DNA from: Chelativorans petroleitrophicus | Lineage (GTDB): Bacteria > Pseudomonadota > Alphaproteobacteria > Rhizobiales > Rhizobiaceae | Direction of reading: 5' to 3' | Assembly: GCF_025398195.1 (NCBI RefSeq) | Contig: NZ_JAODNV010000010.1 | Coordinates: 124,001-188,000 of the forward strand | DNA: 64,000 nucleotides | In this document: piece by piece, positions 1 to 64,000 of the stretch | How positions within the stretch are numbered: the first letter of the stretch is position 1 | Layout of the letters: each line of letters begins with the position of its first letter | Program-made: the position numbers and the translations under genes | Notes under the pieces: generated by a model | Seen by the model: only the letters and a program-made list of their open reading frames with translations | Told to the model about the DNA's origin: nothing | Databases searched by the model: none

Positions 1-440
1 CGATCCGCCGCAGCGAGATCGGCTTCGTCTATCAGTTCCATCACCTGCTGCCGGAATTCACCGCACTCGAAAATGTGATGATGCCGCAGCTCATCGCCGG
101 TCTTGATGCGCGCGAGGCGAAGGAGCGGGCGGCACAGCTTCTGAACTACATGAAGCTTGGTGAGCGGATGGACCACCGCCCGAACGAGCTTTCCGGCGGC
201 GAGCAGCAGCGTGTGGCGATCGCCCGGGCGGTGGCGAATGCGCCGCTCGTGCTTCTGGCCGACGAGCCGACAGGCAATCTCGATCCCGCGACCGCGGCCT
301 ATGTCTTCGATGCGCTGGAGGCGCTGGTGCGCCATTCCGGGCTTGCCGCACTCATCGCCACCCACAATGAGGAGCTGGCTGCGCGCATGGACAGGCGCGT
401 CACCCTCTCGCAGGGCAAGGTGGTGGAACTTCCGGCTTGA
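1..440 (+). CDS. lolD: LolD, lipoprotein-releasing ABC transporter ATPase (5' end cut by window)
   Basis: The gene is cut by the left edge; the frame is open from base 3. LolD is the ATPase of the inner-membrane LolCDE complex, which extracts lipoproteins bound for the outer membrane and passes them to LolA. The visible part starts in the Q-loop ([13 protein letters not shown]). It continues with the signature [14 protein letters not shown] (about 190-230), Walker [13 protein letters not shown] (about 247-282) and the H-loop ATHN (about 357-368). The HHLLPEF...ALENV text after the Q-loop glutamine is typical of LolD rather than of FtsE or MacB. Walker A lies outside the window. The gene ends 30 nt from a convergent VOC gene. 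Confidence 0.9.
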
Positions 441-470
441 GCGGAGGGCGGATAGGGCGGCACGGTATCG

Positions 471-821
471 TCATGTGTGCTCGAGGATGTTTATGAGCTT
501 GCCGAACGGATCACGCACATAGAAACGGCGTACGCCCCAGGGCTCGTCCGCCGGCCCGTACTCGATCGCGATCCCCGCATTCCGCACGCGCTCAAGCGCT
601 TCCTCAAGATCGTCCACTTCAATGGAAAGGTCGGGCACAGGCGTGCCGGAGCCGCCCTCGGCCGCGAAGCTGACCTGCACGGCCGCTCTCTCCCGCGCGC
701 CATAGGTGGCGATCCAGCCGTGGTCCATCAGCAATTCGAGACCCAGAACCTCGCCATAGAAGGAGCGCGCGGCCGCCAGCTCGCGCGTCTCCACATTGGC
801 CACGATACGCTTCACTTGCAT
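471..821 (-). CDS. VOC-family (glyoxalase/bleomycin-resistance fold) protein
   Basis: This 116-residue protein has the two beta-alpha-beta-beta-beta halves of the vicinal oxygen chelate fold. The N-terminal half carries RSFYGEVLGLEL, and the C-terminal half ends VRRFYVRDPFGKLINILEH, the usual 'DP.GN.i.i.e' closing strand. VOC proteins are metal-dependent lyases, dioxygenases or drug-binding proteins, and the substrate cannot be told from sequence. The start is supported by AGGAG seven nt upstream of the ATG. It is convergent with lolD, with no obvious terminator in the 30 nt between them. Confidence 0.8.
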   Translation of the reverse strand: MQVKRIVANVETRELAAARSFYGEVLGLELLMDHGWIATYGARERAAVQVSFAAEGGSGTPVPDLSIEVDDLEEALERVRNAGIAIEYGPADEPWGVRRFYVRDPFGKLINILEHT

Positions 822-930
822 AACTCACTCCTGACCACGCAGCCCGCCGGGCGCCAAATCAGACGGCATGCCTCAGGCCGCCGTCCTCCTCAAACGAACG
901 TTCCCACCCGCTGGGGCGGTTGCAGTCCTG

Positions 931-959
931 TTGACAGGAACATTTTTAGAACATATAAG
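931..959 (+). promoter_or_regulatory. sigma70-type promoter with LexA (SOS) box in the spacer
   Basis: TTGACA (931-936) and TATAAG (954-959) are separated by exactly 17 bp. Inside and overlapping this element lies GAAC (938-941), seven bases, GAAC (949-952). GAAC-N7-GAAC is the established LexA-binding direct repeat of alphaproteobacteria. A repressor bound here would cover the spacer and the upstream edge of the -10. The element points at the small ORF starting at 1002. The sequence match is direct; SOS control is inferred. Confidence 0.8.
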
Positions 960-1001
960 AAACATATCAAGATCAATATGACTTTTCCACAGGAGGACCC
1001 C

Positions 1002-1088
1002 ATGTCCGGTCTCGTTCAGGATGTCTTGTCGCTGGTGGCCGTCAGCTCCTTCCTCGTCGTCGCGGCGACGTGGATCGGCGCTCTCTGA
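1002..1088 (+). CDS. 28-residue single-helix membrane peptide, probably SOS-induced (SidA-like candidate)
   Basis: The ATG is preceded by AGGAGG (991-996) at a five-nt gap, and by a near-consensus promoter carrying a LexA box (931-959). The peptide begins MSGLVQDVLSLVAVSS and continues as one uninterrupted hydrophobic helix, LVAVSSFLVVAATWIGAL, ending at TGA 1086-1088. In Caulobacter the 29-aa inner-membrane protein SidA is LexA-controlled and blocks division; this gene has the same size, topology and regulation. I do not claim homology, because such short sequences cannot be aligned by eye. The strength of promoter and ribosome-binding site argues that it is a real gene despite its size. Confidence 0.65.
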   Translation: MSGLVQDVLSLVAVSSFLVVAATWIGAL

Positions 1089-1467
1089 GCGGCGTGCGCC
1101 TCCGGGCACCACAAGGAGCGGGTTTGCTAACGAACGGGCAGGGCTTTTGCGGGGGTTAGGGCGCCGGCCTCTCCCAAAATTCCGCTCGGATGGAGACTGT
1201 TGTTTTGAGCGAGCCTCAGCGGGGGAGGCTCCAGCAAGATGAGGCATGGAAGGATGGGCTGACAGGCAAACAGGCGGCCGGCCGTAAGCTGTTATCGCTC
1301 CTCGATTGGTGCGGGCGCTGCCGGCGCCCTATCAGGTGCCTCTTGGCAGGCGGGCGCATGTCGTTCCGTCGCGATTGAAATGAGCACGGCGACCAGGGTG
1401 CCCGCCGCACGGCCGGAGCAGGGCGGAAAGATCGCGCCTTCTGCGTCGTCGCGGAGAGATCGCGCCG
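1089..1467 (+). other. intergenic stretch without a convincing gene
   Basis: These 379 bases lie between the SOS peptide and the 3' end of ald. Short open frames exist, for example from ATG 1190, but they lack ribosome-binding sites and family resemblance. The one structure I see is a hairpin with arms GAGCCTC (1211-1217) and GAGGCTC (1225-1231). It has no following T-run, so I do not call it a terminator. Confidence 0.4.
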
Positions 1468-2583
1468 TCAGGCGGCGAGGGCGGCCGTGGGTTCGGTGAC
1501 CTCGCAGCCAAGCGATTCAGCCACCGCCCGGTTGGTGACCCTGCCCTTATGGACGTTCAGCCCGTTGCGTAGATGCGGATCGTCCAGCAGCGCCTGCAGC
1601 CCCTTGTCCGCAAGCTGCAGGCCGTGGTGCAGAGTGGCGTTGTTGAGCGCGTGGGTGGAGGTGACGGGAAGGGCGCCCGGCATGTTTGCCACGCAGTAAT
1701 GTATGATGCCGTCCACCTCGAAGATCGGGTTGGAGTGGGTGGTGGGACGGGAGGTTTCGAAGCAGCCGCCCTGATCAATCGCCACATCGACGAGCACCGC
1801 TCCCTTCTTCATGCCGGCCAGCATTTCGCGGGTGACGAGCTTGGGGGCCGCCGCGCCAGGAATGAGAACGACGCCGATGATGAGATCCGCCCGAAAGCAC
1901 TCCTCCTCCACCGCCTCGGCCGTCGCGTAGCGGGTACGCGCCCGGCCGGCGAAGATGTCGTCGAGCTGGCGCAGGCGGGGGATCGAACGGTCGAGCACCG
2001 TGACGTCCGCACCGAGGCCGATCGCCATCTTGGCCGCGTTCAGGCCAACCACGCCGCCGCCAATGATGGTGACCTTTCCGGGCAAGACGCCTGGCACGCC
2101 GCCGAGCAGCACGCCGCGACCGCCATTCGCCTTCTGCAGGGCCGTCGCGCCCGCCTGAACCGCCAGCCGCCCGGCCACCTCCGACATCGGCGCCAGAAGC
2201 GGCAGCCCGCCATGCGCGTCCGTGACGGTTTCGTAGGCGACCGCCGTCACGCCGCTTTCAAGCAGACCCTTCGTCTGTTCGGGATCCGGGGCGAGATGCA
2301 GATAGGCGTAGAGGATCTGCCCCTCGCGAAGCCGCGCCCACTCGGCAGGTTGCGGCTCCTTCACCTTCACGATCATGTCGGACCTGGCAAACACCTCCTC
2401 GGCCGTTTCGGCTATGGCCGCGCCCGCTTCGCGGTAGGCGTCGTCCCCGGCGCCAATTCCGGCGCCTGCGCCGGTCTCCACCAGCACCTGGTGGCCGTGG
2501 GCGACATATTCGCGTGCCGCACCCGGTGTAAGCCCCACGCGGTATTCGTGATCCTTGATTTCCTTCGGGCAGCCCACGCGCAT
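1468..2583 (-). CDS. ald: alanine dehydrogenase
   Basis: This 371-residue enzyme catalyses reversible NAD-dependent oxidative deamination of L-alanine to pyruvate and ammonia. The N-terminus [20 protein letters not shown] carries the substrate-binding arginine at residue 15; the catalytic lysine is in IVKVKEP (K75) and the catalytic histidine in AYLHLAPD (H96). The Rossmann segment is [15 protein letters not shown], and VDVAIDQGG is the conserved strand near the active site. I take the ATG at 2583, which gives exactly the family length; the frame stays open upstream but that part has no family resemblance. A GGAG lies upstream. It is divergent from an Lrp-type regulator, the usual arrangement for ald and its regulator AldR. 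Confidence 0.95.
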
Positions 2584-2716
2584 CCTGCAACTCCGCAAAA
2601 GCCGGTCCAACATCCCAAGAAAATCACAAACCGCCTCGAAGGTGTTTGCGAAGTGATGCGCCCTGCGGTAAAGCGTTCGTATTTTCTTGCAGCCGATTTC
2701 GATAACGAGAAAGGAA
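2584..2716. promoter_or_regulatory. divergent promoter region between ald and its Lrp-type regulator
   Basis: This 133-bp stretch must hold promoters for both ald (minus strand) and the Lrp-family gene (plus strand). It is AT-richer than its flanks, with runs such as GAAAATCACAAA and GTATTTTCTTGC. I could not define an unambiguous Lrp palindrome or -10/-35 pair. Confidence 0.45.
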
Positions 2717-3199
2717 ATGCGAAGAATGTCGCTGGACAGGATCGATATTGCCATACTTGAAGCGCTGCAGCAGGACGGGCGCATGCCCAACGCGGCCCTG
2801 GCCGAAAAGGTAGGGCTGTCGCAATCGGCCTGTTCCCGGCGCCTTGACAATCTGGAGAAGGCCGGGGTCATCAAGGGCTACCACGCCCGCCTGTCGAATG
2901 CCGCGCTCGGTCACCACATGACGGTGATCGTGCACATCTCGCTTTCGGGGCAGTTCGAAAAGACGCTTTCGGAGTTCGAGGGGGCGGTGAAGCGATGCCC
3001 CAACGTGCTGTCCTGCCATCTGATTTCGGGCGAGTATGACTACATTCTGAGGATTTCCGCCCGCGACCTGGAGGATTACGAACGCATTCACAAGGAATGG
3101 CTGACGGCGATGCCGCACGTCACCAAGATCAACTCCTCCTTCGCCCTGCGCGAGGTGATCGACCGCACGGCGATTGGAATCCGGCCCTCGATGGCTTGA
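2717..3199 (+). CDS. Lrp/AsnC-family transcriptional regulator (AldR-like)
   Basis: The protein starts with a winged HTH ([21 protein letters not shown], then [20 protein letters not shown]), followed by a C-terminal RAM/AsnC ligand-binding domain ([12 protein letters not shown]... [14 protein letters not shown]). The family senses amino acids and forms octamers. Divergent linkage to ald suggests that it controls alanine dehydrogenase in response to alanine, as AldR does. The start could be ATG 2717 or ATG 2726. The purine-rich AAAGGA at 2709-2714 fits 2726 better, but both give the same domains. Confidence 0.88.
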
Positions 3200-3278
3200 G
3201 ATGGCTGGCTGGGGGCAGCAAACCGATTGACATTCCCGGAGCCAGCGCGAATTTGACTTGATTTTCTGGAGGCTGGCC

Positions 3279-3575
3279 GTGATTCGCCACATCGTTTTTT
3301 TCAGCGCCAAGAAAGCGGAGGACATCCCGCTGATCGCTGAAAGGCTCGGCATGCTGGGACGCATTCCGCACTCGGATTTCTTCGAGGTCGGCATCAACCG
3401 CAAGGTCGACCAGCTCGGGGGCGAGGTCGATGTGGTGGTCTATGCCGAATTCCGCGACGAGGCGGCGCTCGCGGCCTACAAGGCTGACCCGATCTACAAG
3501 GAGTGCATCGCCCTGGTGCGTCCGCTGCGCGAGCTGCGGCTTGCCGCAGACTATGTGTCCAAGGCAGGGACCTGA
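3279..3575 (+). CDS. Dabb-family (stress-responsive A/B barrel) protein
   Basis: This is a 98-residue single Dabb domain: IRHIVFFSAKK at the N-terminus, a central EVDVVVYAEFRDEAALAAYKADP, and a C-terminal HxxVxP-like helix. These dimeric alpha/beta barrels bind or cyclise diverse small molecules; some are olivetolic-acid-cyclase-like and most are of unknown role. I prefer GTG 3279 because TGGAGG (3267-3272) sits six nt upstream; a TTG at 3258 is possible. It stands alone, 79 nt after the Lrp gene. Confidence 0.75.
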   Translation: MIRHIVFFSAKKAEDIPLIAERLGMLGRIPHSDFFEVGINRKVDQLGGEVDVVVYAEFRDEAALAAYKADPIYKECIALVRPLRELRLAADYVSKAGT

Positions 3576-3633
3576 ACGGCCATGCGGCCGCGTCTGCCTT
3601 CCGGAACGCCTGTTTGACGGCCGGAACAGGCTT

Positions 3634-3939
3634 TTGAGGCTTCCTACAGCAGGCAATCGCCTTGTCCTCGCCCTCCTTGCCTTCTGCGTGCCGCTGCCTG
3701 CCGGGCACGCTGAAGCACCTCCGCCTCATCAGCACGAATATTGCGAGGTATGGGCGCTATTTGCCGAAGACGCGATGAATGAGAGGCGGCGTGGCGTCCC
3801 ACTTGCTGAGCAGCTCCGGCGCCACTGGGACGACATGCGCCGTATCGCCACCAAAAGACCGAGACCGTGGCGATCAGGGAGGGGATCATGGCTTCCAGAC
3901 CGGCAACGCCAGTCCCTCGCTCGAGGGCGCACCACATGA
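3634..3939 (+). pseudogene. 5' fragment of a small secreted-protein gene
   Basis: From TTG 3634 the frame gives a signal-peptide-like start (RLVLALLAFCVPLPAGHAEA). A mature-looking stretch follows, HEYCEVWALFAEDAMNERRR and then GVPLAEQLRRHWDDMRRIA. A cysteine followed by a long helix with an 'M..R..GVPL' segment resembles small periplasmic proteins of rhizobia and phages. After DDMRRIA the frame turns into low-complexity Arg/Pro text with no family look and stops at 3939, so the 3' half seems lost. The signal peptide is fairly clear; the family link is an impression. Confidence 0.35.
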
Positions 3940-4006
3940 CATGGACAGCGCCCCTGCCGATCTTCGTGTTCAGATGCTCCGCATCGGCGTGAACTACCAC
4001 TTCTAG
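3923..4006 (+). pseudogene. 3' remnant of an outer-membrane beta-barrel gene
   Basis: In this frame the last residues read DLRVQMLRIGVNYHF followed by TAG. This is the classic last strand of Omp25/Omp31-type barrels of rhizobia, with alternating hydrophobics and a C-terminal Phe as BAM signal. Upstream in the same frame no other barrel strand is recognisable, so only the end of the gene seems to remain. It lies in a different frame from the secreted-protein fragment just before it. Confidence 0.45.
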
Positions 4007-4117
4007 ATTAAGCTCCGGTTCGGCAGCGTCTTCATATTAGGAGGCCACCCTGCCGTCCTTACTTACTCACCGGCCTCTTCTAGGGCTTGTAAAGCCCCGT
4101 AGGGAGCCTCCATGGTC

Positions 4118-4424
4118 CCCCCTCTGGCCCTGAGAATAGCGGATGCGGCATCGGCTCCGCGATTCGGCCAAATCGAGGAAACACAGGGGGAAGCTGTCGC
4201 TAGCCGCCTCCGGGCCTTTCTGCTGTCTCCAGTGCCTCTGCGATCAGCGGCACCTTTCGCGCCAAACCGGCGTTCTTGAGGCGTCTGTGAGGGTGCGGGA
4301 TGAGGTTGATGTGGGGAATGTCTGCGGCGAGCAAGAGATCAGAGAGCCGCAGCCCCGTGACTTCTCCAAGAAGGCAACCGGTATTCTCGATAATCTGTCG
4401 TATCTGCCGGGCTTCGCGCGACCT
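4118..4424 (-). pseudogene. degenerate phage-type tyrosine recombinase (integrase)
   Basis: Read on the minus strand from about 4424, the frame gives IIENTGCLLGEVTGLRLSDL. This is box I of tyrosine recombinases with the catalytic Arg in TGLRLSD. It is followed by PHINLIPHPHRRLKNAGLAR and KVPLI, the beta-hairpin region with the catalytic Lys. A TAG at 4200-4202 ends this frame. After it, PRFGR is still readable in the same frame and DAASAILRA in a shifted frame, both matching the next integrase segment ('FPRYGR...NSASAALN'). No intact N-terminus and no C-terminal HxxR...Y is found. The fragment lies directly downstream of the 3' end of tRNA-Asn, a common integration arrangement. Confidence 0.7.
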
Positions 4425-4513
4425 TCAATCAGTTTCCGAACCTCCTCCGGAGGGCCGGAGGGAGCGCCTTACCATCGAAATTATTGAGAAATAAGGGCTT
4501 TCCGAAAGGAGAA

Positions 4514-4588
4514 TGGCTCCCCGGGCCGGATTCGAACCAGCGACCAACCGGTTAACAGCCGGTTGCTCTACCGCTGAGCTACCGGGGA
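4514..4588 (-). tRNA. tRNA-Asn (GTT)
   Basis: The minus strand reads TCCCCGG at the 5' end (4588 downward) and CCGGGGA plus discriminator G and encoded CCA (4514-4516) at the 3' end, giving a seven-bp acceptor stem. The D-loop motif TAGCTCAGCGGTAGAGC, anticodon loop CTGTTAAC with anticodon GTT, and T-loop GGTTCGAATCC are all present. Confidence 0.97.
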
Positions 4589-4616
4589 ACGCCCTCTGCC
4601 GTAGCAGTCGGCGTGC

Positions 4617-4645
4617 CCTATAGCAAACCATCGAAGGCTTTGCAA
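4617..4645 (-). promoter_or_regulatory. promoter of tRNA-Asn
   Basis: On the minus strand TTGCAA (4645-4640) and TATAGG (4622-4617) are 17 bp apart. The -10 lies 28 nt before the tRNA 5' end. Confidence 0.6.
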
Positions 4646-4781
4646 AGCGGGCACAGCAAATTTTTCACCGAAGCGGGATGCGAGGCTCGCATTTTCCGCC
4701 AATGTTCCACATATCCACATATGGAGAGCGAATCGGCGTGTGACAATCCCGCAAGCCGGCATGGATGAAGGGCCAGTGGCC

Positions 4782-5108
4782 ATGGAAAAGCGCGCTGCCG
4801 GCGCGGAAATGTCCGCGGCAGAAGAGGCGAAGGAAGCAGGAAGCGAAAGGGCGAAGCGCCCGCATGTGTCCATTGGCGGCAAGCGCATGCCGATGCCGCG
4901 CTCGCGCCTCGCGCGGATCGTAAGCGGCGTAGCCCTGGTCCTGCTTGGAATCGTTGGGTTCCTGCCCGTGGTCGGCTTCTGGATGATTCCCTTAGGCCTC
5001 GTCGTCCTCTCCTACGACGTTCCGGCGGTGCGGCGCCTGCGCCGCCGCATGGAAGTCTGGTGGCACCGCCGGCGGCGGAAGGATGGCCGCAGGCCTGATG
5101 CGCGGTAA
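4782..5108 (+). CDS. small membrane protein of the PGPGW type
   Basis: The protein has a charged Ala/Glu-rich N-terminus and one hydrophobic hairpin (VSGVALVLLGIVGFLPVVGF and WMIPLGLVVLSYD). It closes with a strongly basic tail (RRLRRRMEVWWHRRRRKDGRR). The 'GFLPV.GFWM.PLGL..LS.D' core matches the PGPGW family of alphaproteobacterial membrane proteins, whose role is unknown. I prefer ATG 4782, which has GAAGGG upstream; GTG 4740 and ATG 4761 are in-frame alternatives without clear ribosome-binding sites. Confidence 0.7.
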   Translation: MEKRAAGAEMSAAEEAKEAGSERAKRPHVSIGGKRMPMPRSRLARIVSGVALVLLGIVGFLPVVGFWMIPLGLVVLSYDVPAVRRLRRRMEVWWHRRRRKDGRRPDAR

Positions 5109-5340
5109 GTACGCCCGAACCTTGGCATCCGGGCCGTCGACCGGCCGATGGCTTGTGCGAAGCGGCCTGAAGCGACCGGCTCAGTGCGTCCTATCGTGCT
5201 GCGAACCACGACCATCGCTTGCGAAAGGGCAAGTGTTCAGCCGTTCTGCCGCAGGCAGGCGAGGGCAGCCGTCCTGGATGGGAATTTGGCTGCCCGGTCC
5301 TATTGCATCGATCCTTCCATTTTGCCCGCAAGAAGCCGGT

Positions 5341-5363
5341 AATCGCTTCTGTCAGAAGCGATT
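5341..5363. repeat. perfect 10-bp inverted repeat (hairpin)
   Basis: Arms AATCGCTTCT (5341-5350) and AGAAGCGATT (5354-5363) are exact complements around a three-base centre, GTC. No T-run follows on either strand. It could be a transcript-end structure or a protein-binding palindrome. Confidence 0.55.
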
Positions 5364-5475
5364 CAGGAGGTTCCTGGGCCTTATCCTTTGCGCTCTCGCT
5401 CTCCCCGCAGCACTGGGGCCGCTCCGCCCGGCGATACTTTCTCTCATCGGGGATAGGCGGGCGGAATACCACGAT

Positions 5476-5550
5476 ATGTCGTCGTCGATCGCCTATATGA
5501 GCTTCTGGATACTTATGCTGGCGGCATGTTTTGGCGGTGGCGGTGGGTGA
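5476..5550 (+). CDS. possible 24-residue micro-lipoprotein
   Basis: The ATG at 5476 opens a 24-codon frame whose first 18 residues are hydrophobic (SIAYMSFWILMLAAC). The segment ends in a good lipobox, LAAC, and is followed only by FGGGGG and stop. If processed it would leave a seven-residue lipidated peptide, CFGGGGG. No strong ribosome-binding site is visible, only G-rich GGCGGGCGG upstream, so this is weakly supported. Confidence 0.22.
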   Translation: MSSSIAYMSFWILMLAACFGGGGG

Positions 5551-5669
5551 TGAATGCTTTCCACCTTCGCCTTGTATTCGGCGTTCTCTGTCTTGCCGCG
5601 CCCGCCAACTTCTTGCGGGCGTATGGGGCTAGGCGGCTCGCCCTTTTCCTGCCATAGCTAATAATAGCC

Positions 5670-5819
5670 ATGCATCGATACCCAAAGAAGATTGCGGGCA
5701 CAATGACGCTGGCAAGCCCCCTGACGCTGGCATTTCTGCCCTACACCTTTCTGTTGTGGGCCTACTGGGTGAGGCTCCACATGTGGTTGGATGATCCGTC
5801 TCCCACCTTTGCTCCGTAG
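5670..5819 (+). CDS. possible 49-residue membrane peptide
   Basis: The ATG at 5670 gives 49 codons with a basic start (MHRYPKKIAG) and a hydrophobic middle (PLTLAFLPYTFLLWAYWV). There is no clear ribosome-binding site and no family resemblance. It may be a chance frame in a decayed region. Confidence 0.18.
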   Translation: MHRYPKKIAGTMTLASPLTLAFLPYTFLLWAYWVRLHMWLDDPSPTFAP

Positions 5820-5918
5820 GCCTTCATAGCTTGTCCGCCGCCATCCACATTGTGTCGATCTGCTCGGGCGTAAGGTTGAGAGCAGCGCCGTCGGCGTCCT
5901 CAAAGGATAGCTACTGCC

Positions 5919-5982
5919 AGAACCCCCAGTCAACCGTTGTCGGCGGCACTTACCTAGTCTAAGTGGTAGCGAGAGGGGTTCT
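5919..5982 (+). promoter_or_regulatory. nested inverted repeat in the leader of the acyltransferase gene
   Basis: The outer arms AGAACCCC (5919-5926) and GGGGTTCT (5975-5982) are perfect complements. Between them lies a second pair, CACTTA (5947-5952) and TAAGTG (5960-5965). The structure ends 12 nt before ATG 5995 and would sit next to the ribosome-binding region (GGGG before the ATG). It could be an RNA leader fold or an operator pair. Confidence 0.4.
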
Positions 5983-5994
5983 AACGGGGCAGTC

Positions 5995-7935
5995 ATGCGA
6001 TTTCACCACGTAGACGGCCTGCGCGCCGTGGCCGTTCTTTCCGTTCTCTTTTTCCACGTAGGAGCCGCAGCATTCAGCGGCGGGTTCGTTGGCGTCGATG
6101 TTTTCTTCGTGATTTCAGGGTTCGTGATCACGCGGCAGATCCTGAACCTCATGGATGACGGCAAATTCAGCCTTTTTCGCTTCTACGAACGCAGGCTCAA
6201 CCGCCTTTATCCAGCCCTTATCGTGACGATTGCGCTGTCTCTGGTGGCGGGCTTTCTTGTCTTGCCGCCGAGTCTTTTGTCTGATTTCAGCTTCTCAGCC
6301 TTGGCGTCTCTCACCGCCTGGTCGAATATTTTCTTCTGGGACAGCGTTGGCTACTTCGACACCGCGTCCGATCTAAAGCCCCTCCTTCACACCTGGACGC
6401 TCTCGCTGGAGTGGCAGTATTATCTCGTCACGCCGGTATTCCTCTGGCTTGTCCCTCGTCGCTATCTGCCTCACAGCATCTTCGCTGTTTCTCTGGCTTC
6501 CCTCGCGCTCAGTTCCTTCTGGTGGCGCGATCCTGCGACCCCCTTCTACTGGATGCCGTTCAGGATATTTGAGTTCGGGCTAGGCGCTCTTCTGCTTTGG
6601 ATGCCAGAGCCGCGGAGAGCCGTAGGTGACTTGACGGTAGCCGGTGGGCTCGCGCTCACCGCATATGCAGTGTTCTCCTTCACCGGACAGACGCCGTTCC
6701 CGTCCTATTTTGCGCTTTTACCCGCATTGGGTGCGGCCATGGTCATATGGGGCGGGAAGACTGGCTTCCTCTCAGGAGCACTGCGGCTGGCGCCAATTAC
6801 CTACCTCGGCCGCATCAGCTATTCGACCTATCTAGTGCACTGGCCCTTGATCGTCTTTACGGTCTGTTACACCGCGCAAGATCTTACGACGACAGCAGCC
6901 GCGATCATTTGCACGCTTTCCATCGTGCTTGGGGCACTGCTCTACCACAGCGTTGAAAAGCCATTCTGGCATGGTCGCTTAGCGTCTCGCGCGAAAGTGA
7001 CGGTTTTTGCGACTACGGTTCCCTTGGCCGCCTTGCTCTACATATCGTCAGGCGGCTTGTGGTGGCGTATTCCGCCACCCTGGAACACGCCTTATCCGAG
7101 CGGTTTGGATTTTCACTATGCCAACTTCGGTGGGGCTGGATATCCTTCAAACAAGCTCGTCAGAATCGGTTCCGATAATGCTCCGATACTCTTTCACGTC
7201 ATGGGCGACAGCTTCGCCCATCAGCTGTTTTGGGGCCTCGATGAGGAATTGACCTCGCGTGGTCTTGCTGCTGATGCGATCAATGACAATGGGTGCCCGA
7301 TGATGGCCGGTACAGCGAGGCTGATAAAAGGCAGAGAAGACACGTCGTGTACCGAATCCATCAATACAGCGTTGTCCATCTTTAATGACGGTTTGCCGAT
7401 TCTTTTTGCTCTTAGCTGGAACGGCTATCGTTACTCGCTGCTGTCGGAAGGTAAGCATGTTACTTTTGACAGTCTGGACCAATATTACGACTTCATCCTG
7501 GATCGCATCTCGGCAACGAAGGAGGCTACGAAGACACCGCAGATGATCATCTTCGGTGATGTCCCGCGCTCTGCATCTGTGAAGCTGACGCCTTTTGAGT
7601 GCACCACCAGCCCTCGCTATCTCAGTGATACCCCACCATGCCAGGCGCTGATGTACGCGAGATTGACCAATGAGTTGTTGTCGCAACGCTTCCGGGAACT
7701 GATGGAGCGCGACGAATCAATTGTCGTCTTAGACCCCCGTGATTACCTATGCTCTGACACCAATGATTGCCCTGTATTTGAGGACGGGAACCTCATTTAC
7801 AGTGATGGCGGCCACCTCTCGAAATTTGGCTCCAGGATGATAGCTCGTCGTCTTCTGGATGATGTCCTCGCGGCTATTGCGAATCCAGGTTCTGGAGCGT
7901 CAGAGAACGGCATCGCCACCCAAAATGGCCATTAG
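5995..7935 (+). CDS. AT3-SGNH membrane O-acyltransferase (OafA/YrhL family)
   Basis: This 646-residue two-domain protein has an N-terminal acyltransferase-3 domain of about ten membrane helices (start HHVDGLRAVAVLSVLFFHVG, then GGFVGVDVFFVISGF). A C-terminal periplasmic SGNH hydrolase-like domain carries the catalytic GDS (HVMGDSFAHQLF, about residue 405) and the Asp-His pair (DGGHLSKFG, near 616-624). Such proteins acetylate surface polysaccharides such as O-antigen, exopolysaccharide or Nod factors. The gene is visibly more AT-rich and less codon-biased than its neighbours and is bordered by decayed genes, which suggests horizontal transfer. The glycan substrate is unknown; no glycosyltransferases are nearby. 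Confidence 0.92.
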   Translation: MRFHHVDGLRAVAVLSVLFFHVGAAAFSGGFVGVDVFFVISGFVITRQILNLMDDGKFSLFRFYERRLNRLYPALIVTIALSLVAGFLVLPPSLLSDFSFSALASLTAWSNIFFWDSVGYFDTASDLKPLLHTWTLSLEWQYYLVTPVFLWLVPRRYLPHSIFAVSLASLALSSFWWRDPATPFYWMPFRIFEFGLGALLLWMPEPRRAVGDLTVAGGLALTAYAVFSFTGQTPFPSYFALLPALGAAMVIWGGKTGFLSGALRLAPITYLGRISYSTYLVHWPLIVFTVCYTAQDLTTTAAAIICTLSIVLGALLYHSVEKPFWHGRLASRAKVTVFATTVPLAALLYISSGGLWWRIPPPWNTPYPSGLDFHYANFGGAGYPSNKLVRIGSDNAPILFHVMGDSFAHQLFWGLDEELTSRGLAADAINDNGCPMMAGTARLIKGREDTSCTESINTALSIFNDGLPILFALSWNGYRYSLLSEGKHVTFDSLDQYYDFILDRISATKEATKTPQMIIFGDVPRSASVKLTPFECTTSPRYLSDTPPCQALMYARLTNELLSQRFRELMERDESIVVLDPRDYLCSDTNDCPVFEDGNLIYSDGGHLSKFGSRMIARRLLDDVLAAIANPGSGASENGIATQNGH

Positions 7936-7980
7936 AGTTCCGCGGTGAGGATCAGCCCAAAAGCTTAACGGTTACGCTGA

Positions 7981-8274
7981 CACATACCGCGTTATTTGAT
8001 CGGGCCTGTGGAGGATTTCCTCTACGGACAGTCAGGACGCCAGGCGGGCGATCCCGACAAGGCGGCGGCATTGATGATCGACGCAGTGGACAGTCCAAAT
8101 CCTCCGGGGCGCCTGATGATGGGCAAGGATGCCTTCGACCTTTACGACCGCCTGATCGCGGCACGGCAAAAGGAATATGACGAATGGCGCTCACGCGGCG
8201 AAGCGACCGCTTTTGACGGCGCAAAGGCACTTCCGATTCATTTTCAACGTGGTCAAGCGGAGCAACATCCGTGA
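7981..8274 (+). pseudogene. 3' remnant of a short-chain dehydrogenase/reductase gene
   Basis: The open frame after the stop at 7978-7980 reads GPVEDFLYGQSGRQAGDPDK, then AAALMIDAVDSPNPPGRLMM and GKDAFDLYDRL. This is the C-terminal signature of SDR oxidoreductases ('GDP.KAA..ii.av..p.pP.rl.lG.dA'). The Rossmann TGxxxGxG and the YxxxK active site are absent upstream, so more than half of the gene is missing. It follows the acyltransferase gene directly, as expected if an insertion or deletion replaced the 5' part. Confidence 0.6.
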
Positions 8275-8275
8275 T

Positions 8276-8340
8276 CCCGGGCGAGCGAAGCGAGACCCGG
8301 GACCCAGGAAGGCGGTGGAGATGGCGCCACTGGGTCCCGG
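8276..8340. repeat. GC-rich palindromic intergenic repeat
   Basis: CCCGGG occurs at 8276-8281 and 8296-8301. CCGGGACCCAG (8297-8307) is perfectly inverted as CTGGGTCCCGG (8330-8340). The composite, ending in text like CGGCTTCCGGAATGACGGGG (to about 8373), resembles short palindromic elements scattered between genes in many alphaproteobacteria. Only one copy is evident in this window, so repetitiveness is inferred from recall. Confidence 0.55.
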
Positions 8341-8471
8341 ACAACCTCTGCGCGGCTTCCGGAATGACGGGGTGAAGCTTTCCCCGAATGAAAAAGCACG
8401 AAGCGGCAATTTGCCCGAGAAGTGCGAACGGAATCGGAGTAGAGCTGGCGGCGAGAACGTGGGGCCTAGGA

Positions 8472-9461
8472 ATGTCCATTCTTGAACTTGCCGCCCGGAA
8501 GACGCGTGACACGCTCCGGATTTATTGGGAGCTCGTGCGCATCATCGTTCCCGTGACGGTTCTGACCGAGGCGATGGCACGGGCGGGGATAATCGAAGCC
8601 ATGTCTCCGGCACTGGCGCCGGTCATGCAACTGTTCGGCCTGCCGCCGGAATTCGCATTGGTCTGGATGACCGGCATGCTGGTGGGCATCTGGGGCGCAG
8701 TTCCGGTGATCTTCACGCTCGTGCCGCCTGCGGAACTCACCGTCGCCGACATTACGGTAATCTCCGCACTTCTGCTTTTTGCGCATGCCCTGCCGATCGA
8801 ACAGAAGATCATCCAGAAGGCAGGGCCGGGCTTCGTCCTCACCACGGCCTTACGAATTGCTGGGGGAATGATCTATGCGTTGATCCTCCACCATATCTTC
8901 GCCGCTACTGGCTGGCTTTCACAGCCGCTCAATCCCGCCTGGATCCCGATGGCGGCCGCTTCGGACTGGCTCGGCTTCTTCGTGGGGCTCGTGGAGGCCC
9001 TCATCGCCATGTTCCTCATCCTCCTGTTTCTTGCCTGGGGGCTGGAGCTTTTAAAGTGGCTGGGGATCATGGACCGCATCATCCGGATGATCGCCCCGCT
9101 GCTGCGCCTGGCAGGAATCAGAGCCGAGGCTGCGCAGTTCACCATGGTCGGGCTGCTTCTTGGCATTTCCTATGGCGGAGGCCTGCTCATTCGCGAGGCG
9201 CGCTCCGGAAGCCTGTCGCCGCGTCAGATCTTCATTTCATGCGTTTTCATGGGATTTGCCCATGCCGTGATCGAGGACACGCTGGTCGTCATGGCCATAG
9301 GCGCGGATGCCGTCAGCGTACTCGTTGGCCGGGTCATATTCGCGGTTGCCGCAACCGCCTTGATCGCGTGGTTCGTCCGCGCGCTTCCGGACAGCGTTTT
9401 CTTCGCATGGGCCTTCAATCGGCCGGACCGTCAGACGGCAGTCGGCGCGGTGAACGGCTGA
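8472..9461 (+). CDS. membrane protein with two Gate (nucleoside-recognition) domains
   Basis: The protein is about 329 residues and almost wholly hydrophobic. It holds two related halves, each with a Gate-type segment (IVPVTVLTEAMARAGIIEAM... GMLVGIWGAVPVIF and MVGLLLGISYGGGLLIRE). The Gate domain occurs in nucleoside transporters, FeoB and spore-maturation proteins; stand-alone versions are of unknown substrate. I use ATG 8472, which begins the family-like text; an in-frame ATG at 8388 would add 28 residues of atypical sequence. Confidence 0.75.
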   Translation: MSILELAARKTRDTLRIYWELVRIIVPVTVLTEAMARAGIIEAMSPALAPVMQLFGLPPEFALVWMTGMLVGIWGAVPVIFTLVPPAELTVADITVISALLLFAHALPIEQKIIQKAGPGFVLTTALRIAGGMIYALILHHIFAATGWLSQPLNPAWIPMAAASDWLGFFVGLVEALIAMFLILLFLAWGLELLKWLGIMDRIIRMIAPLLRLAGIRAEAAQFTMVGLLLGISYGGGLLIREARSGSLSPRQIFISCVFMGFAHAVIEDTLVVMAIGADAVSVLVGRVIFAVAATALIAWFVRALPDSVFFAWAFNRPDRQTAVGAVNG

Positions 9462-9477
9462 GATCCCGTCAACGGCA

Positions 9478-9659
9478 CTACCACCCGTCGCCTGCCCGGC
9501 CCGAAAGGCTCTGCAGGATGAAGTCCGCACGTTCCGCCACGCTTGTCTTCGGCAGGGTGACCAGCTCGTAGTCCAATTGGGAAAAGGCTGAAAGGAGGCG
9601 GCCAGCAGGGCCGATTTGCCGCCTCCGGAACATCCTGAAATCGTGACGAACCGTTTCAC
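9478..9659 (-). pseudogene. internally deleted AAA-family NTPase gene
   Basis: The GTG at 9659 has AAAGGAG seven nt upstream and begins KRFVTISGCSGGGKSALLA, a perfect P-loop start of the AAA_28-type predicted ATPases. Right after it the sequence jumps frame to AFSQLDYELVTLPKTSVAER followed by ADFIL, which is the C-terminus of the same family ('GYev..LPk.sV.eRa.FiL'). About 100 or more central residues, including Walker B, are gone. Intact expression signals in front of a clean internal deletion point to recent loss. Confidence 0.65.
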
Positions 9660-9814
9660 TGCATTGCTCCTTTGTGCGTGCTGGGATGATCCAGCCGGCA
9701 GCAATGCTTTTGAACCGCAGCCTCTCGCGGTGTGGGAACCGCCACAAGTGTCATGCGACACCTTCACTTTGCGCGCCAGAGCAGGGATCGCCAAAACCGA
9801 TTCCCAGCACCAGC

Positions 9815-11906
<2,092 letters not shown>

Positions 11907-11910
<4 letters not shown>

Positions 11911-12677
11911 CCTTCCGCCCCCTGGCTGCGGGCGCGGCGCGCCTCGTGCATTGCGAAGGTGCTTTCGTTGAACGGATAGAAACGCGAAGGGGAGGCGTTC
12001 TCCTCGAGCATGTTGGCAAGGATCGATTGCTCGATCGCCTCGTGCTCTCGCCCGGCCCGTGCGATCTCCTCGGCAAAGGCCGCCGCGATCACCACCACGC
12101 CGTCATCGTCGCCAAGCACCACGTCTCCAGGCCGCACCAGCACGCCGCCGCACTGGATCGGGCAGTTGTACTCGTAGGGCAGTATCCTGGTCTCGCCCAC
12201 CATGGTGGCCCGGCCGCCGGCAAAAACCGGCCAGCCCAGATCGATCGTAGATTGCGCGTCGCGTATGGCGCCGTCAGTGACGATGCCAGCGGCACCCCGC
12301 TGGAACAGCCGACCGTAGACAATCTCGCCGCCGGTGGAGATGTCGCTCTGTCCCATCGCATCGGAAACGAGGACGTCTCCCGGGCCGCAGGTCTCGATCA
12401 CGCGCCAGCGCGGCGTCACATTCATGCCGTCGGCGCTGGCACTGGTGGCGATTTCGCGCTGCAAATCCTCGCGCGACGGCAGATATCTCAGGGTCACCGC
12501 GCGGCCTACCAGCTTGCGGCCCGGGGCCAGCGAGGCAACGCCTTTCATGGCGATGGGGCCGGAGCCGTATTTGCGGCCGACGCCGCGCATGTGCAGCAGG
12601 TAGTAGACCGTTGCGGCGCTCAGCTTGCCGATCTCGGCCAGAACCTCGTCGGATACCCGGGGCGTGTCGGTCATCAT
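11907..12677 (-). CDS. RraA-family protein (aldolase/decarboxylase-like)
   Basis: The protein is 256 residues from the first ATG (12677), which overlaps the stop of the upstream gene; the next ATG, at 12674, is equally possible. The core reads KLSAATVYYLL, GPGDVLVSDAMG and GAAGIVTDGAIRDA, the conserved RraA/HMG-aldolase fold segments. GGVLVRPGDVVLGDDDGVVV is the typical C-terminal part. Members act as 4-hydroxy-4-methyl-2-oxoglutarate aldolases, oxaloacetate decarboxylases or the RNase E inhibitor RraA. In a catabolic operon next to an enolase-superfamily enzyme the enzymatic role is far more likely. The substrate is unknown. Confidence 0.82.
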
Positions 12678-13879
12678 TCCTCTCCGTCCGTGGGCAGCGC
12701 GCCGATGCGGCGCTCCTCCTCGGTGGCCGGCACCTCCCAAAGGCCGGCGCCGGCGCGGCGCCCGGCCCAGCCCGCACCCGAGCGGCGGCCACGAGGCTGG
12801 TCGACCGCATGGGCGGCTAGGACGTCGTAGTCGATCGTAAGGCCGAGGCCCGGGCTCTCGCCGAGCACGACATGGCCGTCCTCGATCCAGTTGTCGGCCT
12901 TTATCATCGGCTCCTCGATCTCATCGTCATGGCATTCGAGGATCATGTGGTTGGGCAGCGCGGCCGCGACATGGGCGAAGATTCTGCCTTCGGAATCGGA
13001 GCCGGCGCAGGGGAGGCCGTTGGCGTAAGCGAGATTGGCGACCTGCATGGCGCCCGTCAGACCGCTCATGAGGCGTCCGACCTGAACGATGTCGACCGAA
13101 CCGTGCTCGATGTAAGTCTGGAACTCGAGAACGTTTTTGAGGTTTTCGCCGGCGCAGACCGGAGCCCTGATGTGGCTCGACACTTTGGCGAGCCCCCGAT
13201 AGTCTGCCCGCTGCACCGGCTCTTCTACCCAGGTGAGATCGAACTCCTCTTCCAGTCGGGCGATGCGCCGCACGGCCTGCTTGGCGTGCCAATATTCACT
13301 GGCGTCGACCATCAGCGCCGGCGGTTTGCCGTCCACGGTCATTGCGTCGCGGACGAGGGCGAGGCGCCGTGCATCCTCCTCGATATCGAGGCCGATCTTC
13401 AGCTTTGCGGCACGGAACCCGCGGCTCGCCATGTGGCTGTAGAAGGCGACGAGCTGTTCGTCATTCAGCGGCATGTCGCCGCCGCTGGCATAGGCCATCA
13501 CGCGGTTGGTTCCGGCGCCGAGCAGCCGCCATAAAGGCTCGCCGTAGATCTTCGCCTTGAGGTCCCAAAGGGCGACGTCGAGGACGGACAGCGCCTCGTT
13601 CAAAATACCATTGTTGCCGCTCTTGAAGATCAGGTTGACCATGGCCAGCCAAAGACCGGCATTCTGACGGGGGTCGGCTCCGATAAGGACCCGCTGGAGA
13701 CGTCCGATGCCGTAGACGGCGTTGATCGACCCGATCGCGATGCCCCGATGCTCGGTGTCGGTAAGGATTTCTACCACTGCGCCGTGCTGATGGGTCCGAC
13801 CGCTGGGCGCATGGGCGTCGCCGCGCCGCCGCCGCAGTCGGTACTCGTATGTTTGCGTGCGTATCTCGGTGATCTTCAT
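12674..13879 (-). CDS. enolase-superfamily (mandelate racemase/muconate-lactonizing type) enzyme
   Basis: This 401-residue protein has an N-terminal capping domain and a TIM barrel. It has the KxK motif AKLKIG (K159/K161), and metal ligands Asp192 (MVDASEYWH), Glu219 (WVEEP) and Glu245 (CAGEN). Asp263 lies in SVDIVQ. Where acid-sugar dehydratases carry the dyad histidine, the sequence reads GLPCAGSDSEG, without His, so the chemistry may differ from classical dehydratases. About 40 residues at the C-terminus are Arg/Gly-rich and atypical. It sits between the permease genes and the ATPase genes of the same operon, so its substrate is probably what the transporter imports. Confidence 0.85.
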   Translation of the reverse strand: MKITEIRTQTYEYRLRRRRGDAHAPSGRTHQHGAVVEILTDTEHRGIAIGSINAVYGIGRLQRVLIGADPRQNAGLWLAMVNLIFKSGNNGILNEALSVLDVALWDLKAKIYGEPLWRLLGAGTNRVMAYASGGDMPLNDEQLVAFYSHMASRGFRAAKLKIGLDIEEDARRLALVRDAMTVDGKPPALMVDASEYWHAKQAVRRIARLEEEFDLTWVEEPVQRADYRGLAKVSSHIRAPVCAGENLKNVLEFQTYIEHGSVDIVQVGRLMSGLTGAMQVANLAYANGLPCAGSDSEGRIFAHVAAALPNHMILECHDDEIEEPMIKADNWIEDGHVVLGESPGLGLTIDYDVLAAHAVDQPRGRRSGAGWAGRRAGAGLWEVPATEEERRIGALPTDGEE

Positions 13880-13897
13880 TGTCGCGGACCTATGGGG

Positions 13898-14752
13898 TTA
13901 ACGGCGGGATTCGCCGCGCGGATCGAGCCGGTCGCGCAAGGCGTCGCCGGCCAGATTGAGGGCGAGAACTGTGAGGAGGATGGCAAGGCCCGTAAAGGCC
14001 GAGAGCCACGGGGCGCGTTCCATGTAGGAGAAGCCGTTGCGCATCATGGCGCCCCAACTGGCGGTGGGCGGCTGGATGCCGAGCCCGAGGAAGGAGAGGG
14101 CGGCCTCGGTGAGGATGGCATGACCAACCTGGATGGTTGCCATCACCGCCACGGGGCCGGTGACGTGAGGCACGATGTGGCGGAAGATGATGCGTAGCGG
14201 CCCGGCGCCGAGCGCGCGCGTGGCGACCACGAAATCGCGCTCGCGCACGGTCAGCACCTGCGAGCGGGTGATGCGGGCGAACATGGGCATGTCGGCAAGC
14301 GCAATGGCGATTATGATGGTGGTGACGCCTGGCCCCAGCGCAGCCATGATGCCGAGCGCCAGCAGAACCGAGGGAAAGGACAACAGCGCGTCCATGACGC
14401 GCATGATTCCTTCGTCCACGAGGCCGCGGGTGTAGCCGGCAACAAGCCCGAGCAGGCCGCCGAGCAGCACCGCCAGGCCGATGGCGGTGAAACCGATGCC
14501 GAACGCGATGCGGGTGCCGAAGATCAGGCGGGACAGCATGTCGCGGCCGGTGTGGTCGGTGCCCAGCCAATGGGCGGCCGAAGGTGCCTGAAGCACGGCG
14601 CGATAGTCCTGTGCGTTGGGATCATAGGGAGCGATCCATGGCGCGAAGGCCGAGCAGATGGCGAGCAGCGCCAGCAGGCCGAAGCCGAGTACGGCGAAGC
14701 CGTCGATGCGCCGGCGCGGCCGTACGGGAGAGGATGCCACTGCTTCACCCAC
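13898..14752 (-). CDS. ABC transporter permease (DppC/GsiD-like)
   Basis: This 284-residue inner-membrane permease has an N-terminal helix (GFAVLGFGLLALLAICSAF), the family marker HWLGTDHTGRDMLSRLIFG, and several helices. The EAA loop is ATRALGAGPLRIIFRHIVPH, which contacts the ATPases. It overlaps the 3' end of the partner permease gene by eight bases, indicating translational coupling. It forms the channel with the DppB-like protein encoded upstream. Confidence 0.9.
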   Translation of the reverse strand: MGEAVASSPVRPRRRIDGFAVLGFGLLALLAICSAFAPWIAPYDPNAQDYRAVLQAPSAAHWLGTDHTGRDMLSRLIFGTRIAFGIGFTAIGLAVLLGGLLGLVAGYTRGLVDEGIMRVMDALLSFPSVLLALGIMAALGPGVTTIIIAIALADMPMFARITRSQVLTVRERDFVVATRALGAGPLRIIFRHIVPHVTGPVAVMATIQVGHAILTEAALSFLGLGIQPPTASWGAMMRNGFSYMERAPWLSAFTGLAILLTVLALNLAGDALRDRLDPRGESRR

Positions 14753-15695
14753 GACGGATCCTCGGATCGATGCGCGAATAGATGAGGTCGGTCAAAAGGC
14801 TCGCCGTCAGCACGGTAAGCGCGAGCACCAGCATCAGCGCCTGGATCATGGTGAAATCCCGGAAGAAGATGGAATCGACGGCGAGGCGCCCGAGCCCGGG
14901 GATGGAGAACACCGTTTCCACCGTTGCGGCGCCACCGAACAGCGCGCCCAGCTGCAGGCCAACAAGTGTCACGACCGGCAGCAACGCGTTGCGCAGCGCA
15001 TGTCTGAAGAGCACGGTTGTCGGCGACAACCCCTTGCTGCGCGCCGTGGTGATGTAGTCCTCGTTGAGCACTTCAAGGACAGAAGAACGCACCTGCCGGA
15101 TCAGCACGCCGGTGAATCCGGTGGCAAGTGCCAGCGACGGCATCAGCATCAACTGCAGCGAGCCCAGCGGATCCTGGAAAAAGGGCAGATAGCCCGATGG
15201 CGGAAGCCAGCGCAGCGTGACGCTGAACAGGATGATCAGCATGATGCCGAACCAGAAGCCGGGTGTCGCGATGGCGGTCAGCGCGAACAGCGTGCCCAGG
15301 TGATCGGGGAGACGCCGGTAGTAGACGGCGGACACGACGCCGATGGGAATGGCGATCGTCACCGAAATCAGGAGAGCCATGATCGCGAGCTGAACCGTGG
15401 GCACGGCGCGCGCAAGAATGGCCGGACCGATAGCCTCGCCCGTGCGCAGCGACCTGCCGAGGTCGCCGGTCACGACCTGGGCCACCCAATTGCCGTAACG
15501 TACGAGAATAGGCTGATCGAGCCCCAGTTCCTGTCGCAGCGCCTCATAGCGCTCGGCGTTGCGCGCGCCTTCCTCGCCCAACAGGGCGGCCGCGGTGTCG
15601 CCGGGAAGCACCGACACGATGATGAACGCAATAACGCTTACGAGAACGACGACCACGGCCGCGGAGGCCAGCCGACGCATCAGATAGCCAAGCAT
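14745..15695 (-). CDS. ABC transporter permease (DppB-like)
   Basis: This 316-residue permease begins MLGYLMRRLASAAVVVVLVS, typical of DppB/OppB. It has the periplasmic RQELGLDQPILVRYGNWV segment and an EAA loop (TTARSKGLSPTTVLFRHALR). The ATG at 15695 is chosen because it gives the standard N-terminus; an in-frame start 72 nt upstream would add non-family residues. It follows the substrate-binding-protein gene by 81 nt. Confidence 0.9.
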   Translation of the reverse strand: MLGYLMRRLASAAVVVVLVSVIAFIIVSVLPGDTAAALLGEEGARNAERYEALRQELGLDQPILVRYGNWVAQVVTGDLGRSLRTGEAIGPAILARAVPTVQLAIMALLISVTIAIPIGVVSAVYYRRLPDHLGTLFALTAIATPGFWFGIMLIILFSVTLRWLPPSGYLPFFQDPLGSLQLMLMPSLALATGFTGVLIRQVRSSVLEVLNEDYITTARSKGLSPTTVLFRHALRNALLPVVTLVGLQLGALFGGAATVETVFSIPGLGRLAVDSIFFRDFTMIQALMLVLALTVLTASLLTDLIYSRIDPRIRRG

Positions 15696-15776
15696 TTGCT
15701 GTCCCAGTTGCGATTCGCGGGAGCTGAATCCCGCGGGTGAGGGGCCGCGGCACTGCGGCCCCTCCACGAACCCACG

Positions 15777-17339
15777 CTACGAAGCAAGCCACGCGTAGCG
15801 GAGGTTATAGTCGGAATCGATGCCTCCGATCCCGGGCGCCATGGCCAGCATCTTCGGCGCACGGAACGCGATGAAGTGGTAGGCATCCTCGTAGAGAATC
15901 CGCTGGATGTTCTTGTAGATCTCAGCGCGGGCCGCGGTGTCGCCGGTCCTCGAAGCCTCGGCCCAAAGAGCATCCACCTTGGGATTGGAGTAACCCGCCC
16001 AGTTCGCGTCCGATCCCGTCATCGTTTCGCGGCGGAACAGTGGATCGACCAGAGCGGTGTTGCCGTGCGACAGCGCCTCGAAATTGCCCGTCCGGCCCGA
16101 CTCCACCCAGGGCGTGCGGTCCATCGTCTCGATGTTGAGCGTGATGCCGACCTCGCCGAGCATGGCCTGCATGATTTCGAGCGGTTGCAGGTCCTTGGGC
16201 CTGTTGATGACTTTGACCGTCAGGGAAACGCCGTCGGCATATCCCGCATCGGCAAGCAGCTGGCGCGCCTTTTCCGGGTTGTATTCGTAACGCGGCAGGC
16301 TTTCGTCATAGCCCGGCACGCCCGGATACCAGCCCCAGTAATAATGCGGCTTGCCGCGGCCGAAAGTGAGCGCTGCCGCCATAGCCTCGCGGTCCACCGC
16401 ATGCTGCAGCGCTTGACGCAACCGGACATCATGCGCGAATGGGGTCGAGGCGTCTTCCTTGGAGCTGATGTAGAAGCTCGGCTGGCCGGTGTCTCGGCCC
16501 GGCTGCGCGTAGATCTGGATGCCTGCCGCTTCGAGGCTGTCGAGGTCCTGCTCCAGCGGGTCCATGATGTGCACATTGCCGGCGCGCAGTTCGAGCGCTG
16601 ACACGGATTGATCCGGCATCTGCCGGATCGTGAAGCGATCCGCATAGGGCAGGGGCTTGCCGTCGAGGCCCGATTCCCAGTGACCGGAGAAGGCCACCAG
16701 CTCGACGCGATCATCCACCAGCCAGTTCTCCACCGCATAGGGACCGCTGCCCACCGGCTTGTGCGCGAACGCCTCGTCGCCCATGGATTCGACGGCCTGC
16801 TTGGAGACGATGTAGACATTGGTGGCGTTGGCCGCCGTCATGGTCAGGCGGAACAACGGCTGCGGCGACTTGAATTCGAGATCCAGCGTGTGGTCGTCCA
16901 CGACGGTCACATTGACAAGTTCGCTCACCGAGGTCTGCACCGCCGATTTCTCATGGTCGCGGGCGCGCTCGAGATTCCATTTCACCACTTCGGCGGTGAG
17001 ATCCGAGCCGTCGTGGAATTTGACGCCCTGGCGCAGCGTCATGCGCGCCGTGGTTTCGCTGGTTTCCTCGAAACCGGTGGCCAGTTCGTAGCCAAGCTCG
17101 AACTCGTCCGTCGTACCGGGCTTCAGACGGTAGCTGAAGAGCGAGTCGAACATCAGCGACATGATGCGCGTCCGCGCATTGGCGAGATGCGGATCAAGGC
17201 TGTCGATCGCCAACAGCTCAGCGAGCACGATCGTGCCGCCGCGGCTCACTGAGTTTGCGGCGAAGGCGGGCAGGCCGGTCTGCGCCAAAACCGCAGATGC
17301 AGCCGTTCCGACCAGGAGCTGCCTTCGAGAAATTTTCAT
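15777..17339 (-). CDS. family-5 ABC substrate-binding protein with Tat-like signal
   Basis: This 520-residue periplasmic protein belongs to the peptide/nickel-binding SBP_bac_5 family. The N-terminus MKISRRQLLVGTAASAVLAQ has a twin-arginine motif (SRRQLL) and a signal ending near PAFAA, so export by Tat is likely. Family segments include LRQGVKFHDGSDLTAEVVKW, the cluster around GSGPYAVENW, and RLRQALQHAVDREAMA. The ligand is unknown: such proteins bind peptides, sugar acids, opines, glutathione or oligosaccharides. GGGAGG lies eight nt before the ATG. This is the first gene of the operon and the divergent region upstream carries two perfect palindromes. Confidence 0.92.
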   Translation of the reverse strand: MKISRRQLLVGTAASAVLAQTGLPAFAANSVSRGGTIVLAELLAIDSLDPHLANARTRIMSLMFDSLFSYRLKPGTTDEFELGYELATGFEETSETTARMTLRQGVKFHDGSDLTAEVVKWNLERARDHEKSAVQTSVSELVNVTVVDDHTLDLEFKSPQPLFRLTMTAANATNVYIVSKQAVESMGDEAFAHKPVGSGPYAVENWLVDDRVELVAFSGHWESGLDGKPLPYADRFTIRQMPDQSVSALELRAGNVHIMDPLEQDLDSLEAAGIQIYAQPGRDTGQPSFYISSKEDASTPFAHDVRLRQALQHAVDREAMAAALTFGRGKPHYYWGWYPGVPGYDESLPRYEYNPEKARQLLADAGYADGVSLTVKVINRPKDLQPLEIMQAMLGEVGITLNIETMDRTPWVESGRTGNFEALSHGNTALVDPLFRRETMTGSDANWAGYSNPKVDALWAEASRTGDTAARAEIYKNIQRILYEDAYHFIAFRAPKMLAMAPGIGGIDSDYNLRYAWLAS

Positions 17340-17368
17340 CACGCTATCCTCCCTTTGTCTGCAGTGAA

Positions 17369-17385
17369 GAACAATCATGTTGTTC
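17369..17385. promoter_or_regulatory. palindrome 1 in the divergent operon/regulator region
   Basis: Arms GAACAA (17369-17374) and TTGTTC (17380-17385) surround a five-base centre. On the minus strand it exactly fills the 17 bp between a TTGACT -35 (17391-17386) and a weak -10 position (17368-17363) for the transporter operon. That is an operator-like location. Confidence 0.6.
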
Positions 17386-17393
17386 AGTCAATA

Positions 17394-17410
17394 CTTGATT
17401 AGTAATCAAG
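17394..17410. promoter_or_regulatory. palindrome 2 in the divergent operon/regulator region
   Basis: CTTGATTA (17394-17401) and TAATCAAG (17403-17410) are perfect complements around a single central G. Its centre is 25 bp from that of palindrome 1. It lies between the SBP gene and the HTH/citrate-synthase-like gene and could be bound by that protein or by the GntR regulator nearby. Confidence 0.65.
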
Positions 17411-17449
17411 ACATGGTACTTTGATCACCCGCTTCACACAGGAACGGCC

Positions 17450-18691
17450 ATGCACAAGGAACTGCCAAGCAACACGAGGCCGACGTTGCTGCTCACGGCA
17501 TCCGAAGCCGCCGCTCGGCTCGGGGTTAAGAAAGACACGGTCTATGCCTATGTCTCGCGAGGCCTTCTGCGTCGCCGCGAGGTGACCGGCACGAACGAAA
17601 GCCTCTACGATCCGGCAGAGGTCGAGGCTCTGGCCGCGCGGGCGCGCAAGGCGGCGCCTCAGGCCGTGGCGCCGGTGTTCCGCTCGGCGCTCACCACCAT
17701 TGCCAACGGAGAGCCTTATTTTCGTGGGCTGCCGGCGTGCCGGCTGGCTGTGGAAGGCCGCTTTGAAGACGTCGTGCGGCTGCTCTGGCAGGGGCATTTT
17801 GAAGCCGGCGCCGAGACGCTGTTCCCGCCGCGCCGTGCCGAGCCCGCCCTCGCAGCCATCGGTGCGCAGATCGGGAAGGATGCGCTTCCGCTCGAACGCA
17901 TGCGCTGTCTCGTCCCGTTCGTCGCCGCCGAAGACCCGTTGCGCCACGACCACGGCCATGAGCAGGTGATGGGCAAGGCGGCGCATCTGATGGTCCGCCT
18001 GCTTTGTGCCATGGAGGAACTGTCTGCGCCAGTCGACGAGAGCATCGCCGCACTGGTCTGGAGCCGTCTGTCGCCAAAAGCTGCAACGCCGGGGTTGCTG
18101 CGCGCGCTCGATGCGACGCTCGTGCTGGCGGCGGATCACGACCTGGGCGCTCCATCGACCGCCGCCGTGCGGCTGGCCGCGGCCGTGCGGGCGGATATCT
18201 ACGCGGTGGTCACTGTCGGGCTCAACAGCGGCGGCGGTGTCGTGCAAAGCGCTTCGACGCTTTCCATCGAAAACGATCTCTCTGAGCTGAACGTGCAGGA
18301 CAATGTCGGCCGATTTGTCGGCGATCAGCTTCGCCACGGCCGCGAGATGCGGGGATTTGGCCATCGCGCATACCCCGACGGCGATCCGCGGGCCCGGCTG
18401 ATACTCGACCTGCTGCGGCAATGCGGCGAGGCGGCAGATGATGTCGCTCGCCTTGACGAAATCGTCGATATCCAGCTCAGGCGCGGACGTGAGCCGCCCA
18501 ATATCGGCTTCGCGATCGCCGCCGTCGTGCACTGCGCCGGAATGCGGCGCGGTGCCGGTGAGCTTATTTTCAACTATGCCCGCATGGCCGGCTGGGTTGC
18601 TCACGCCATGGAGGAATATGATGCACCGACAAGTCTGCCGCGTCTGAAATCGATCTATGTCGGCCCGAACCCAACCCGTGCCGCAGGCTAG
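17450..18691 (+). CDS. HTH domain fused to a catalytically degenerate citrate-synthase fold (putative regulator)
   Basis: This 413-residue protein starts with an excisionase/MerR-like HTH (LTASEAAARLGVKKDTVYAY, residues 15-34, wing to about 60). It continues as a citrate synthase fold from about residue 75. The helix LAADHDLGAPSTAA and GFGHRAYPDGDPRA (His305) are kept. The segment that should read GPxHGGAxE is VGLNSGGGVVQSAS, with no histidine, and the catalytic Asp of 'PNVDF' is glycine (PPNIGF, Gly353). Two of the three catalytic residues are therefore gone. I infer a one-component regulator that uses the dead enzyme fold as ligand sensor. It is divergent from the transporter operon. Confidence 0.8.
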   Translation: MHKELPSNTRPTLLLTASEAAARLGVKKDTVYAYVSRGLLRRREVTGTNESLYDPAEVEALAARARKAAPQAVAPVFRSALTTIANGEPYFRGLPACRLAVEGRFEDVVRLLWQGHFEAGAETLFPPRRAEPALAAIGAQIGKDALPLERMRCLVPFVAAEDPLRHDHGHEQVMGKAAHLMVRLLCAMEELSAPVDESIAALVWSRLSPKAATPGLLRALDATLVLAADHDLGAPSTAAVRLAAAVRADIYAVVTVGLNSGGGVVQSASTLSIENDLSELNVQDNVGRFVGDQLRHGREMRGFGHRAYPDGDPRARLILDLLRQCGEAADDVARLDEIVDIQLRRGREPPNIGFAIAAVVHCAGMRRGAGELIFNYARMAGWVAHAMEEYDAPTSLPRLKSIYVGPNPTRAAG

Positions 18692-18730
18692 TGCTGTCCC
18701 AACGACCTCAAATTTCGGAACCAGCGTCTC

Positions 18731-19453
18731 ATGTCCAACTCTAACGTCTCCGCTACCTTCCGTCCGGTCGCCGTGCCGCGGCTGTACGTTGTCGTGGCCC
18801 GGCAGATCGCCAATTACATCCGTGACACACCGCTCGAGCCGGGCGCTCAGCTGCCGCCCGAACGCGACCTGGCCCAGCAGCTCCAGGTGAGCCGCACCAC
18901 GGTGCGGGAGGCCATGATCGCGCTCGAAACGATGGGCATCGTTGAAGTACTGGTGGGAGACGGCACCTATGTGCGCGCCCGCCTTGCCTCCGGCACGCTG
19001 CCGTGGGACCGCGAGGGCGATCCCGGCCCGGGTCCGCACGAGCAGTTCCGCATGCGGATGCTGGTGGAGTGCGCTGCCGCGGAAGACGCGGCGCGAAACA
19101 TCACCCCCGAGGAGCTTGCGCGACTGCGGGAACTGGTGGCGGCCATGGAGGCGGACATAGACGGCCCCACTGCGGAGATGAATCGGCAAGCTTTCCACGA
19201 CGTGATCGCCGTAGCCTCGCGCAACAGCATCTTCGTCGACACCATACGCGACCTCTGGCGTCTGCGTGGCGGCGCGATGTGGAAGAAGATCGCCGCGCGC
19301 GTGGTGCAGCCTGAGCATCACGTCCTTGCCCTCGCTCATCGCAAGGAGATTCTTGCCGCGCTTGAGAAGCACGACCCGGACGCAGCGGCGGCGGGCATGC
19401 GGCGGCTGCTGGATCGCATCAGGCAGCGGTATTTCGACGACATCTCTGACTGA
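18731..19453 (+). CDS. GntR-family regulator, FadR/FCD subfamily
   Basis: This 240-residue regulator has an N-terminal winged HTH (ARQIANYIRDTPLEPGAQLP, then ERDLAQQLQVSRTTVREAMI). An all-helical FCD ligand/metal domain follows (ECAAAEDAARNITPEELARL... RQAFHDVIAVASRNSIF... HHVLALAHRKEILAALEKHD). FCD regulators typically sense organic acids and act as repressors. A perfect TGGT-N3-ACCA site, the known FadR-subfamily operator type, lies just upstream of the next gene (19503-19517). The start ATG 18731 has only a weak ribosome-binding site. Confidence 0.9.
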   Translation: MSNSNVSATFRPVAVPRLYVVVARQIANYIRDTPLEPGAQLPPERDLAQQLQVSRTTVREAMIALETMGIVEVLVGDGTYVRARLASGTLPWDREGDPGPGPHEQFRMRMLVECAAAEDAARNITPEELARLRELVAAMEADIDGPTAEMNRQAFHDVIAVASRNSIFVDTIRDLWRLRGGAMWKKIAARVVQPEHHVLALAHRKEILAALEKHDPDAAAAGMRRLLDRIRQRYFDDISD

Positions 19454-19478
19454 CCTCTCATAAACGTCGCCAGGCAAA

Positions 19479-19517
19479 TTGACCCCGCTGGGGCAAAGGT
19501 ATAATGGTCCAACCATT
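19479..19517 (+). promoter_or_regulatory. promoter with FadR-type operator for the FAD oxidoreductase gene
   Basis: TTGACC (19479-19484) and a perfect TATAAT (19500-19505) are separated by 15 bp. Overlapping the last base of the -10 lies AATGGT (19503-19508), CCA, ACCATT (19512-19517), a perfect palindrome containing TGGT-N3-ACCA. A GntR/FCD protein bound here would block RNA polymerase. The divergence from the ideal 17-bp spacer suggests a regulated promoter. Confidence 0.7.
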
Positions 19518-19544
19518 GTACGTTTGCAAGTGGAGGACAATGAA

Positions 19545-20945
19545 ATGGCGCAGCGGCTGAATCAGGTGGATTATGACGTCGTGGTCGTGGGCGGCGGGGC
19601 TGCCGGCGTCGCTGCGGCAGTGGCCTCCGCCAAAAACGGCGCACGCACGCTCCTGGTTGAGGCCGGTCCCATGCTTGGCGGCGAAATGTTGAGCGGCCTG
19701 CCTATCGACGGCTGCATCTCGACGCGCGGAGAATGGGTGGTGGGCGGCGTGGCACGCGAAATCTTCGCCGAAGCCGAGCGGCTCGGCGGTTATGTCGGCC
19801 ACTTCTATGATTGGCGCACCATATGGGTGGTCTGCGTCGACCCCGAGGTTATGAAGATCGCCGTGATGAACGTGGTGCGGCGAGCCAATGTCGATGTCCT
19901 GCTTTATACGTTCGCCGAGGACGTCGTGGTGCAGAACGGCACCGTTACGGGCCTTGTAGTGCTCAACAAGAACCAGCGTACGCTGATCCGCGCCCAGGTG
20001 TTCATCGACGCTTCGGGCGATGGCGACGTGGCGGTGATGGCTGGCGCGCAGTACGAGAAGGGCGGCAGGGACGGGACCGAATTCCAGCCGGTCAGCCTTG
20101 TGTTCCGCATGGCGGGCGTGGATGTCGGCCGCTTGATGAACTTCGTGGCCGAACATCCCGAGAATGTGGCTGTCGGCGAAAACCCCTACTACGCCGACAT
20201 TCCGCGGGATGAGCAGGTCCGCCGCCTGGTCGAGCAGGGCTTTCCCAAAGTCTTCTTCGTCGCCAACGGCCCCTTGATCCAGGACGCCATCTCAAAAGGA
20301 CTGCTGCACGAGACGGCGCTCATCGGCATCGGTCCGGTATCGATGGCGCGGCGCGAGATTTACTGCAACACGACCCGCATAGCCAATGTCGACGCCACGC
20401 GCACCGATCAGCTCTCGAAGGCTCTGCCCGATCTGATGGATCAGGTGTGGACCTGTGCCGCTTTTCTTAAGACCGCCGTGCCGGGCTTCGAGGAAGCGGT
20501 CTATTCAGGCATCGCGCCGCGGATCGGGATACGCGAAACCCGGCGAATCATCGGTGACGAGGTGCTGACGGCAGAAGACGTCATGTCGGCCCGCAAGCGG
20601 GAGGATGGCGTCGCCAAGGGCTGCCATCACATCGACATTCACGGTGCCGGCCGCGATCAGCTGCGCAGGCCCATTCCTGACGGAGGCTCATACGATATTC
20701 CCTTCGGCTCGCTCGTCGCCAAGGGGCTCGAAAACGTCATGATGGCCGGCCGCTGCCTTTCCGCCACGCGTGAGGCACACGGGTCGGCCCGCGTGATGGG
20801 AACCTGCATGGCGATGGGGCAGGCGGCGGGCACCGCCGCCGCCATGACGAGCATCGCCGGCTCGGGTCGTATCCGCGACCTGCCGATTGCCGACCTTCGC
20901 GCGCGTCTCAAGGAACAGGGCGCTGTGCTCGACGGGACGTATTAG
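19545..20945 (+). CDS. FAD-dependent oxidoreductase (FAD_oxidored type)
   Basis: The 466-residue protein begins with a dinucleotide-binding motif (VDYDVVVVGGGAAGVAAAVA) followed by the acidic end of beta2 (LLVEAG). It has the second FAD contact FIDASGDGDVAVMAG and the C-terminal GRCLSATREAHGSARVMGTC segment typical of the family. Members oxidise hydroxy-acids, sugars or xanthan-like products, and the substrate here is unknown. ATG 19545 is chosen because GGAGG lies eight nt upstream. The operator in front and the GntR gene behind suggest it belongs to the same catabolic regulon as the transporter operon. Confidence 0.85.
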   Translation: MAQRLNQVDYDVVVVGGGAAGVAAAVASAKNGARTLLVEAGPMLGGEMLSGLPIDGCISTRGEWVVGGVAREIFAEAERLGGYVGHFYDWRTIWVVCVDPEVMKIAVMNVVRRANVDVLLYTFAEDVVVQNGTVTGLVVLNKNQRTLIRAQVFIDASGDGDVAVMAGAQYEKGGRDGTEFQPVSLVFRMAGVDVGRLMNFVAEHPENVAVGENPYYADIPRDEQVRRLVEQGFPKVFFVANGPLIQDAISKGLLHETALIGIGPVSMARREIYCNTTRIANVDATRTDQLSKALPDLMDQVWTCAAFLKTAVPGFEEAVYSGIAPRIGIRETRRIIGDEVLTAEDVMSARKREDGVAKGCHHIDIHGAGRDQLRRPIPDGGSYDIPFGSLVAKGLENVMMAGRCLSATREAHGSARVMGTCMAMGQAAGTAAAMTSIAGSGRIRDLPIADLRARLKEQGAVLDGTY

Positions 20946-21264
20946 AACGTCGGATTCTCAAGCTGAATTGAAAGGATCGCCTTCACCTGGGGGAACATCC
21001 TGGATATGTAATTCAAACCGAGCTGAGCGCACGGTGGCGCTGCGTTGTGACGGCGCACTGCCGCAACGGCAGTCGACGCAGGCTGCGGCAATGCCGCGGC
21101 GACAGTTTCTGCCGCGCAGCGACTATACGGAGGTCAGCGCCGAATCGGTCGGCCTCGACGGCGGAACCCGCAACACGGCGCCGTTGAGCCGCCTGACGCA
21201 CGCGCACTGGCGATTTTCGGAACGGTTGGACGACGGGAATTCTTTCAGAAGGGGCGCTGCCGCC
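20946..21264 (+). other. intergenic stretch before tRNA-Cys, no convincing gene
   Basis: About 320 bases contain short open frames on both strands but no ribosome-binding site or family-like sequence. I see no clear terminator for the oxidoreductase gene. Confidence 0.4.
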
Positions 21265-21293
21265 TTGACGTGCCTCTGGCGCTAACCTATGGA
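21265..21293 (+). promoter_or_regulatory. promoter of tRNA-Cys
   Basis: TTGACG (21265-21270) and TATGGA (21288-21293) are exactly 17 bp apart and end 15 nt before the tRNA 5' end. Confidence 0.6.
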
Positions 21294-21308
21294 GATTGCG
21301 ACGTTCGG

Positions 21309-21382
21309 GGCCTCGTGGCGGAGTGGTTACGCAGAGGACTGCAAATCCTTGTACCCCGGTTCGATTCCGGGCGAGGCCTCCA
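21309..21382 (+). tRNA. tRNA-Cys (GCA)
   Basis: The acceptor stem GGCCTCG (21309-21315) pairs with CGAGGCC (21372-21378), followed by discriminator T and encoded CCA. The anticodon loop ACTGCAAAT has GCA, and the T-loop reads GGTTCGATTCC. U73 is the expected identity base for tRNA-Cys. Confidence 0.97.
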
Positions 21383-21525
21383 AAAATTCCATTGGAAATT
21401 CAATAGGTTCCTATTTTTGGGTGCGGCGCTGCTGCCGCCGCTTATGCTCCCGCTTGGCGTGGGCTCAAAGCGGGTATCGGTGTTCCGCCCGGAATTGGGC
21501 GGAAACAATAAGCTGGATCCGGCGC

Positions 21526-21807
21526 TCAATTCTCCGGTTGAGCGTCAGCCAGGTTATCGGCCGACAGGAGCCCGTGCGATTTGGCATAGGCGACGAGACC
21601 CTTGCGCGCTTCCTCGCAATGGGCCGGGTCCATGGTAGCGGCGAAGCAGGCTTCCAGAGCGCTTTCGTAGATCGGGCCCTCCTGGACCGGGGATGCGAAA
21701 AGCGCCGCCATCGCCTCCGTGGGCGTATAGACCTCGGTTACGGGTTCGCCGGGCCGAAGGACGAGGCGTACAGGCATGTCGAACTGCTCGACGGCGAAGC
21801 GGTGCAT
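21526..21807 (-). CDS. DUF982-family protein
   Basis: This 93-residue protein reads MPVRLVLRPGEPVTEVYTPT, then EAMAALFASPVQEGPIYESA and LEACFAATM. It ends in a helix rich in Ala and Glu. The layout of a short strand, 'EA...L', then a cysteine-containing helix and 'AR.g...A....G' is that of DUF982, a family largely restricted to Hyphomicrobiales. Function is unknown. It lies between tRNA-Cys and pcm and is transcribed away from pcm. Confidence 0.7.
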   Translation of the reverse strand: MHRFAVEQFDMPVRLVLRPGEPVTEVYTPTEAMAALFASPVQEGPIYESALEACFAATMDPAHCEEARKGLVAYAKSHGLLSADNLADAQPEN

Positions 21808-22083
21808 GACTTCCTCCCTTTTTCGCCCTCAAACGCTCTTGCGGCGCCGAGGTTCCGCGTCGGAAGATGTGTGCGGACGCGGGCCGGCCCATGTGCCTGG
21901 TAAAGCGTTCGCTTCCCGTTTTGCGCTTGGTGAATGCAAAGCCGCGCGTCAGGATTCATTGACGCTGCGGCCGTTTTTTGCCACATGACCGGACGGGAAA
22001 AGGCGCCGGCGGCGATGCGGGGGTGCGGCCGGGCCAGGTCATGGCATCTGATGCAAGCGCGCATGCCGCGCGGGATTCGAGAA

Positions 22084-22764
22084 ATGGAAATGAGCGCCGA
22101 CTTTGCCGTGCAGCGCGCAATGATGATCGAAGGACAGCTGCGCACGCGGGATGTCAATTACGTGCCGCTTCTGGAGGCGATGAGAGACATTCCGCGTGAA
22201 GCTTTCGTGCCCGGGCCGCGAAAGAGCCTGGCCTATATGGACGAGGATCTTGCGATCCGGCTAGCGGACGGCGGGCGGCCCGCCCGTTTCCTCATGGAGC
22301 CTGCGCAATTCGCGCGTCTGGTGCAGCTTGCGCGTGTGAAATCTTCCGATCTCGTGCTTGATGTGGGCTGCGCCACCGGCTACTCGGCGGCCGTTCTTTC
22401 CAGAATGGCGAGCTTCGTGGTGGCGCTCGAATGCGATCCGGATCTGGCGGAGACCGCTTCTGCCACGCTTGCCCAGCTGGATTGCCTGAATGTCACCGTC
22501 GTCACCGGCGATCTGGAGAAGGGGCATCCGGACGAGGGGCCCTATGACGTTGTCATGCTTGGCGGGGCGGTCGATTACGTGCCCGATGCTCTGTTGCAGC
22601 AGCTTGCCGAAGGTGGCAGGTTGGTGGCGGTCATCGGCGAGGGCAATGCGGCGCGTGCGCATCTCTTCATCAAGGAGAACGGCTTCGTCTCCTCCCGGCC
22701 GGACTTCAATGCGGCGGTCAAGCGGTTGCCGGGCTTCCGCGAGGAAGCGGGTTTTGTTTTCTGA
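22084..22764 (+). CDS. pcm: protein-L-isoaspartate O-methyltransferase (first of two paralogues)
   Basis: This 226-residue SAM-dependent methyltransferase repairs isoaspartyl residues in aged proteins. It shows the Pcm N-terminus (VQRAMMIEGQLRTRDVNYVP), the PREAFVPG element, and motif I LDVGCATGYSAAVLSRMA. Motif II is YDVVMLGGAVDYVP. Motif I has VGCATGY where typical Pcm has IGTGSGY, as in the second copy at 50446, so this paralogue has diverged. It begins the pcm-tolC-popZ-valS block common in rhizobia. ATG 22084 or 22090 are both possible. Confidence 0.85.
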   Translation: MEMSADFAVQRAMMIEGQLRTRDVNYVPLLEAMRDIPREAFVPGPRKSLAYMDEDLAIRLADGGRPARFLMEPAQFARLVQLARVKSSDLVLDVGCATGYSAAVLSRMASFVVALECDPDLAETASATLAQLDCLNVTVVTGDLEKGHPDEGPYDVVMLGGAVDYVPDALLQQLAEGGRLVAVIGEGNAARAHLFIKENGFVSSRPDFNAAVKRLPGFREEAGFVF

Positions 22765-22967
22765 GTGTCGGGTTCCGAGTATTTTTGTCCTACGTTCTGT
22801 TGCCGATGCGCAACGGATTTGATCGCATGGATGTTGTAACGTCCCGCTTGCACGGATGGTTGCAGTTGCAACCCGTGTTGAGGGGAGGGCGCATCCGCGG
22901 CCGAATCGGCTGAAAATCGTTTGAAGCGGAGCTTCCCTCGGGGGTCCGCGCAAGGGTGAGGTGGATC

Positions 22968-24332
22968 GTGTCGTTTTTACGAAGTCGCATCCTGGCGGCG
23001 CTTGCGGTTTCTGCGCTGATTCTCTCGCCGGTGCAGTCGGGCGCCGAGACGATTCAGGGGGCGCTTGCCAAAGCCTATCGCAACAATTCCAGTCTGAACT
23101 CCTCGCGCGCCGGCGTGCGGGTAACGGATGAGAATGTGGCGATCGCGAAATCGGGAATGCGACCGCGAATCGCCGCAACGGGAAGCGCATCCCTCGCGAC
23201 CAGAGGCAGCACTGAAATCCGGGCCGGCGAGTTCGGGATTACGCTACAGCAGCCGATTTTCGACGGTTTTCAGACACGCAACAATGTGCGCGCCAGCGAG
23301 GCGCAGGTGCGGGCGGCGGTCGAATCGCTGCACAATGACGAGCTGAACATACTTTTCGACGCGGCCAGCGCCTATATGAACGTGATTCGTGATCGCCAGA
23401 TCGCGGCCCTCAGGACTGAGAATCTTCAATTCCTGGAAGAGCAGGTCCGTTCCGCGCGTTCACGCCTGGAAGTGGGGGAGGGCACGCGCACCGACGTTGC
23501 CCAGGCGGAGGCGAATCGTCAGCTCGCTTTGGCTCAACTGGCAGCAGCGCGCGCCCAGGCGGCGGCTAGCGCCGCGCTCTACCAGCAGATCGTGGGCGAC
23601 GCGCCCGATTCGCTGCAGATGCCGAGCCCGCTTACCAATCTGCTGCCGGCAAGCCTGGATCAGGCCGTGGCCATCGCCCTCTCTGAGCATCCTGCTATCG
23701 CGGCCACGCAGCATCTGGTGGATGCGGCGGCGTTCTCCGTCAAGGCGGCGGAAGGCTCGCTTCTGCCTCAACTTTCGGCAACCGCCGGGCTCAGCCGGTC
23801 GTTTCAGGACAGCAGCCCTGCGCTTCAGCAGGATGGAACCCAGAATTCGGCTTCCATCGGCCTCAGCCTCACCATCCCCATCTACCAGGGCGGCGAAGCC
23901 TCCGCGCGCGTGCGCCAGTCCAAGGAATCGCTTGGTCGGGCGCGCATCGATGTGGATGTGAGCCGGGATCAGGTGCGTCAGGCCGTGACATCCGCGTGGG
24001 TGCAGTATCAGGCGGCGCGCGAGGCGGTGGCCGCCAACCGTGAGCAGGTGAATGCCGCCCAGCTTGCCTTGAGCGGCGTGATCGAGGAGCGGGATGTCGG
24101 CCAGCGCACCACGCTGGACGTGCTCAACGCGCAGGCAGACGTGATCAACGCACGTATCGACCTCGTCAATGCCGAGCATGATGTGGTCGTGGCGAGCTAT
24201 GCGATCGTTTCCGCCATGGGACGCCTTTCGCCCTCGCGGCTCGGGCTCAACGTGGCGCGATACGATCCCAACGAGCATTACCGCGCCATCAAGGACAAGT
24301 GGTACGGGCTGAGCACGCCTGACGGTAGGTGA
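22968..24332 (+). CDS. tolC: TolC-family outer-membrane channel protein
   Basis: The protein is about 454 residues with a signal peptide (ILAALAVSALILSPVQSGAE), then two tandem OEP repeats of long amphipathic helices. Typical segments are VDAAAFSVKAAEGSLLPQLS, GLSLTIPIYQGGEASARVRQ and RTTLDVLNAQADVINARIDL. TolC trimers form the outer-membrane duct for type I secretion and RND efflux. GTG 22968 has GAGG six nt upstream; GTG 22956 would add four residues. The neighbouring order matches other Hyphomicrobiales. Confidence 0.93.
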   Translation: MSFLRSRILAALAVSALILSPVQSGAETIQGALAKAYRNNSSLNSSRAGVRVTDENVAIAKSGMRPRIAATGSASLATRGSTEIRAGEFGITLQQPIFDGFQTRNNVRASEAQVRAAVESLHNDELNILFDAASAYMNVIRDRQIAALRTENLQFLEEQVRSARSRLEVGEGTRTDVAQAEANRQLALAQLAAARAQAAASAALYQQIVGDAPDSLQMPSPLTNLLPASLDQAVAIALSEHPAIAATQHLVDAAAFSVKAAEGSLLPQLSATAGLSRSFQDSSPALQQDGTQNSASIGLSLTIPIYQGGEASARVRQSKESLGRARIDVDVSRDQVRQAVTSAWVQYQAAREAVAANREQVNAAQLALSGVIEERDVGQRTTLDVLNAQADVINARIDLVNAEHDVVVASYAIVSAMGRLSPSRLGLNVARYDPNEHYRAIKDKWYGLSTPDGR

Positions 24333-24467
24333 TCCTTTTCGCCTCGCTCTCTTGTGCAATGTTTGCGTTGGGGATTCTCAGCGTCTGTCCGCTTCGCTAG
24401 GCTATGTCCATGATTCGCAATGTCGTCGGCCCGAGGGCGGCGATAGGACATAGGCAGCGGCGACACG

Positions 24468-25130
24468 ATGGCTCAGGCAAGCAGCGTACAGCGCGAACCC
24501 TCCATGGAAGAGATTCTGGCGTCCATCCGGCGCATCATCGAAGATGGTGAGAGCGGCCGGAAAGAGGCGCCGGCCGAAGCCTCCGCCGTGGAGGAGGACA
24601 AGGAAGTCGAAAGCTTCCGGGCTGGGCTGAAACCGATAGCGCCCAGAGAGACTTCGGACGCGGCGGAAGCGCCCGCCAAAGGCCGGACAGGCCCGAGCGC
24701 TCTTGACCGCCTGCGCGAATCCCTCCGTGAGGAGGAGGAACGCGGCATGAGCGATACCGGACCGGCGGTAGCGAATGACGAGGGCTGCAATGCGGCACGC
24801 CCGGCAATCACTCCGCGTCTGCAGCCAGTCGCCTCCGGTGGCGGGGAAGAGCCCGCAAACGCGCTCCCGCGCGTGCCGGCTGCGGTGGAACGGCAGGAGA
24901 CGGGTGAGGCGACGCGCCGCCCGATTCTTTCGGAAGCCTCCGGGCGCAAGGTGGCTGCCGCTTTCGGGGAACTGAACGAAGCCCTCATGGAAAGTAGGCG
25001 CCAGAGCCTCGATCAAATGGCCGAGGAGATGCTGCGGCCCATGCTGCAGGAGTGGCTAGACAACAACCTTCCGCAGCTCGTGGAGCGGCTGGTGCGCGAA
25101 GAGATCGAGCGTATCGCGCGCGGCACGTGA
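24468..25130 (+). CDS. popZ: PopZ polar organizing protein (DUF2497)
   Basis: This 220-residue acidic, low-complexity protein has the conserved short N-terminal helix SMEEILASIRRIIEDGES and a conserved C-terminal region (SLDQMAEEMLRPMLQEWLDN and NLPQLVERLVREEIERIAR). A Pro/Glu-rich linker lies between them. PopZ self-assembles into a polar hub that anchors ParB and cell-cycle regulators. Position between tolC and valS is the usual one. Confidence 0.92.
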   Translation: MAQASSVQREPSMEEILASIRRIIEDGESGRKEAPAEASAVEEDKEVESFRAGLKPIAPRETSDAAEAPAKGRTGPSALDRLRESLREEEERGMSDTGPAVANDEGCNAARPAITPRLQPVASGGGEEPANALPRVPAAVERQETGEATRRPILSEASGRKVAAAFGELNEALMESRRQSLDQMAEEMLRPMLQEWLDNNLPQLVERLVREEIERIARGT

Positions 25131-25244
25131 TCTCAAAGACATCCTGCCAACTTGCCGGAGCGGCTCGGGCAGCCTAAGACGCCAGGGGTACCGGAGAGTT
25201 GAGCTGCGGTATGCGCGTTTGGCTGCTCCTCTGCGGGTAAAGTG

Positions 25245-25269
25245 GGAACGGGGCGCTGCGGCGCGCGTT
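25245..25269 (+). promoter_or_regulatory. possible EcfG-type (general stress) promoter upstream of valS
   Basis: GGAAC (25245-25249), 16 bases, CGTT (25266-25269) matches the alphaproteobacterial general-stress sigma consensus GGAAC-N16/17-CGTT, 73 nt before the valS ATG. In GC-rich DNA such short motifs can occur by chance. Confidence 0.35.
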
Positions 25270-25342
25270 GCCGTGGTTGACTTGCCTTGACCCTTCGGCT
25301 TTACACCCTCCCACGTGACGTGCCGGCTAGCGGACCACATGG

Positions 25343-28123
25343 ATGCTTGAAAAGACCTATGACGCGGCAAGCGTCGAAAAGAAGATTGCCGAAAAATGGG
25401 AGGCGGAAGGCGCCTTTCGCGCTGGCGCGGGTGCCGAACCCGGCGCCGAACCCTTCACGATCGTCATCCCGCCGCCCAATGTTACCGGCTCCTTGCATAT
25501 GGGCCACGCGCTTAACAACACGCTGCAGGACATTATGGTGCGCTTCGAGCGCATGCGCGGCAAGAACGTGCTGTGGCAGCCGGGCATGGACCATGCCGGC
25601 ATCGCGACGCAGATGGTGGTCGAGCGCCAGCTCATGGAGCGACAGATTCACCGCCGGCAGCTTGGGCGCGAAAAATTCGTCGAGAAGGTCTGGGAGTGGA
25701 AGGAGCAGTCCGGCGGCGCCATCATCAATCAGTTGAAGCGCCTCGGCGCCTCCTGCGACTGGTCACGCGAACGTTTCACCATGGACGAGGGGCTGTCGAA
25801 GGCCGTCGTCAAGGTCTTCGTCCAGCTTTACAAGGAAGGGCTCATCTACCGCGACAAGCGGCTGGTCAACTGGGACCCGAAGCTACTGACCGCCATCTCC
25901 GACCTGGAGGTGGAGCAGATCGAGATCGACGGCCATCTGTGGCATTTCCGCTATCCGATCGAGGGCGAGCGCTTTGATCCGGACAATCCGGCCACCTTCA
26001 TCACCGTCGCCACGACAAGGCCCGAGACCATGCTTGGCGACACGGGCGTGGCGGTCCACCCAGAGGACGAGCGCTACAGGCACCTGATCGGCCGGCATGT
26101 GATCCTGCCCATCGTGGGCCGCCGCATCCCGATCGTGGGCGACGAGTATTCCGATCCCGAGAAGGGTACCGGCGCGGTGAAGATCACGCCGGCGCACGAC
26201 TTCAACGACTTCGAGGTCGGCAAGCGGCACGGGCTCAGGGCCATCAACGTCATGACGACGGAGGCGGCCATCACCCTCCTCGAAAACGAGGATTTCCTCG
26301 ACGGTCTCGAGCCGACCGAGGATCAGCGCACCCTCTGGCGGGAGCTTGACGGTCTCGACCGCTTCGAGGCGCGCAAGCGGATCGTGCGGATCATGGAGGA
26401 GCGCGGCCTGCTCGCCAAGGTCGAGCCGCACCGCCACGTCGTGCCCCACGGCGACCGCGGCGGCGTGCCCATCGAGCCGTTCCTCACCGACCAGTGGTAT
26501 GTGGACGCGAAGACGCTGGCAAAGCCGGCAATCGCCTCCGTGCGCGAGGGACGCACCGTCTTCGTCCCGAAAAACTGGGAGAAAACCTATTTCGACTGGA
26601 TGGAGAACATCCAGCCGTGGTGCATCTCGCGCCAGCTCTGGTGGGGGCATCAGATCCCAGCATGGTACGGGCCGGACGGCCATGTCTTCGTCGAGGAGGA
26701 CGAGGAGACGGCGCTCGAAGCCGCCATCCAGCACTACATAGCGCTCGAAGGACCGTGGAAGGCCTGGGTCGAGGACAAGCTGGAGAATTTCAAGCCGGGC
26801 GAAATCCTTACGCGCGACGAGGACGTGCTCGACACCTGGTTCTCCTCGGCGCTCTGGCCCTTCTCCACCCTCGGCTGGCCGGACCAGACGAAGGAGCTCG
26901 CCACCTACTACCCGACCTCGGTTCTGGTGACCGGTTTCGACATCATCTTCTTCTGGGTCGCCCGGATGATGATGATGGGCCTCCATTTCACGGGCAAGGA
27001 GCCCTTCCACACAGTCTACGTCCACGCGCTCGTGCGCGACAAGCACGGCGCCAAGATGTCGAAGTCCAAGGGCAACGTCATCGACCCGCTGGAACTGATC
27101 GACCAGTACGGCGCCGACGCGCTACGCTTCACGCTCGCCATCATGGCCGCCCAGGGCCGCGACGTGAAGCTCGACCCGCAGCGAGTAGCGGGCTACCGCA
27201 ATTTCGGCACCAAGCTCTGGAACGCCACGCGCTTCGCGCAGATGAACGGGGTGGCGCATGATCCTGCCTTCCGGGCGGAAAATGCCAGGCTCACCCTCAA
27301 TCGCTGGATACTTACCGAGCTGACCCGGGCCGCGCGCGCCATTACGGAAGGCATAACGTCATACCGCTTCAACGAGGCGGCTGGCAGCGCCTACCGTTTC
27401 GTCTGGAGCCTGTTCTGCGACTGGTATCTGGAGCTCCTGAAGCCCGTTTTTGCGGGAGACGACGAGGCTGCCAAGGCCGAATCGCGCGCCTGTGCCGCCC
27501 TTGTGCTCGACGAAATCTACAAGCTGCTGCATCCCATGATGCCATTCATGACGGAGGAGTTATGGGCGCTGACGGCAGGTGAGGGCGGCCGTGACGATCT
27601 TCTGGCGCTCACCCGCTGGCCCAACCCGACCTTCGAGGACGAGCAAGCGGCAGCCGACATAAACTGGCTCATCGACCTTGTTTCGGGCATCCGCTCGGTG
27701 CGCTCCGAGATGAACGTGCCGCCCTCCGCGACGGCGCCGCTGATCGCGGTCGGCGCGGAAGCGGAAACGCGCGAACGTATCGCCCGCCACGAGCCCGCCA
27801 TCCGGCGGCTGGCGCGCGTGGGCGAGGTGGGTTTTGCGGCGGAGGTTCCGAAGGGCTCCGCGCAGATCGTGCTGGGCGAGGCCACCTTCTGCCTGCCGCT
27901 TGGGGATTTGATCGATCTTCAGGCGGAGATCGCGCGGCTGGAGAAGGAACTGGCCCGGAACGGCGCCGAAATCCAAAGGCTGGAAAAGAAGCTGGGCAAC
28001 GAGAAATTCGTCGCCAGCGCGCCGGAGGAGATTGTGGCCGCCGAGCGCGAGAAGCTTGCCGAATATACTGAGGCGCGGACGCGGCTCGAGGCGGCGCTGG
28101 CCCGGGTGCGCGAGGCGGGGTAG
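25343..28123 (+). CDS. valS: valyl-tRNA synthetase
   Basis: This 926-residue class I synthetase charges tRNA-Val. The HIGH motif is [14 protein letters not shown] (HMGH at 52-55) and the KMSKS motif [11 protein letters not shown] lies near residue 570. A CP1 editing domain lies between them ([36 protein letters not shown]), with an anticodon-binding domain and C-terminal coiled coil ([20 protein letters not shown]) after. Full length for the family. Confidence 0.98.
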
Positions 28124-28366
28124 CTTCACCGCTGAGGATCGAGGACGGACCAGTGGCAACGCGCCTTTCAACGGGCTGCCGTTTTGCCCGCAACAATGGC
28201 ATCCGTGTTGGGTGGATGCCATTGCCCATGGCTTTCAAAAACATTTCGCAGGATTGGCACTCCCGCCGCTCCGGCGAAGCCGGAGTGGCGCAGCGTTCCG
28301 CAAAATTATGTTATTGTAAAGAATTGGTTGCTACCCTCCATACCGTCGCTTTGTGGGGGTAAAACT

Positions 28367-29491
28367 ATGCGCTGTGGGGGGGTGGCAGGTTCCCTGCTCG
28401 GTGCTGCACTGGTCGTCACCGACGCCTATGGGGGAGGGTTTTCACGTGGCACGGCCGACACGGATATTCTGTTCGAGCCGGGAGACTTCAATTTGCGCGC
28501 CGGTACGAGCGTGGTTGTTCCTAGCCAGAAATTCTCGGCGGGAACGGACCCAGCCCTAATCGGTACGAACTATCTTGGCACCTATGTCATCCCTTCGACC
28601 GCGGTAAAGTTCGCGATTGGCGAGAACCTTGCCTGCGCCGGTACCTATACCGAACCTTTCGGCGCAAAGTCCGAATATGAAAGCGCCTTTGGGCTCGCGG
28701 GAAAGGTTTCGGAGGATTTGAGGCTCAGTGAGTTCGGCGCCACTTGTGCCGTCTTCTTCGACGCCGGACCTGGCCGGTTTGCTGTGTTGGGCGGCGCCTT
28801 TGTCGAGCAGGTCCATTACGACCTGGACGCACTGCCGGTTCCAATGGGCGGCCTCCCGCTGAACGTGTCGCTCGAAGGCAGAGATGAAGGCTGGCGCGCG
28901 GGCCTCGCCTATGAGATTCCGGAGATCGCCTTCCGCGCGCAGCTCCTTTACCGGTCCGGCACGAGCTACGGCGCCGCTGGGACGGCAAGCTCGCCGGCTT
29001 TCATGATTCCGGGAAACACGCTGCCTGCCATCGGGATGGGCGAACTGCCGCAGAGCGTGGAGCTGAAGGTTCAATCCGGCATTGCGCCGGGCTGGCTCGC
29101 CTTCGGCTCGGTCAAGTGGATGGACTGGTCGGTCAACGAGACGCTGACGGTCAGCGTGCCGCTGGCAGGAATCGATACGCCAAACGAGTATTACTGGCGC
29201 GACGGCTGGACGGTCACGGCCGGCATCGGCCACGCGTTCAACGAGCAGGTCTCGGGCGCCATAAGCTTGCAGTGGGACCGCGGCGTGAGCACCGGATTTG
29301 ATTTCAGGACCGACAAATGGCTCCTGGCTGGCGGTGCGAACATAAAGGACGCGCGCGGCGGAGAACTACGCCTGGGAGCGGGCCTGGGTTACATGACCTC
29401 GGCGGACGTAACGAAGGGGCAGAACGCCGGTATATCCGTCGATGCGGGCTGGGCAGGCATCCTGTCGGCCACCTACAGCATCACCTGGTAG
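28367..29491 (+). CDS. FadL/OmpP1-family outer-membrane protein
   Basis: This 374-residue beta-barrel has a signal peptide, an N-terminal hatch-like part (GGGFSRGTADTDILFEPGDF) and a barrel whose strands include AGLAYEIPEIAFRAQLLYRS and KWMDWSVNETLTVSVPL. It ends ILSATYSITW, an aromatic BAM signal. FadL-type proteins carry hydrophobic compounds such as long-chain fatty acids or aromatics across the outer membrane. It is shorter than E. coli FadL. ATG 28367 follows a G-rich GTGGGGGT. A strong hairpin lies 29 nt after the stop. Confidence 0.8.
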   Translation: MRCGGVAGSLLGAALVVTDAYGGGFSRGTADTDILFEPGDFNLRAGTSVVVPSQKFSAGTDPALIGTNYLGTYVIPSTAVKFAIGENLACAGTYTEPFGAKSEYESAFGLAGKVSEDLRLSEFGATCAVFFDAGPGRFAVLGGAFVEQVHYDLDALPVPMGGLPLNVSLEGRDEGWRAGLAYEIPEIAFRAQLLYRSGTSYGAAGTASSPAFMIPGNTLPAIGMGELPQSVELKVQSGIAPGWLAFGSVKWMDWSVNETLTVSVPLAGIDTPNEYYWRDGWTVTAGIGHAFNEQVSGAISLQWDRGVSTGFDFRTDKWLLAGGANIKDARGGELRLGAGLGYMTSADVTKGQNAGISVDAGWAGILSATYSITW

Positions 29492-29519
29492 CTCTCCCAC
29501 CAGTTGCTATAGCATTACT

Positions 29520-29553
29520 CGGATCGGCATCGATTGCCTCCGATGCCGGTCCG
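29520..29553 (+). terminator. strong hairpin after the FadL-like gene (probable transcript end)
   Basis: CGGATCGGCATCGA (29520-29533) pairs with CCGATGCCGGTCCG (29540-29553) over 14 positions, with two G-U-type pairs, around a six-base loop. There is no long T-run, so intrinsic termination is uncertain; it may stabilise the 3' end. Confidence 0.45.
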
Positions 29554-29721
29554 CGACATCTTGCTCCCGCGCCCGAATGCCTCAAAGGGCTTGAAACGTG
29601 GGCTGACCTGACGCAGATATGGGTGGTCACCCGGGCCGGGCCCCTCTGGCAGGCGAGGCGTCGCCTGTGATGTCGGTCCGATCGACAACGCGCGAACGCG
29701 GCGCAAATTTCAACCTTTCTC

Positions 29722-30657
29722 ATGACATTGCACGACTGGCTGTGGCCCGGCTTCCTGGCATTCGTTGCCATTGTCCTCTTTGTCGATCTGTTCATTCTGC
29801 ATCGCCGGGATCATCTGATCTCAACCCGCGAAGCTCTACGAACGGTCGCAGGCTATGTTACGCTTGCGATGCTCTTTGCCGCGGGCGTCTTTTTCTTCGC
29901 GGGCGTCGACCGGGGCGCCGAATTCCTTACCGGCTATCTCATCGAGCAGTCTCTGTCGCTCGACAATATCTTCGTGATCGCCCTGATCTTCACCTACTTC
30001 AAGGTGCCGGGGGAGGCGCAGTACCGCGTCCTGTTTTACGGCATTGTCGGCGCGATCGTGATGCGCCTGTCGCTGATCGTTCCTGGCGTGAAACTGGTGG
30101 ATCAGTTTCATGTCATCGCGATGGCGCTGGGCGCCCTGCTGGTCTACTCCGGCTTCAGGATGATGACCTCGGGAGATGACGCCATCGACCCGGGCGAAAG
30201 CCGCATCGTCAAGTTCCTCATGCGCACGGGCCGTGTCACCAGCGAGTATGAGGGGTCGAAGTTTCTTACGCGCCGCAACGGCCTCCTCTACATGACGCCG
30301 CTTTTCGTGGTGCTGGCCACGGTGGAGTTCACCGATCTCGTATTCGCGATCGACTCCATTCCGGCTGTGCTAGCGGTCTCCAACGATGCCTTCATCGTGT
30401 TCTCCTCCAACGTTTTCGCCGTTCTCGGCCTGCGTGCGCTCTTCTTCGTCCTTTCCGGGATGCTGCGCAGCTTCTGCTATCTGAAGGTGGGTCTGTCGCT
30501 GGTGCTCATCTTCATCGGACTGAAGATGTTCTTCAGCGAGTACATCGAAATACCCTCGCTCGTGGCGCTTGCCGTTACCGTGGCGATCATCGGCATGTCT
30601 GTGCTCGTCTCGATCCTTCATCCGGAGAAGAAGAGCTCCGAAGAACCCGAGATGTAG
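29722..30657 (+). CDS. TerC-family integral membrane protein (Alx-like)
   Basis: This 311-residue protein has about nine membrane helices. Family markers are the first helix block ending DLFILHRRDHLISTREALRT, the central SLSLDNIFVIALIFTYFKVP with conserved acidic residues in the membrane, and EFTDLVFAIDSIPAVLAVSN. TerC/Alx proteins are linked to tellurite resistance, alkaline pH and manganese export. I looked for a yybP-ykoY manganese riboswitch in the leader and saw none. Confidence 0.93.
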   Translation: MTLHDWLWPGFLAFVAIVLFVDLFILHRRDHLISTREALRTVAGYVTLAMLFAAGVFFFAGVDRGAEFLTGYLIEQSLSLDNIFVIALIFTYFKVPGEAQYRVLFYGIVGAIVMRLSLIVPGVKLVDQFHVIAMALGALLVYSGFRMMTSGDDAIDPGESRIVKFLMRTGRVTSEYEGSKFLTRRNGLLYMTPLFVVLATVEFTDLVFAIDSIPAVLAVSNDAFIVFSSNVFAVLGLRALFFVLSGMLRSFCYLKVGLSLVLIFIGLKMFFSEYIEIPSLVALAVTVAIIGMSVLVSILHPEKKSSEEPEM

Positions 30658-31343
30658 GACAGAGCGCCCGGCTGGCCCGGTTGACGGCCATGTGGGTGAG
30701 CTTATTTGGCGGGGGCATTGCGGGCAACCGACCTCCCTGCGACAGTTCCTGTATCCGCAGCCCTATAATTTAGGCTGTCTTGGACAAATTCTTTTTTAGA
30801 TGAACAAGATAGACCGGTTCGCTGACGTGTTGAATCAGCGGCCGGTGCCCCTCTCATCTTCACAGACTGCACGGCGGCGAGGGGCTTGATTTCTGCATAA
30901 ATGAATCCACAAGTTCTGTTGCGCGACGGCAACACACTCTCAGGATGTGATGCGCTAGAAGGGCGGCGGGGATGGGCGCCAATTTCCCGCCATAAAGCGG
31001 GCGCACCGACGGTGCTGCGTTCATGGGAAAAGCGTGCCCGGGTATGATTGGCTTTGATGGCGGGCCAGGGGGAGTATGGTTGTTCGCGTGAGTGCCATGG
31101 CAAAGCTGCCCGATTGGCAGGTGACCGTTGAGCCGGTGCAGGCTTGCGGGCACGGCACAGGCGGTACGGAATCTTCCCTTACGAACGGGCGATTTTCAGG
31201 CGCGGGAGGGCGCGCCGCGGACCGAAAGGGGCCGCGGAAGACAGGTTTTCGATCCGGCGTGGTCCGGAACCATGCGCAGACCGTGTGGTCTGTCCGCCGG
31301 AGGGCGGTGAGGCATCCGGATGCCGAGAAGGAAGTGCAGTGCT
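30658..31343 (+). other. 686-bp intergenic region between terC and exoR
   Basis: No family-like gene is visible on either strand. CAGCC (about 30760) and GGCTG (about 30775) could pair upstream of a TTTTTT run (about 30792-30797), a weak terminator candidate for terC. The rest may hold the exoR promoter and leader; I cannot define them. Confidence 0.35.
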
Positions 31344-32141
31344 ATGCGGATATCTGAGCACATGGCGGGCGGGCTCCTTGCCGGAGCCGTTCTTCTGTTG
31401 AGTACGATGGGGCCTGCGGCCGCGCTTGACGAAAAGCGCGTGGTGCAGCCCCCCGAGCGAAATCCGCTGGCGGTGTTCCGGTTCGGTTTTTCCGCCTATA
31501 AGCGCGGCGAAAAGGGTGAGGCTGTCGAAGCCTACCGTTATGCGGCGGAAAACGGCCAGGTGGGCGCGCGCTGGAAGCTGGCGCGCATGTATGCGGAAGG
31601 CGACGGCGTTCCGCAGGACGATTACGAGGCGTTCAAGTTCTTCTCTGCCGTCGCACAACAGGAGGTGTCTCCCGGAAGCCGGGACGAAAGCTATGTCTCC
31701 GATGCGCTGGTAGCGATCGCCAGCTATCTGAAATCAGGCATTCCGGGCACGCCGGTGAAGGCCAATCCCGCCCTGGCGCAGGAATATTACATGCGGGCGG
31801 CGGCCGCCTACCGCAATGCGACCGCGCAGTATGAGCTTGGCCGCATGCTCCTGACCGGCGAGGGCGGCACCAAGAGCGTGCAGCAGGCCGCCCGCTGGCT
31901 GCAGCTTGCGGCTGAAAAGGGCCATGCCGGCGCCCAGGCCACTTTGGGCAATCTCCTGTTCCAGAGCGGCAAGGTGGTTCGCGGGTTGGCGCTGATGACG
32001 GCGGCCCTGGAACAGGCCGGACCCGCCGATGTCGGCTGGATTCGCAGCATGCAGGAAGAGGCTTTCGCCCTAGCTGGGGAGTCCGACCGCCGCACCGCGA
32101 TCGCCTTGTCCGAAAGTTATCTAGGGACGGGGCTGGAATAA
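31344..32141 (+). CDS. exoR: ExoR-like periplasmic Sel1-repeat regulator
   Basis: This 265-residue protein has a signal peptide (GGLLAGAVLLLSTMGPAAAL) and several Sel1/TPR-like repeats (GAVEAYRYAA-type helices; WKLARMYAEGDGVPQDDYEA; YELGRMLLTGEGGTKSVQQA). GNLLFQSGKVVRGLALMTAA near the C-terminus closely resembles ExoR of Sinorhizobium, whose length is similar. ExoR is held in the periplasm, represses the ExoS-ChvI two-component system and is destroyed by proteolysis in acid. The xthA neighbour fits the rhizobial order. ATG 31344 is chosen so that the signal peptide starts the protein. Confidence 0.8.
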   Translation: MRISEHMAGGLLAGAVLLLSTMGPAAALDEKRVVQPPERNPLAVFRFGFSAYKRGEKGEAVEAYRYAAENGQVGARWKLARMYAEGDGVPQDDYEAFKFFSAVAQQEVSPGSRDESYVSDALVAIASYLKSGIPGTPVKANPALAQEYYMRAAAAYRNATAQYELGRMLLTGEGGTKSVQQAARWLQLAAEKGHAGAQATLGNLLFQSGKVVRGLALMTAALEQAGPADVGWIRSMQEEAFALAGESDRRTAIALSESYLGTGLE

Positions 32142-32191
32142 TCAGTCCCCAAGGGTTTCTACGTCCTTTACCGGGGCGGAGGCTCGGGAAC

Positions 32192-32974
32192 CTAAACCAA
32201 TAGTTCGACCATCACTGGCACGTGGTCGGACGGCTTCTCCCACGCCCGTGTGTGCTTGTGCACCGAAGCCGAGGCCAGCCGGTCCGCCGCTTCCGGCGAC
32301 AGCATCAGATGGTCGATGCGGATGCCGTTGTTCTTCTGCCAAGCGCCCGCCTGATAGTCCCAGAAGGTGTAGGTGTCCGGTGAATCGGTCACCGCGCGCA
32401 GTGCGTCGGTCATTCCGAGATAGGAGAGCCGGCGGAAGGCCTGGCGGCTTTCGGGCTGGAACAGGGCATCATCCAGCCAGTTCTCGGGATTCTTCGCGTC
32501 CTGAGGCTCGGGAATGACGTTGTAGTCGCCGGCCAGAATCAGCGGCTCCTCAAGCTTGAGGCGGTCCTTCGTCCAGCGTTCCAGCCGTTCCATCCAACTC
32601 AGCTTGTAGGTGAACTTTTCGCTCGCCACCGGATTGCCGTTGGGCAGGTAAAGCGAGACCACCCGCAAGGCGCCCCGCGTCGTCGAGAAGACGCCTTCCA
32701 TGAAGCGCGCCTGCTCGTCGCCGTCATTGCCGGGAAGCCCGCGCGTCACCTCATCGAAGGGCAGCCGGGAGAGGATCGCCACGCCGTTGAAGCCTTTCTG
32801 GCCGTGCGTTTCCACGTGATAGCCCAGCGCCTCGATCGGCTCGCGCGGAAACTGCTCATCGACCGACTTGATCTCCTGCAGGCACAGTATGTCGGGCTTC
32901 GCCTCCTCCAGCCAGTGCACGACATTTTCGATGCGTGCCTTGATACCGTTGATGTTCCAGGTGGCGATTTTCAT
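32192..32974 (-). CDS. xthA: exodeoxyribonuclease III (AP endonuclease)
   Basis: This 260-residue Mg-dependent nuclease of the ExoIII/APE1 family starts MKIATWNINGIKARIENV. It has the metal-binding Glu in LCLQEIKS, the GDYNVIP segment, and the C-terminal SDHVPV with the catalytic His. It repairs abasic sites. The ATG at 32974 gives the exact family N-terminus. It is convergent with exoR. Confidence 0.96.
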   Translation of the reverse strand: MKIATWNINGIKARIENVVHWLEEAKPDILCLQEIKSVDEQFPREPIEALGYHVETHGQKGFNGVAILSRLPFDEVTRGLPGNDGDEQARFMEGVFSTTRGALRVVSLYLPNGNPVASEKFTYKLSWMERLERWTKDRLKLEEPLILAGDYNVIPEPQDAKNPENWLDDALFQPESRQAFRRLSYLGMTDALRAVTDSPDTYTFWDYQAGAWQKNNGIRIDHLMLSPEAADRLASASVHKHTRAWEKPSDHVPVMVELLV

Positions 32975-33055
32975 CGGCGTGATCCGGGTTGTTTGGGTCG
33001 TGTGTACCGCAAAGCCTCCCCACGGGAAACCCGCCACGAAATCGCGCGATGCGGT

Positions 33056-34126
33056 TCAGAACAAGCCCAAGCCGCGTGCCTGGGCCAGCCGGAAGGGAAT
33101 GCCCGAGATGAGCGCACCCACGTAGCGCTTGCGCTGGTAGCTTCCGTTCAGGGAAACGCGGTTAAGACCGGTCGGGCAGGCAAAAGGGCCGTCCTTAAGT
33201 AGCCCCGGCATCGTAGTGACGGCGACGGCATAGCCGGCCTGCCGCGCGGCCTGAACTTCACGCTCTCCCACCGCAGAGGCATATCCATAGGGGTAGGCGA
33301 AGGCGCCGGGCCGGTAGCCGACGTAACGCTCTACCGCCGCGGCCGAGCCTTCCAGCTCCTGCTTCAGCCGAGGCGTCGGCACCCGCTTGAGATTGACATG
33401 CGTGAGCGAATGGGCGCCGATGCGCGCCAGAGGATCGCGCGCCACCTCCGCAAGCCCGGCTTCGTCAAGCGTCAGTTCGTCAACCAGCGCAAGCGGATCG
33501 ATGCCGCTGTCGCGCGCCAGGACGTCGATGGAGGCCACTGCCTCATCTTCATCCTGCGTCTCAACATATTCGGCGAATCGATTGTAGGCGATAAGCTTTT
33601 TGCCGGTGGTCTCCGTTCCAAGCCGGCGCGTGCCCTGTCCGAAGTCGAATTCCACGGCCCGGCTACGTGCCAACAGCGCCTCCACCGTCTCCCACCATAT
33701 GGAGCGGGTGCGCTCCACGAACCCAGCAGTGGCGAAGATTGTGTAGGGAACCTGATATTTGCGGAAGACCGGCGCGGCGAAGAGGGCATTGTCGCGATAG
33801 CCGTCATCCAGCGTGAAGCAGACATAGGCGCGCTTGTCCTTTGGGTCCGCAAGCCGCTCCGGCAGGTCTTCGAGCGCCAGCGGCACCAGCCCCGCTTCGA
33901 GGCTGACCTTGATCGCCTGTTCCAGAAAAGCGGGTGTGATGCTCAGGATCGCGTTCGGCTGGAAAGGTCTAGCGGGGGTGGGGCGCACATGATGCAGCGT
34001 GAAGATAATGCCGCGGCCGCCCGCGCCGCACCACAGCCTGCCGGCGCGTGCGAGCGAAACACCCTCGAGCCCCGCGCGAATGAGCGCGTGGCGCAGGTAA
34101 CGCTTCACCGTTGTCGTATGCAGCAT
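33056..34126 (-). CDS. polysaccharide deacetylase (NodB-fold, CE4)
   Basis: This 356-residue protein has a CE4 core. The metal-binding Asp pair is in CFTLDDGYRDN, and the two His ligands are in GAHSLTHVNLKR (HxxxH). The later AYPYGYASAVGERE holds the barrel-closing motif. An N-terminal GRGIIFTLHHVRP starts the fold. Related proteins deacetylate chitooligosaccharides, peptidoglycan or surface glycans. The HSLTH variant is the usual HSxxH. The ATG at 34126 is chosen; a longer frame to 34189 is atypical. It could act on exopolysaccharide, but no glycan operon is adjacent. Confidence 0.85.
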   Translation of the reverse strand: MLHTTTVKRYLRHALIRAGLEGVSLARAGRLWCGAGGRGIIFTLHHVRPTPARPFQPNAILSITPAFLEQAIKVSLEAGLVPLALEDLPERLADPKDKRAYVCFTLDDGYRDNALFAAPVFRKYQVPYTIFATAGFVERTRSIWWETVEALLARSRAVEFDFGQGTRRLGTETTGKKLIAYNRFAEYVETQDEDEAVASIDVLARDSGIDPLALVDELTLDEAGLAEVARDPLARIGAHSLTHVNLKRVPTPRLKQELEGSAAAVERYVGYRPGAFAYPYGYASAVGEREVQAARQAGYAVAVTTMPGLLKDGPFACPTGLNRVSLNGSYQRKRYVGALISGIPFRLAQARGLGLF

Positions 34127-34248
34127 CGTGCGGCAGCCCCCGTTTCGCACGCGATCATCAATACGTACCGCAGGTATACGGAGCGTCAACGCCGCACGGA
34201 AATCTCATCACGTCCGTGACCAATGGTGCCCGTTGCGCCCTGATGGAC

Positions 34249-34273
34249 GGAACATGCGGAGGCAACCGGTGTT
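34249..34273 (+). promoter_or_regulatory. possible EcfG-type stress promoter for the DUF2188 gene
   Basis: GGAAC (34249-34253), 16 bases, TGTT (34270-34273) is one base from the EcfG consensus and lies 55 nt before the ATG of a DUF2188 gene. Such genes are often stress-induced. The match is short and unproven. Confidence 0.35.
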
Positions 34274-34328
34274 GGAGCGGTGGCCGGCCCGTTTTGACAG
34301 GCGCCGCCCGACAACAGGGAGAAACGTC

Positions 34329-34709
34329 ATGCGTTTCCTTTTGGCTGTGCTTGCTGCATTCGGCCTTTACCATTTCCTGCGGCCGCAGCGGACGGGCGGC
34401 CCCAAGGCGCTTCTGCGGGATATGCGCCGCTCGCCCGAAGAAGATGCGCAGGAGGACGTTGTCTACAAGGTGGTGGAGCACGACGGTGGCTGGGCCTACC
34501 GAGTGGGTGACGTGTTTTCGGAAGCCTTCGTCACGAGAGAGGAAGCCACGGCTGCCGCGGAACAGGCCGCAGCCGCGCACAGGAGCAGGGGGGCAGAGGA
34601 AGAGCTGATCCAGTATCAGGATCGGCGCGGCCGCTGGCACGAAGAAGTCGAGCGGGGTGACGACCGTCCGCGCACCCATGTCGAGCCGCCCCCGGCAGCC
34701 GGTGCGTGA
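34329..34709 (+). CDS. DUF2188-domain membrane-anchored protein
   Basis: This 126-residue protein has one N-terminal hydrophobic segment (FLLAVLAAFGLYHFLRP). It continues as a DUF2188-like domain: YKVVEHDGGWAYRVGDVFSE, then AFVTREEATAAAEQAAAAH and an aromatic-charged end (YQDRRGRWHEEV). DUF2188 is a small domain of unknown function in bacterial stress loci. GGGAG sits about eight nt before the ATG. It heads a short run of small genes leading into an AI-2E family gene. Confidence 0.7.
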   Translation: MRFLLAVLAAFGLYHFLRPQRTGGPKALLRDMRRSPEEDAQEDVVYKVVEHDGGWAYRVGDVFSEAFVTREEATAAAEQAAAAHRSRGAEEELIQYQDRRGRWHEEVERGDDRPRTHVEPPPAAGA

Positions 34710-34716
34710 GGAAACA

Positions 34717-34926
34717 ATGCCCGACAGGAAAAGAGAACTTAGGGGAAAGTCGACCGACCGGCGCGTGCTGATGGTCGCGGCGATTGTCGTGGCGGCGGTT
34801 CTGGTGCTGTTCCTGCTGTTCGACCTGAGATTCCGGACCGCCTCAGACAATACGGCCGGCGGTCCCGATCCAAACTTCAGCGCGCCGCAAGAGACGGAGG
34901 AGACGGCGCCGACGACGCAGAACTGA
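34717..34926 (+). CDS. hypothetical single-pass membrane protein
   Basis: This 69-residue protein has a basic cytoplasmic start (PDRKRELRGKSTDRR), one helix (VLMVAAIVVAAVLVLFLLFD) and an acidic Thr/Glu-rich tail. It starts seven nt after the DUF2188 stop, with GAGG before the ATG, so it is likely co-transcribed. I recognise no family. Confidence 0.6.
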   Translation: MPDRKRELRGKSTDRRVLMVAAIVVAAVLVLFLLFDLRFRTASDNTAGGPDPNFSAPQETEETAPTTQN

Positions 34927-34999
34927 TCAGCGCTTTCCTTTGCGCGGCCTGGAACAGACTGCCCGTTCGTCCGTTGGTGAGGCGACCGGAGGAAGGGCA

Positions 35000-35308
35000 G
35001 TGCAGATCGTCGACGCAATCGTTTCCCGCGAGGGAGCCAATAACGCATGGGCAAAAGTCGTATTCTTGGGCGATCGCGGTGAGTCTGTATCCGTCCGTCT
35101 TCCCTATCCCGTTCCCTCCGGCGGCCCCATCGGGCGGGTAAGGCTCATAAAGCGCGCGGCGAGCCTGTTGCGCGGCCTCGTGGAAGAGGATGCGTTCGGC
35201 AGGTTGGTCGATCAGGCATGGCCGGTTCCGGCAGGACGATTTGGCATTTCCGATGTGGCCGGCATGCCGGAGCAGTGGAAAGGCCGTTCCGCCTCCGGCG
35301 ATGAATGA
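35000..35308 (+). CDS. hypothetical 102-residue protein
   Basis: GTG 35000 has GGAGGAAGG just upstream. The protein (VQIVDAIVSREGANNAWAKV... VRLPYPVPSGGPIGRVRLI) is soluble, with alternating beta-like and helical text, and I recognise no family. Its stop overlaps the ATG of the AI-2E family gene by four bases, so the two are translationally coupled. Confidence 0.6.
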   Translation: MQIVDAIVSREGANNAWAKVVFLGDRGESVSVRLPYPVPSGGPIGRVRLIKRAASLLRGLVEEDAFGRLVDQAWPVPAGRFGISDVAGMPEQWKGRSASGDE

Positions 35309-36438
35309 CTGGTGCCGGTGCCATGCCGCCGGTTCCCGAAAACCAGCTTGACGATACACAGCGTCGCTGTGGGGAGAGTTCACGCCTCGCACTATGGTTG
35401 CTCGCCATCATCGCCATGGTTCTCATCGTCGCTGCCTTGCGTGCGACGGCCTGGATTTCGGGTACGCTCGCCTTCGCATTCTTCGCCGCGCTCGCGCTCC
35501 AGCCCGTCCAGAGCTGGATCGGCGCGCGGGTTCCCCGCGCGATGGGCTGGCTTGGGCATCTGGCCGCTCTCCTCATCATGCTTCTTATCTTCGTGCTGTT
35601 CACGGCAGGTCTGCTTTTCGTGGTCCAGCAGCTCGCGGCGGGCATCGTCCGCTATCGGGAGCCGCTTGAAAGGCTGGCGGCGCGCATAAGCGCCCGGATC
35701 GATATCGCCGCAGGGCAACCTTCCGGGGACGGGACGGCGCCCTTGGCGGAGAGGCTGATCGATCCCGTCATGTCGCTGGCGACGGGTGTTGCCCAGTCCA
35801 TGTGGAGCTTCGGCGGCGTGCTCACCCTGCTGTTCTTTCTCGTATGGCTGATGCTGCTCGAGGCGCCGTCCTATTCCGCCAAGCTTTCGGGGATCGCCTC
35901 CCGCCGGGACGGCGCGGCCCTGCATGACATTGTCGATGCGACCGCATCGCGCTTCCGCCGCTATCTGCTCATGCGGGCGCTTCTGGGCCTCGCGACTGGG
36001 CTGCTCTACATGGCCTGGACCTGGTGGTGGGGTCTCGACTTCGTGCTCGTCTGGGGGCTGCTCGCCTTCCTCCTCAACTTCATTCCTACCATCGGCTCGA
36101 TCATCGCTGGAGTGCTGCCGGTGGCGCTCGCTTTTCTCCAGCGCGATCCGGTCTCGGCGCTCATCATTGGTGGCGGCTTGCTGGTGATCGAGCAGGTGAT
36201 GGGCAACTACGTGGACCCGTTGCTGCAGGGGCGGCAGCTTTCCCTTTCGCCGCTCGCCGTTTTGCTGGCGCTCGCGTTCTGGACGTGGATGTGGGGGCTT
36301 GTCGGCGCGCTTCTGGCGGTGCCCATGACGCTGGTCCTCACCATAGCCTGCGCGCATGTGGAGGCGCTCAAGCCCATCGCCCTGGCGCTATCGAACGCGA
36401 CAAATCTCGAGGAACTGGAAGAGGCGACCGCGCCCTGA
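35305..36438 (+). CDS. AI-2E/PerM-family transporter
   Basis: This 377-residue inner-membrane protein has the family layout. Two N-terminal helix pairs ([40 protein letters not shown]) are followed by a hydrophilic periplasmic-type region. A C-terminal four-helix block contains [20 protein letters not shown] and [20 protein letters not shown]. The family includes TqsA (autoinducer-2 export) and Na/H antiporters. The N-terminus contains a short Pro-rich extension. Confidence 0.88.
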
Positions 36439-36473
36439 AGCTTCGCGCGGCGGGCCTTCACGCCCGGGCCGGT

Positions 36474-36824
36474 TCAGATCGAGAAGCTGGTTCCGCAGCC
36501 GCAGGAAGCGACGGCATTCGGATTGCGCACCTGGAAGGATTGGCCGATCAGATCGTCAACGAAGTCGATCACCGACCCTCCCATATAGACCAGCGACAGA
36601 TCGTCGATCAGGACGACCGCTCCGTCCTTCTCGATGGCGATGTCATCCTCGTTGCGGGAGTCGGCAAGGTCGAACCTGTAGGAGAAACCGGAGCATCCGC
36701 CGCCCTCGACGGATACCCGCAGCGCAATCTTGCCCGGTTCTTCCCGCAGGATCTTCGCGATGCGTTTTGCCGCCGCATCGGTGAGTTCGACGCCCCTCAT
36801 CTCGGTTTTGGCATCTACGCCCAT
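36474..36824 (-). CDS. erpA: ErpA-like A-type iron-sulfur carrier
   Basis: This 116-residue HesB/IscA-fold protein has the three cluster-binding cysteines: C44 in [11 protein letters not shown] and C108/C110 in the C-terminal [11 protein letters not shown]-type carriers receive Fe-S clusters from the scaffold and deliver them to apo-proteins. The N-terminal [15 protein letters not shown] fits the family. It is divergent from dgt, the standard order in rhizobia. Confidence 0.9.
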
Positions 36825-36893
36825 GGGATCACCTTGCCTAGATCATTGGCGAATAGGTATGAACGCGCAGGCGGCAAGTCAACAGCGGTACAC

Positions 36894-38114
36894 ATGACAG
36901 GCCCGGCACATCTCCAAGGCATCGGCTTCGGCTACCGGCCGCGCGCGCCCTATGCGTCTGACCCGGCACGCACGCGCGGGCGCTTTCAGCAGGAGGAGGA
37001 AAGCCCCACCCGCACGCCTTTTCAGCGCGACCGTGACCGCATCATCCACTCAACGGCCTTCCGCAGACTCAAGCACAAGACTCAGGTGTTCATCGCCCAC
37101 GAGGGCGACCATTACCGGACCCGGCTCACCCATTCGATCGAGGTGGCGCAGATCGCCCGCGCGCTGGCCCGCGCGCTCTGTTGCGACGAGGATCTGGCCG
37201 AGGCCGTCGCGCTGGTACATGATTTCGGCCACACGCCCTTCGGCCACACGGGCGAGGAGGCGCTGAACGACAAGATGGCCCGGTGGGGCGGCTTCGACCA
37301 CAATGCGCAGTCCCTACGCGTGGTCACCCGGCTCGAGCGACGCTATGCGGAGTTTGACGGCCTCAACCTCACCTGGGAGACGCTTGAAGGCCTCGTCAAG
37401 CACAACGGCCCTTTGACGGACAGGAACGGCAACGGCATCGCCGGCCCGGTTCCTCACGCGATCAGCGCCTATAACGAGCTGCACGATCTGGAGCTGCACC
37501 GCTTTGCGGGGCTGGAGGCGCAGTGCGCCGCGATCGCGGACGACATCGCCTACGATGCCCACGACATCGACGACGGGCTGCGGGCAGGCCTCCTCACGAT
37601 CGACATGCTGCGGGAGGTGGGTCTGCCCGGCCGTATTCTGAGAGCGGTGGACGAACGCTATCCGCATCTCGACCCTGTCCGCCAGGGACATGAGCTGATG
37701 CGCCGCCAGATCACGCTGATGGTGGAGGACGTCATCGCAACCGCCAGGGCCAATATCGATGCGCTCAAACCGGGATCGGCGGACGATGTGCGTGACTGCG
37801 GGCGGGCGCTCGTGACCTTCTCGGCTGAAATGGCAAAGGAAGAGAAGGAGCTGAAGGCCTTCCTTTACAAGAACCTTTACCGTCATCCGTCCGTGCTCGA
37901 AGTGCGGCGCAGGGCCGATCGCATCGTGCGCGACCTGTTCGACGCCTATTTTGCCGAGCCGCGAGAGATGCCAGAAGGCTGGCGCGAAGGGCTCGACCGC
38001 GCCGACGACCGGATCAAGGCGCGTGACGTGGCGGACTTCCTGGCGGGGATGACCGATACTTATGCGCTAAAGGAACATGAACGCCTGTTTGACCGCACCC
38101 CCGATTTGCGTTAG
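36894..38114 (+). CDS. dgt: deoxyguanosinetriphosphate triphosphohydrolase-like protein
   Basis: This 406-residue HD-domain dNTPase has [20 protein letters not shown] at the N-terminus, then metal-binding [12 protein letters not shown] and [14 protein letters not shown], and the third His/Asp in [15 protein letters not shown]. It hydrolyses dNTPs to nucleoside and triphosphate. ATG 36894 is chosen; the open frame extends far upstream as an artefact of high GC. Confidence 0.93.
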
Positions 38115-38178
38115 GCCGCTGGCAACTCGCGGCGGGCGCTAGCCTGCGGCGACCTTTTCTCGTGTCCGGAATGCATCC

Positions 38179-39936
38179 ATGAACATATTTGCCGATTTCA
38201 TTGATCGGGTCATGAAGGCCGTCGAGTCCCTTGATCTCAGGGCGAAAGATGGCGGCGCGCTCGATTTCTCGCGCATCACCGTCGAGCCGCCGCGCGATTC
38301 CAGCCACGGCGATCTCGCAACCAACGCCGCCATGGTGCTTTCCAAGGCTGCGGGGGAGAATCCGCGCGCCCTCGGCGAACGGCTTGCCAAGGTTCTGGCG
38401 GAGGATCCCGATGTGGCCGAGGCCACCGTGGCGGGCCCCGGCTTCGTCAATTTGCGGCTCGGCAACGCCTTCTGGCACGCGCGGCTTGGCGAAATGCTGG
38501 AGCTCGCCGGAGATTACGGCCGCTCGACCATCGGCGCTGGGCACAAGGTGAATGTGGAATATGTCTCCGCGAATCCGACCGGCCCCATGCATGTGGGCCA
38601 CTGCCGCGGCGCGGTGGTGGGCGATGCGCTTGCCAATCTGCTCGCTTTCGCCGGCTATGACGTAACGCGCGAATATTACATCAATGACGCCGGCGTGCAG
38701 ATCGACGTGCTGGGCCGTTCCGTGCTGCTGCGGTACCGCGAGGCGCTGGGCGAGGATATCGGCACGATTCCGGAGGGGCTTTATCCGGGCGATTATCTCA
38801 AGCCGGTCGGACAGGCACTGGTGGACGAGTTCGGCACGAAGCTGCTGGAGATGCCGGAAACGGATGCATTGGCCATCGCCAAGGACCGCGCGGTCGACGC
38901 TATGATGGCGATGATCCGGGACGATCTCGCCGCGCTGAACGTTCATCACGACGTCTTTTTCTCAGAGCGTTCACTTCACGCCGGCAATGGCGGCGCGATC
39001 CGCTCCGCGATCAATGATCTGACCATGAAGGGGCATGTCTACAAGGGCAAGCTGCCGCCCCCCAAGGGGCAGCTTCCGGAAGATTGGGAAGACCGGGAAC
39101 AGACCTTGTTCCGCTCCACGCAGGTGGGGGACGACATTGACCGGCCGCTGATCAAGTCGGACGGCTCCTTCACCTATTTCGCCGCCGACGTTGCCTACAT
39201 GAAGGACAAATACGCCCGCGGCTTCGAGCACCTGATCTATGTGCTGGGAGCCGACCACGGCGGCTATGTGAAGCGGCTGGAGGCGCTCGCCCGTGCCATA
39301 TCGGACGGCAAGCTGAAGCTCACGGTGCTTCTGTGCCAGCTCGTGCGGCTCTTTCGCGGCGGGGAGCCCGTGCGTATGTCGAAGCGCGCGGGAGAATTCA
39401 TCACCCTGCGCGATGTGATCGACGAGGTGGGGCGCGATCCCGTGCGTTTCATGATGCTTTACCGCAAGCCCGATGCGCCGCTGGATTTCGATTTCGCCAA
39501 GGTGACCGAGCAGTCGAAGGACAACCCGGTCTTTTATGTGCAATACGCGTCTGCCCGTTGCCATTCGGTCTTCCGTCAGGCGAAAGAGCAACTCGGGGTG
39601 GAAAGCTTTGATCGGGCGACCATGCGCGCGGCGCTCCATCGTCTGGAAGACGAGGGGGAACTGGCGCTGATCCGCAAGCTCGCCGAGTTCCCGAGGCTGA
39701 TTGAAAGCGCGGCTCAGGCCATGGAGCCGCATCGGATCGCTTTTTATCTGTACGATCTGGCCAGCCAGTTCCACCAGCAGTGGAATCGCGGCACGGAGTC
39801 TGATAGCTTACGATTTGTTAAAGTTAACGATCAAGAGTTGACGCATGCCAGGCTGGGCCTGGTGCAGGCTGTTTGCGACGTGGTGGGCAGCGGGCTTGCG
39901 CTGGTAGGTGCCGATGCGCCGGTGGAGATGCGCTGA
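38179..39936 (+). CDS. argS: arginyl-tRNA synthetase
   Basis: This 585-residue class I synthetase has an N-terminal Add-1 domain. The HIGH-type motif is [13 protein letters not shown] (about residues 133-142), the KMSKS equivalent is [14 protein letters not shown] near residue 398, and a C-terminal DALR anticodon-binding domain follows ([20 protein letters not shown]). Full length. Two near-C-terminal lysine/asparagine-rich codons are unusually AT-rich (about 39803-39840). Confidence 0.97.
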
Positions 39937-40029
39937 TCGCAGGCGGACTTGTCACCTTTTGCCCACAAAGCGCTGGTAGGGTCAATTTTCAGAGTGTGAC
40001 GTCGCCGGCGTCCGATCGGGTGTGGGAAC

Positions 40030-42735
40030 ATGGCTGACAGCAACGATCGCAACAAGGCAGTTCAGTACGAGCTTGCGCAGGACGACCCGTTTGCGGAGCT
40101 GACCCGGATCATGGGACACGACCCGCGCGGGGTGCTGCCGTTGAAGCCCGTGGCCCCGGAGCCTGCGGACGATCTGGCGCTTGACCTCGAGAATGAGCTT
40201 ATGGGCCATCTGAACGGTGAGGGCGATACCGGCGATGCCGGTCAGGACCCCGAGATGGCATCCTGGCAGCAGGAGTTTGCCGAACCGCAATTCGAGCCTG
40301 CGGAAGCGGGCGCGCCGGATGGGCAGCCGGAGTTCGAGAGCGCTCTTGAAGCTCTGCTGCAGGAAACCGTCAGCGAAAGCGAGCAGCTGGGCGGCTATCC
40401 TGATCACCCTGCCGCCGACGAGCGCGATTACTTTACCGCCGGTGAGCCCGTTCATCCAGAAGTCAATCACGATGAAGCGGACGATTTCGCTGATAGCGCC
40501 TTCGCTCCGCAGGGGGAGAAAGCGCCGGCAGACTCCGACTTTAGCGCGCAGCCGGGCGATTATTCCGATTACTCCGCCGCCGATAAGCCTGATTACTTTA
40601 CCGCCGGTGAGCCCGACTATTCTGCCGCCGGTGAAAATGAAGCGGAAGGCTTTGCTGATCCCTCCTTCGCCTCGCAAGCAGAGGGAGCCGCGCAAGACAC
40701 CGATTTCTCCGGCTACGAAGCCCCTTCTGAGCTGGAATTTGCAGAGCCGGAGTTTTCCGGTTTCGAGCACGAGGCGACTGGGGCCATTCCCGAGCCTGTG
40801 GAGTTGTCGGAACCCGATGCGCTTCCGGAACCTGTCGAGTTTGCAGCGCCTGAGGACGCGGGGAATGATCCCTTTGCGGAGGAACAGCAGGCCTATCAGC
40901 CCGAGCTCGAGGACTTTGCAATTCCGGAAGAAGCCTTCGAGTTTCCGGAAGATGTTTCCCTAGCCCGGGAAAATGAAGCCGCCGCTGCTTCTTCGGATGA
41001 CTTTGCCGGCGAGCCGCAGGAGCTGGAAGGCTCCGCCGGCGGGGAATGGGCGTTCACCGACTGGCCGGAGGTACCCTCGAATAGCCAGGATGCGTTTGGC
41101 ACGCAATCGCACCAGCCGTGGAACCACGCGCAGGACGAGCCCGTGCAGAGCCAGTCTCCGGAAGAGGCTTCCAGCCCGGCGGTACCCGAGCAGCACTACG
41201 AGGAGGCGTGGCCGCCGATTATCGACACCGTGGAGGTGCCGGAAGATACCGTCGCCATTGCCGACAATCTGGACATTCCGGAGGTCTCCTACCGGGAGGA
41301 GGTGAAGCCGGCGGCTCAGTTCGACGAGATCGAGGAGATCCTTGCCGGCGCCTTCGGTGAAACGGATCTTTCGGGAGATGTGTGGGCGGAGACCGCGCCT
41401 ATCGACGAACAGGCCGCGAACGAAGAGCCGCCCGCCCGCGAAGATGACTTTGTGGATGACTATCTTGCCGCGGGCATAGCAGCAGCTGCGGGCTTCGGCA
41501 CGGCAGCGGCTGCGTATGCGCGGGCCGAAGACAGCCTTGGCGAGTACAATACGGGCGAACGCTGGGCGTCTCCCGAAGGCGCCATTCCGCCGCTTGCGCC
41601 GCAGCCCGGCACGGAGCCGCCTCCTGGCCCCCGCAGCCGGTTTTTCGGCAGCCCCATGCTCATGGCGGTCGGCGTATTGGCGGCGGTCGTGCTCCTGGGC
41701 GGCGGCGCGACGCTGCTGGCGTTCTCTCTCAGTGGAGACGATGCAGAGCCCGTCGTGATTGCCGCGGATAATTCGCCGATAAAGGTCAGGCCGGAGAACC
41801 CGGGCGGCATCCAGATCCCCAATCAGGACAATCAGGTCTACAGGCGCGTCTCCGGCGAGGAAGTGCCGGATGCGCGTCCGGCACAGGCCGAATTGATCGA
41901 GACCACCGAGGAGCCTGTTGAGCTCACGCCGCCTCCGGGCGTGCGGGAGGCGAATTTGAGGTTTCCTTCCGAGGAGGAGCAGCAGGAAGCGCCCCAAATG
42001 TCTGAGGAGGCGCAAGTGCCTGAGGCGCCAACATCGCAGGGTGCCAAGATCGCCGAACGTCTGACCCCTGACGCTGGGGTCGAGGAATCCGCGCCGCAGC
42101 AGGACATCACAGCGCTTGCGCCGCGCCGGGTCCGCTCGATGGTGGTGCGGCCTGACGGCACCATTGTGCCGCGCGAGATGCCGGAGCCGGCGGAAGCCGC
42201 CGCCGCTGCCGAAGATATGGGTGCCGCCGGTGCCGATGCGCAGGCGGACGGAGGGCAGCAGGTGGCAGCCGCCGCCGCTGGCGCGCGGGATTCCGCTGAG
42301 CCCGCGGAAAGCGCCGCCGCGACCGTTCCCGCGCAGGGTCCGATCCCGCCCTCAAGGCCCGGCATTGCCACCGCGCCCAGCCAGCAGCGCGCACCGCAGG
42401 CGGCTGATGCGGGTAGGCAGACCCAGCAGCAGGCGAGCCAGCAGGTCGCGGCCGTTGCCAATCCGCCCGCGCAAGTCACCGCCGCGCCTTCCTCCGAGTG
42501 GTCGGTGCAGATCGCTTCCCAGCCGACCGTCGAGGGCGCGCAGCAGTCCTATCAACAGCTTGCGCAGCGCTTCGGCAGCATGCTGCAGGGCAGGGGCGTC
42601 AACATCGTCCAGGCCGAGATCGAGGGCAGGGGCACCTACTATCGCGTGCGCATCCCGTCCTCTTCCAAGGAGGATGCAATCGCGCTCTGCGAGCAGCTCA
42701 AGTCTGCCGGTGGAAACTGTTTCGTTTCCCAATAG
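40030..42735 (+). CDS. SPOR-domain protein with long acidic repetitive cytoplasmic region
   Basis: This 901-residue protein has three parts. An acidic, low-complexity N-terminal region of about 530 residues carries degenerate DY(F/S)(T/A)AGEP-type repeats (around residues 130-205). One membrane helix follows (SPMLMAVGVLAAVVLLGGGA). After a Pro/Ala-rich periplasmic linker comes a C-terminal SPOR domain (EWSVQIASQPTVEGAQQSYQ... RGTYYRVRIPS). SPOR domains bind denuded septal peptidoglycan. Position between argS and nagZ is conserved in rhizobia. It is probably a division-site protein. Confidence 0.88.
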   Translation: MADSNDRNKAVQYELAQDDPFAELTRIMGHDPRGVLPLKPVAPEPADDLALDLENELMGHLNGEGDTGDAGQDPEMASWQQEFAEPQFEPAEAGAPDGQPEFESALEALLQETVSESEQLGGYPDHPAADERDYFTAGEPVHPEVNHDEADDFADSAFAPQGEKAPADSDFSAQPGDYSDYSAADKPDYFTAGEPDYSAAGENEAEGFADPSFASQAEGAAQDTDFSGYEAPSELEFAEPEFSGFEHEATGAIPEPVELSEPDALPEPVEFAAPEDAGNDPFAEEQQAYQPELEDFAIPEEAFEFPEDVSLARENEAAAASSDDFAGEPQELEGSAGGEWAFTDWPEVPSNSQDAFGTQSHQPWNHAQDEPVQSQSPEEASSPAVPEQHYEEAWPPIIDTVEVPEDTVAIADNLDIPEVSYREEVKPAAQFDEIEEILAGAFGETDLSGDVWAETAPIDEQAANEEPPAREDDFVDDYLAAGIAAAAGFGTAAAAYARAEDSLGEYNTGERWASPEGAIPPLAPQPGTEPPPGPRSRFFGSPMLMAVGVLAAVVLLGGGATLLAFSLSGDDAEPVVIAADNSPIKVRPENPGGIQIPNQDNQVYRRVSGEEVPDARPAQAELIETTEEPVELTPPPGVREANLRFPSEEEQQEAPQMSEEAQVPEAPTSQGAKIAERLTPDAGVEESAPQQDITALAPRRVRSMVVRPDGTIVPREMPEPAEAAAAAEDMGAAGADAQADGGQQVAAAAAGARDSAEPAESAAATVPAQGPIPPSRPGIATAPSQQRAPQAADAGRQTQQQASQQVAAVANPPAQVTAAPSSEWSVQIASQPTVEGAQQSYQQLAQRFGSMLQGRGVNIVQAEIEGRGTYYRVRIPSSSKEDAIALCEQLKSAGGNCFVSQ

Positions 42736-42849
42736 GCGGCCTGTTCAGGGCCGCGGCCTGAGGGCAATCCGCTCGAATAGCTGCCTTTGCGCCGGGAAAA
42801 GAATTCCCCGCGCCGTGCCTAATCCCCTGCTTATGGCTATGCTCGCGTC

Positions 42850-43869
42850 ATGAGCGAATCAAAAGCCATGATCCTCGGCGTGGCCGGGCAGCAGCTTTCG
42901 CCTGATGAAGCGGCCTTCTTCCGCAACGAGCGGCCCTGGGGCTTCATCCTGTTTGCGCGCAACATCGCCGAAAGCGGGCAGGTTTCGGACCTGATCGCCG
43001 CCCTGCGCGACAGTGTGGACCGGCCGGAGGCACCCGTCTTTGTCGATCAGGAGGGGGGGCGCGTGCAGCGGTTGCGCCCGCCGATTGCCCCAAACTATCC
43101 TGCCGCGGCCACGCTCGGCGAGGTCTACCGCAGCGATCCCGAGGCGGGGCTGCGGGCGGCCTGGCTGATGGCGCGGCTGATCGCCTTCGATCTCGCCCGT
43201 CTCGGATTTTCCGCCGACTGCCTGCCGGTGCTGGACGTGCCCGTGGCAGGCGCGCACGATGTCATCGGCAACCGCGCCTATTCGGATGATCCGCAGGCTG
43301 TTGCGGCCCTCGGCAGGGCGGCGGCGGATGGATTGATGGCGGGCGGTATTCTGCCCGTGATGAAGCACGTCCCCGGCCATGGAAGGGCTGGAGCTGACAG
43401 CCACCAGACGCTGCCGCGCGTGGACGCTTCGCTGGAAGAGCTGCGCTCGCGCGACTTCGCGCCCTTCCGCGCACTCGCCCATCTGCCGATGGCGATGACG
43501 GCGCATGTGGTCTACACGGCCATCGACCCTGAAAATCCCTCCACCACATCGGCCCCCGTGATCGAGGAGATCGTCCGCGGCGAGATCGGGTTCGACGGCC
43601 TTCTGATCAGCGATGACGTGTCCATGAAGGCGCTTTCTGGGGATTATTCGGCCCGCGCAGCGGCAATCCTTGCGGCGGGCTGCGATCTCGTTCTTCATTG
43701 CAACGGCTCGATGGACGAGATGCGCGCGGTCGCCAAAGGAACGCCGGAATTGTCGGGCAAGTCTTTGGCACGTGCCGCGCAAGCGCTCTCGGCTCGGCAT
43801 GCGGCGGACACCACCGAGGAAGAGGTGGCGCGCGCGACGTTCGAGCGGTTGGTGGCGATCGCGGCCTGA
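42850..43869 (+). CDS. nagZ: beta-N-acetylhexosaminidase NagZ
   Basis: This 339-residue glycoside hydrolase family 3 enzyme has the marker KHVPGHGRAGADSHQTLP with the catalytic His-Asp loop and the nucleophile Asp in LLISDDVSMKAL. NagZ removes GlcNAc from 1,6-anhydro-muropeptides during wall recycling. It lies in the argS-SPOR-nagZ-scpAB block and probably shares transcription with scpA. Confidence 0.95.
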   Translation: MSESKAMILGVAGQQLSPDEAAFFRNERPWGFILFARNIAESGQVSDLIAALRDSVDRPEAPVFVDQEGGRVQRLRPPIAPNYPAAATLGEVYRSDPEAGLRAAWLMARLIAFDLARLGFSADCLPVLDVPVAGAHDVIGNRAYSDDPQAVAALGRAAADGLMAGGILPVMKHVPGHGRAGADSHQTLPRVDASLEELRSRDFAPFRALAHLPMAMTAHVVYTAIDPENPSTTSAPVIEEIVRGEIGFDGLLISDDVSMKALSGDYSARAAAILAAGCDLVLHCNGSMDEMRAVAKGTPELSGKSLARAAQALSARHAADTTEEEVARATFERLVAIAA

Positions 43870-43888
43870 AGAATGGGGCAAGACGGCA

Positions 43889-44743
43889 GTGGCTCAGGGA
43901 CAGCATACAGCGCAGGCGAAGGGGGCGGGAAAACCCATTCCCATGGACCGGCTGTGGTCCGACGAGGGGCCCGAGCGAGGCCTCTCCGAGCCCGTACTTG
44001 CCGTCGATGTCGAAGGTTTTGAAGGCCCGCTCGATCTTCTGCTGCATCTGGCGCGCAACCAGAAGGTGGACCTTGCGCGCATCTCGGTGCTTGCGCTTGC
44101 CGAGCAGTATCTGGCCTTCATCGAGCGGGTGCGCCGCATGCGGCTGGAACTTGCGGCCGACTATCTGGTCATGGCCGCGTGGCTTGCCTACCTGAAGTCG
44201 CGTCTCCTCATCCCCAAGCAGCAGGGGGATGAGGAGCCCACCGGCGAGGAGATGGCGGCCCTACTCCAGTTCCGCCTCAAGCGGCTGGAAGCCATGCGCG
44301 ATGCCGCAGCCCGCCTGGTTAACCGCAACCGGCTGGGCCGCGATGTCTTCCCCCGGGGGGCGCCCGAGCCCATCGTAATCGAGAAAAGAAGCGCGTATTC
44401 GGCCACGCTCTACGATCTGCTGACTGCCTACGCCAGCCAGCGCCAGCGCCGCGCCATCACGAACGTCCAGATCGCCAAACGGGGTGTCTGGTCGCTCAAG
44501 CAGGCGCGCGAAATCCTGGTGCGCATGGTGGGGCGGCTTTCCGACTGGACCGCGCTCGACAGTTTCCTTCTTGCCTATCTAGCAAGCCCGGAGGAGCGCG
44601 CGACGGCGACGGCCAGCACATTCGCCGCCACGCTGGAACTGGTACGCGAGGGCGCGCTGGAAATCCGCCAGCAGGAGCCCTTCGCACCCATTTACATGCG
44701 ACTGGGGCCGAAGAGCGTCGAAGAAGCTGGAAACCTGCCATGA
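43889..44743 (+). CDS. scpA: segregation and condensation protein ScpA
   Basis: This is the kleisin subunit of the SMC-ScpAB condensin. The N-terminal kleisin part reads VDVEGFEGPLDLLLHLARNQ, then KVDLARISVLALAEQYLAF; the C-terminal winged helix ends in QEPFAPIYMRLG. I take GTG 43889 (284 residues) because related proteins have a similar variable leader before the GFEGPLDLLL segment; ATG 43943 is possible. The stop overlaps scpB by four bases. Confidence 0.92.
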   Translation: MAQGQHTAQAKGAGKPIPMDRLWSDEGPERGLSEPVLAVDVEGFEGPLDLLLHLARNQKVDLARISVLALAEQYLAFIERVRRMRLELAADYLVMAAWLAYLKSRLLIPKQQGDEEPTGEEMAALLQFRLKRLEAMRDAAARLVNRNRLGRDVFPRGAPEPIVIEKRSAYSATLYDLLTAYASQRQRRAITNVQIAKRGVWSLKQAREILVRMVGRLSDWTALDSFLLAYLASPEERATATASTFAATLELVREGALEIRQQEPFAPIYMRLGPKSVEEAGNLP

Positions 44744-45474
44744 ACGAGTCCGGCAGCGTCGTTCCCTTCATCATCGAGGACAAGGATCAGGCCGAGGCTG
44801 AGCGTTCCGGTGGCCGCGGCATCGCCTTCGCCGAGGCCAAGCGCATGGCGGAGGCGCTGGTTTTCGCCAGCGCTGCTCCCGTCTCCTCCAAGGCGCTCGC
44901 GGAGCGGCTGCCCGATGGGGTGGATGTCCGCGCGGTGATGGAGGAGCTGAGGGAAGATTACGCGAACCGCGGCGTCAATCTCGTCCGGGTGGACGATCAT
45001 TGGGCCTTCAGGACGGCCGGCGACCTATCCTTCCTCATGAGCCGAGACCAGGTGCAGCAGAAGAAGCTCTCTCGCGCCGCACTCGAGATGCTTGCCGTTA
45101 TCGCCTATCACCAGCCTGTGACCCGTGCCGAGATCGAGGAAATCCGCGGCGTGGAAACCTCCAAGGGCACGCTCGACCTGCTTCTGGAAACGGGCTGGGT
45201 CAAGATGCGCGGCCGCCGACGCACGCCCGGACGCCCGGTGACCTATGGCACGACGCTCGAATTTCTAGACCATTTCGGGCTTGAGGAGCTGCGCGATCTT
45301 CCGGGTCTCGACGAACTCAAGGGCGCGGGTCTGCTTTCGCCGCGCATGCCGTCGAACTTCTCCGTTCCGACGCCCCCGGTCGATCCCGACGCCCTTGCGG
45401 ACGATGAGGACCCGCTGACGGATATCGATTTGGAAGAGCTCGGCCTGTTGACACCGAGAGTCGAGGATGATTGA
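44740..45474 (+). CDS. scpB: segregation and condensation protein ScpB
   Basis: This 244-residue protein has two winged-helix domains (MAEALVFASAAPVSSKALAE; LEMLAVIAYHQPVTRAEIEE). It has the characteristic IRGVETSKGTLDLLLETGWV and a GRPVTYGTTLEFLDHFGLEE end, followed by an acidic tail. It dimerises and binds the ScpA centre. The ATGA overlap with scpA indicates coupled synthesis. Confidence 0.95.
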   Translation: MNESGSVVPFIIEDKDQAEAERSGGRGIAFAEAKRMAEALVFASAAPVSSKALAERLPDGVDVRAVMEELREDYANRGVNLVRVDDHWAFRTAGDLSFLMSRDQVQQKKLSRAALEMLAVIAYHQPVTRAEIEEIRGVETSKGTLDLLLETGWVKMRGRRRTPGRPVTYGTTLEFLDHFGLEELRDLPGLDELKGAGLLSPRMPSNFSVPTPPVDPDALADDEDPLTDIDLEELGLLTPRVEDD

Positions 45475-45523
45475 CCCTTGCCGCGGGGCCTGACCCCGGC
45501 TGAAAGGGTGAGCGCGCTGGAGA

Positions 45524-46627
45524 ATGAGCGAAACTGTCGAAAAGCCGGCACGTGTAACCGCCGGAGTGACATTTGCCGCGCGCCTCGTGCTCGAACGCAT
45601 CAGCCATCGTTTCGCGCCGGGGGCGCTAACGCTTGACGATGTGACGCTCGCCGCCGAGCCCGGCGAGGTGCTGTGCCTTCTCGGGCCGTCGGGTTCCGGC
45701 AAGACGACGCTTTTGCGCATTGCCGCCGGGATCGAGAGCCAAGAAACGGGCCGCGTGCTCCTCAATGACCGGGAGATCGCCGGCCCCAACGTCTTCCTGC
45801 CGCCCGAACAGCGCTCCATCGGCCTCGTCTTCCAGGATTTTGCGCTCTTTCCCCACCTGACCATCCTGGACAATGTGCGCTTCGGCCTCACCGCCCTTTC
45901 CCGGGAGGAGGCGCGGCGAGAGGCGCTGATCGCGCTTTCGCGCGTGGGGCTTGAGCGCTATGCATCCTCCTATCCCCATGTGCTTTCGGGCGGCGAGCAG
46001 CAGCGCGTGGCGCTGGCGCGGGCTCTGGCGCCGCGCCCGGCCGTGCTGCTCATGGACGAGCCCTTTTCCGGCCTCGATTCCCGGCTGAAGGACACCGTTC
46101 GGGCCGAAACGCTGGCCATTCTCCGGCAAAGCCGCGCGACGGCGATCGTCGTCACCCACGACGCGGAAGAGGCGATGCGGCTTGGGGACCGCATCGCGCT
46201 CCTCAACAAGGGAAAGCTCGTGCAGGCGGGCACGGCGGAAGAACTCTACCTCAAGCCCGCCAATCTCTTCGTGGCCGGCTTCTTCTCTGAATTGAACGTG
46301 TTCGACGCGCGTGTTGCATCGGGCGCCGCCGACACGCCCGTGGGCCGATTTGCCGCACCAGGCCGGGCCGACGGCGAGCCGGTGACCGTGGCCGTGCGCC
46401 TGTCAGGTTTCGACGTTTCCGAAGAGAGCGGCGATGTGGAAGCCCGGATTGTCTCGCGCCGCTTCCTGGGCGTGGTGGAGCTTCTGGAACTCGCCGTTCC
46501 CGGCAATGACGAGCATGTGCGCGCCCGCGTGCGTGCGGGCCAGTTGCAGCCTGGTGTCCGCGACGTCTGGCTGAAAGTGCGCCCCGCAGACGTACTAGTG
46601 TTTGAAAGACGGCGCGAAAGCGCATAA
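45524..46627 (+). CDS. orphan ABC ATPase of the Fe3+/polyamine-importer type (FbpC/PotA-like)
   Basis: This 367-residue ATPase has Walker A GPSGSGKTTLLR, Q-loop VFQDFALFPHLT, signature [15 protein letters not shown], Walker B VLLMDEPFSGLD and an H-loop VTHDAEEAMRLGD. A C-terminal TOBE-like domain starts about residue 260. It has an unusual N-terminal extension of about 20 residues (SETVEKPARVTAGVTF). No permease or binding protein is nearby, so its partners must be encoded elsewhere. Confidence 0.85.
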   Translation: MSETVEKPARVTAGVTFAARLVLERISHRFAPGALTLDDVTLAAEPGEVLCLLGPSGSGKTTLLRIAAGIESQETGRVLLNDREIAGPNVFLPPEQRSIGLVFQDFALFPHLTILDNVRFGLTALSREEARREALIALSRVGLERYASSYPHVLSGGEQQRVALARALAPRPAVLLMDEPFSGLDSRLKDTVRAETLAILRQSRATAIVVTHDAEEAMRLGDRIALLNKGKLVQAGTAEELYLKPANLFVAGFFSELNVFDARVASGAADTPVGRFAAPGRADGEPVTVAVRLSGFDVSEESGDVEARIVSRRFLGVVELLELAVPGNDEHVRARVRAGQLQPGVRDVWLKVRPADVLVFERRRESA

Positions 46628-46667
46628 ATCAGGATAACGACCGCGCAATCAGGCAAAGAGATCTGTC

Positions 46668-46886
46668 ATGGGTTCCTTCTCGATCTGGCACTGGCTCATC
46701 GTGCTTGTGGTGGTGTTGCTCCTCTTCGGACGGGGCAAGATCCCTGAATTGATGGGCGATATGGCCAAGGGCATCAAGAACTTCCGCAAGGGCATGAGCG
46801 ACGACGACGGCGAAGAGACGAAGACCGTCGAGCATCGCGTGGACGAGCCGGTGGGCGAGACCAAGCAGAAGGCCAGCAAGTCCTGA
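46668..46886 (+). CDS. tatA: Sec-independent translocase subunit TatA
   Basis: This 72-residue protein has an N-terminal helix [20 protein letters not shown] followed by the amphipathic helix [17 protein letters not shown] and an acidic tail. FGRGKI is the TatA hinge. TatA forms the size-variable pore that exports folded twin-arginine proteins, such as the Tat-type binding protein in this window. Confidence 0.96.
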
Positions 46887-46922
46887 GTGCCCCTTATCTC
46901 GGCTTCGTTCGGATATTAGAGA

Positions 46923-47492
46923 ATGTTTGAGCTCGGCTGGTCCGAAATCCTTGTCATTGCGATCGTGCTGATCGTTGTGGTCGGACCGAAGGATCTTCCG
47001 CGCGTCCTGCGCACCTTTGGCCGCACGACGAGCAAGATGCGCGCGATGGCGAACGATTTCCGCCGCCAGTTCGACGAGGCCATGCGAGAGGCGGAACTCG
47101 ACGAGGTCAAGACCCTCGTCCAGGACGTCAAGAAGCTAGACCCGCGCAACGAGATCAAAAAGCACCTGAGCCCTCTGGAGAAGGCCGGTCACGATATTCG
47201 CAGGGAGCTCGATCAGGCTGGAAAGCCGAAAACGCCCAATTCGCCCGTGCCGAAGCAGGATGCTGCGGGCGAATCGGCGAAGTCTGTTCAGCCGGCGGCG
47301 CCCGATGCGGTGACCACAGTGGAGAAGGCCCCCAAACCAGCGGCGGACAATGCTTCCTCTGTCGGGGCAAAGCCTGCCGCTGCCAAGAAGGCTGAGACAT
47401 CCATCGCCAGTAAGCCGGCGGCCAAACCTGCCACGGCAAAGCCGGCGGAGCGCGGCAGCGATAACAAGAAGACAGCGGGAACCGCGACGTGA
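46923..47492 (+). CDS. tatB: Sec-independent translocase subunit TatB
   Basis: This 189-residue protein begins MFELGWSEILVIAIVLIVVV with the TatB hallmark GPKDLPRVLRTFG. It has a long charged amphipathic helix and an Ala/Lys/Pro-rich C-terminal tail (SKPAAKPATAKPAERGS). TatB binds signal peptides with TatC. Its stop overlaps the tatC GTG by four bases. Confidence 0.95.
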   Translation: MFELGWSEILVIAIVLIVVVGPKDLPRVLRTFGRTTSKMRAMANDFRRQFDEAMREAELDEVKTLVQDVKKLDPRNEIKKHLSPLEKAGHDIRRELDQAGKPKTPNSPVPKQDAAGESAKSVQPAAPDAVTTVEKAPKPAADNASSVGAKPAAAKKAETSIASKPAAKPATAKPAERGSDNKKTAGTAT

Positions 47493-48325
47493 GTTCCAAA
47501 GACGAAGAAGATGAGATCGAAAAGTCGTCCGCGCCGCTCATAGAGCATTTGATCGAGCTGCGCTCCCGCTTGATTTGGGCCATCGCGGCCTTTTTCGTCG
47601 CCTTCCTCGTCTGCTTCTTCTTCGCCCGGGAGATCTTCAATCTTCTGGTGATCCCCTTCCAGTGGGCGACGGACTGGGCGGGGCTCGACTCGGAGAAGGT
47701 GGATCTCATCTACACCGCGCCGCAGGAATTTTTCTTCACCCAGATCAAGCTGGCGATGTTCGGCGGCATCGTGCTCGCCTTTCCGGTGATCGCCACGCAG
47801 ATCTACAAATTCGTGGCCCCGGGCCTTTACCGCAACGAAAGGCGCGCCTTCCTGCCTTTCCTCATTGCCTCACCCATCCTGTTTCTTATCGGCGGCGCGC
47901 TGGTCTATTTCTTCTTCACCCCCATGGTGATGTGGTTCTTCCTGTCCATGCAGCAGGTGGGGCCCGACAACGAAATCCAGATTTCGCTGCTTCCGCGCGT
48001 CTCCGAATATCTCGGCCTCATCATGACGCTGATTCTGTCCTTCGGGCTGGTCTTCCAGCTGCCCGTGGTCACGACGCTGATGGCTCGCGTGGGGCTGCTC
48101 AGCGCCGACGGTCTTGTGGACAAGCGTAAATACGCCATCGTGGCGGCCTTCGTGGTTGCCGCCGTTCTCACGCCGCCCGATCCGGTCAGTCAGATCGGTC
48201 TTGCGCTGCCCACCATCCTTCTCTACGAGGTCTCCATCTGGAGCGCCCGGATGGTGGAGCGCAAGCGCGAGGAAGAACGGCGCGCCGCCGAGGAGGCGGA
48301 GACGAGCGCGGGACCGGCTTCCTGA
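47489..48325 (+). CDS. tatC: Sec-independent translocase subunit TatC
   Basis: This 278-residue protein has six membrane helices. It shows APLIEHLIELRSRLIWAIAA, FTQIKLAMFGGIVLAFPVIA and YQ-like FVAPGLYRNERRAFLPFL, the conserved cytoplasmic and first-loop signatures. TatC is the twin-arginine receptor. GTG start within GTGA overlapping tatB; a short Glu/Arg-rich C-terminal tail. Confidence 0.96.
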   Translation: MSSKDEEDEIEKSSAPLIEHLIELRSRLIWAIAAFFVAFLVCFFFAREIFNLLVIPFQWATDWAGLDSEKVDLIYTAPQEFFFTQIKLAMFGGIVLAFPVIATQIYKFVAPGLYRNERRAFLPFLIASPILFLIGGALVYFFFTPMVMWFFLSMQQVGPDNEIQISLLPRVSEYLGLIMTLILSFGLVFQLPVVTTLMARVGLLSADGLVDKRKYAIVAAFVVAAVLTPPDPVSQIGLALPTILLYEVSIWSARMVERKREEERRAAEEAETSAGPAS

Positions 48326-48382
48326 GTCACCGCGCTTTCCGCCGGGCGCCGTGTTGGCCATCTTTCATGCCCGGATCGGATC

Positions 48383-49681
48383 ATGCTCGACATCAGGTGG
48401 ATACGCGAGAACCCCGAGGCCCTGGTTGCGGCGCTCGTGAAGCGTGGTGAGGACAAGGCTGCCGCGCGATCCCAGGTGGAGGCGCTCGTTGCCGCCGACG
48501 AGGAGCGCCGGGCGCATCTTGTGAGGCTTCAGGAGGCGCAGGAGCGCCGCAACGCCGCCTCCAAGGAGATCGGCAACGCCATGCGAAGCGGTGACCGCGC
48601 GCTGGCCGAGAAGCTGAAAGCCGAGGTGGCGGAGCTAAAGACCTTCGTGCAGGAAGGCGAGGCGGAAGAACGCCGCCATGATGAGCGCCTGCGCGATCTG
48701 CTCGCCCGCATCCCCAACCTGCCGCTCGATGACGTTCCGGTGGGCGCCGATGAAAGCGGCAATGTCGAAATCCGCAAGGTAGGGAAGCCGGACAGCCCCA
48801 ACTGGGCGCGCGAGCACTTCGAGATCGGCGAGGCGCTCGGCCTCATGGATTTCGAGCGCGCGGCGAAGCTATCGGGCGCGCGCTTCACCGTTCTCTCCGG
48901 CCAGCTCGCGCGGCTCGAACGCGCTCTCGGTCAGTTCATGCTCGACCTGCACACCACCGAGCACGGCTACACGGAGGTGCAGCCGCCGCTTCTCGTGCGC
49001 GACGAGACGATGTTCGGCACGGGGCAGCTCCCGAAATTCGCGGAGGATCTGTTTCAGACCACGGACGGGCGCTGGATGATACCCACGGCGGAAGTGCCGC
49101 TCACCAACCTCGTCCGCGAGGAGATTCTGGACGCCGAGTCGCTTCCGCTGCGCTTTACCGCGCTTACCCCCTGCTTCCGTTCCGAAGCCGGATCGGCCGG
49201 TCGGGACACGCGTGGCATGCTGCGCCAGCATCAGTTCAACAAGGTCGAACTGGTTTCAATCACTGACGCCGAATCCTCGCTCGCCGAACACGAGCGCATG
49301 ACCGAATGCGCCGAAACCGTGCTCAAGAAGCTCGGCCTGCCGTTCCGCACGGTGGTGCTGTGCACAGGCGACATGGGCTTCGGCGCGCAGAAGACCTATG
49401 ACATCGAGGTTTGGCTGCCGGGGCAGAAAGCCTACCGCGAAATTTCCTCCTGCTCGGTCTGCGGCGATTTCCAGGCCCGGCGGATGAACGCGCGCTATCG
49501 CGTGGCCGGAGAGAAGCAGACCCGCTTGGTGCACACGCTCAACGGCTCCGGCGTCGCGGTCGGCCGCGCGCTGATCGCTGTCATGGAGAACTACCAGAAC
49601 GAGGATGGCAGCATTAGCATTCCCGAAATCCTGCAGCCTTATATGGGTGGGCTGAAGAGGATCGAGGCGGCGAGGCAATAG
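48383..49681 (+). CDS. serS: seryl-tRNA synthetase
   Basis: This 432-residue class II synthetase has an N-terminal coiled-coil arm (about residues 25-105, rich in Arg/Glu/Ala) that holds tRNA-Ser. The class II core follows: motif 2 [20 protein letters not shown] and motif 3 [18 protein letters not shown]. Full length. Located between tatC and surE as in many alphaproteobacteria. Confidence 0.97.
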
Positions 49682-50449
49682 GTGCGCATTCTTCTCACCA
49701 ATGACGACGGCATTCATGCCGAAGGTCTGCAGGTGCTTGAGCGCATCGCGCGCACGCTCTCCGACGACGTCTGGGTGGTGGCGCCCGAAACGGACCAGTC
49801 GGGCTACGCCCATTCGCTTTCGCTTTCCGAGCCCTTGCGGATGCGCAAGATCGACGACCGGCATTTCGCCGTGCGCGGCACCCCCACCGACTGCGTCATC
49901 ATGGGCGTGCGCATGGTGATGGATTCGCCGCCCGATCTGATCCTCTCCGGCGTCAATAACGGCACCAACATCGCCGACGACGTCACCTACTCGGGCACGG
50001 TGGCCGGTGCGATCGAGGGCACGCTGCTGAACATCCGCTCGATCGCGCTCAGCCAAGACTACGACTTCACCGACGAAGGACGCCACGTGCCGTGGGACAC
50101 CACGCTGGCGGTGGCGCCCGATCTTCTAAAGAAGCTGGTGGCGACGGAACTGCCGCCGGGCGTTTTTCTCAACGTCAATTTTCCGCGCTGCGCGCCGCAC
50201 GAGGTCAAGGGAACGAAGGTCACCTTCCAGGGCAAGCTGGTCCACGGCCTCTGGATCGAGGAGCGCAAGGACGGGCGCGGCTTTCCATATTACTGGCTGC
50301 GGTTCGGCCGCAAGGAAGCGCAGATACGCAACGGGTCCGACCAGGCGGCGATCCGAGACGGCTACATCTCCGTCACGCCGCTGCATCTCGATTTCACCGC
50401 GCATGAGGTGCGCGACAGGCTGGCAAAGGCAATCGGGAGCGGGCCGTGA
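49682..50449 (+). CDS. surE: 5'/3'-nucleotidase SurE
   Basis: This 255-residue metal-dependent phosphatase has the N-terminal metal site [40 protein letters not shown] and a C-terminal swapped arm. It dephosphorylates nucleoside monophosphates and polyphosphate and is a stationary-phase protein often linked to pcm. GTG 49682 immediately follows the serS stop; its own stop overlaps pcm by four bases. Confidence 0.95.
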
Positions 50450-51096
50450 GCATACCCGAGGAAGAGCGCGAAGGCTTTGCCGCTTTCATGCTGCGCTTGC
50501 GTGCGCGCGGCATCGCCTCCAAGGAACTGTTCACCGCATTCGAGCAGACGCCGCGCGGCAGCTTCGTGCCTGCCGAGTGGAAGGCGGCCGTCTGGTCGAA
50601 CCGAATGGTCCCCATCGAATGCGGGGAGTCGCTTGAAGCCTGCGACTTGCAGGGAGCGGTGCTGCATGCGCTCGATCTCAAGCCCGGCCTGCGCGTTCTG
50701 GAGATCGGCACCGGGTCCGGCTACACGGCCGCCGTGATGGCGCGGATGGTCGAGCGTGTTCTGTCGCTCGACCGCTACAAGACATTGATCGAGGGCGCGC
50801 GCTTGCGCCACGAGGCGCTTGGCCTTTCCAACATCTTCCTGTCCCAGGCCGACGGCATGGAGGGAGCCGCCGACGGCCCCTTCGACCGCATCGTCGTCTG
50901 GGCGGCGTTCGAGGAGACGCCACGCCGGTTTGTGGACTTCCTGGCCACGGGCGGCGTCATGGTGGCGCCAGTCGGCCCGCCCGATGACGTTCAGATCATG
51001 GCCCGTTTCGTGAAGGTCGGCAGCCGCTTCGAGCGCACCGATCTGGAGCCCGTTCGCCTGCAGCCGCTGATGAAAGGCGTGGCACTCGCCCTGTAA
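50446..51096 (+). CDS. pcm: protein-L-isoaspartate O-methyltransferase (second paralogue, surE-linked)
   Basis: This 216-residue protein has the [18 protein letters not shown]-terminal element, motif [21 protein letters not shown] and [18 protein letters not shown]. The IGTGSGYT motif and linkage to surE mark it as the orthologue of classical Pcm, whereas the copy at 22084 is diverged. GTG start overlapping surE. Confidence 0.92.
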
Positions 51097-51230
51097 GCGG
51101 CGCTTTCCTAACCGTCCCAACGCGGAAGTCTTCAAAGCTATTGCTGATTTTTGCAGTGCTTAACGGCCCGGTAAGATTAACACGCTTTAATTGAGGAAGA
51201 TTCGTCAACGGGAATTTGCGGGTGGCCCTC

Positions 51231-52445
51231 ATGCGTTTCGGCATCTCACGTCAACACGGCTCGGCGCTTGCAAGAGGTGCGGCGGTTCTGGCGATGGGTG
51301 CGCTGATGGCGGGATGCAGCGCCGCGAACCTGACGGACGGGCTTACCACCAGTTCCACCGGCACGATGGGTGTGGCCCAGACCAGCCAGCCTTACCCGGG
51401 CGATAGGGTGCCGAGGCCGAAAGAGCCTATCGGCATGGAGATGCAGAACACGGCGGCGACATGGACACCGCCGACCGCGCCTTCGTCTTCTTCCTGGTCA
51501 AGCTACAGCGTTCCTTCCGCCACTTCGTCTACCGTATCCTCAGCGCCGCTGCCGCCTCCCGCCGCTCCCGGCCAGCCTGCGAGCCAGCCGGCACCAGCGG
51601 TAGCCCGGCAGCCGGAGCTAGAGCAGCGCGAGACGCAGGTGGCCGCTCTGCCGAGAGCGCCGGAGCCGCCGCGCGCATCCTCCGGCGGGCTGTCCGGCAA
51701 CACTTACACGGTCACCGCCGGCGACACGCTTTACTCCGTCTCGCGCAAGACCGGTGTGAGCGTCGATCGACTGAAGCAGGCAAACTCCCTTTCGGGCGAC
51801 ACGATCCGTGTGGGGCAGAAGCTTGTCATCCCCGGCGGTAGCGGTACTGCCATAACAAGCGCCGCCCCGGCACCAGCCAAGCAGCCTGAGCCCGTCAAAA
51901 CAGCAGCGGTGAAGGCCGAACCGTCGGCCATCAAGCCCGCCCCAAGTCAGGTGGAGACGCCGAAAGCATCGGCCTCAACCACGGCGCCTGTCCAGTCCGA
52001 GCCGAAAACGGCCGCTCAGGAAAAACCCGCCGAAGAGCAGGTGGCTTCCCTGCCGCCGCAGGCAACCGGTGTTGACCGCCTGCGCTGGCCGGTGCGCGGC
52101 CGTGTGATTTCCGGTTTCGGCAGTGGTTCCGATGGCCGGCCCAATGACGGCATAGACATCGCGGTGCCGGAGGGTACCGCCGTGCACGCGGCCGAAAACG
52201 GCGTCGTCATCTATGCGGGGGACGGGCTGAAAGGTTTCGGCAACACGATTCTCGTTAGGCATGAGGACGGCCTCGTGACGGTCTACGGGCACACTTCCGA
52301 GATGAAGGTGAAGCGCGGCGATACCGTCCGGCGCGGTCAGGAGATCGCGCTTTCTGGCATGACGGGCGACGCGGACCGGCCGAAGCTTCATTTCGAAGTG
52401 CGCAAGGGCACGAGCCCGGTCGATCCGATGACCTATCTCGAATAG
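51231..52445 (+). CDS. LysM/M23 lipoprotein (NlpD/DipM-like LytM factor)
   Basis: This 404-residue protein has a lipoprotein signal with lipobox LMAGC (about residue 28) and a Ser/Pro-rich linker. A LysM domain (NTYTVTAGDTLYSVSRKTGV, about 160-205) and a second linker precede a C-terminal M23 domain (GSDGRPNDGIDIAVPEGTAV... LVTVYGHTSEMKVKRGDTVR... PKLHFEVRKG). The first metal His of 'HxGxD' is replaced (NDGIDI), so it is probably a non-catalytic amidase activator like NlpD/DipM. ATG 51231 is used; TTG/GTG starts up to 15 nt upstream are possible. Confidence 0.88.
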   Translation: MRFGISRQHGSALARGAAVLAMGALMAGCSAANLTDGLTTSSTGTMGVAQTSQPYPGDRVPRPKEPIGMEMQNTAATWTPPTAPSSSSWSSYSVPSATSSTVSSAPLPPPAAPGQPASQPAPAVARQPELEQRETQVAALPRAPEPPRASSGGLSGNTYTVTAGDTLYSVSRKTGVSVDRLKQANSLSGDTIRVGQKLVIPGGSGTAITSAAPAPAKQPEPVKTAAVKAEPSAIKPAPSQVETPKASASTTAPVQSEPKTAAQEKPAEEQVASLPPQATGVDRLRWPVRGRVISGFGSGSDGRPNDGIDIAVPEGTAVHAAENGVVIYAGDGLKGFGNTILVRHEDGLVTVYGHTSEMKVKRGDTVRRGQEIALSGMTGDADRPKLHFEVRKGTSPVDPMTYLE

Positions 52446-52552
52446 GCGGGCGGCGCCGCGCGCGGGTTGACTGTCCTCCCTTCCGGCATTTTCACTCCTG
52501 GTGCCTGGAAGGATGAGCGGATAGGCCCCGCGTGCGGCTGCGCGCGCATCAG

Positions 52553-53113
52553 CTACGCGGCGCGGCGTTCGTGCCGGCCTTCGCGGATTTCCTCCGACAG
52601 TTTCTTGCAGAAGACATCGAGATCGCCGGGATTGCGGCTCGTCACCAGCCCCTGATCCGTGACCACTTGGCTGTCCTCCCACAGGCCGCCGGCATTGATG
52701 ACGTCGGTCTTTATTGAGTGGTAGGAGGTGAGGCGGCGGCCCTTGGCGATTCCGGTTTCTACGAGGAGCCAGGGCGCATGGCAGATGGCGCCCACCACCT
52801 TGTCGGCCGTCCAGAAGGCCTTGATGAAGTCGAGAGCCTTCTGTTCGACGCGCAAGAGATCGGGATTGATCTGACCGCCGGGCAGAACAAGAGCGTCGTA
52901 GTCTTCGGGGCTCGCCTCGTCGAGCGTTCTGTCCACCTTGACCGGTCTTCCCCAGTCCTTCTTATCCCAGCCCTTGATCTCGCCGGCTTCCAGTGAAATC
53001 ACGTGGACCTCGGCGCCTGCTCCGCGCAGGCGCTCCAGCGGCACCTCCAGTTCGGATTGCTCAAAGCCATGGGTTGCCAGAATGGCAACCCGCTTGCCGG
53101 AAATATCCTGCAT
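52553..53113 (-). CDS. DJ-1/PfpI-family protein (YhbO-like)
   Basis: This 186-residue protein is of the type I glutamine-amidotransferase-like fold: KRVAILATHGFEQSELEVP with Glu18, DYDALVLPGGQINPDLLR and the nucleophile elbow VVGAICHAPWLL (Cys111-His112). The family includes PfpI proteases and glyoxalase III/deglycase-type stress proteins such as YhbO. ATG 53113 has GGAG six nt upstream; ATG 53125 would add MESK. Confidence 0.9.
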   Translation of the reverse strand: MQDISGKRVAILATHGFEQSELEVPLERLRGAGAEVHVISLEAGEIKGWDKKDWGRPVKVDRTLDEASPEDYDALVLPGGQINPDLLRVEQKALDFIKAFWTADKVVGAICHAPWLLVETGIAKGRRLTSYHSIKTDVINAGGLWEDSQVVTDQGLVTSRNPGDLDVFCKKLSEEIREGRHERRAA

Positions 53114-53371
53114 CTTACTCTCCATCGTCAGGGGATGGTTGCCCAACGGGGAGCTCGGTTTTGTGTTCCTTGCCGGAGGGCTCAAGAAAATATTTGTTTG
53201 TGCACGCCTTGCCGCCGCCGTCGCGCGGCCTATCTAAGGTCTATCGATCTTGCTTGTTGAGCTTTGTTGGCGCCCAGGCGTCCCGGCGACTTCTTTCAAT
53301 ATCGATCTGAACCGCTCATCCCGCACTGGCGTGGTGAGCAAATGCTGTGACCGATTTGAAAGGAAATCGTC

Positions 53372-53581
53372 ATGAACACCGGTACTGTTAAGTTCTTCAA
53401 TGCCACGCGAGGCTTCGGCTTCATTCAGCCTGATGATGGCGGGCAGGACGTCTTTGTTCACGTCTCCGCCGTCGAGCGCGCGGGTCTTGCCACCATCGTG
53501 GAAGGCCAGAAGCTGGGCTTCGATGTGGTCACGGACCGCCGCTCCGGGAAGAATGCCGCGGACAACCTGCGCGCCGCGTAA
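53372..53581 (+). CDS. cold-shock protein (CspA family)
   Basis: This 69-residue OB-fold RNA chaperone has TGTVKFFNATRGFGFIQPDD with RNP1 (GFGFIQ) and VFVHVSAVERAGL with RNP2. AAAGGA precedes the ATG by eight nt. It has a leader of at least 100 nt and a strong intrinsic terminator after the stop, so it is probably monocistronic. Confidence 0.95.
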   Translation: MNTGTVKFFNATRGFGFIQPDDGGQDVFVHVSAVERAGLATIVEGQKLGFDVVTDRRSGKNAADNLRAA

Positions 53582-53633
53582 AGCCATTCCGCCATGTGAC
53601 CGAGTATCGGCACGCGACGGGAGACGAAGAAAA

Positions 53634-53656
53634 GGTCGGGCAAGCCCGGCCTTTTT
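53634..53656 (+). terminator. Rho-independent terminator of the cold-shock gene
   Basis: GGTCGGG (53634-53640) pairs with CCCGGCC (53645-53651) with one G-U pair around CAAG, followed by TTTTT (53652-53656). It lies 53 nt after the cspA stop. Confidence 0.85.
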
Positions 53657-53689
53657 GCGCTTTCAGGCGCTATGAAAAGGACGAAGTCG

Positions 53690-53932
53690 ATGAATCCTGC
53701 CATCACCAAGGACACACTGTTCCCACCCCGGAAGACGAACCCCGCAACCAGGGCCGAGGCTACGGATCGCGCAGCGCGCGCGATCATCGAGGAGGAGAAG
53801 AAGCAGCGCGAGGCGAAAACGGCGCGCCTGCGGCAAGCCCGCCTCGAGATGGAGGCCCGCCAGCCAAAGCCTGAGCCGGTGAAGTCCCGTAACCGGAGGA
53901 AGCCGGCAGGAACGCGCCGCCAGGTGCGTTGA
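53690..53932 (+). CDS. hypothetical basic protein downstream of cspA
   Basis: This 80-residue highly charged protein is mostly one helix (RAEATDRAARAIIEEEKKQR, then EAKTARLRQARLEMEARQPK) with a basic tail. I recall similar small proteins beside cspA in rhizobia, but no function. ATG 53690 has AAAGGA nine nt upstream; ATG 53672 would add six residues. It lies after the cspA terminator, so read-through or its own promoter is needed. Confidence 0.55.
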   Translation: MNPAITKDTLFPPRKTNPATRAEATDRAARAIIEEEKKQREAKTARLRQARLEMEARQPKPEPVKSRNRRKPAGTRRQVR

Positions 53933-53998
53933 TCCGCTTCCGGGCAACTTCAGCCAGTGACGCGCCGCTTAGGGACGCGAACCCACTTCCCTGAATTG

Positions 53999-54997
53999 CT
54001 AGGCCGCCATGAGCTGCTTGCGGTCGGTACGCTCCTGCTGCGGCGAGCGGGCATAAAGCTCGCGGTAGCATTTGGAAAAATGCGAAGCGGAGACGAAGCC
54101 GCACGCGACCGCCACTTCGACCACCGGCATGGTCGACTGAAGCAGCAGGTGGCGCGCACGGTCGAGCCGGAGCTCCAGATAGTAGCGCGCCGGAGAGCGG
54201 CCCATCTCCTGGCGGAACAGGCGCTCGATCTGGCGCCGCGAGAGGCCCACCGCATCCGCGATTTCCACCAGTGACAGGGGCTCGGAAAGATTGGCTTCCA
54301 TCAGCTCGATGATGGTGAGCACCTTGGAATTCTGGACGCCGAGCCTTGCCCTGAGCGGTAGGCGCTGGCGATCCGAAGGATTGCGCACCCGGTCCGTCAG
54401 CATCTGCTCGCATACGCGGTTGACGAGATTGTCGTCGAAATCCTCGCCGATGAGCTGGAACATCATGTCCATCGCGGCCGTGCCTCCCGCACAGGTGTAG
54501 ATGTTCGAATCGATCTCGAAGAGATCAGCGAAGACGTTCGCCTTAGGGAATGTTTCGGCAAATCCCGGAAGGTTTTCCCAATGGATGGCGCAACGCTTGT
54601 TGGCCAGCAGGCCAGCGGCGGCCAGTATATGGGCACCCGTGCACAGGCCGCCCAGCGCCACGCCGCGATTGTACTCCTCCCGCAGCCAGGCGAAGACCGA
54701 CTTGTTGGAATAGGACTCCACGTCAAGGCCGCTGCAGACGATGACCATGGAGGGCCTTTCGGCCCCCACCATCATGCGGCGTTCCTCGACAAGCGACGTA
54801 TCGACGGCGATCTCTATGCCGCTCGAGGCGCGGACGGGGCGGCCATCCACGCTGCACAGCCGCCACCGGTAAGCCTCGAAACCGGCCATGCGGTTGGCCG
54901 CGCGAAGCGGTTCCAGAGCTGTCGCAAACGCGACGAGAGTGAAATTAGGGACAAGGAAAAAAACCAGAGAGCGCTTGAGCTGCCTTTCATCCCGCAT
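53999..54997 (-). CDS. GlxA-family AraC regulator (GbdR/CdhR-like)
   Basis: This 332-residue regulator has an N-terminal DJ-1-like sensor domain: VFFLVPNFTLVAFATALEPL, the elbow VALGGLCTGAHILAAAGLLA, CAIHWENLPGFAETFP and YTCAGGTAAMDMMFQLIG. A C-terminal AraC double HTH follows (LVEIADAVGLSRRQIERLFR; VAVACGFVSASHFSKCYREL). The IHWENL and GGTAAMDMM text resembles GbdR and CdhR, which sense glycine betaine/dimethylglycine and carnitine derivatives. The effector here is inferred only. The ATG at 54997 is chosen. Confidence 0.88.
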   Translation of the reverse strand: MRDERQLKRSLVFFLVPNFTLVAFATALEPLRAANRMAGFEAYRWRLCSVDGRPVRASSGIEIAVDTSLVEERRMMVGAERPSMVIVCSGLDVESYSNKSVFAWLREEYNRGVALGGLCTGAHILAAAGLLANKRCAIHWENLPGFAETFPKANVFADLFEIDSNIYTCAGGTAAMDMMFQLIGEDFDDNLVNRVCEQMLTDRVRNPSDRQRLPLRARLGVQNSKVLTIIELMEANLSEPLSLVEIADAVGLSRRQIERLFRQEMGRSPARYYLELRLDRARHLLLQSTMPVVEVAVACGFVSASHFSKCYRELYARSPQQERTDRKQLMAA

Positions 54998-55153
54998 GTC
55001 CCACTGCTCCTCCACGCACCCGATCTTGCCGATGTCGCTGACAGGCAAGCCTTCGTAAAGAACGCCTTGTGTGTCAACGGGGTAGAATGGCGCAGGAAGA
55101 AAAATTTTGCCCCGCCCGGTGAGGGCGGGGCAGGGCCTTGGGAGGCGGAAAAT

Positions 55154-55288
55154 TCAGACGAGCATACCGAGGCGCAAGGCGGTGAGCGCCCCGGTCTCGC
55201 CGGGCATTGTCCGTTCGAGCCGTTCCCGGTCTCGCATCGAAGGGGCGCCCGTATCGCGGACCCGGCGGAAGATGCGGAGGCGTTTCAT
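55154..55288 (-). CDS. possible 44-residue basic protein
   Basis: The ATG at 55288 has GGAG with a six-nt gap. The peptide MKRLRIFRRVRDTGAPSMRD continues RERLERTMPGETGALTALRL and ends GMLV. It is highly charged with a hydrophobic end. I recognise no family. It lies just upstream of the GlxA-type regulator on the same strand. Confidence 0.35.
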   Translation of the reverse strand: MKRLRIFRRVRDTGAPSMRDRERLERTMPGETGALTALRLGMLV

Positions 55289-55560
55289 GTTCTGCTCCAT
55301 CAATAACATTGAGCGCGCGACGGGGAACGTAGCGTGCTTGGCCGCCTTCTATGCCTTCTCAAGGGGCACGACCGCCTTAAAACCGAAGCGGGCCATAGGA
55401 AATGCGACACGTCCGCGGGGTTTCACTGTCCCGCCCGGCTGGCGCTCCGCGGCTGCGGAAGACGACGCCCGGTGAGCGCCTGCTCGTTGATTTTATCGAA
55501 CTCGCGCAAGAAGCTGCGCAATGCTTTCAGATACTTCATCTCCAAGTTTCTCCAGAGATG

Positions 55561-55752
55561 TCACCAGCGCCGCTCGAACAGGGAATCGTGCGGACGTGCA
55601 TATCCCGGCTGATCCGGGGACTGGGCACGGCGCCAGCCGATGTCCTTCTGAATCTCCAGCGGCAGGCTGCTGATGTAGCGTTCTGTGCGCCGGCGCTCCC
55701 ACTGGGCAACGCGGCTGTGCAGATAGTTCCTGATCGCGGTGCGGATGGACAT
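55561..55752 (-). CDS. DUF1127-family small protein
   Basis: This 63-residue protein has the DUF1127 core: AIRNYLHSRVAQWERRRTER, then YISSLPLEIQKDIGW. Family members are short Arg-rich proteins of alphaproteobacteria, some implicated in RNA turnover and phosphate or carbon physiology. AAGGAG lies nine nt before the ATG. It is divergent from a LysR gene across 115 bp. Confidence 0.8.
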   Translation of the reverse strand: MSIRTAIRNYLHSRVAQWERRRTERYISSLPLEIQKDIGWRRAQSPDQPGYARPHDSLFERRW

Positions 55753-55806
55753 GGGCCTTCTCCTTGGCTGATCGCAGTTCCGATTTCGCATTGACTATGG
55801 TGCCGT

Positions 55807-55819
55807 ATTGGTTTTCAAT
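55807..55819. promoter_or_regulatory. LysR-type box between DUF1127 and lysR genes
   Basis: ATTG (55807-55810), five bases, CAAT (55816-55819) is a perfect dyad with the T-N11-A spacing typical of LysR-type sites. It lies in the divergent promoter region and is a plausible self-regulatory site. Confidence 0.4.
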
Positions 55820-55867
55820 CAAACGAAATGAAATGACACTTTAGATCAGCAAAATTGAAGGTACGCT

Positions 55868-56767
55868 ATGAACGCCCCGCTCAACCACCCGCTCCCTCTG
55901 CTTGAGCTGGATGTGCTGCGCACATTCGTGGCCATTGCGGAGACGGGAAGCTTCACGGCCGCGGCCAATGCGGTTTTCCGCACGCCCTCGGCGGTTTCGA
56001 TGCAGATCAAGAAGCTTGAGGATCAGCTCGGGCGGGCGGTTTTCTCGCGCGACGCGCGTTCGGTCACGCTGACGGCCGACGGGGAGATGCTGCTCACCTT
56101 TGCCCGGCGTCTGCTGGCGCTCAACCGCGAGGCGGTGTCGAAATTTGTGGCGCCCAGCATCAGCGGCATTGTGCGGCTTGGCTCACCGGACGATTTCGGC
56201 GAGCGGGTGCTGCCTAGCGTGCTGAAGCGCTTTGCGCAGTCGCATCCGGCCGTGGCTGTGGATGTTACGATCGACGTGAGCACCAATTTAAGAAAGCGCA
56301 TGGCTGCGCGGCAGCTCGACATTACGTTGATCACTTGCACCGATGCGAAAATGGAGACCGGCGTCGAGATTCTGCTCAGCGAGCCCATCGTGTGGGCCGG
56401 GGCGAGGGGAGGCTGCGCCCATCTGCGTGAACCCCTGCCGGTTTCCATCTGGGAGGAGGGATGCGCCTGGCGCTCGGCCGCGCTTGCCGCACTGGGCGAA
56501 CAGGGGCGCAGCTATCGCATCGCCTATATGAGCGCGCACACGGCGGGCCAGCGGGCGGCGATCCTGGCTGATCTTGCGATCGCGCCGCTGCCCAAATCCT
56601 TCATCGGCGGGGACCTTGTGGAGCTGGGCGAGAATGACGGTCTGCCGCCGATGGGCAATTATCACATCGGCATGATCGTCACGCCTGACGCGTCCGCGCC
56701 GGTGCGGGCCGCCGCCGACCATATTCGCGCGACCTTCGAGCTCTTTCACGAGACGGGACACTTTTAA
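55868..56767 (+). CDS. LysR-family transcriptional regulator
   Basis: This 299-residue regulator has an N-terminal winged HTH (LDVLRTFVAIAETGSFTAAA, then NAVFRTPSAVSMQIKKLEDQ). A periplasmic-binding-like effector domain follows (GIVRLGSPDDFGERVLPSVL). The effector is unknown. It is divergent from the DUF1127 gene, which may be its target. Confidence 0.93.
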   Translation: MNAPLNHPLPLLELDVLRTFVAIAETGSFTAAANAVFRTPSAVSMQIKKLEDQLGRAVFSRDARSVTLTADGEMLLTFARRLLALNREAVSKFVAPSISGIVRLGSPDDFGERVLPSVLKRFAQSHPAVAVDVTIDVSTNLRKRMAARQLDITLITCTDAKMETGVEILLSEPIVWAGARGGCAHLREPLPVSIWEEGCAWRSAALAALGEQGRSYRIAYMSAHTAGQRAAILADLAIAPLPKSFIGGDLVELGENDGLPPMGNYHIGMIVTPDASAPVRAAADHIRATFELFHETGHF

Positions 56768-56854
56768 GGCAGCCGGAACCTTCGCGTCCCGTGCCGATTT
56801 TCGCAAGGCGGGCCGTCTGTCAGCCGACCCGCCTTTTGAACAGGGAGTAAGGCC

Positions 56855-57760
56855 ATGCAGGAGGAGCGCGAGACCGTTGCCGGCATCTCCCTTTCGAACC
56901 CGGGCAAGATGCTGTTCGAAGCGCAGGGGCTCACGAAGCGCGACATCGCCCATCACTATGTCCGCGTGGCCGAGCGGATGCTTCCGGACATCAGGAACCG
57001 GCTCATCAGCCTTGTGCGATGCCCGGAAGGCAGCACCCGGGAGTGCTTTTTCCAGAAGCATGCGGGCAGGGGCTTTCCCGAAGCAATCAAGCGGCGGGAC
57101 ATCATCGAGAACGATGGCGACAAGGCCGAATATCTCTTCGTCAGCGATCTGAAGGGCATCATCGCGGCCGTACAGATGAACACGCTCGAGTTTCATATCT
57201 GGGGCTCGCGCGTCGACGCTCTGGAGCAGCCGGACCGACTGGTCTTCGATCTGGATCCGGACGAGGGCGTGAGCTTTGCGGATCTGCGTCAGGCCTGTTT
57301 CGATCTGCGCGATCGGCTGGCGGCGGCGGGACTTAATACACTGCCTCTCGTTACCGGCGGCAAGGGCGTGCATGTGGTGGCGCCGCTCAACCGGCGTGCC
57401 AAGTGGCCCGAGGTGAAGGCATTTGCCCGCGCGATCGCCGAGCGCATGAGCGAGGAAGAACCGGAACGGTTTCTCTCTCAGGCCTCCAAGGCAAAGCGCA
57501 AGAACCGCATCTTTATCGACTGGCTGAGGAACGAGCGCGGGGCCACGGCCATCGCGCCCTATTCGACGCGGGCGAGGCCCGGCGCCCCCATCGCCACGCC
57601 CGTATCCTGGAACGAACTCGCCCGGCTTGAGGCGGCGAACACCTTCCGGATCGGCGATATGGACAAGCGGCTGCGCGAGCCGGACCCCTGGGCCGAAGCC
57701 TCCGCCTGGCGGCAGTCGATTACGAGGAAGATGCTGGAAAGGGCGGGTGTGGCGGCGTGA
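56855..57760 (+). CDS. stand-alone LigD-type polymerase/primase (Prim-PolD)
   Basis: This 301-residue protein corresponds to the polymerase module of the NHEJ ligase LigD. It has the metal-binding pair Asp132/Asp134 in VFDLDPDEG, TGGKGVHVVAPL with His173, and the third Asp222 in IFIDWLRN. The phosphate-binding Lys68-His69 is in FFQKHAGR. No ligase or nuclease domain is attached and no ku gene is within the window. It probably works with a Ku/ligase encoded elsewhere or in single-strand-break or gap repair. Confidence 0.9.
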   Translation: MQEERETVAGISLSNPGKMLFEAQGLTKRDIAHHYVRVAERMLPDIRNRLISLVRCPEGSTRECFFQKHAGRGFPEAIKRRDIIENDGDKAEYLFVSDLKGIIAAVQMNTLEFHIWGSRVDALEQPDRLVFDLDPDEGVSFADLRQACFDLRDRLAAAGLNTLPLVTGGKGVHVVAPLNRRAKWPEVKAFARAIAERMSEEEPERFLSQASKAKRKNRIFIDWLRNERGATAIAPYSTRARPGAPIATPVSWNELARLEAANTFRIGDMDKRLREPDPWAEASAWRQSITRKMLERAGVAA

Positions 57761-57898
57761 ATGCTACCGATCCGCCACTGCGGGGACGCTGGCTACAGCC
57801 GGTGCGGAACAACTTTTCATTCAAAGAAACAATAACGAAATTCCTCCGCGGGAGGCCATAGAGATGCCGTCAGAAATCAGAAGAGGAAATCTCACAGA

Positions 57899-58338
57899 AT
57901 GGGTAATACCACATCCTCGAATGGAATCGGTCGGCATGGCTACACGCCTCCCACTCCGCCTCGTCGCGAGGAGGAAATAGACAGATCGAGATACAGCGGC
58001 AGGGTGGTCAGCTCCTCGTCCTTCTGCCCAATCCTTACGCACCGAACGATCCCCGGGCATACATCCGCGTTGATCCGCTGCCATCCTACGAGCAGCTGTT
58101 TTCGAATGCGCCTCCACCATACGGTGCCCGTGGTGATCGCCGTGCTGGTGGGCGTCATCAGGATGCTCCGCCGCCCTACAGCGCTATTGCTGGCAATCCC
58201 GGCGTCGCGCCGCCGCCGTACAGCGCGGGGATGCGCCAGTCCGACAACGGGCTTGCTTCCCGGTCACAGAACCCCTGGGAGGTACGTTCCGACCAGCGGG
58301 ACGGCAATAATGCCTCGCTGCGGGAGTCCCGCATCTGA
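57899..58338 (+). pseudogene. frame-disrupted gene for a PPPY-repeat protein of unknown function
   Basis: From ATG 57899 one frame reads MGNTTSSNGIGRHGYTPPTP then PRREEEID. Near 57980 the plausible coding text continues in the next frame: QLLVLLPNPYAPNDPRAYIR, VDPLPSYEQLFSNAPPPYG, DAPPPYSAIAG, VAPPPYSAG and a polar tail ending RESRI at TGA 58336-58338. The three PPPY units use different synonymous codons, which argues for selection on protein. The second frame has no usable start codon before 58230, so either a real frameshift mutation, a sequencing error or programmed shifting is involved. PPxY motifs bind WW domains in eukaryotes; a role in host interaction is speculation. Confidence 0.4.
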
Positions 58339-58364
58339 CGCTCCCTCCTGTTTGGGACTGGGTT

Positions 58365-58389
58365 AGCGGGCGATGGGATACCGCCCGCT
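58365..58389. repeat. eight-bp inverted repeat after the PPPY-protein gene
   Basis: AGCGGGCG (58365-58372) and CGCCCGCT (58382-58389) are perfect complements around nine bases. No T-run follows. It separates the PPPY gene from the convergent corrinoid-activator gene and may end transcripts. Confidence 0.4.
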
Positions 58390-58492
58390 GCACCGGCCTG
58401 GAAATGAGGCCGTTCTGGAAAGTGGGAGGCTGGCATCCGTCCGGTCCTTCCGGGCTGCTGAAAGACCGAAGCACCTCGGGGCTTAGATGTCT

Positions 58493-60553
58493 TCAACGCT
58501 TGCGCCTGGCTTCCCGCTCCTCGCGCGAGCGGCGGCGTGGGGCCTCTGTGCCGCCCTCTGCCAGAACCTTCCGCGGCGGAAGCTGCACCTGCTCGGCGAG
58601 CTTCGGGTAGGGGTCCACCTTGTTCGGCAGCGCCATGGCGTGGACGAAGTGCTCCTGGAACTTCGGCTCCAGCGCCGTCTCGATCTTTTCGATCTTCCGC
58701 ACCGTCTCCTCGATCTCGCGCCGGTAGCGCCGGTTGAGCAGCGCCATTCGCGCGCCGGTGCCGGCGGCGTTGCCGACGGCGGAGACGTTTTCCAGCTCAC
58801 AGTCGGGAATGAGGCCGAGCACCATCGCATAGGTCGGGTCGATGAAGGAGCCGAAGGCGCCGGCGAAGCGGATCGCGTCGACGGTCTCCACGCCCTGCTT
58901 TTCCATGAGCAGCTTGGTACCGGCATAAAGGGCCGCCTTGGCGAGCTGGATGGCGCGCACGTCGTTCTGCGTGACCGTGATGCGCGGCTCCCCGTCGTGA
59001 AGCAGGTAGGAGAAGGTGCGGCCCTGGCCGATGATGCGCGAGCTTCGCGCGGCAAGCGAACCGTCGATCACCCCGTCCTCGGAGATGATGCCGGAAAGAT
59101 ACATCTCGGCGATTACCTCGATGATGCCCGAGCCGCATATGCCGGTCACGCCCGTGGCGGCTACGGCTTCCTTAAAGCCCGGTTCGTCCGACCACAGCTC
59201 CGAGCCGATGACACGGAAGCGGGGCTCCAGCGTTTGGCGGTCGATGCGCACGCGCTCGATGGCGCCCGGCGCGGCGCGCTGGCCCGACGAGATTTCCGCG
59301 CCCTCGAAGGCGGGGCCGGTGGGCGAGGAGGCGGCCACCAGCCGCTTGCGGTTGCCAAGCACGATCTCGGCGTTGGTGCCGACATCGACCACGAGCATCA
59401 TCTGGTCCTGCCGGTGCGGCCCTTCCGAAAGCGTGACAGCCGCCGCATCCGCGCCCACATGGCCTGCGATGCAGGGCAGCACATAAAGCCGCGCGCCGGG
59501 ATTGAGGCCGAGGCGCAGGTCGTGCGCATGCGCCTTCACCGCGCCGGAAACGGCAAGCGCGAAAGGCGCCCCGCCCAGTTCTGTCGGGTCTATACCGAGG
59601 AAAAGGTGGTGCATGATCGGGTTGGCCACGAAGACGGCATCGAGAATGTCCGTGCGCGCCACGCCGCTTTCGACTGTCACCTTGTCGATGAGCTTGGAAA
59701 TCTCCTGCCGCACCGCCCGCGTCATGGCGATCCGGCCGTCCGGGTTCATCATCACATAGGAGACGCGGCTCATCAGGTCTTCGCCGAAGCGGATCTGCGG
59801 GTTGGACGCCCCGGCGGACGCCACGACCCGGCCGGACAGCAGCGAGACCAGATGCATGGCGATGGTCGTGGAGCCGATGTCGCAGGCGATCCCGTAGGCC
59901 TCGTTCTTGAGGCCCGGCCAGAGCGCGATGATGCGTGCCGCGTCCTCCTCCTCGTCATGGTGGATGGCCGCCGTGACGGCCCACTTGCCCTCCCGCAGAA
60001 TCTTCTGAACATCGCCCAAAATGTGAAAATCCGCTTCCAGGCGTCTGTAGCCCCAGTCTTTTTGAAGCTGAGCCTTGAGCCGGTCGAGATCGCCCAGCGG
60101 CTTGTGCATGTCGGGCTCGGGCACCTCGACATAGCACAGATGCACGGCCGGATGCCGCTCGATGACGCGGTTGTCGGCGTCCTTGCGCACCACCTGCGCG
60201 TTGATCACCGCGTCCTGCGGCACGTCGATGACGAGGTCTCCCTCGATCGTCGCCGAGCAGGAGAGGCGCCGGCCGGCGGGCAACTCGCGCTTTTCGGCAT
60301 ACTGTGCCTCCTTCGGGCCGACGGGGGAGATATGCGCGTTGGACGAGGTGATCTTGTGTTTGGCGAAATGGCCTTCCTGCACCTCGATTTGGCAGCGCCC
60401 GCAGGTGGCCCGTCCGCCACACACGCTTTCCACATAGACGCCGAGCTGGCGCGCGGCGTCGAGCACGGTCGTGCCTTTGGGAAAGCGCCCGCGCTTGCCC
60501 GAAGGCATGAAGAGGACCAGCGGATGGTCCGTGATGTCGGGCGGCGCGTTCAT
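58493..60553 (-). CDS. RACo-type corrinoid activation protein (ferredoxin + ASKHA ATPase, DUF4445)
   Basis: This 686-residue protein has an N-terminal [2Fe-2S] ferredoxin domain with Cys45, Cys51, Cys54 and Cys99 (CGGRATCGRC... LSCSA). Linker and middle domains precede a C-terminal ASKHA-type ATPase (YGIACDIGSTTIAMHLVSLL; MMLVVDVGTNAEIVLGNRKR; TGICGSGIIEVIAEMYLSGI). This is the layout of RACo/RamA-like proteins, which use ATP and low-potential electrons to reduce inactive Co(II) corrinoid back to Co(I). The last 30 residues are Arg/Glu-rich. The ATG at 60553 gives the family N-terminus. It lies 84 nt after the methyltransferase gene. Confidence 0.9.
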   Translation of the reverse strand: MNAPPDITDHPLVLFMPSGKRGRFPKGTTVLDAARQLGVYVESVCGGRATCGRCQIEVQEGHFAKHKITSSNAHISPVGPKEAQYAEKRELPAGRRLSCSATIEGDLVIDVPQDAVINAQVVRKDADNRVIERHPAVHLCYVEVPEPDMHKPLGDLDRLKAQLQKDWGYRRLEADFHILGDVQKILREGKWAVTAAIHHDEEEDAARIIALWPGLKNEAYGIACDIGSTTIAMHLVSLLSGRVVASAGASNPQIRFGEDLMSRVSYVMMNPDGRIAMTRAVRQEISKLIDKVTVESGVARTDILDAVFVANPIMHHLFLGIDPTELGGAPFALAVSGAVKAHAHDLRLGLNPGARLYVLPCIAGHVGADAAAVTLSEGPHRQDQMMLVVDVGTNAEIVLGNRKRLVAASSPTGPAFEGAEISSGQRAAPGAIERVRIDRQTLEPRFRVIGSELWSDEPGFKEAVAATGVTGICGSGIIEVIAEMYLSGIISEDGVIDGSLAARSSRIIGQGRTFSYLLHDGEPRITVTQNDVRAIQLAKAALYAGTKLLMEKQGVETVDAIRFAGAFGSFIDPTYAMVLGLIPDCELENVSAVGNAAGTGARMALLNRRYRREIEETVRKIEKIETALEPKFQEHFVHAMALPNKVDPYPKLAEQVQLPPRKVLAEGGTEAPRRRSREEREARRKR

Positions 60554-60637
60554 GGGAGAAGGAACTCCTGACAATCGCGAAGGATCGAGTCGACCGTACC
60601 GTGACAGAGCACTATCCCCTCCCGGCAGGTTCCCGTT

Positions 60638-61621
60638 TCACCCCCGCCCCATCCTTGCCATGCGGGCTTCGCGGCCGCCGCGGCGGCGGCCGGCGGGAGT
60701 GGCCGGGGCCTGGCCGTTGCCGTTCCCGGATTCCGCCGCCCCGGAGTTCCCCGCCTGCGCCGGCTGATAGTCGCGGTAGGTCATGATCCAGGTCTGGCAG
60801 TTCGCATCCGTGCCGTTCAGCACGTTGGCCGCGCGCACCATCTCCATCTCCTGCGGGCGGCAGGGGTTCATGATGGCGCTCGTCATGCCCGCCCCGATCA
60901 CCATGGGAATGAAGGCCGCATTGATGCCGTGGCGATGCGGCAGGCCGAAGGAGATGTTGGAAAGCCCGCAGGTGGTGTTAACCTTCAGTTCCTCGCGCAG
61001 GCGTCGTACGAGCGCGAAGACCTGCTTGCCCGCCGTTCCCATGGCGCCAACGGGCATGACGAGCGGATCGACAACGATGTCATGCGCGGGAATGCCATAG
61101 TCGGCCGCGCGCTGGACGATCTTCTTCGCCACCTCGAAGCGCACGTCCGGGTCTTCCGAAATGCCCGTTTCGTCATTGGAGATCGCCACCACCGGCACGT
61201 CGTATTTCTTCACCAGCGGCAGGATTTTTTCGAGCTTCTCCTCCTCGCCGGTCACGGAATTCACGAGCGGCCGGCCCTTGGCGACCTTCAGCGCCGCCTC
61301 GATGGCCGCGGAGACGGAGGAGTCGATCGACAGCGGCACATCCACCAGATCCTGCACGATCTGCACCGTCTGAACGAGAAGATCGGGCTCGGTGGCATTG
61401 GGATCGACCGCGGTTACGCCGGCGTTCACGTCCAGCATCGAGGCGCCGGCGGCGACCTGTTCCAGCGCGTCCTTCTTCACCGTCTCGAAATTGCCGGCCA
61501 CCATCTCGGCCGCCAGCTTCTTGCGGCCCGTCGGGTTGATGCGCTCGCCGATGACGCAGAAGGGCTGGTCGAAGCCGATCACGACTTCCCTGGTCGCCGA
61601 GGCGACAATGGTGCGGGTCAT
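60638..61621 (-). CDS. methyltetrahydrofolate:corrinoid methyltransferase-like protein (pterin-binding)
   Basis: This 327-residue TIM-barrel protein is of the pterin-binding family. It shows CVIGERINPTGRKKL, ASMLDVNAGVTAVDP, VPLSIDSSVSAAIEAAL, PLVNSVTGEEEKLEKILPLV and VPVVAISNDETGI. This set is shared by AcsE/MeTr, the MetH folate module and DHPS, and the 'INPTGRKK' version points to methyl-THF methyltransferases. It would move methyl groups between a corrinoid protein and THF. The C-terminal 45 residues are Gly/Arg-rich and variable. A perfect palindrome lies 15 bp upstream of its ATG. Confidence 0.88.
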   Translation of the reverse strand: MTRTIVASATREVVIGFDQPFCVIGERINPTGRKKLAAEMVAGNFETVKKDALEQVAAGASMLDVNAGVTAVDPNATEPDLLVQTVQIVQDLVDVPLSIDSSVSAAIEAALKVAKGRPLVNSVTGEEEKLEKILPLVKKYDVPVVAISNDETGISEDPDVRFEVAKKIVQRAADYGIPAHDIVVDPLVMPVGAMGTAGKQVFALVRRLREELKVNTTCGLSNISFGLPHRHGINAAFIPMVIGAGMTSAIMNPCRPQEMEMVRAANVLNGTDANCQTWIMTYRDYQPAQAGNSGAAESGNGNGQAPATPAGRRRGGREARMARMGRG

Positions 61622-61636
61622 TCACAGTCCTCCAAA

Positions 61637-61658
61637 GATATAAAGATTTCTTTATATC
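61637..61658. promoter_or_regulatory. perfect AT-rich palindrome upstream of the methyltransferase gene (ArsR/SahR-like operator)
   Basis: GATATAAAGA (61637-61646) and TCTTTATATC (61649-61658) are exact complements around TT, in otherwise GC-rich DNA. AT-rich ATAT...ATAT dyads of this kind are typical of ArsR-family operators. I recall similar sites for SahR, which controls methionine/SAH metabolism in Proteobacteria. The gene for a cognate regulator is not in the window. Confidence 0.65.
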
Positions 61659-61682
61659 GTTATCTCGTGTGTTTCAATGGTG

Positions 61683-61809
61683 GAATGGTGAATAGTGAGT
61701 GGTTCGAGGCGGTGCCGAATGTGAATCCGCAGAACGAGGCTCATTCAATGGCCACCGGGGCCCAGGACGGGCTGCCAGCCGCAGTCTCCATTCACAATTC
61801 ACCATTCAC
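61683..61809. repeat. imperfect 20-bp inverted repeat flanking the metF/methyltransferase gap
   Basis: GAATGGTGAATAGTGAGTGG (61683-61702) is inverted with two or three mismatches at about 61788-61809, where the right arm overlaps the stop codon of the MetF-like gene (61806-61808). The arms are built of repeated GTGAAT/ATGGTG units, a kind of short intergenic repeat. Confidence 0.45.
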
Positions 61810-62906
61810 TCTCCAGCCGCATCCTTCACCAGCTCCACTGGCTTCTCGTTCTGGCCTTCCAGAATATGTTCCAGCCGCTCGGCGACCACGGCATCGTCCG
61901 GTCCGGGCTCGCGTCTCCAGGGGCGGCGGCCTCTCAGCACGCCGGATTCGTGCACGATTTCCGCCACCAGCTCCTCCTGCCGGTAGGCCATCACATGGAT
62001 GCCGGAAATGCCCTCGATCTCCTTCACCTCGTTGATGATGTCGATGCAGAGCCGCTTGCCTTCCTTCTTCTGGTCCTGAGCGCCTTCGAGGCGGGCGATG
62101 ACCGAGTCGGGAATGTGCACGCCCGGCACGTTATTGCGGATCCAGCGCGCTGTTCTCGCCGAGGCGAGCGGGCCGACGCCGATGAGGATGAAGCATTTTT
62201 CGTGCAGCCCCATGTCGCGCACGCGCTTCATGTACTCCTTCAGCATCGGGACGTCGAAGCAGTACTGGCTCTGCACGAACTGCGCACCGGCCGCGATCTT
62301 CTTGGCCAGCCGATGTGGACGGAAATCATAAGGCGGCGCGAAGGGATTGATGGCTGCGCCGAGGAAAACCGCCGGCGGCGTGGTGAGCTTGCGGCCGGAG
62401 AGGAATCGCTCCTCGTCGCGCATGATGCGGATGGTTTCCAGCAGCGACATGGAGTCGAGATCGAAGACCGGCTTTGCGCCCGGCTGGTCGCCCGCCTGCA
62501 CCCCGTCACCCGTCAGGCATAATATGTTGCAGACGCCCATGGCTGCCGCCCCGAGCACGTCGCCCTGAATGGCGATGCGGTTGCGGTCGCGGCAGGCGAT
62601 CTGCATGATCGGCGCATAGCCCATGCGGGTGAGCAGCGCGCAGATGCCCATGGACGACATGTGGCAGTTGGCGCCCGAGGCATCGACGGCGTTGATGCCG
62701 TCCACCCAGCCGTCGAAGACGGCCGCGCGGTCATAGACATCCTGCGCGTTGGCGCTGTCGGGCGGGTTGAGCTCGGCGGTGACGGCGAACTCGCCGCGCC
62801 TGAGGATGCGCTCGAGCCGTCCGCGCGAGGAATGGCCGGGCAGGGGATCGAGCGGCAGGTGGACGCCGTGCGGATTTTCGTCGGGATGGGGCGGACGGCG
62901 TATCAT
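61806..62906 (-). CDS. methylenetetrahydrofolate reductase (MetF-like)
   Basis: This 366-residue TIM-barrel reductase starts at ATG 62906, which overlaps the upstream stop by four bases. Family segments include AVTAELNPPDSANAQDVYDR, CNILCLTGDGVQAGDQPGAK and SGRKLTTPPAVFLGAAINPF. GAQFVQSQYCFDVPMLKEYM and CFILIGVGPLASARTARWIR follow, with the catalytic Glu near the N-terminus. The 'NPP...' version and the adjacent MetV-like gene resemble the MetFV type of acetogens rather than E. coli MetF. It would interconvert methylene- and methyl-THF, linking corrinoid-derived methyl groups to the C1 pool. Confidence 0.9.
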   Translation of the reverse strand: MIRRPPHPDENPHGVHLPLDPLPGHSSRGRLERILRRGEFAVTAELNPPDSANAQDVYDRAAVFDGWVDGINAVDASGANCHMSSMGICALLTRMGYAPIMQIACRDRNRIAIQGDVLGAAAMGVCNILCLTGDGVQAGDQPGAKPVFDLDSMSLLETIRIMRDEERFLSGRKLTTPPAVFLGAAINPFAPPYDFRPHRLAKKIAAGAQFVQSQYCFDVPMLKEYMKRVRDMGLHEKCFILIGVGPLASARTARWIRNNVPGVHIPDSVIARLEGAQDQKKEGKRLCIDIINEVKEIEGISGIHVMAYRQEELVAEIVHESGVLRGRRPWRREPGPDDAVVAERLEHILEGQNEKPVELVKDAAGE

Positions 62907-63502
62907 GCGTTCTCCCTCTCCTTTTCGCGTTCGGCGGCGGCAAGCGCGGTGACGCGTAGCCAGGCCGAGGTCTCGCGCAGCGACTGGTCCACGGGTTTCT
63001 GCACGGCAAGGATCGCATCGCCGTTCCGCATACGCCGCGATCCCTCCCAGGCCTTCACCCACACGCAGGGCATGTCCGGCTCCACCTCGCAGTTCCCGTT
63101 GGCGCGCACGCCACCGCAGGGGCCGTTTCTGAGCTGCTTCGGGCAGTTCATGGGGCAGGACATGCCGGTGGAGGAAAGAATGCACTGGCCGCACATGCGG
63201 CAGTCGAACATGAAGCCCTTCACGCGCTTTTCGACGAACTTCACCGGCTTTTCGGCGCGGGCGTAGCCCACCGCGTTCCAGACCGGATGCAGCGCCAGAA
63301 AGACGTCGGCAAAACGGGCGTAGAACCATTCCAGGAAGCGGGCGTGCCGCACCGACCACAGCCGCATGGTATAGCGGCGCTGCACACGCCGCTGCGGCGA
63401 AACGTCGGCCGGGTGATAGGCCGTCCTGTCGCGCTCCCGGCGCACCAGGCTCGCCTGGGTCAGGCGCGTTTCGCCCTTCTGGGAAGGATTACTTTTCGGC
63501 AT
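62903..63502 (-). CDS. MetV-like methylene-THF reductase C-terminal-domain protein (eight-cysteine)
   Basis: This 199-residue protein has a Cys-rich centre, CRMCGQCILSSTGMSCPMNC followed by PKQLRNGPCGG, NCEV and PCVW. Cysteines lie at 101, 104, 107, 116, 120, 129, 138 and 146. The C-terminal domain family of MTHFR (MetV) binds zinc and/or Fe-S clusters and activates MetF in acetogens. The VRHARFLEWFYARFADVFL segment precedes it. It overlaps the upstream gene by 14 nt and the MetF-like gene by four, so the three genes form one unit. A later start at 63367 is possible. Confidence 0.85.
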   Translation of the reverse strand: MPKSNPSQKGETRLTQASLVRRERDRTAYHPADVSPQRRVQRRYTMRLWSVRHARFLEWFYARFADVFLALHPVWNAVGYARAEKPVKFVEKRVKGFMFDCRMCGQCILSSTGMSCPMNCPKQLRNGPCGGVRANGNCEVEPDMPCVWVKAWEGSRRMRNGDAILAVQKPVDQSLRETSAWLRVTALAAAEREKERENA

Positions 63503-63791
63503 AGCCCCCCGCCTTGACGAGCGCCTTCAGCCGCTCGTCCGTATACTTTTCCTCAAGCGCCTTTGCGGCCTTGTCGGCCTCGGCCTCCAGATCGTCGCTC
63601 ACCGGCTCCGGCTCGCCGCGCCGCCACTCGGCGAGATAGGCGTCGGTGTCGCGCGCGCCCACGCGCATCGCGCACATGTCGATGGCCTCGGTGAAGCGCA
63701 GCGGCAGTTCGCGCTTGGCGCTTTGCCGACCTTTCTTCACGATGACCTGGACTGGAATGTCGCGCCAGTAGACGACGATCAGATCGGCCAT
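63489..63791 (-). CDS. small 'virulence factor' family protein (PF13769-type)
   Basis: This 100-residue protein begins MADLIVVYWRDIPVQVIVKK. It continues with RQSAKRELPLRFTEAIDMCA and an acidic helix. The 'YWRDIPaQV' start is the hallmark of the Virulence_fact family. In alphaproteobacteria that family is regularly encoded beside MetF/MetV-like and corrinoid methyltransferase genes. Its role is unknown, and the family name has no demonstrated link to virulence here. It is the first gene of the module in this window. Confidence 0.8.
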   Translation of the reverse strand: MADLIVVYWRDIPVQVIVKKGRQSAKRELPLRFTEAIDMCAMRVGARDTDAYLAEWRRGEPEPVSDDLEAEADKAAKALEEKYTDERLKALVKAGGYAEK

Positions 63792-63895
63792 GGGTCTTCT
63801 TCCTTTTTCTTTCGGGAGCTTTGCCGCATGCGCCGCAGACCCGCTTGCTGCGGCACGACGCGAGTCAATTCAAAAGCGACGCTGGCCCGCCAGTC

Positions 63896-64000
63896 TCAGC
63901 CGATGAGAACGCTGGCCAGTACGCCCGCTCCGCCGACCACCAGTCCGGCGAGCGCGAGCGACAGAATTCCGCTGACGATGGACACGACAAAAAGAACCCC
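63896..64000 (-). CDS. C-terminal part of a small membrane protein (cut by right edge)
   Basis: The minus-strand frame is open from the window edge to TGA at 63896-63898 and reads GVLFVVSIVSGILSLALAGL then VVGGAGVLASVLIG. These are two hydrophobic stretches rich in Gly/Ala/Val. The start lies outside the window, so neither length nor family can be given. Confidence 0.45.
   Translation of the reverse strand, partial: GVLFVVSIVSGILSLALAGLVVGGAGVLASVLIG

Follow-up and report, generated by a model that had tools for sequence, protein, structure and literature searches.

SidA of Caulobacter is a 29-residue inner-membrane peptide and the primary SOS division inhibitor of that organism. Its interaction partners are FtsW and FtsN, and its suppressor mutations lie in ftsW and ftsI (PMC4211646). 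The same paper describes the SOS division inhibitors sulA, yneA, divS, chiZ, and sidA as unrelated genes. YneA has been reported to interact with FtsW (PMC13396833, PMC6851548). Comparative work lists dnaE as reported to be SOS regulated in Caulobacter (PMC3323433), and the main Caulobacter dnaE is CC1926 (PMC1839093). In the literature that we searched, which subscription journals mostly lay outside, we found no SOS division inhibitor for Hyphomicrobiales.

Here, we analyzed a stretch of 64,000 nucleotides from Chelativorans petroleitrophicus (contig NZ_JAODNV010000010.1, positions 124,001 to 188,000 of the forward strand), referred to below as the window. It carries a 28-codon frame behind a LexA-type box. 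We consider it probable (about 0.78) that this frame is an unrecognized sidA ortholog at its old place behind lolD and that its product would block division at FtsW/FtsN after DNA damage. The proposed homology is drawn from sequence and synteny, and the proposed LexA binding and division arrest are carried over from Caulobacter.

Promoter, LexA-type box, and reading frame in the window

A preliminary description of this DNA had reported a consensus-like promoter with a 17-bp spacer and a LexA box within it, followed by AGGAGG at five nt and a 28-codon frame for a single hydrophobic helix. We found all of these elements, the promoter and box to the base at 931 to 959 and the AGGAGG and frame at 991 to 1088. 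The features of the first 1,088 nt of the window are as follows.

75..440, + strand: 3' part of an ABC-transporter ATPase gene, lolD-like (Pfam ABC_tran; synteny); the conserved upstream neighbor of the peptide
471..821, - strand: VOC/glyoxalase-family gene between lolD and the peptide gene, divergent (Pfam Glyoxalase)
931..936, + strand: -35 hexamer TTGACA (read from the sequence; TTGAC kept in 13 of 13 aligned genus loci)
937-953, + strand: promoter spacer, 17 nt (read from the sequence)
938..952, + strand: putative LexA box GAACATTTTTAGAAC (GAAC-N7-GAAC), overlapping the promoter spacer (sequence pattern; conserved before homologous peptides)
954..959, + strand: -10 hexamer TATAAG, 5 of 6 consensus positions (read from the sequence)
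983..991, + strand: TTTTCCACA, one mismatch from TTATNCACA (genus comparison)
991..996, + strand: Shine-Dalgarno sequence AGGAGG, 5 nt ahead of the ATG at 1002 (read from the sequence)
1002..1088, + strand: 28-codon gene for a SidA-like putative membrane peptide, stop codon TGA included (homologue search, profile, codon test)

We take the ABC-transporter ATPase gene at 75 to 440 to be lolD and use that name below. The frame at 1002 to 1088 translates to MSGLVQDVLSLVAVSSFLVVAATWIGAL. The best 19-residue Kyte-Doolittle mean of this 28-residue, single-helix peptide is 2.14, starting at residue 8, and D7 is its sole charged residue. The promoter at 931 to 959 was absent from the output of a strict promoter scan, which gave one weak opposite-strand site. 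The scan requires the -10 hexamer to end in T, and this one ends in G. Within the window, GAAC-N7-GAAC occurs 4 times compared with 1.72 expected, and 9 of 100 shuffles reach 4; the box alone is therefore not significant.

The motif abutting the Shine-Dalgarno sequence varies within the genus. Of the 13 genus copies, 10 have an exact TTATNCACA, the DnaA-box consensus, at this position; it has one mismatch in the window and L015 and is absent from L011. The exact motif was not found at that place in L067 to L075 (Nitratireductor, Aquibium, and MAGs).

The peptide frame is conserved and very probably translated

A protein search of the window's own genome and 60 relatives matched the peptide in 25 of 61 genomes at an E value of ≤10. 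Every same-genus genome had a match (15/15), with E values from 1e-10 to 0.03, the weakest being 0.002 to 0.03. The preliminary description had turned on whether frame and box are conserved in close relatives, and in those looked at they are: a boxed copy is present in 15 of 15 genus genomes, and its box is exact in 13 of them and deviates at one base in the other 2. In one of these genomes, the boxed copy is the second-best peptide match.

We compared 13 of the 16 boxed genus copies codon by codon, including the window's own and leaving out the more divergent L018, L022, and L028. Differences at codon positions 1, 2, and 3 numbered 297, 162, and 952. For the peptide frame, pN was 0.111 and pS was 0.526, with pN below pS in 75 of 78 pairs. 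When the same copies were read in either other frame, pN exceeded pS. Because of this codon-position pattern and the excess of pS over pN, which is reversed in the other frames, we consider the 28-codon frame to be very probably a translated and selected gene. A noncoding reading of 1002 to 1088 is contradicted by the codon-position pattern. D7 and F17 do not vary across a 27-sequence peptide alignment, and this constancy suggests that the peptide has a specific partner.

We rejected membership of the window peptide in a known protein family, since Pfam and NCBIfam gave no match at an E value of ≤10 and the only PHROGs match (phrog_1508; E value, 0.052) was not significant. The peptide had been called unannotated, and that description holds only in the sense that Pfam and NCBIfam have no matching model. 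Plasmid searches with three chromosomal-type peptides and a phage-collection search with one such peptide gave no match.

The LexA-type box accompanies the peptide

A profile (A1) that we built on 20 close relatives was searched against 397 genomes of the order. It gave matches in 130 of them at an E value of ≤0.5, many of which are noise. We examined 60 further profile matches, 40 weaker ones chosen mainly for their short open frames and 20 partial matches in long frames that served as controls. An exact GAAC-N7-GAAC lies at most 130 nt upstream of 25 of the 40 short-frame matches, which were used in no model, and a one-mismatch box lies upstream of 6 more. No upstream box was found for the long-frame controls (0/20), and the background for an upstream GAAC-N7-GAAC was 24 of 5580 stretches.

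The box pattern with a final A occurs at 30 sites in the window's genome compared with 13 for the reversed control. The same pattern stands ahead of lexA and ssb in this genome, both checked with Pfam. Two more boxed ORFs of this genome are presumably ImuA-like, as judged by eye; the one scanned with Pfam was assigned to no family. At L087, on contig C7 of the same genome, the distance from the first base of an exact LexA-type box to the start of an ORF is 31 nt; by eye, we take this ORF to be VOC-like. Elsewhere (L016, L033 to L036, L038, and L039), GAAC half-sites stand in series at 11-nt spacing and form overlapping boxes, some with one mismatch.

The preliminary description had proposed LexA-type control. 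The persistence of the box pattern with the frame in relatives and its presence before lexA and ssb argue for this proposal. Judged from these sequence comparisons, the combination of promoter, box, Shine-Dalgarno sequence, and frame is beyond chance.

The peptide gene and Caulobacter sidA have a locus in common

We recognized Caulobacter genomes by CtrA, listed LexA-type boxes in three of them (G844, G865, and G856), and sought hydrophobic mini-ORFs behind them, examining 30 of 32 box sites in G844 and a chosen part in G865 and G856. Behind the examined boxes of G844, we found a single hydrophobic mini-ORF, of 29 residues. NCBIfam model NF033228 identifies its product as SidA (70.8 bits, compared with a cutoff of 35). 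This sidA gene lies 23 nt before dnaE, and a lolD-like gene lies about 1.1 kb upstream. A search with the G844 SidA gave a match in 48 of the 60 genomes of Caulobacteraceae (E value, ≤10). Among the 30 Caulobacteraceae loci listed, the box is exact at 21 and has one mismatch at 6, and the sequence is incomplete at 3. dnaE lies within the locus at 30 of 30 (the DnaE query was taken from L284, one of these loci), and lolD is matched at 12 of 30.

We found the same neighbors in Hyphomicrobiales. Of 57 distinct loci, 42 have a box together with lolD and/or dnaE, 5 have a box alone, 10 have neither, and none has lolD or dnaE without a box. Boxed peptide loci are therefore beside lolD and/or dnaE in 42 of 47 cases, compared with 0 of 10 for unboxed loci. 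In this tally, L023 and L040 are one place and were counted once, and the incomplete L048 was omitted. Of 58 distinct loci of the order, 15 have both lolD and dnaE. The window's genome has lolD beside the peptide gene and dnaE on another contig; this dnaE has no box in the 700 bp upstream, one mismatch being allowed. Among the 13 genus loci of the codon test, no DnaE match was found within 1.5 kb (0/13). The VOC gene at 471 to 821 (- strand) is present at only 10 of the 16 boxed genus loci and is therefore not a conserved partner.

Profile comparison with SidA

We scored 22 of the 30 Caulobacteraceae peptides, which are related to each other, against a profile of the Hyphomicrobiales peptides; L268, L271, L282, L284, L286, L289, L292, and L293 were left out as incomplete, near-duplicate, or of uncertain start. 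We found that 21 of the 22 scored above the 99.9th percentile of 6600 shuffles, the best at 23.5 bits. Only 10 of the 22 exceeded the highest of the 6600 shuffles (18.4 bits), and the forward test is thus not clean. The G844 SidA itself scored 12.7 bits. Alignment of the two profiles with hhalign gave a probability of 92.4 and a P value of 5e-7 over 23 columns. The reverse profile was weak: the 99th percentile of shuffles was exceeded by only 6 of the 27 peptides from Hyphomicrobiales. Because the window peptide scored only 4.6 bits in this direction, it is not recognizable as SidA by itself.

NF033228 gave no match at an E value of ≤10 to the window peptide or to 5 other peptides of the order. 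Its cutoff was passed in 1 of 14 control genomes and in none of the 297 genomes searched in the order, 134 of which had subthreshold matches at an E value of ≤1. The genes of the order would therefore not get the name SidA from this model. In an ungapped alignment, the window peptide and SidA have 7 of 28 residues identical, with the common residues around L-V-x-V-x-S-F.

Taken together, the profile comparison and the common locus point to SidA orthology. They lend support to the likeness to SidA that the preliminary description had drawn. Its accompanying view, that the sequence is not recognizably the same, did not survive: identity is low and NF033228 is silent, yet profile and locus point to an orthologous relationship.

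Boxed hydrophobic ORFs upstream of dnaE

We also surveyed the order without using the peptide sequence. dnaE was located by the N-terminus of its product, and the 700 bp upstream was read in all 59 genomes. An exact box is present in 31 of 59 genomes, and a boxed hydrophobic ORF of 22 to 45 residues is present in 27 of 59. On the antisense strand, we found a boxed ORF in 0 of 59 genomes, and control stretches gave 1 in 354. The other 32 genomes have no boxed ORF at dnaE. These 32 include the window's genome, which has its copy at another place, and 27 of 59 is therefore a lower bound. L301, L325, L329, and L350 are out of register and were counted as lacking an ORF, L325 and L350 still being counted as boxed. 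Three of the 27 ORFs were in the profile training set; for 19 of the other 24, no more than 1 of 1000 shuffles scored as high against the family profile. Five of the 27 were not distinguishable from shuffles.

In the class survey, which took 61 of 95 genomes with a dnaE match and favored larger genomes, an exact box was present upstream of dnaE in 9 of 61 genomes and a boxed ORF in 6 of 61, with no antisense ORF. L327 is clearly family-like; of 1000 shuffles, 3 scored as high as L405 and 10 as high as L345. L335, L337, and L413 showed no likeness to the family profile. A class-wide profile search gave matches, mostly partial, in 27 of 385 genomes at an E value of ≤0.1, with boxes at L107 to L109 and L130.

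The preliminary description had supposed that the peptide is widespread in Hyphomicrobiales. Our results agree, with matches in all 15 same-genus genomes searched and in other genera and with the boxed ORFs of the dnaE survey. We also suggest that the LexA boxes credited to dnaE in Caulobacter are there for sidA and that any control of dnaE by them is secondary.

Boxless peptides and phage genes

A second class of SidA-like peptides (MRDLxQD-type) is boxless and lies away from lolD and dnaE (L017, L026, L027, and L029). A phage gene for exonuclease VIII lies beside L027 (phrog_412; E value, 7e-81), and one for a DUF5131 protein lies beside L026 (phrog_2045; E value, 2e-115). The neighbor of L017 gave weak PHROG matches only. 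Viral contigs hold three loci with the boxless type (L422, L423, and L424), and the L422 peptide is the same as that of L027. When viral contigs were searched for the chromosomal type, none was found. We scored the six distinct boxless peptides against the family profile and found that five beat all 1000 shuffles and that L423 was beaten by one. In the plasmid and phage-collection search, a phage-type peptide gave one 57% partial match at an E value of 7, which we disregarded. Going by their sequences and neighbors, it is possible that the boxless peptides are phage-borne division inhibitors.

Proposed mechanism and alternative explanations

According to our model, LexA bound to GAAC-N7-GAAC inside the promoter would keep the peptide gene off. 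DNA damage would activate RecA and lead to cleavage of LexA. The strong promoter and ribosome-binding site would then yield a 28-residue, single-helix inner-membrane peptide. This peptide would bind the late divisome at FtsW, and perhaps FtsN, and hold it inactive, and the cell would elongate without dividing until LexA returns. Five steps of this model are inferred from Caulobacter, namely, LexA binding, induction, membrane insertion, FtsW contact, and division arrest. Suppressor mutations have been reported at A31, F145, and A246 of Caulobacter FtsW (PMC4211646). By alignment, FtsW of the window's genome has A, F, and A at these positions, the same as in G844. This match is consistent with the mechanism and is no proof of it, as the sites could be kept for general reasons.

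What we saw directly is the anatomy of the locus, the purifying selection on the frame, the co-conservation of box and frame, the locus in common with SidA, and the profile similarity. As an alternative, the product might be a toxin of the TisB/DinQ type that is induced in the SOS response and inserts in the inner membrane; it would lower the membrane potential and bring about dormancy rather than a specific division block. TisB of Escherichia coli is an SOS-induced single-helix peptide of similar length, and a single hydrophobic helix by itself fits a toxin and a division inhibitor alike. DinQ, also of E. coli, is described as a toxic single-transmembrane peptide with similar size and SOS control (PMC3567139). 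However, locus and profile tie the window peptide to SidA (TisB and DinQ being known here by description only), and the invariant D7 and F17 in 27 sequences suggest a specific partner. DinQ and TisB are toxic membrane peptides under antisense RNA control, and we found no Rfam family, which covers described RNA families, at an E value of ≤1 in positions 600 to 1500 of the window. We regard a toxin of this type as improbable.

The remaining alternatives assign the box to another gene or to chance. If the box served dnaE, the replicative polymerase gene, the mini-ORF would be a leader or a by-product. dnaE does lie downstream of the peptide in many genomes, after a gap of only 23 nt in G844, and the reported SOS regulation of dnaE (PMC3323433) would fit. 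We rejected this explanation as very unlikely, since in the window's genome the box stays with the peptide while dnaE, on another contig, has no box in its 700 bp upstream; the frame is under purifying selection, and SidA has a known function (PMC4211646). Slightly less likely still is regulation of the divergent VOC/glyoxalase gene, with the frame incidental. The start codon of that gene is 116 nt from the box, and the L087 ORF is a second putative VOC-like ORF with a box, but we rejected this reading because box and peptide persist at the 6 of 16 boxed genus loci that have no VOC gene. A chance alignment of promoter-, box-, and frame-like sequences accords with the box count in the window taken alone. 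It is contradicted by the genus conservation, the box association, the codon test, and the dnaE survey, and we give it a negligible probability.

We therefore favor a SidA-type division inhibitor. Our findings suggest that this brake predates Caulobacter and its relatives and reaches beyond them. A broader history, to which we give even odds, is that the SidA checkpoint is ancestral in alphaproteobacteria and was encoded between lolD and dnaE, which would explain the boxes credited to dnaE. The peptide gene would have parted from dnaE in some lineages with its box kept. It would also have been taken up, boxless, by temperate phages, in one or more cases next to a gene for a recombination exonuclease, and these phages may use it to stop host division. 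A SidA-type peptide across the families of the order is a testable candidate for a DNA-damage division checkpoint, and the Hyphomicrobiales peptides offer natural variants for mapping the SidA-FtsW contact. Our finding also suggests rereading the LexA boxes credited to dnaE.

Comparison with known division inhibitors

YneA of Bacillus and SosA of Staphylococcus are Gram-positive proteins, compared here by description only, and both are larger than the window peptide. Like the proposed product of the window gene, they are reported to be SOS-induced division inhibitors (PMC13396833, PMC6851548). DidA of Caulobacter (71 aa) is likewise a small single-helix division inhibitor that acts on the FtsW/I/N complex; it is larger than the window peptide and, in contrast to what we propose for the latter, is SOS independent, and it binds FtsN (PMC4211646), a distinction that we draw from its description only. 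The closest likeness is to SidA. The window peptide lacks the basic N terminus of SidA (R3 and R6), its W24 is V in the G844 SidA, NF033228 does not match it, and dnaE is not adjacent to its gene. It has in common with SidA a promoter with a LexA box, a length of 28 to 29 aa, one hydrophobic helix, and a place behind lolD.
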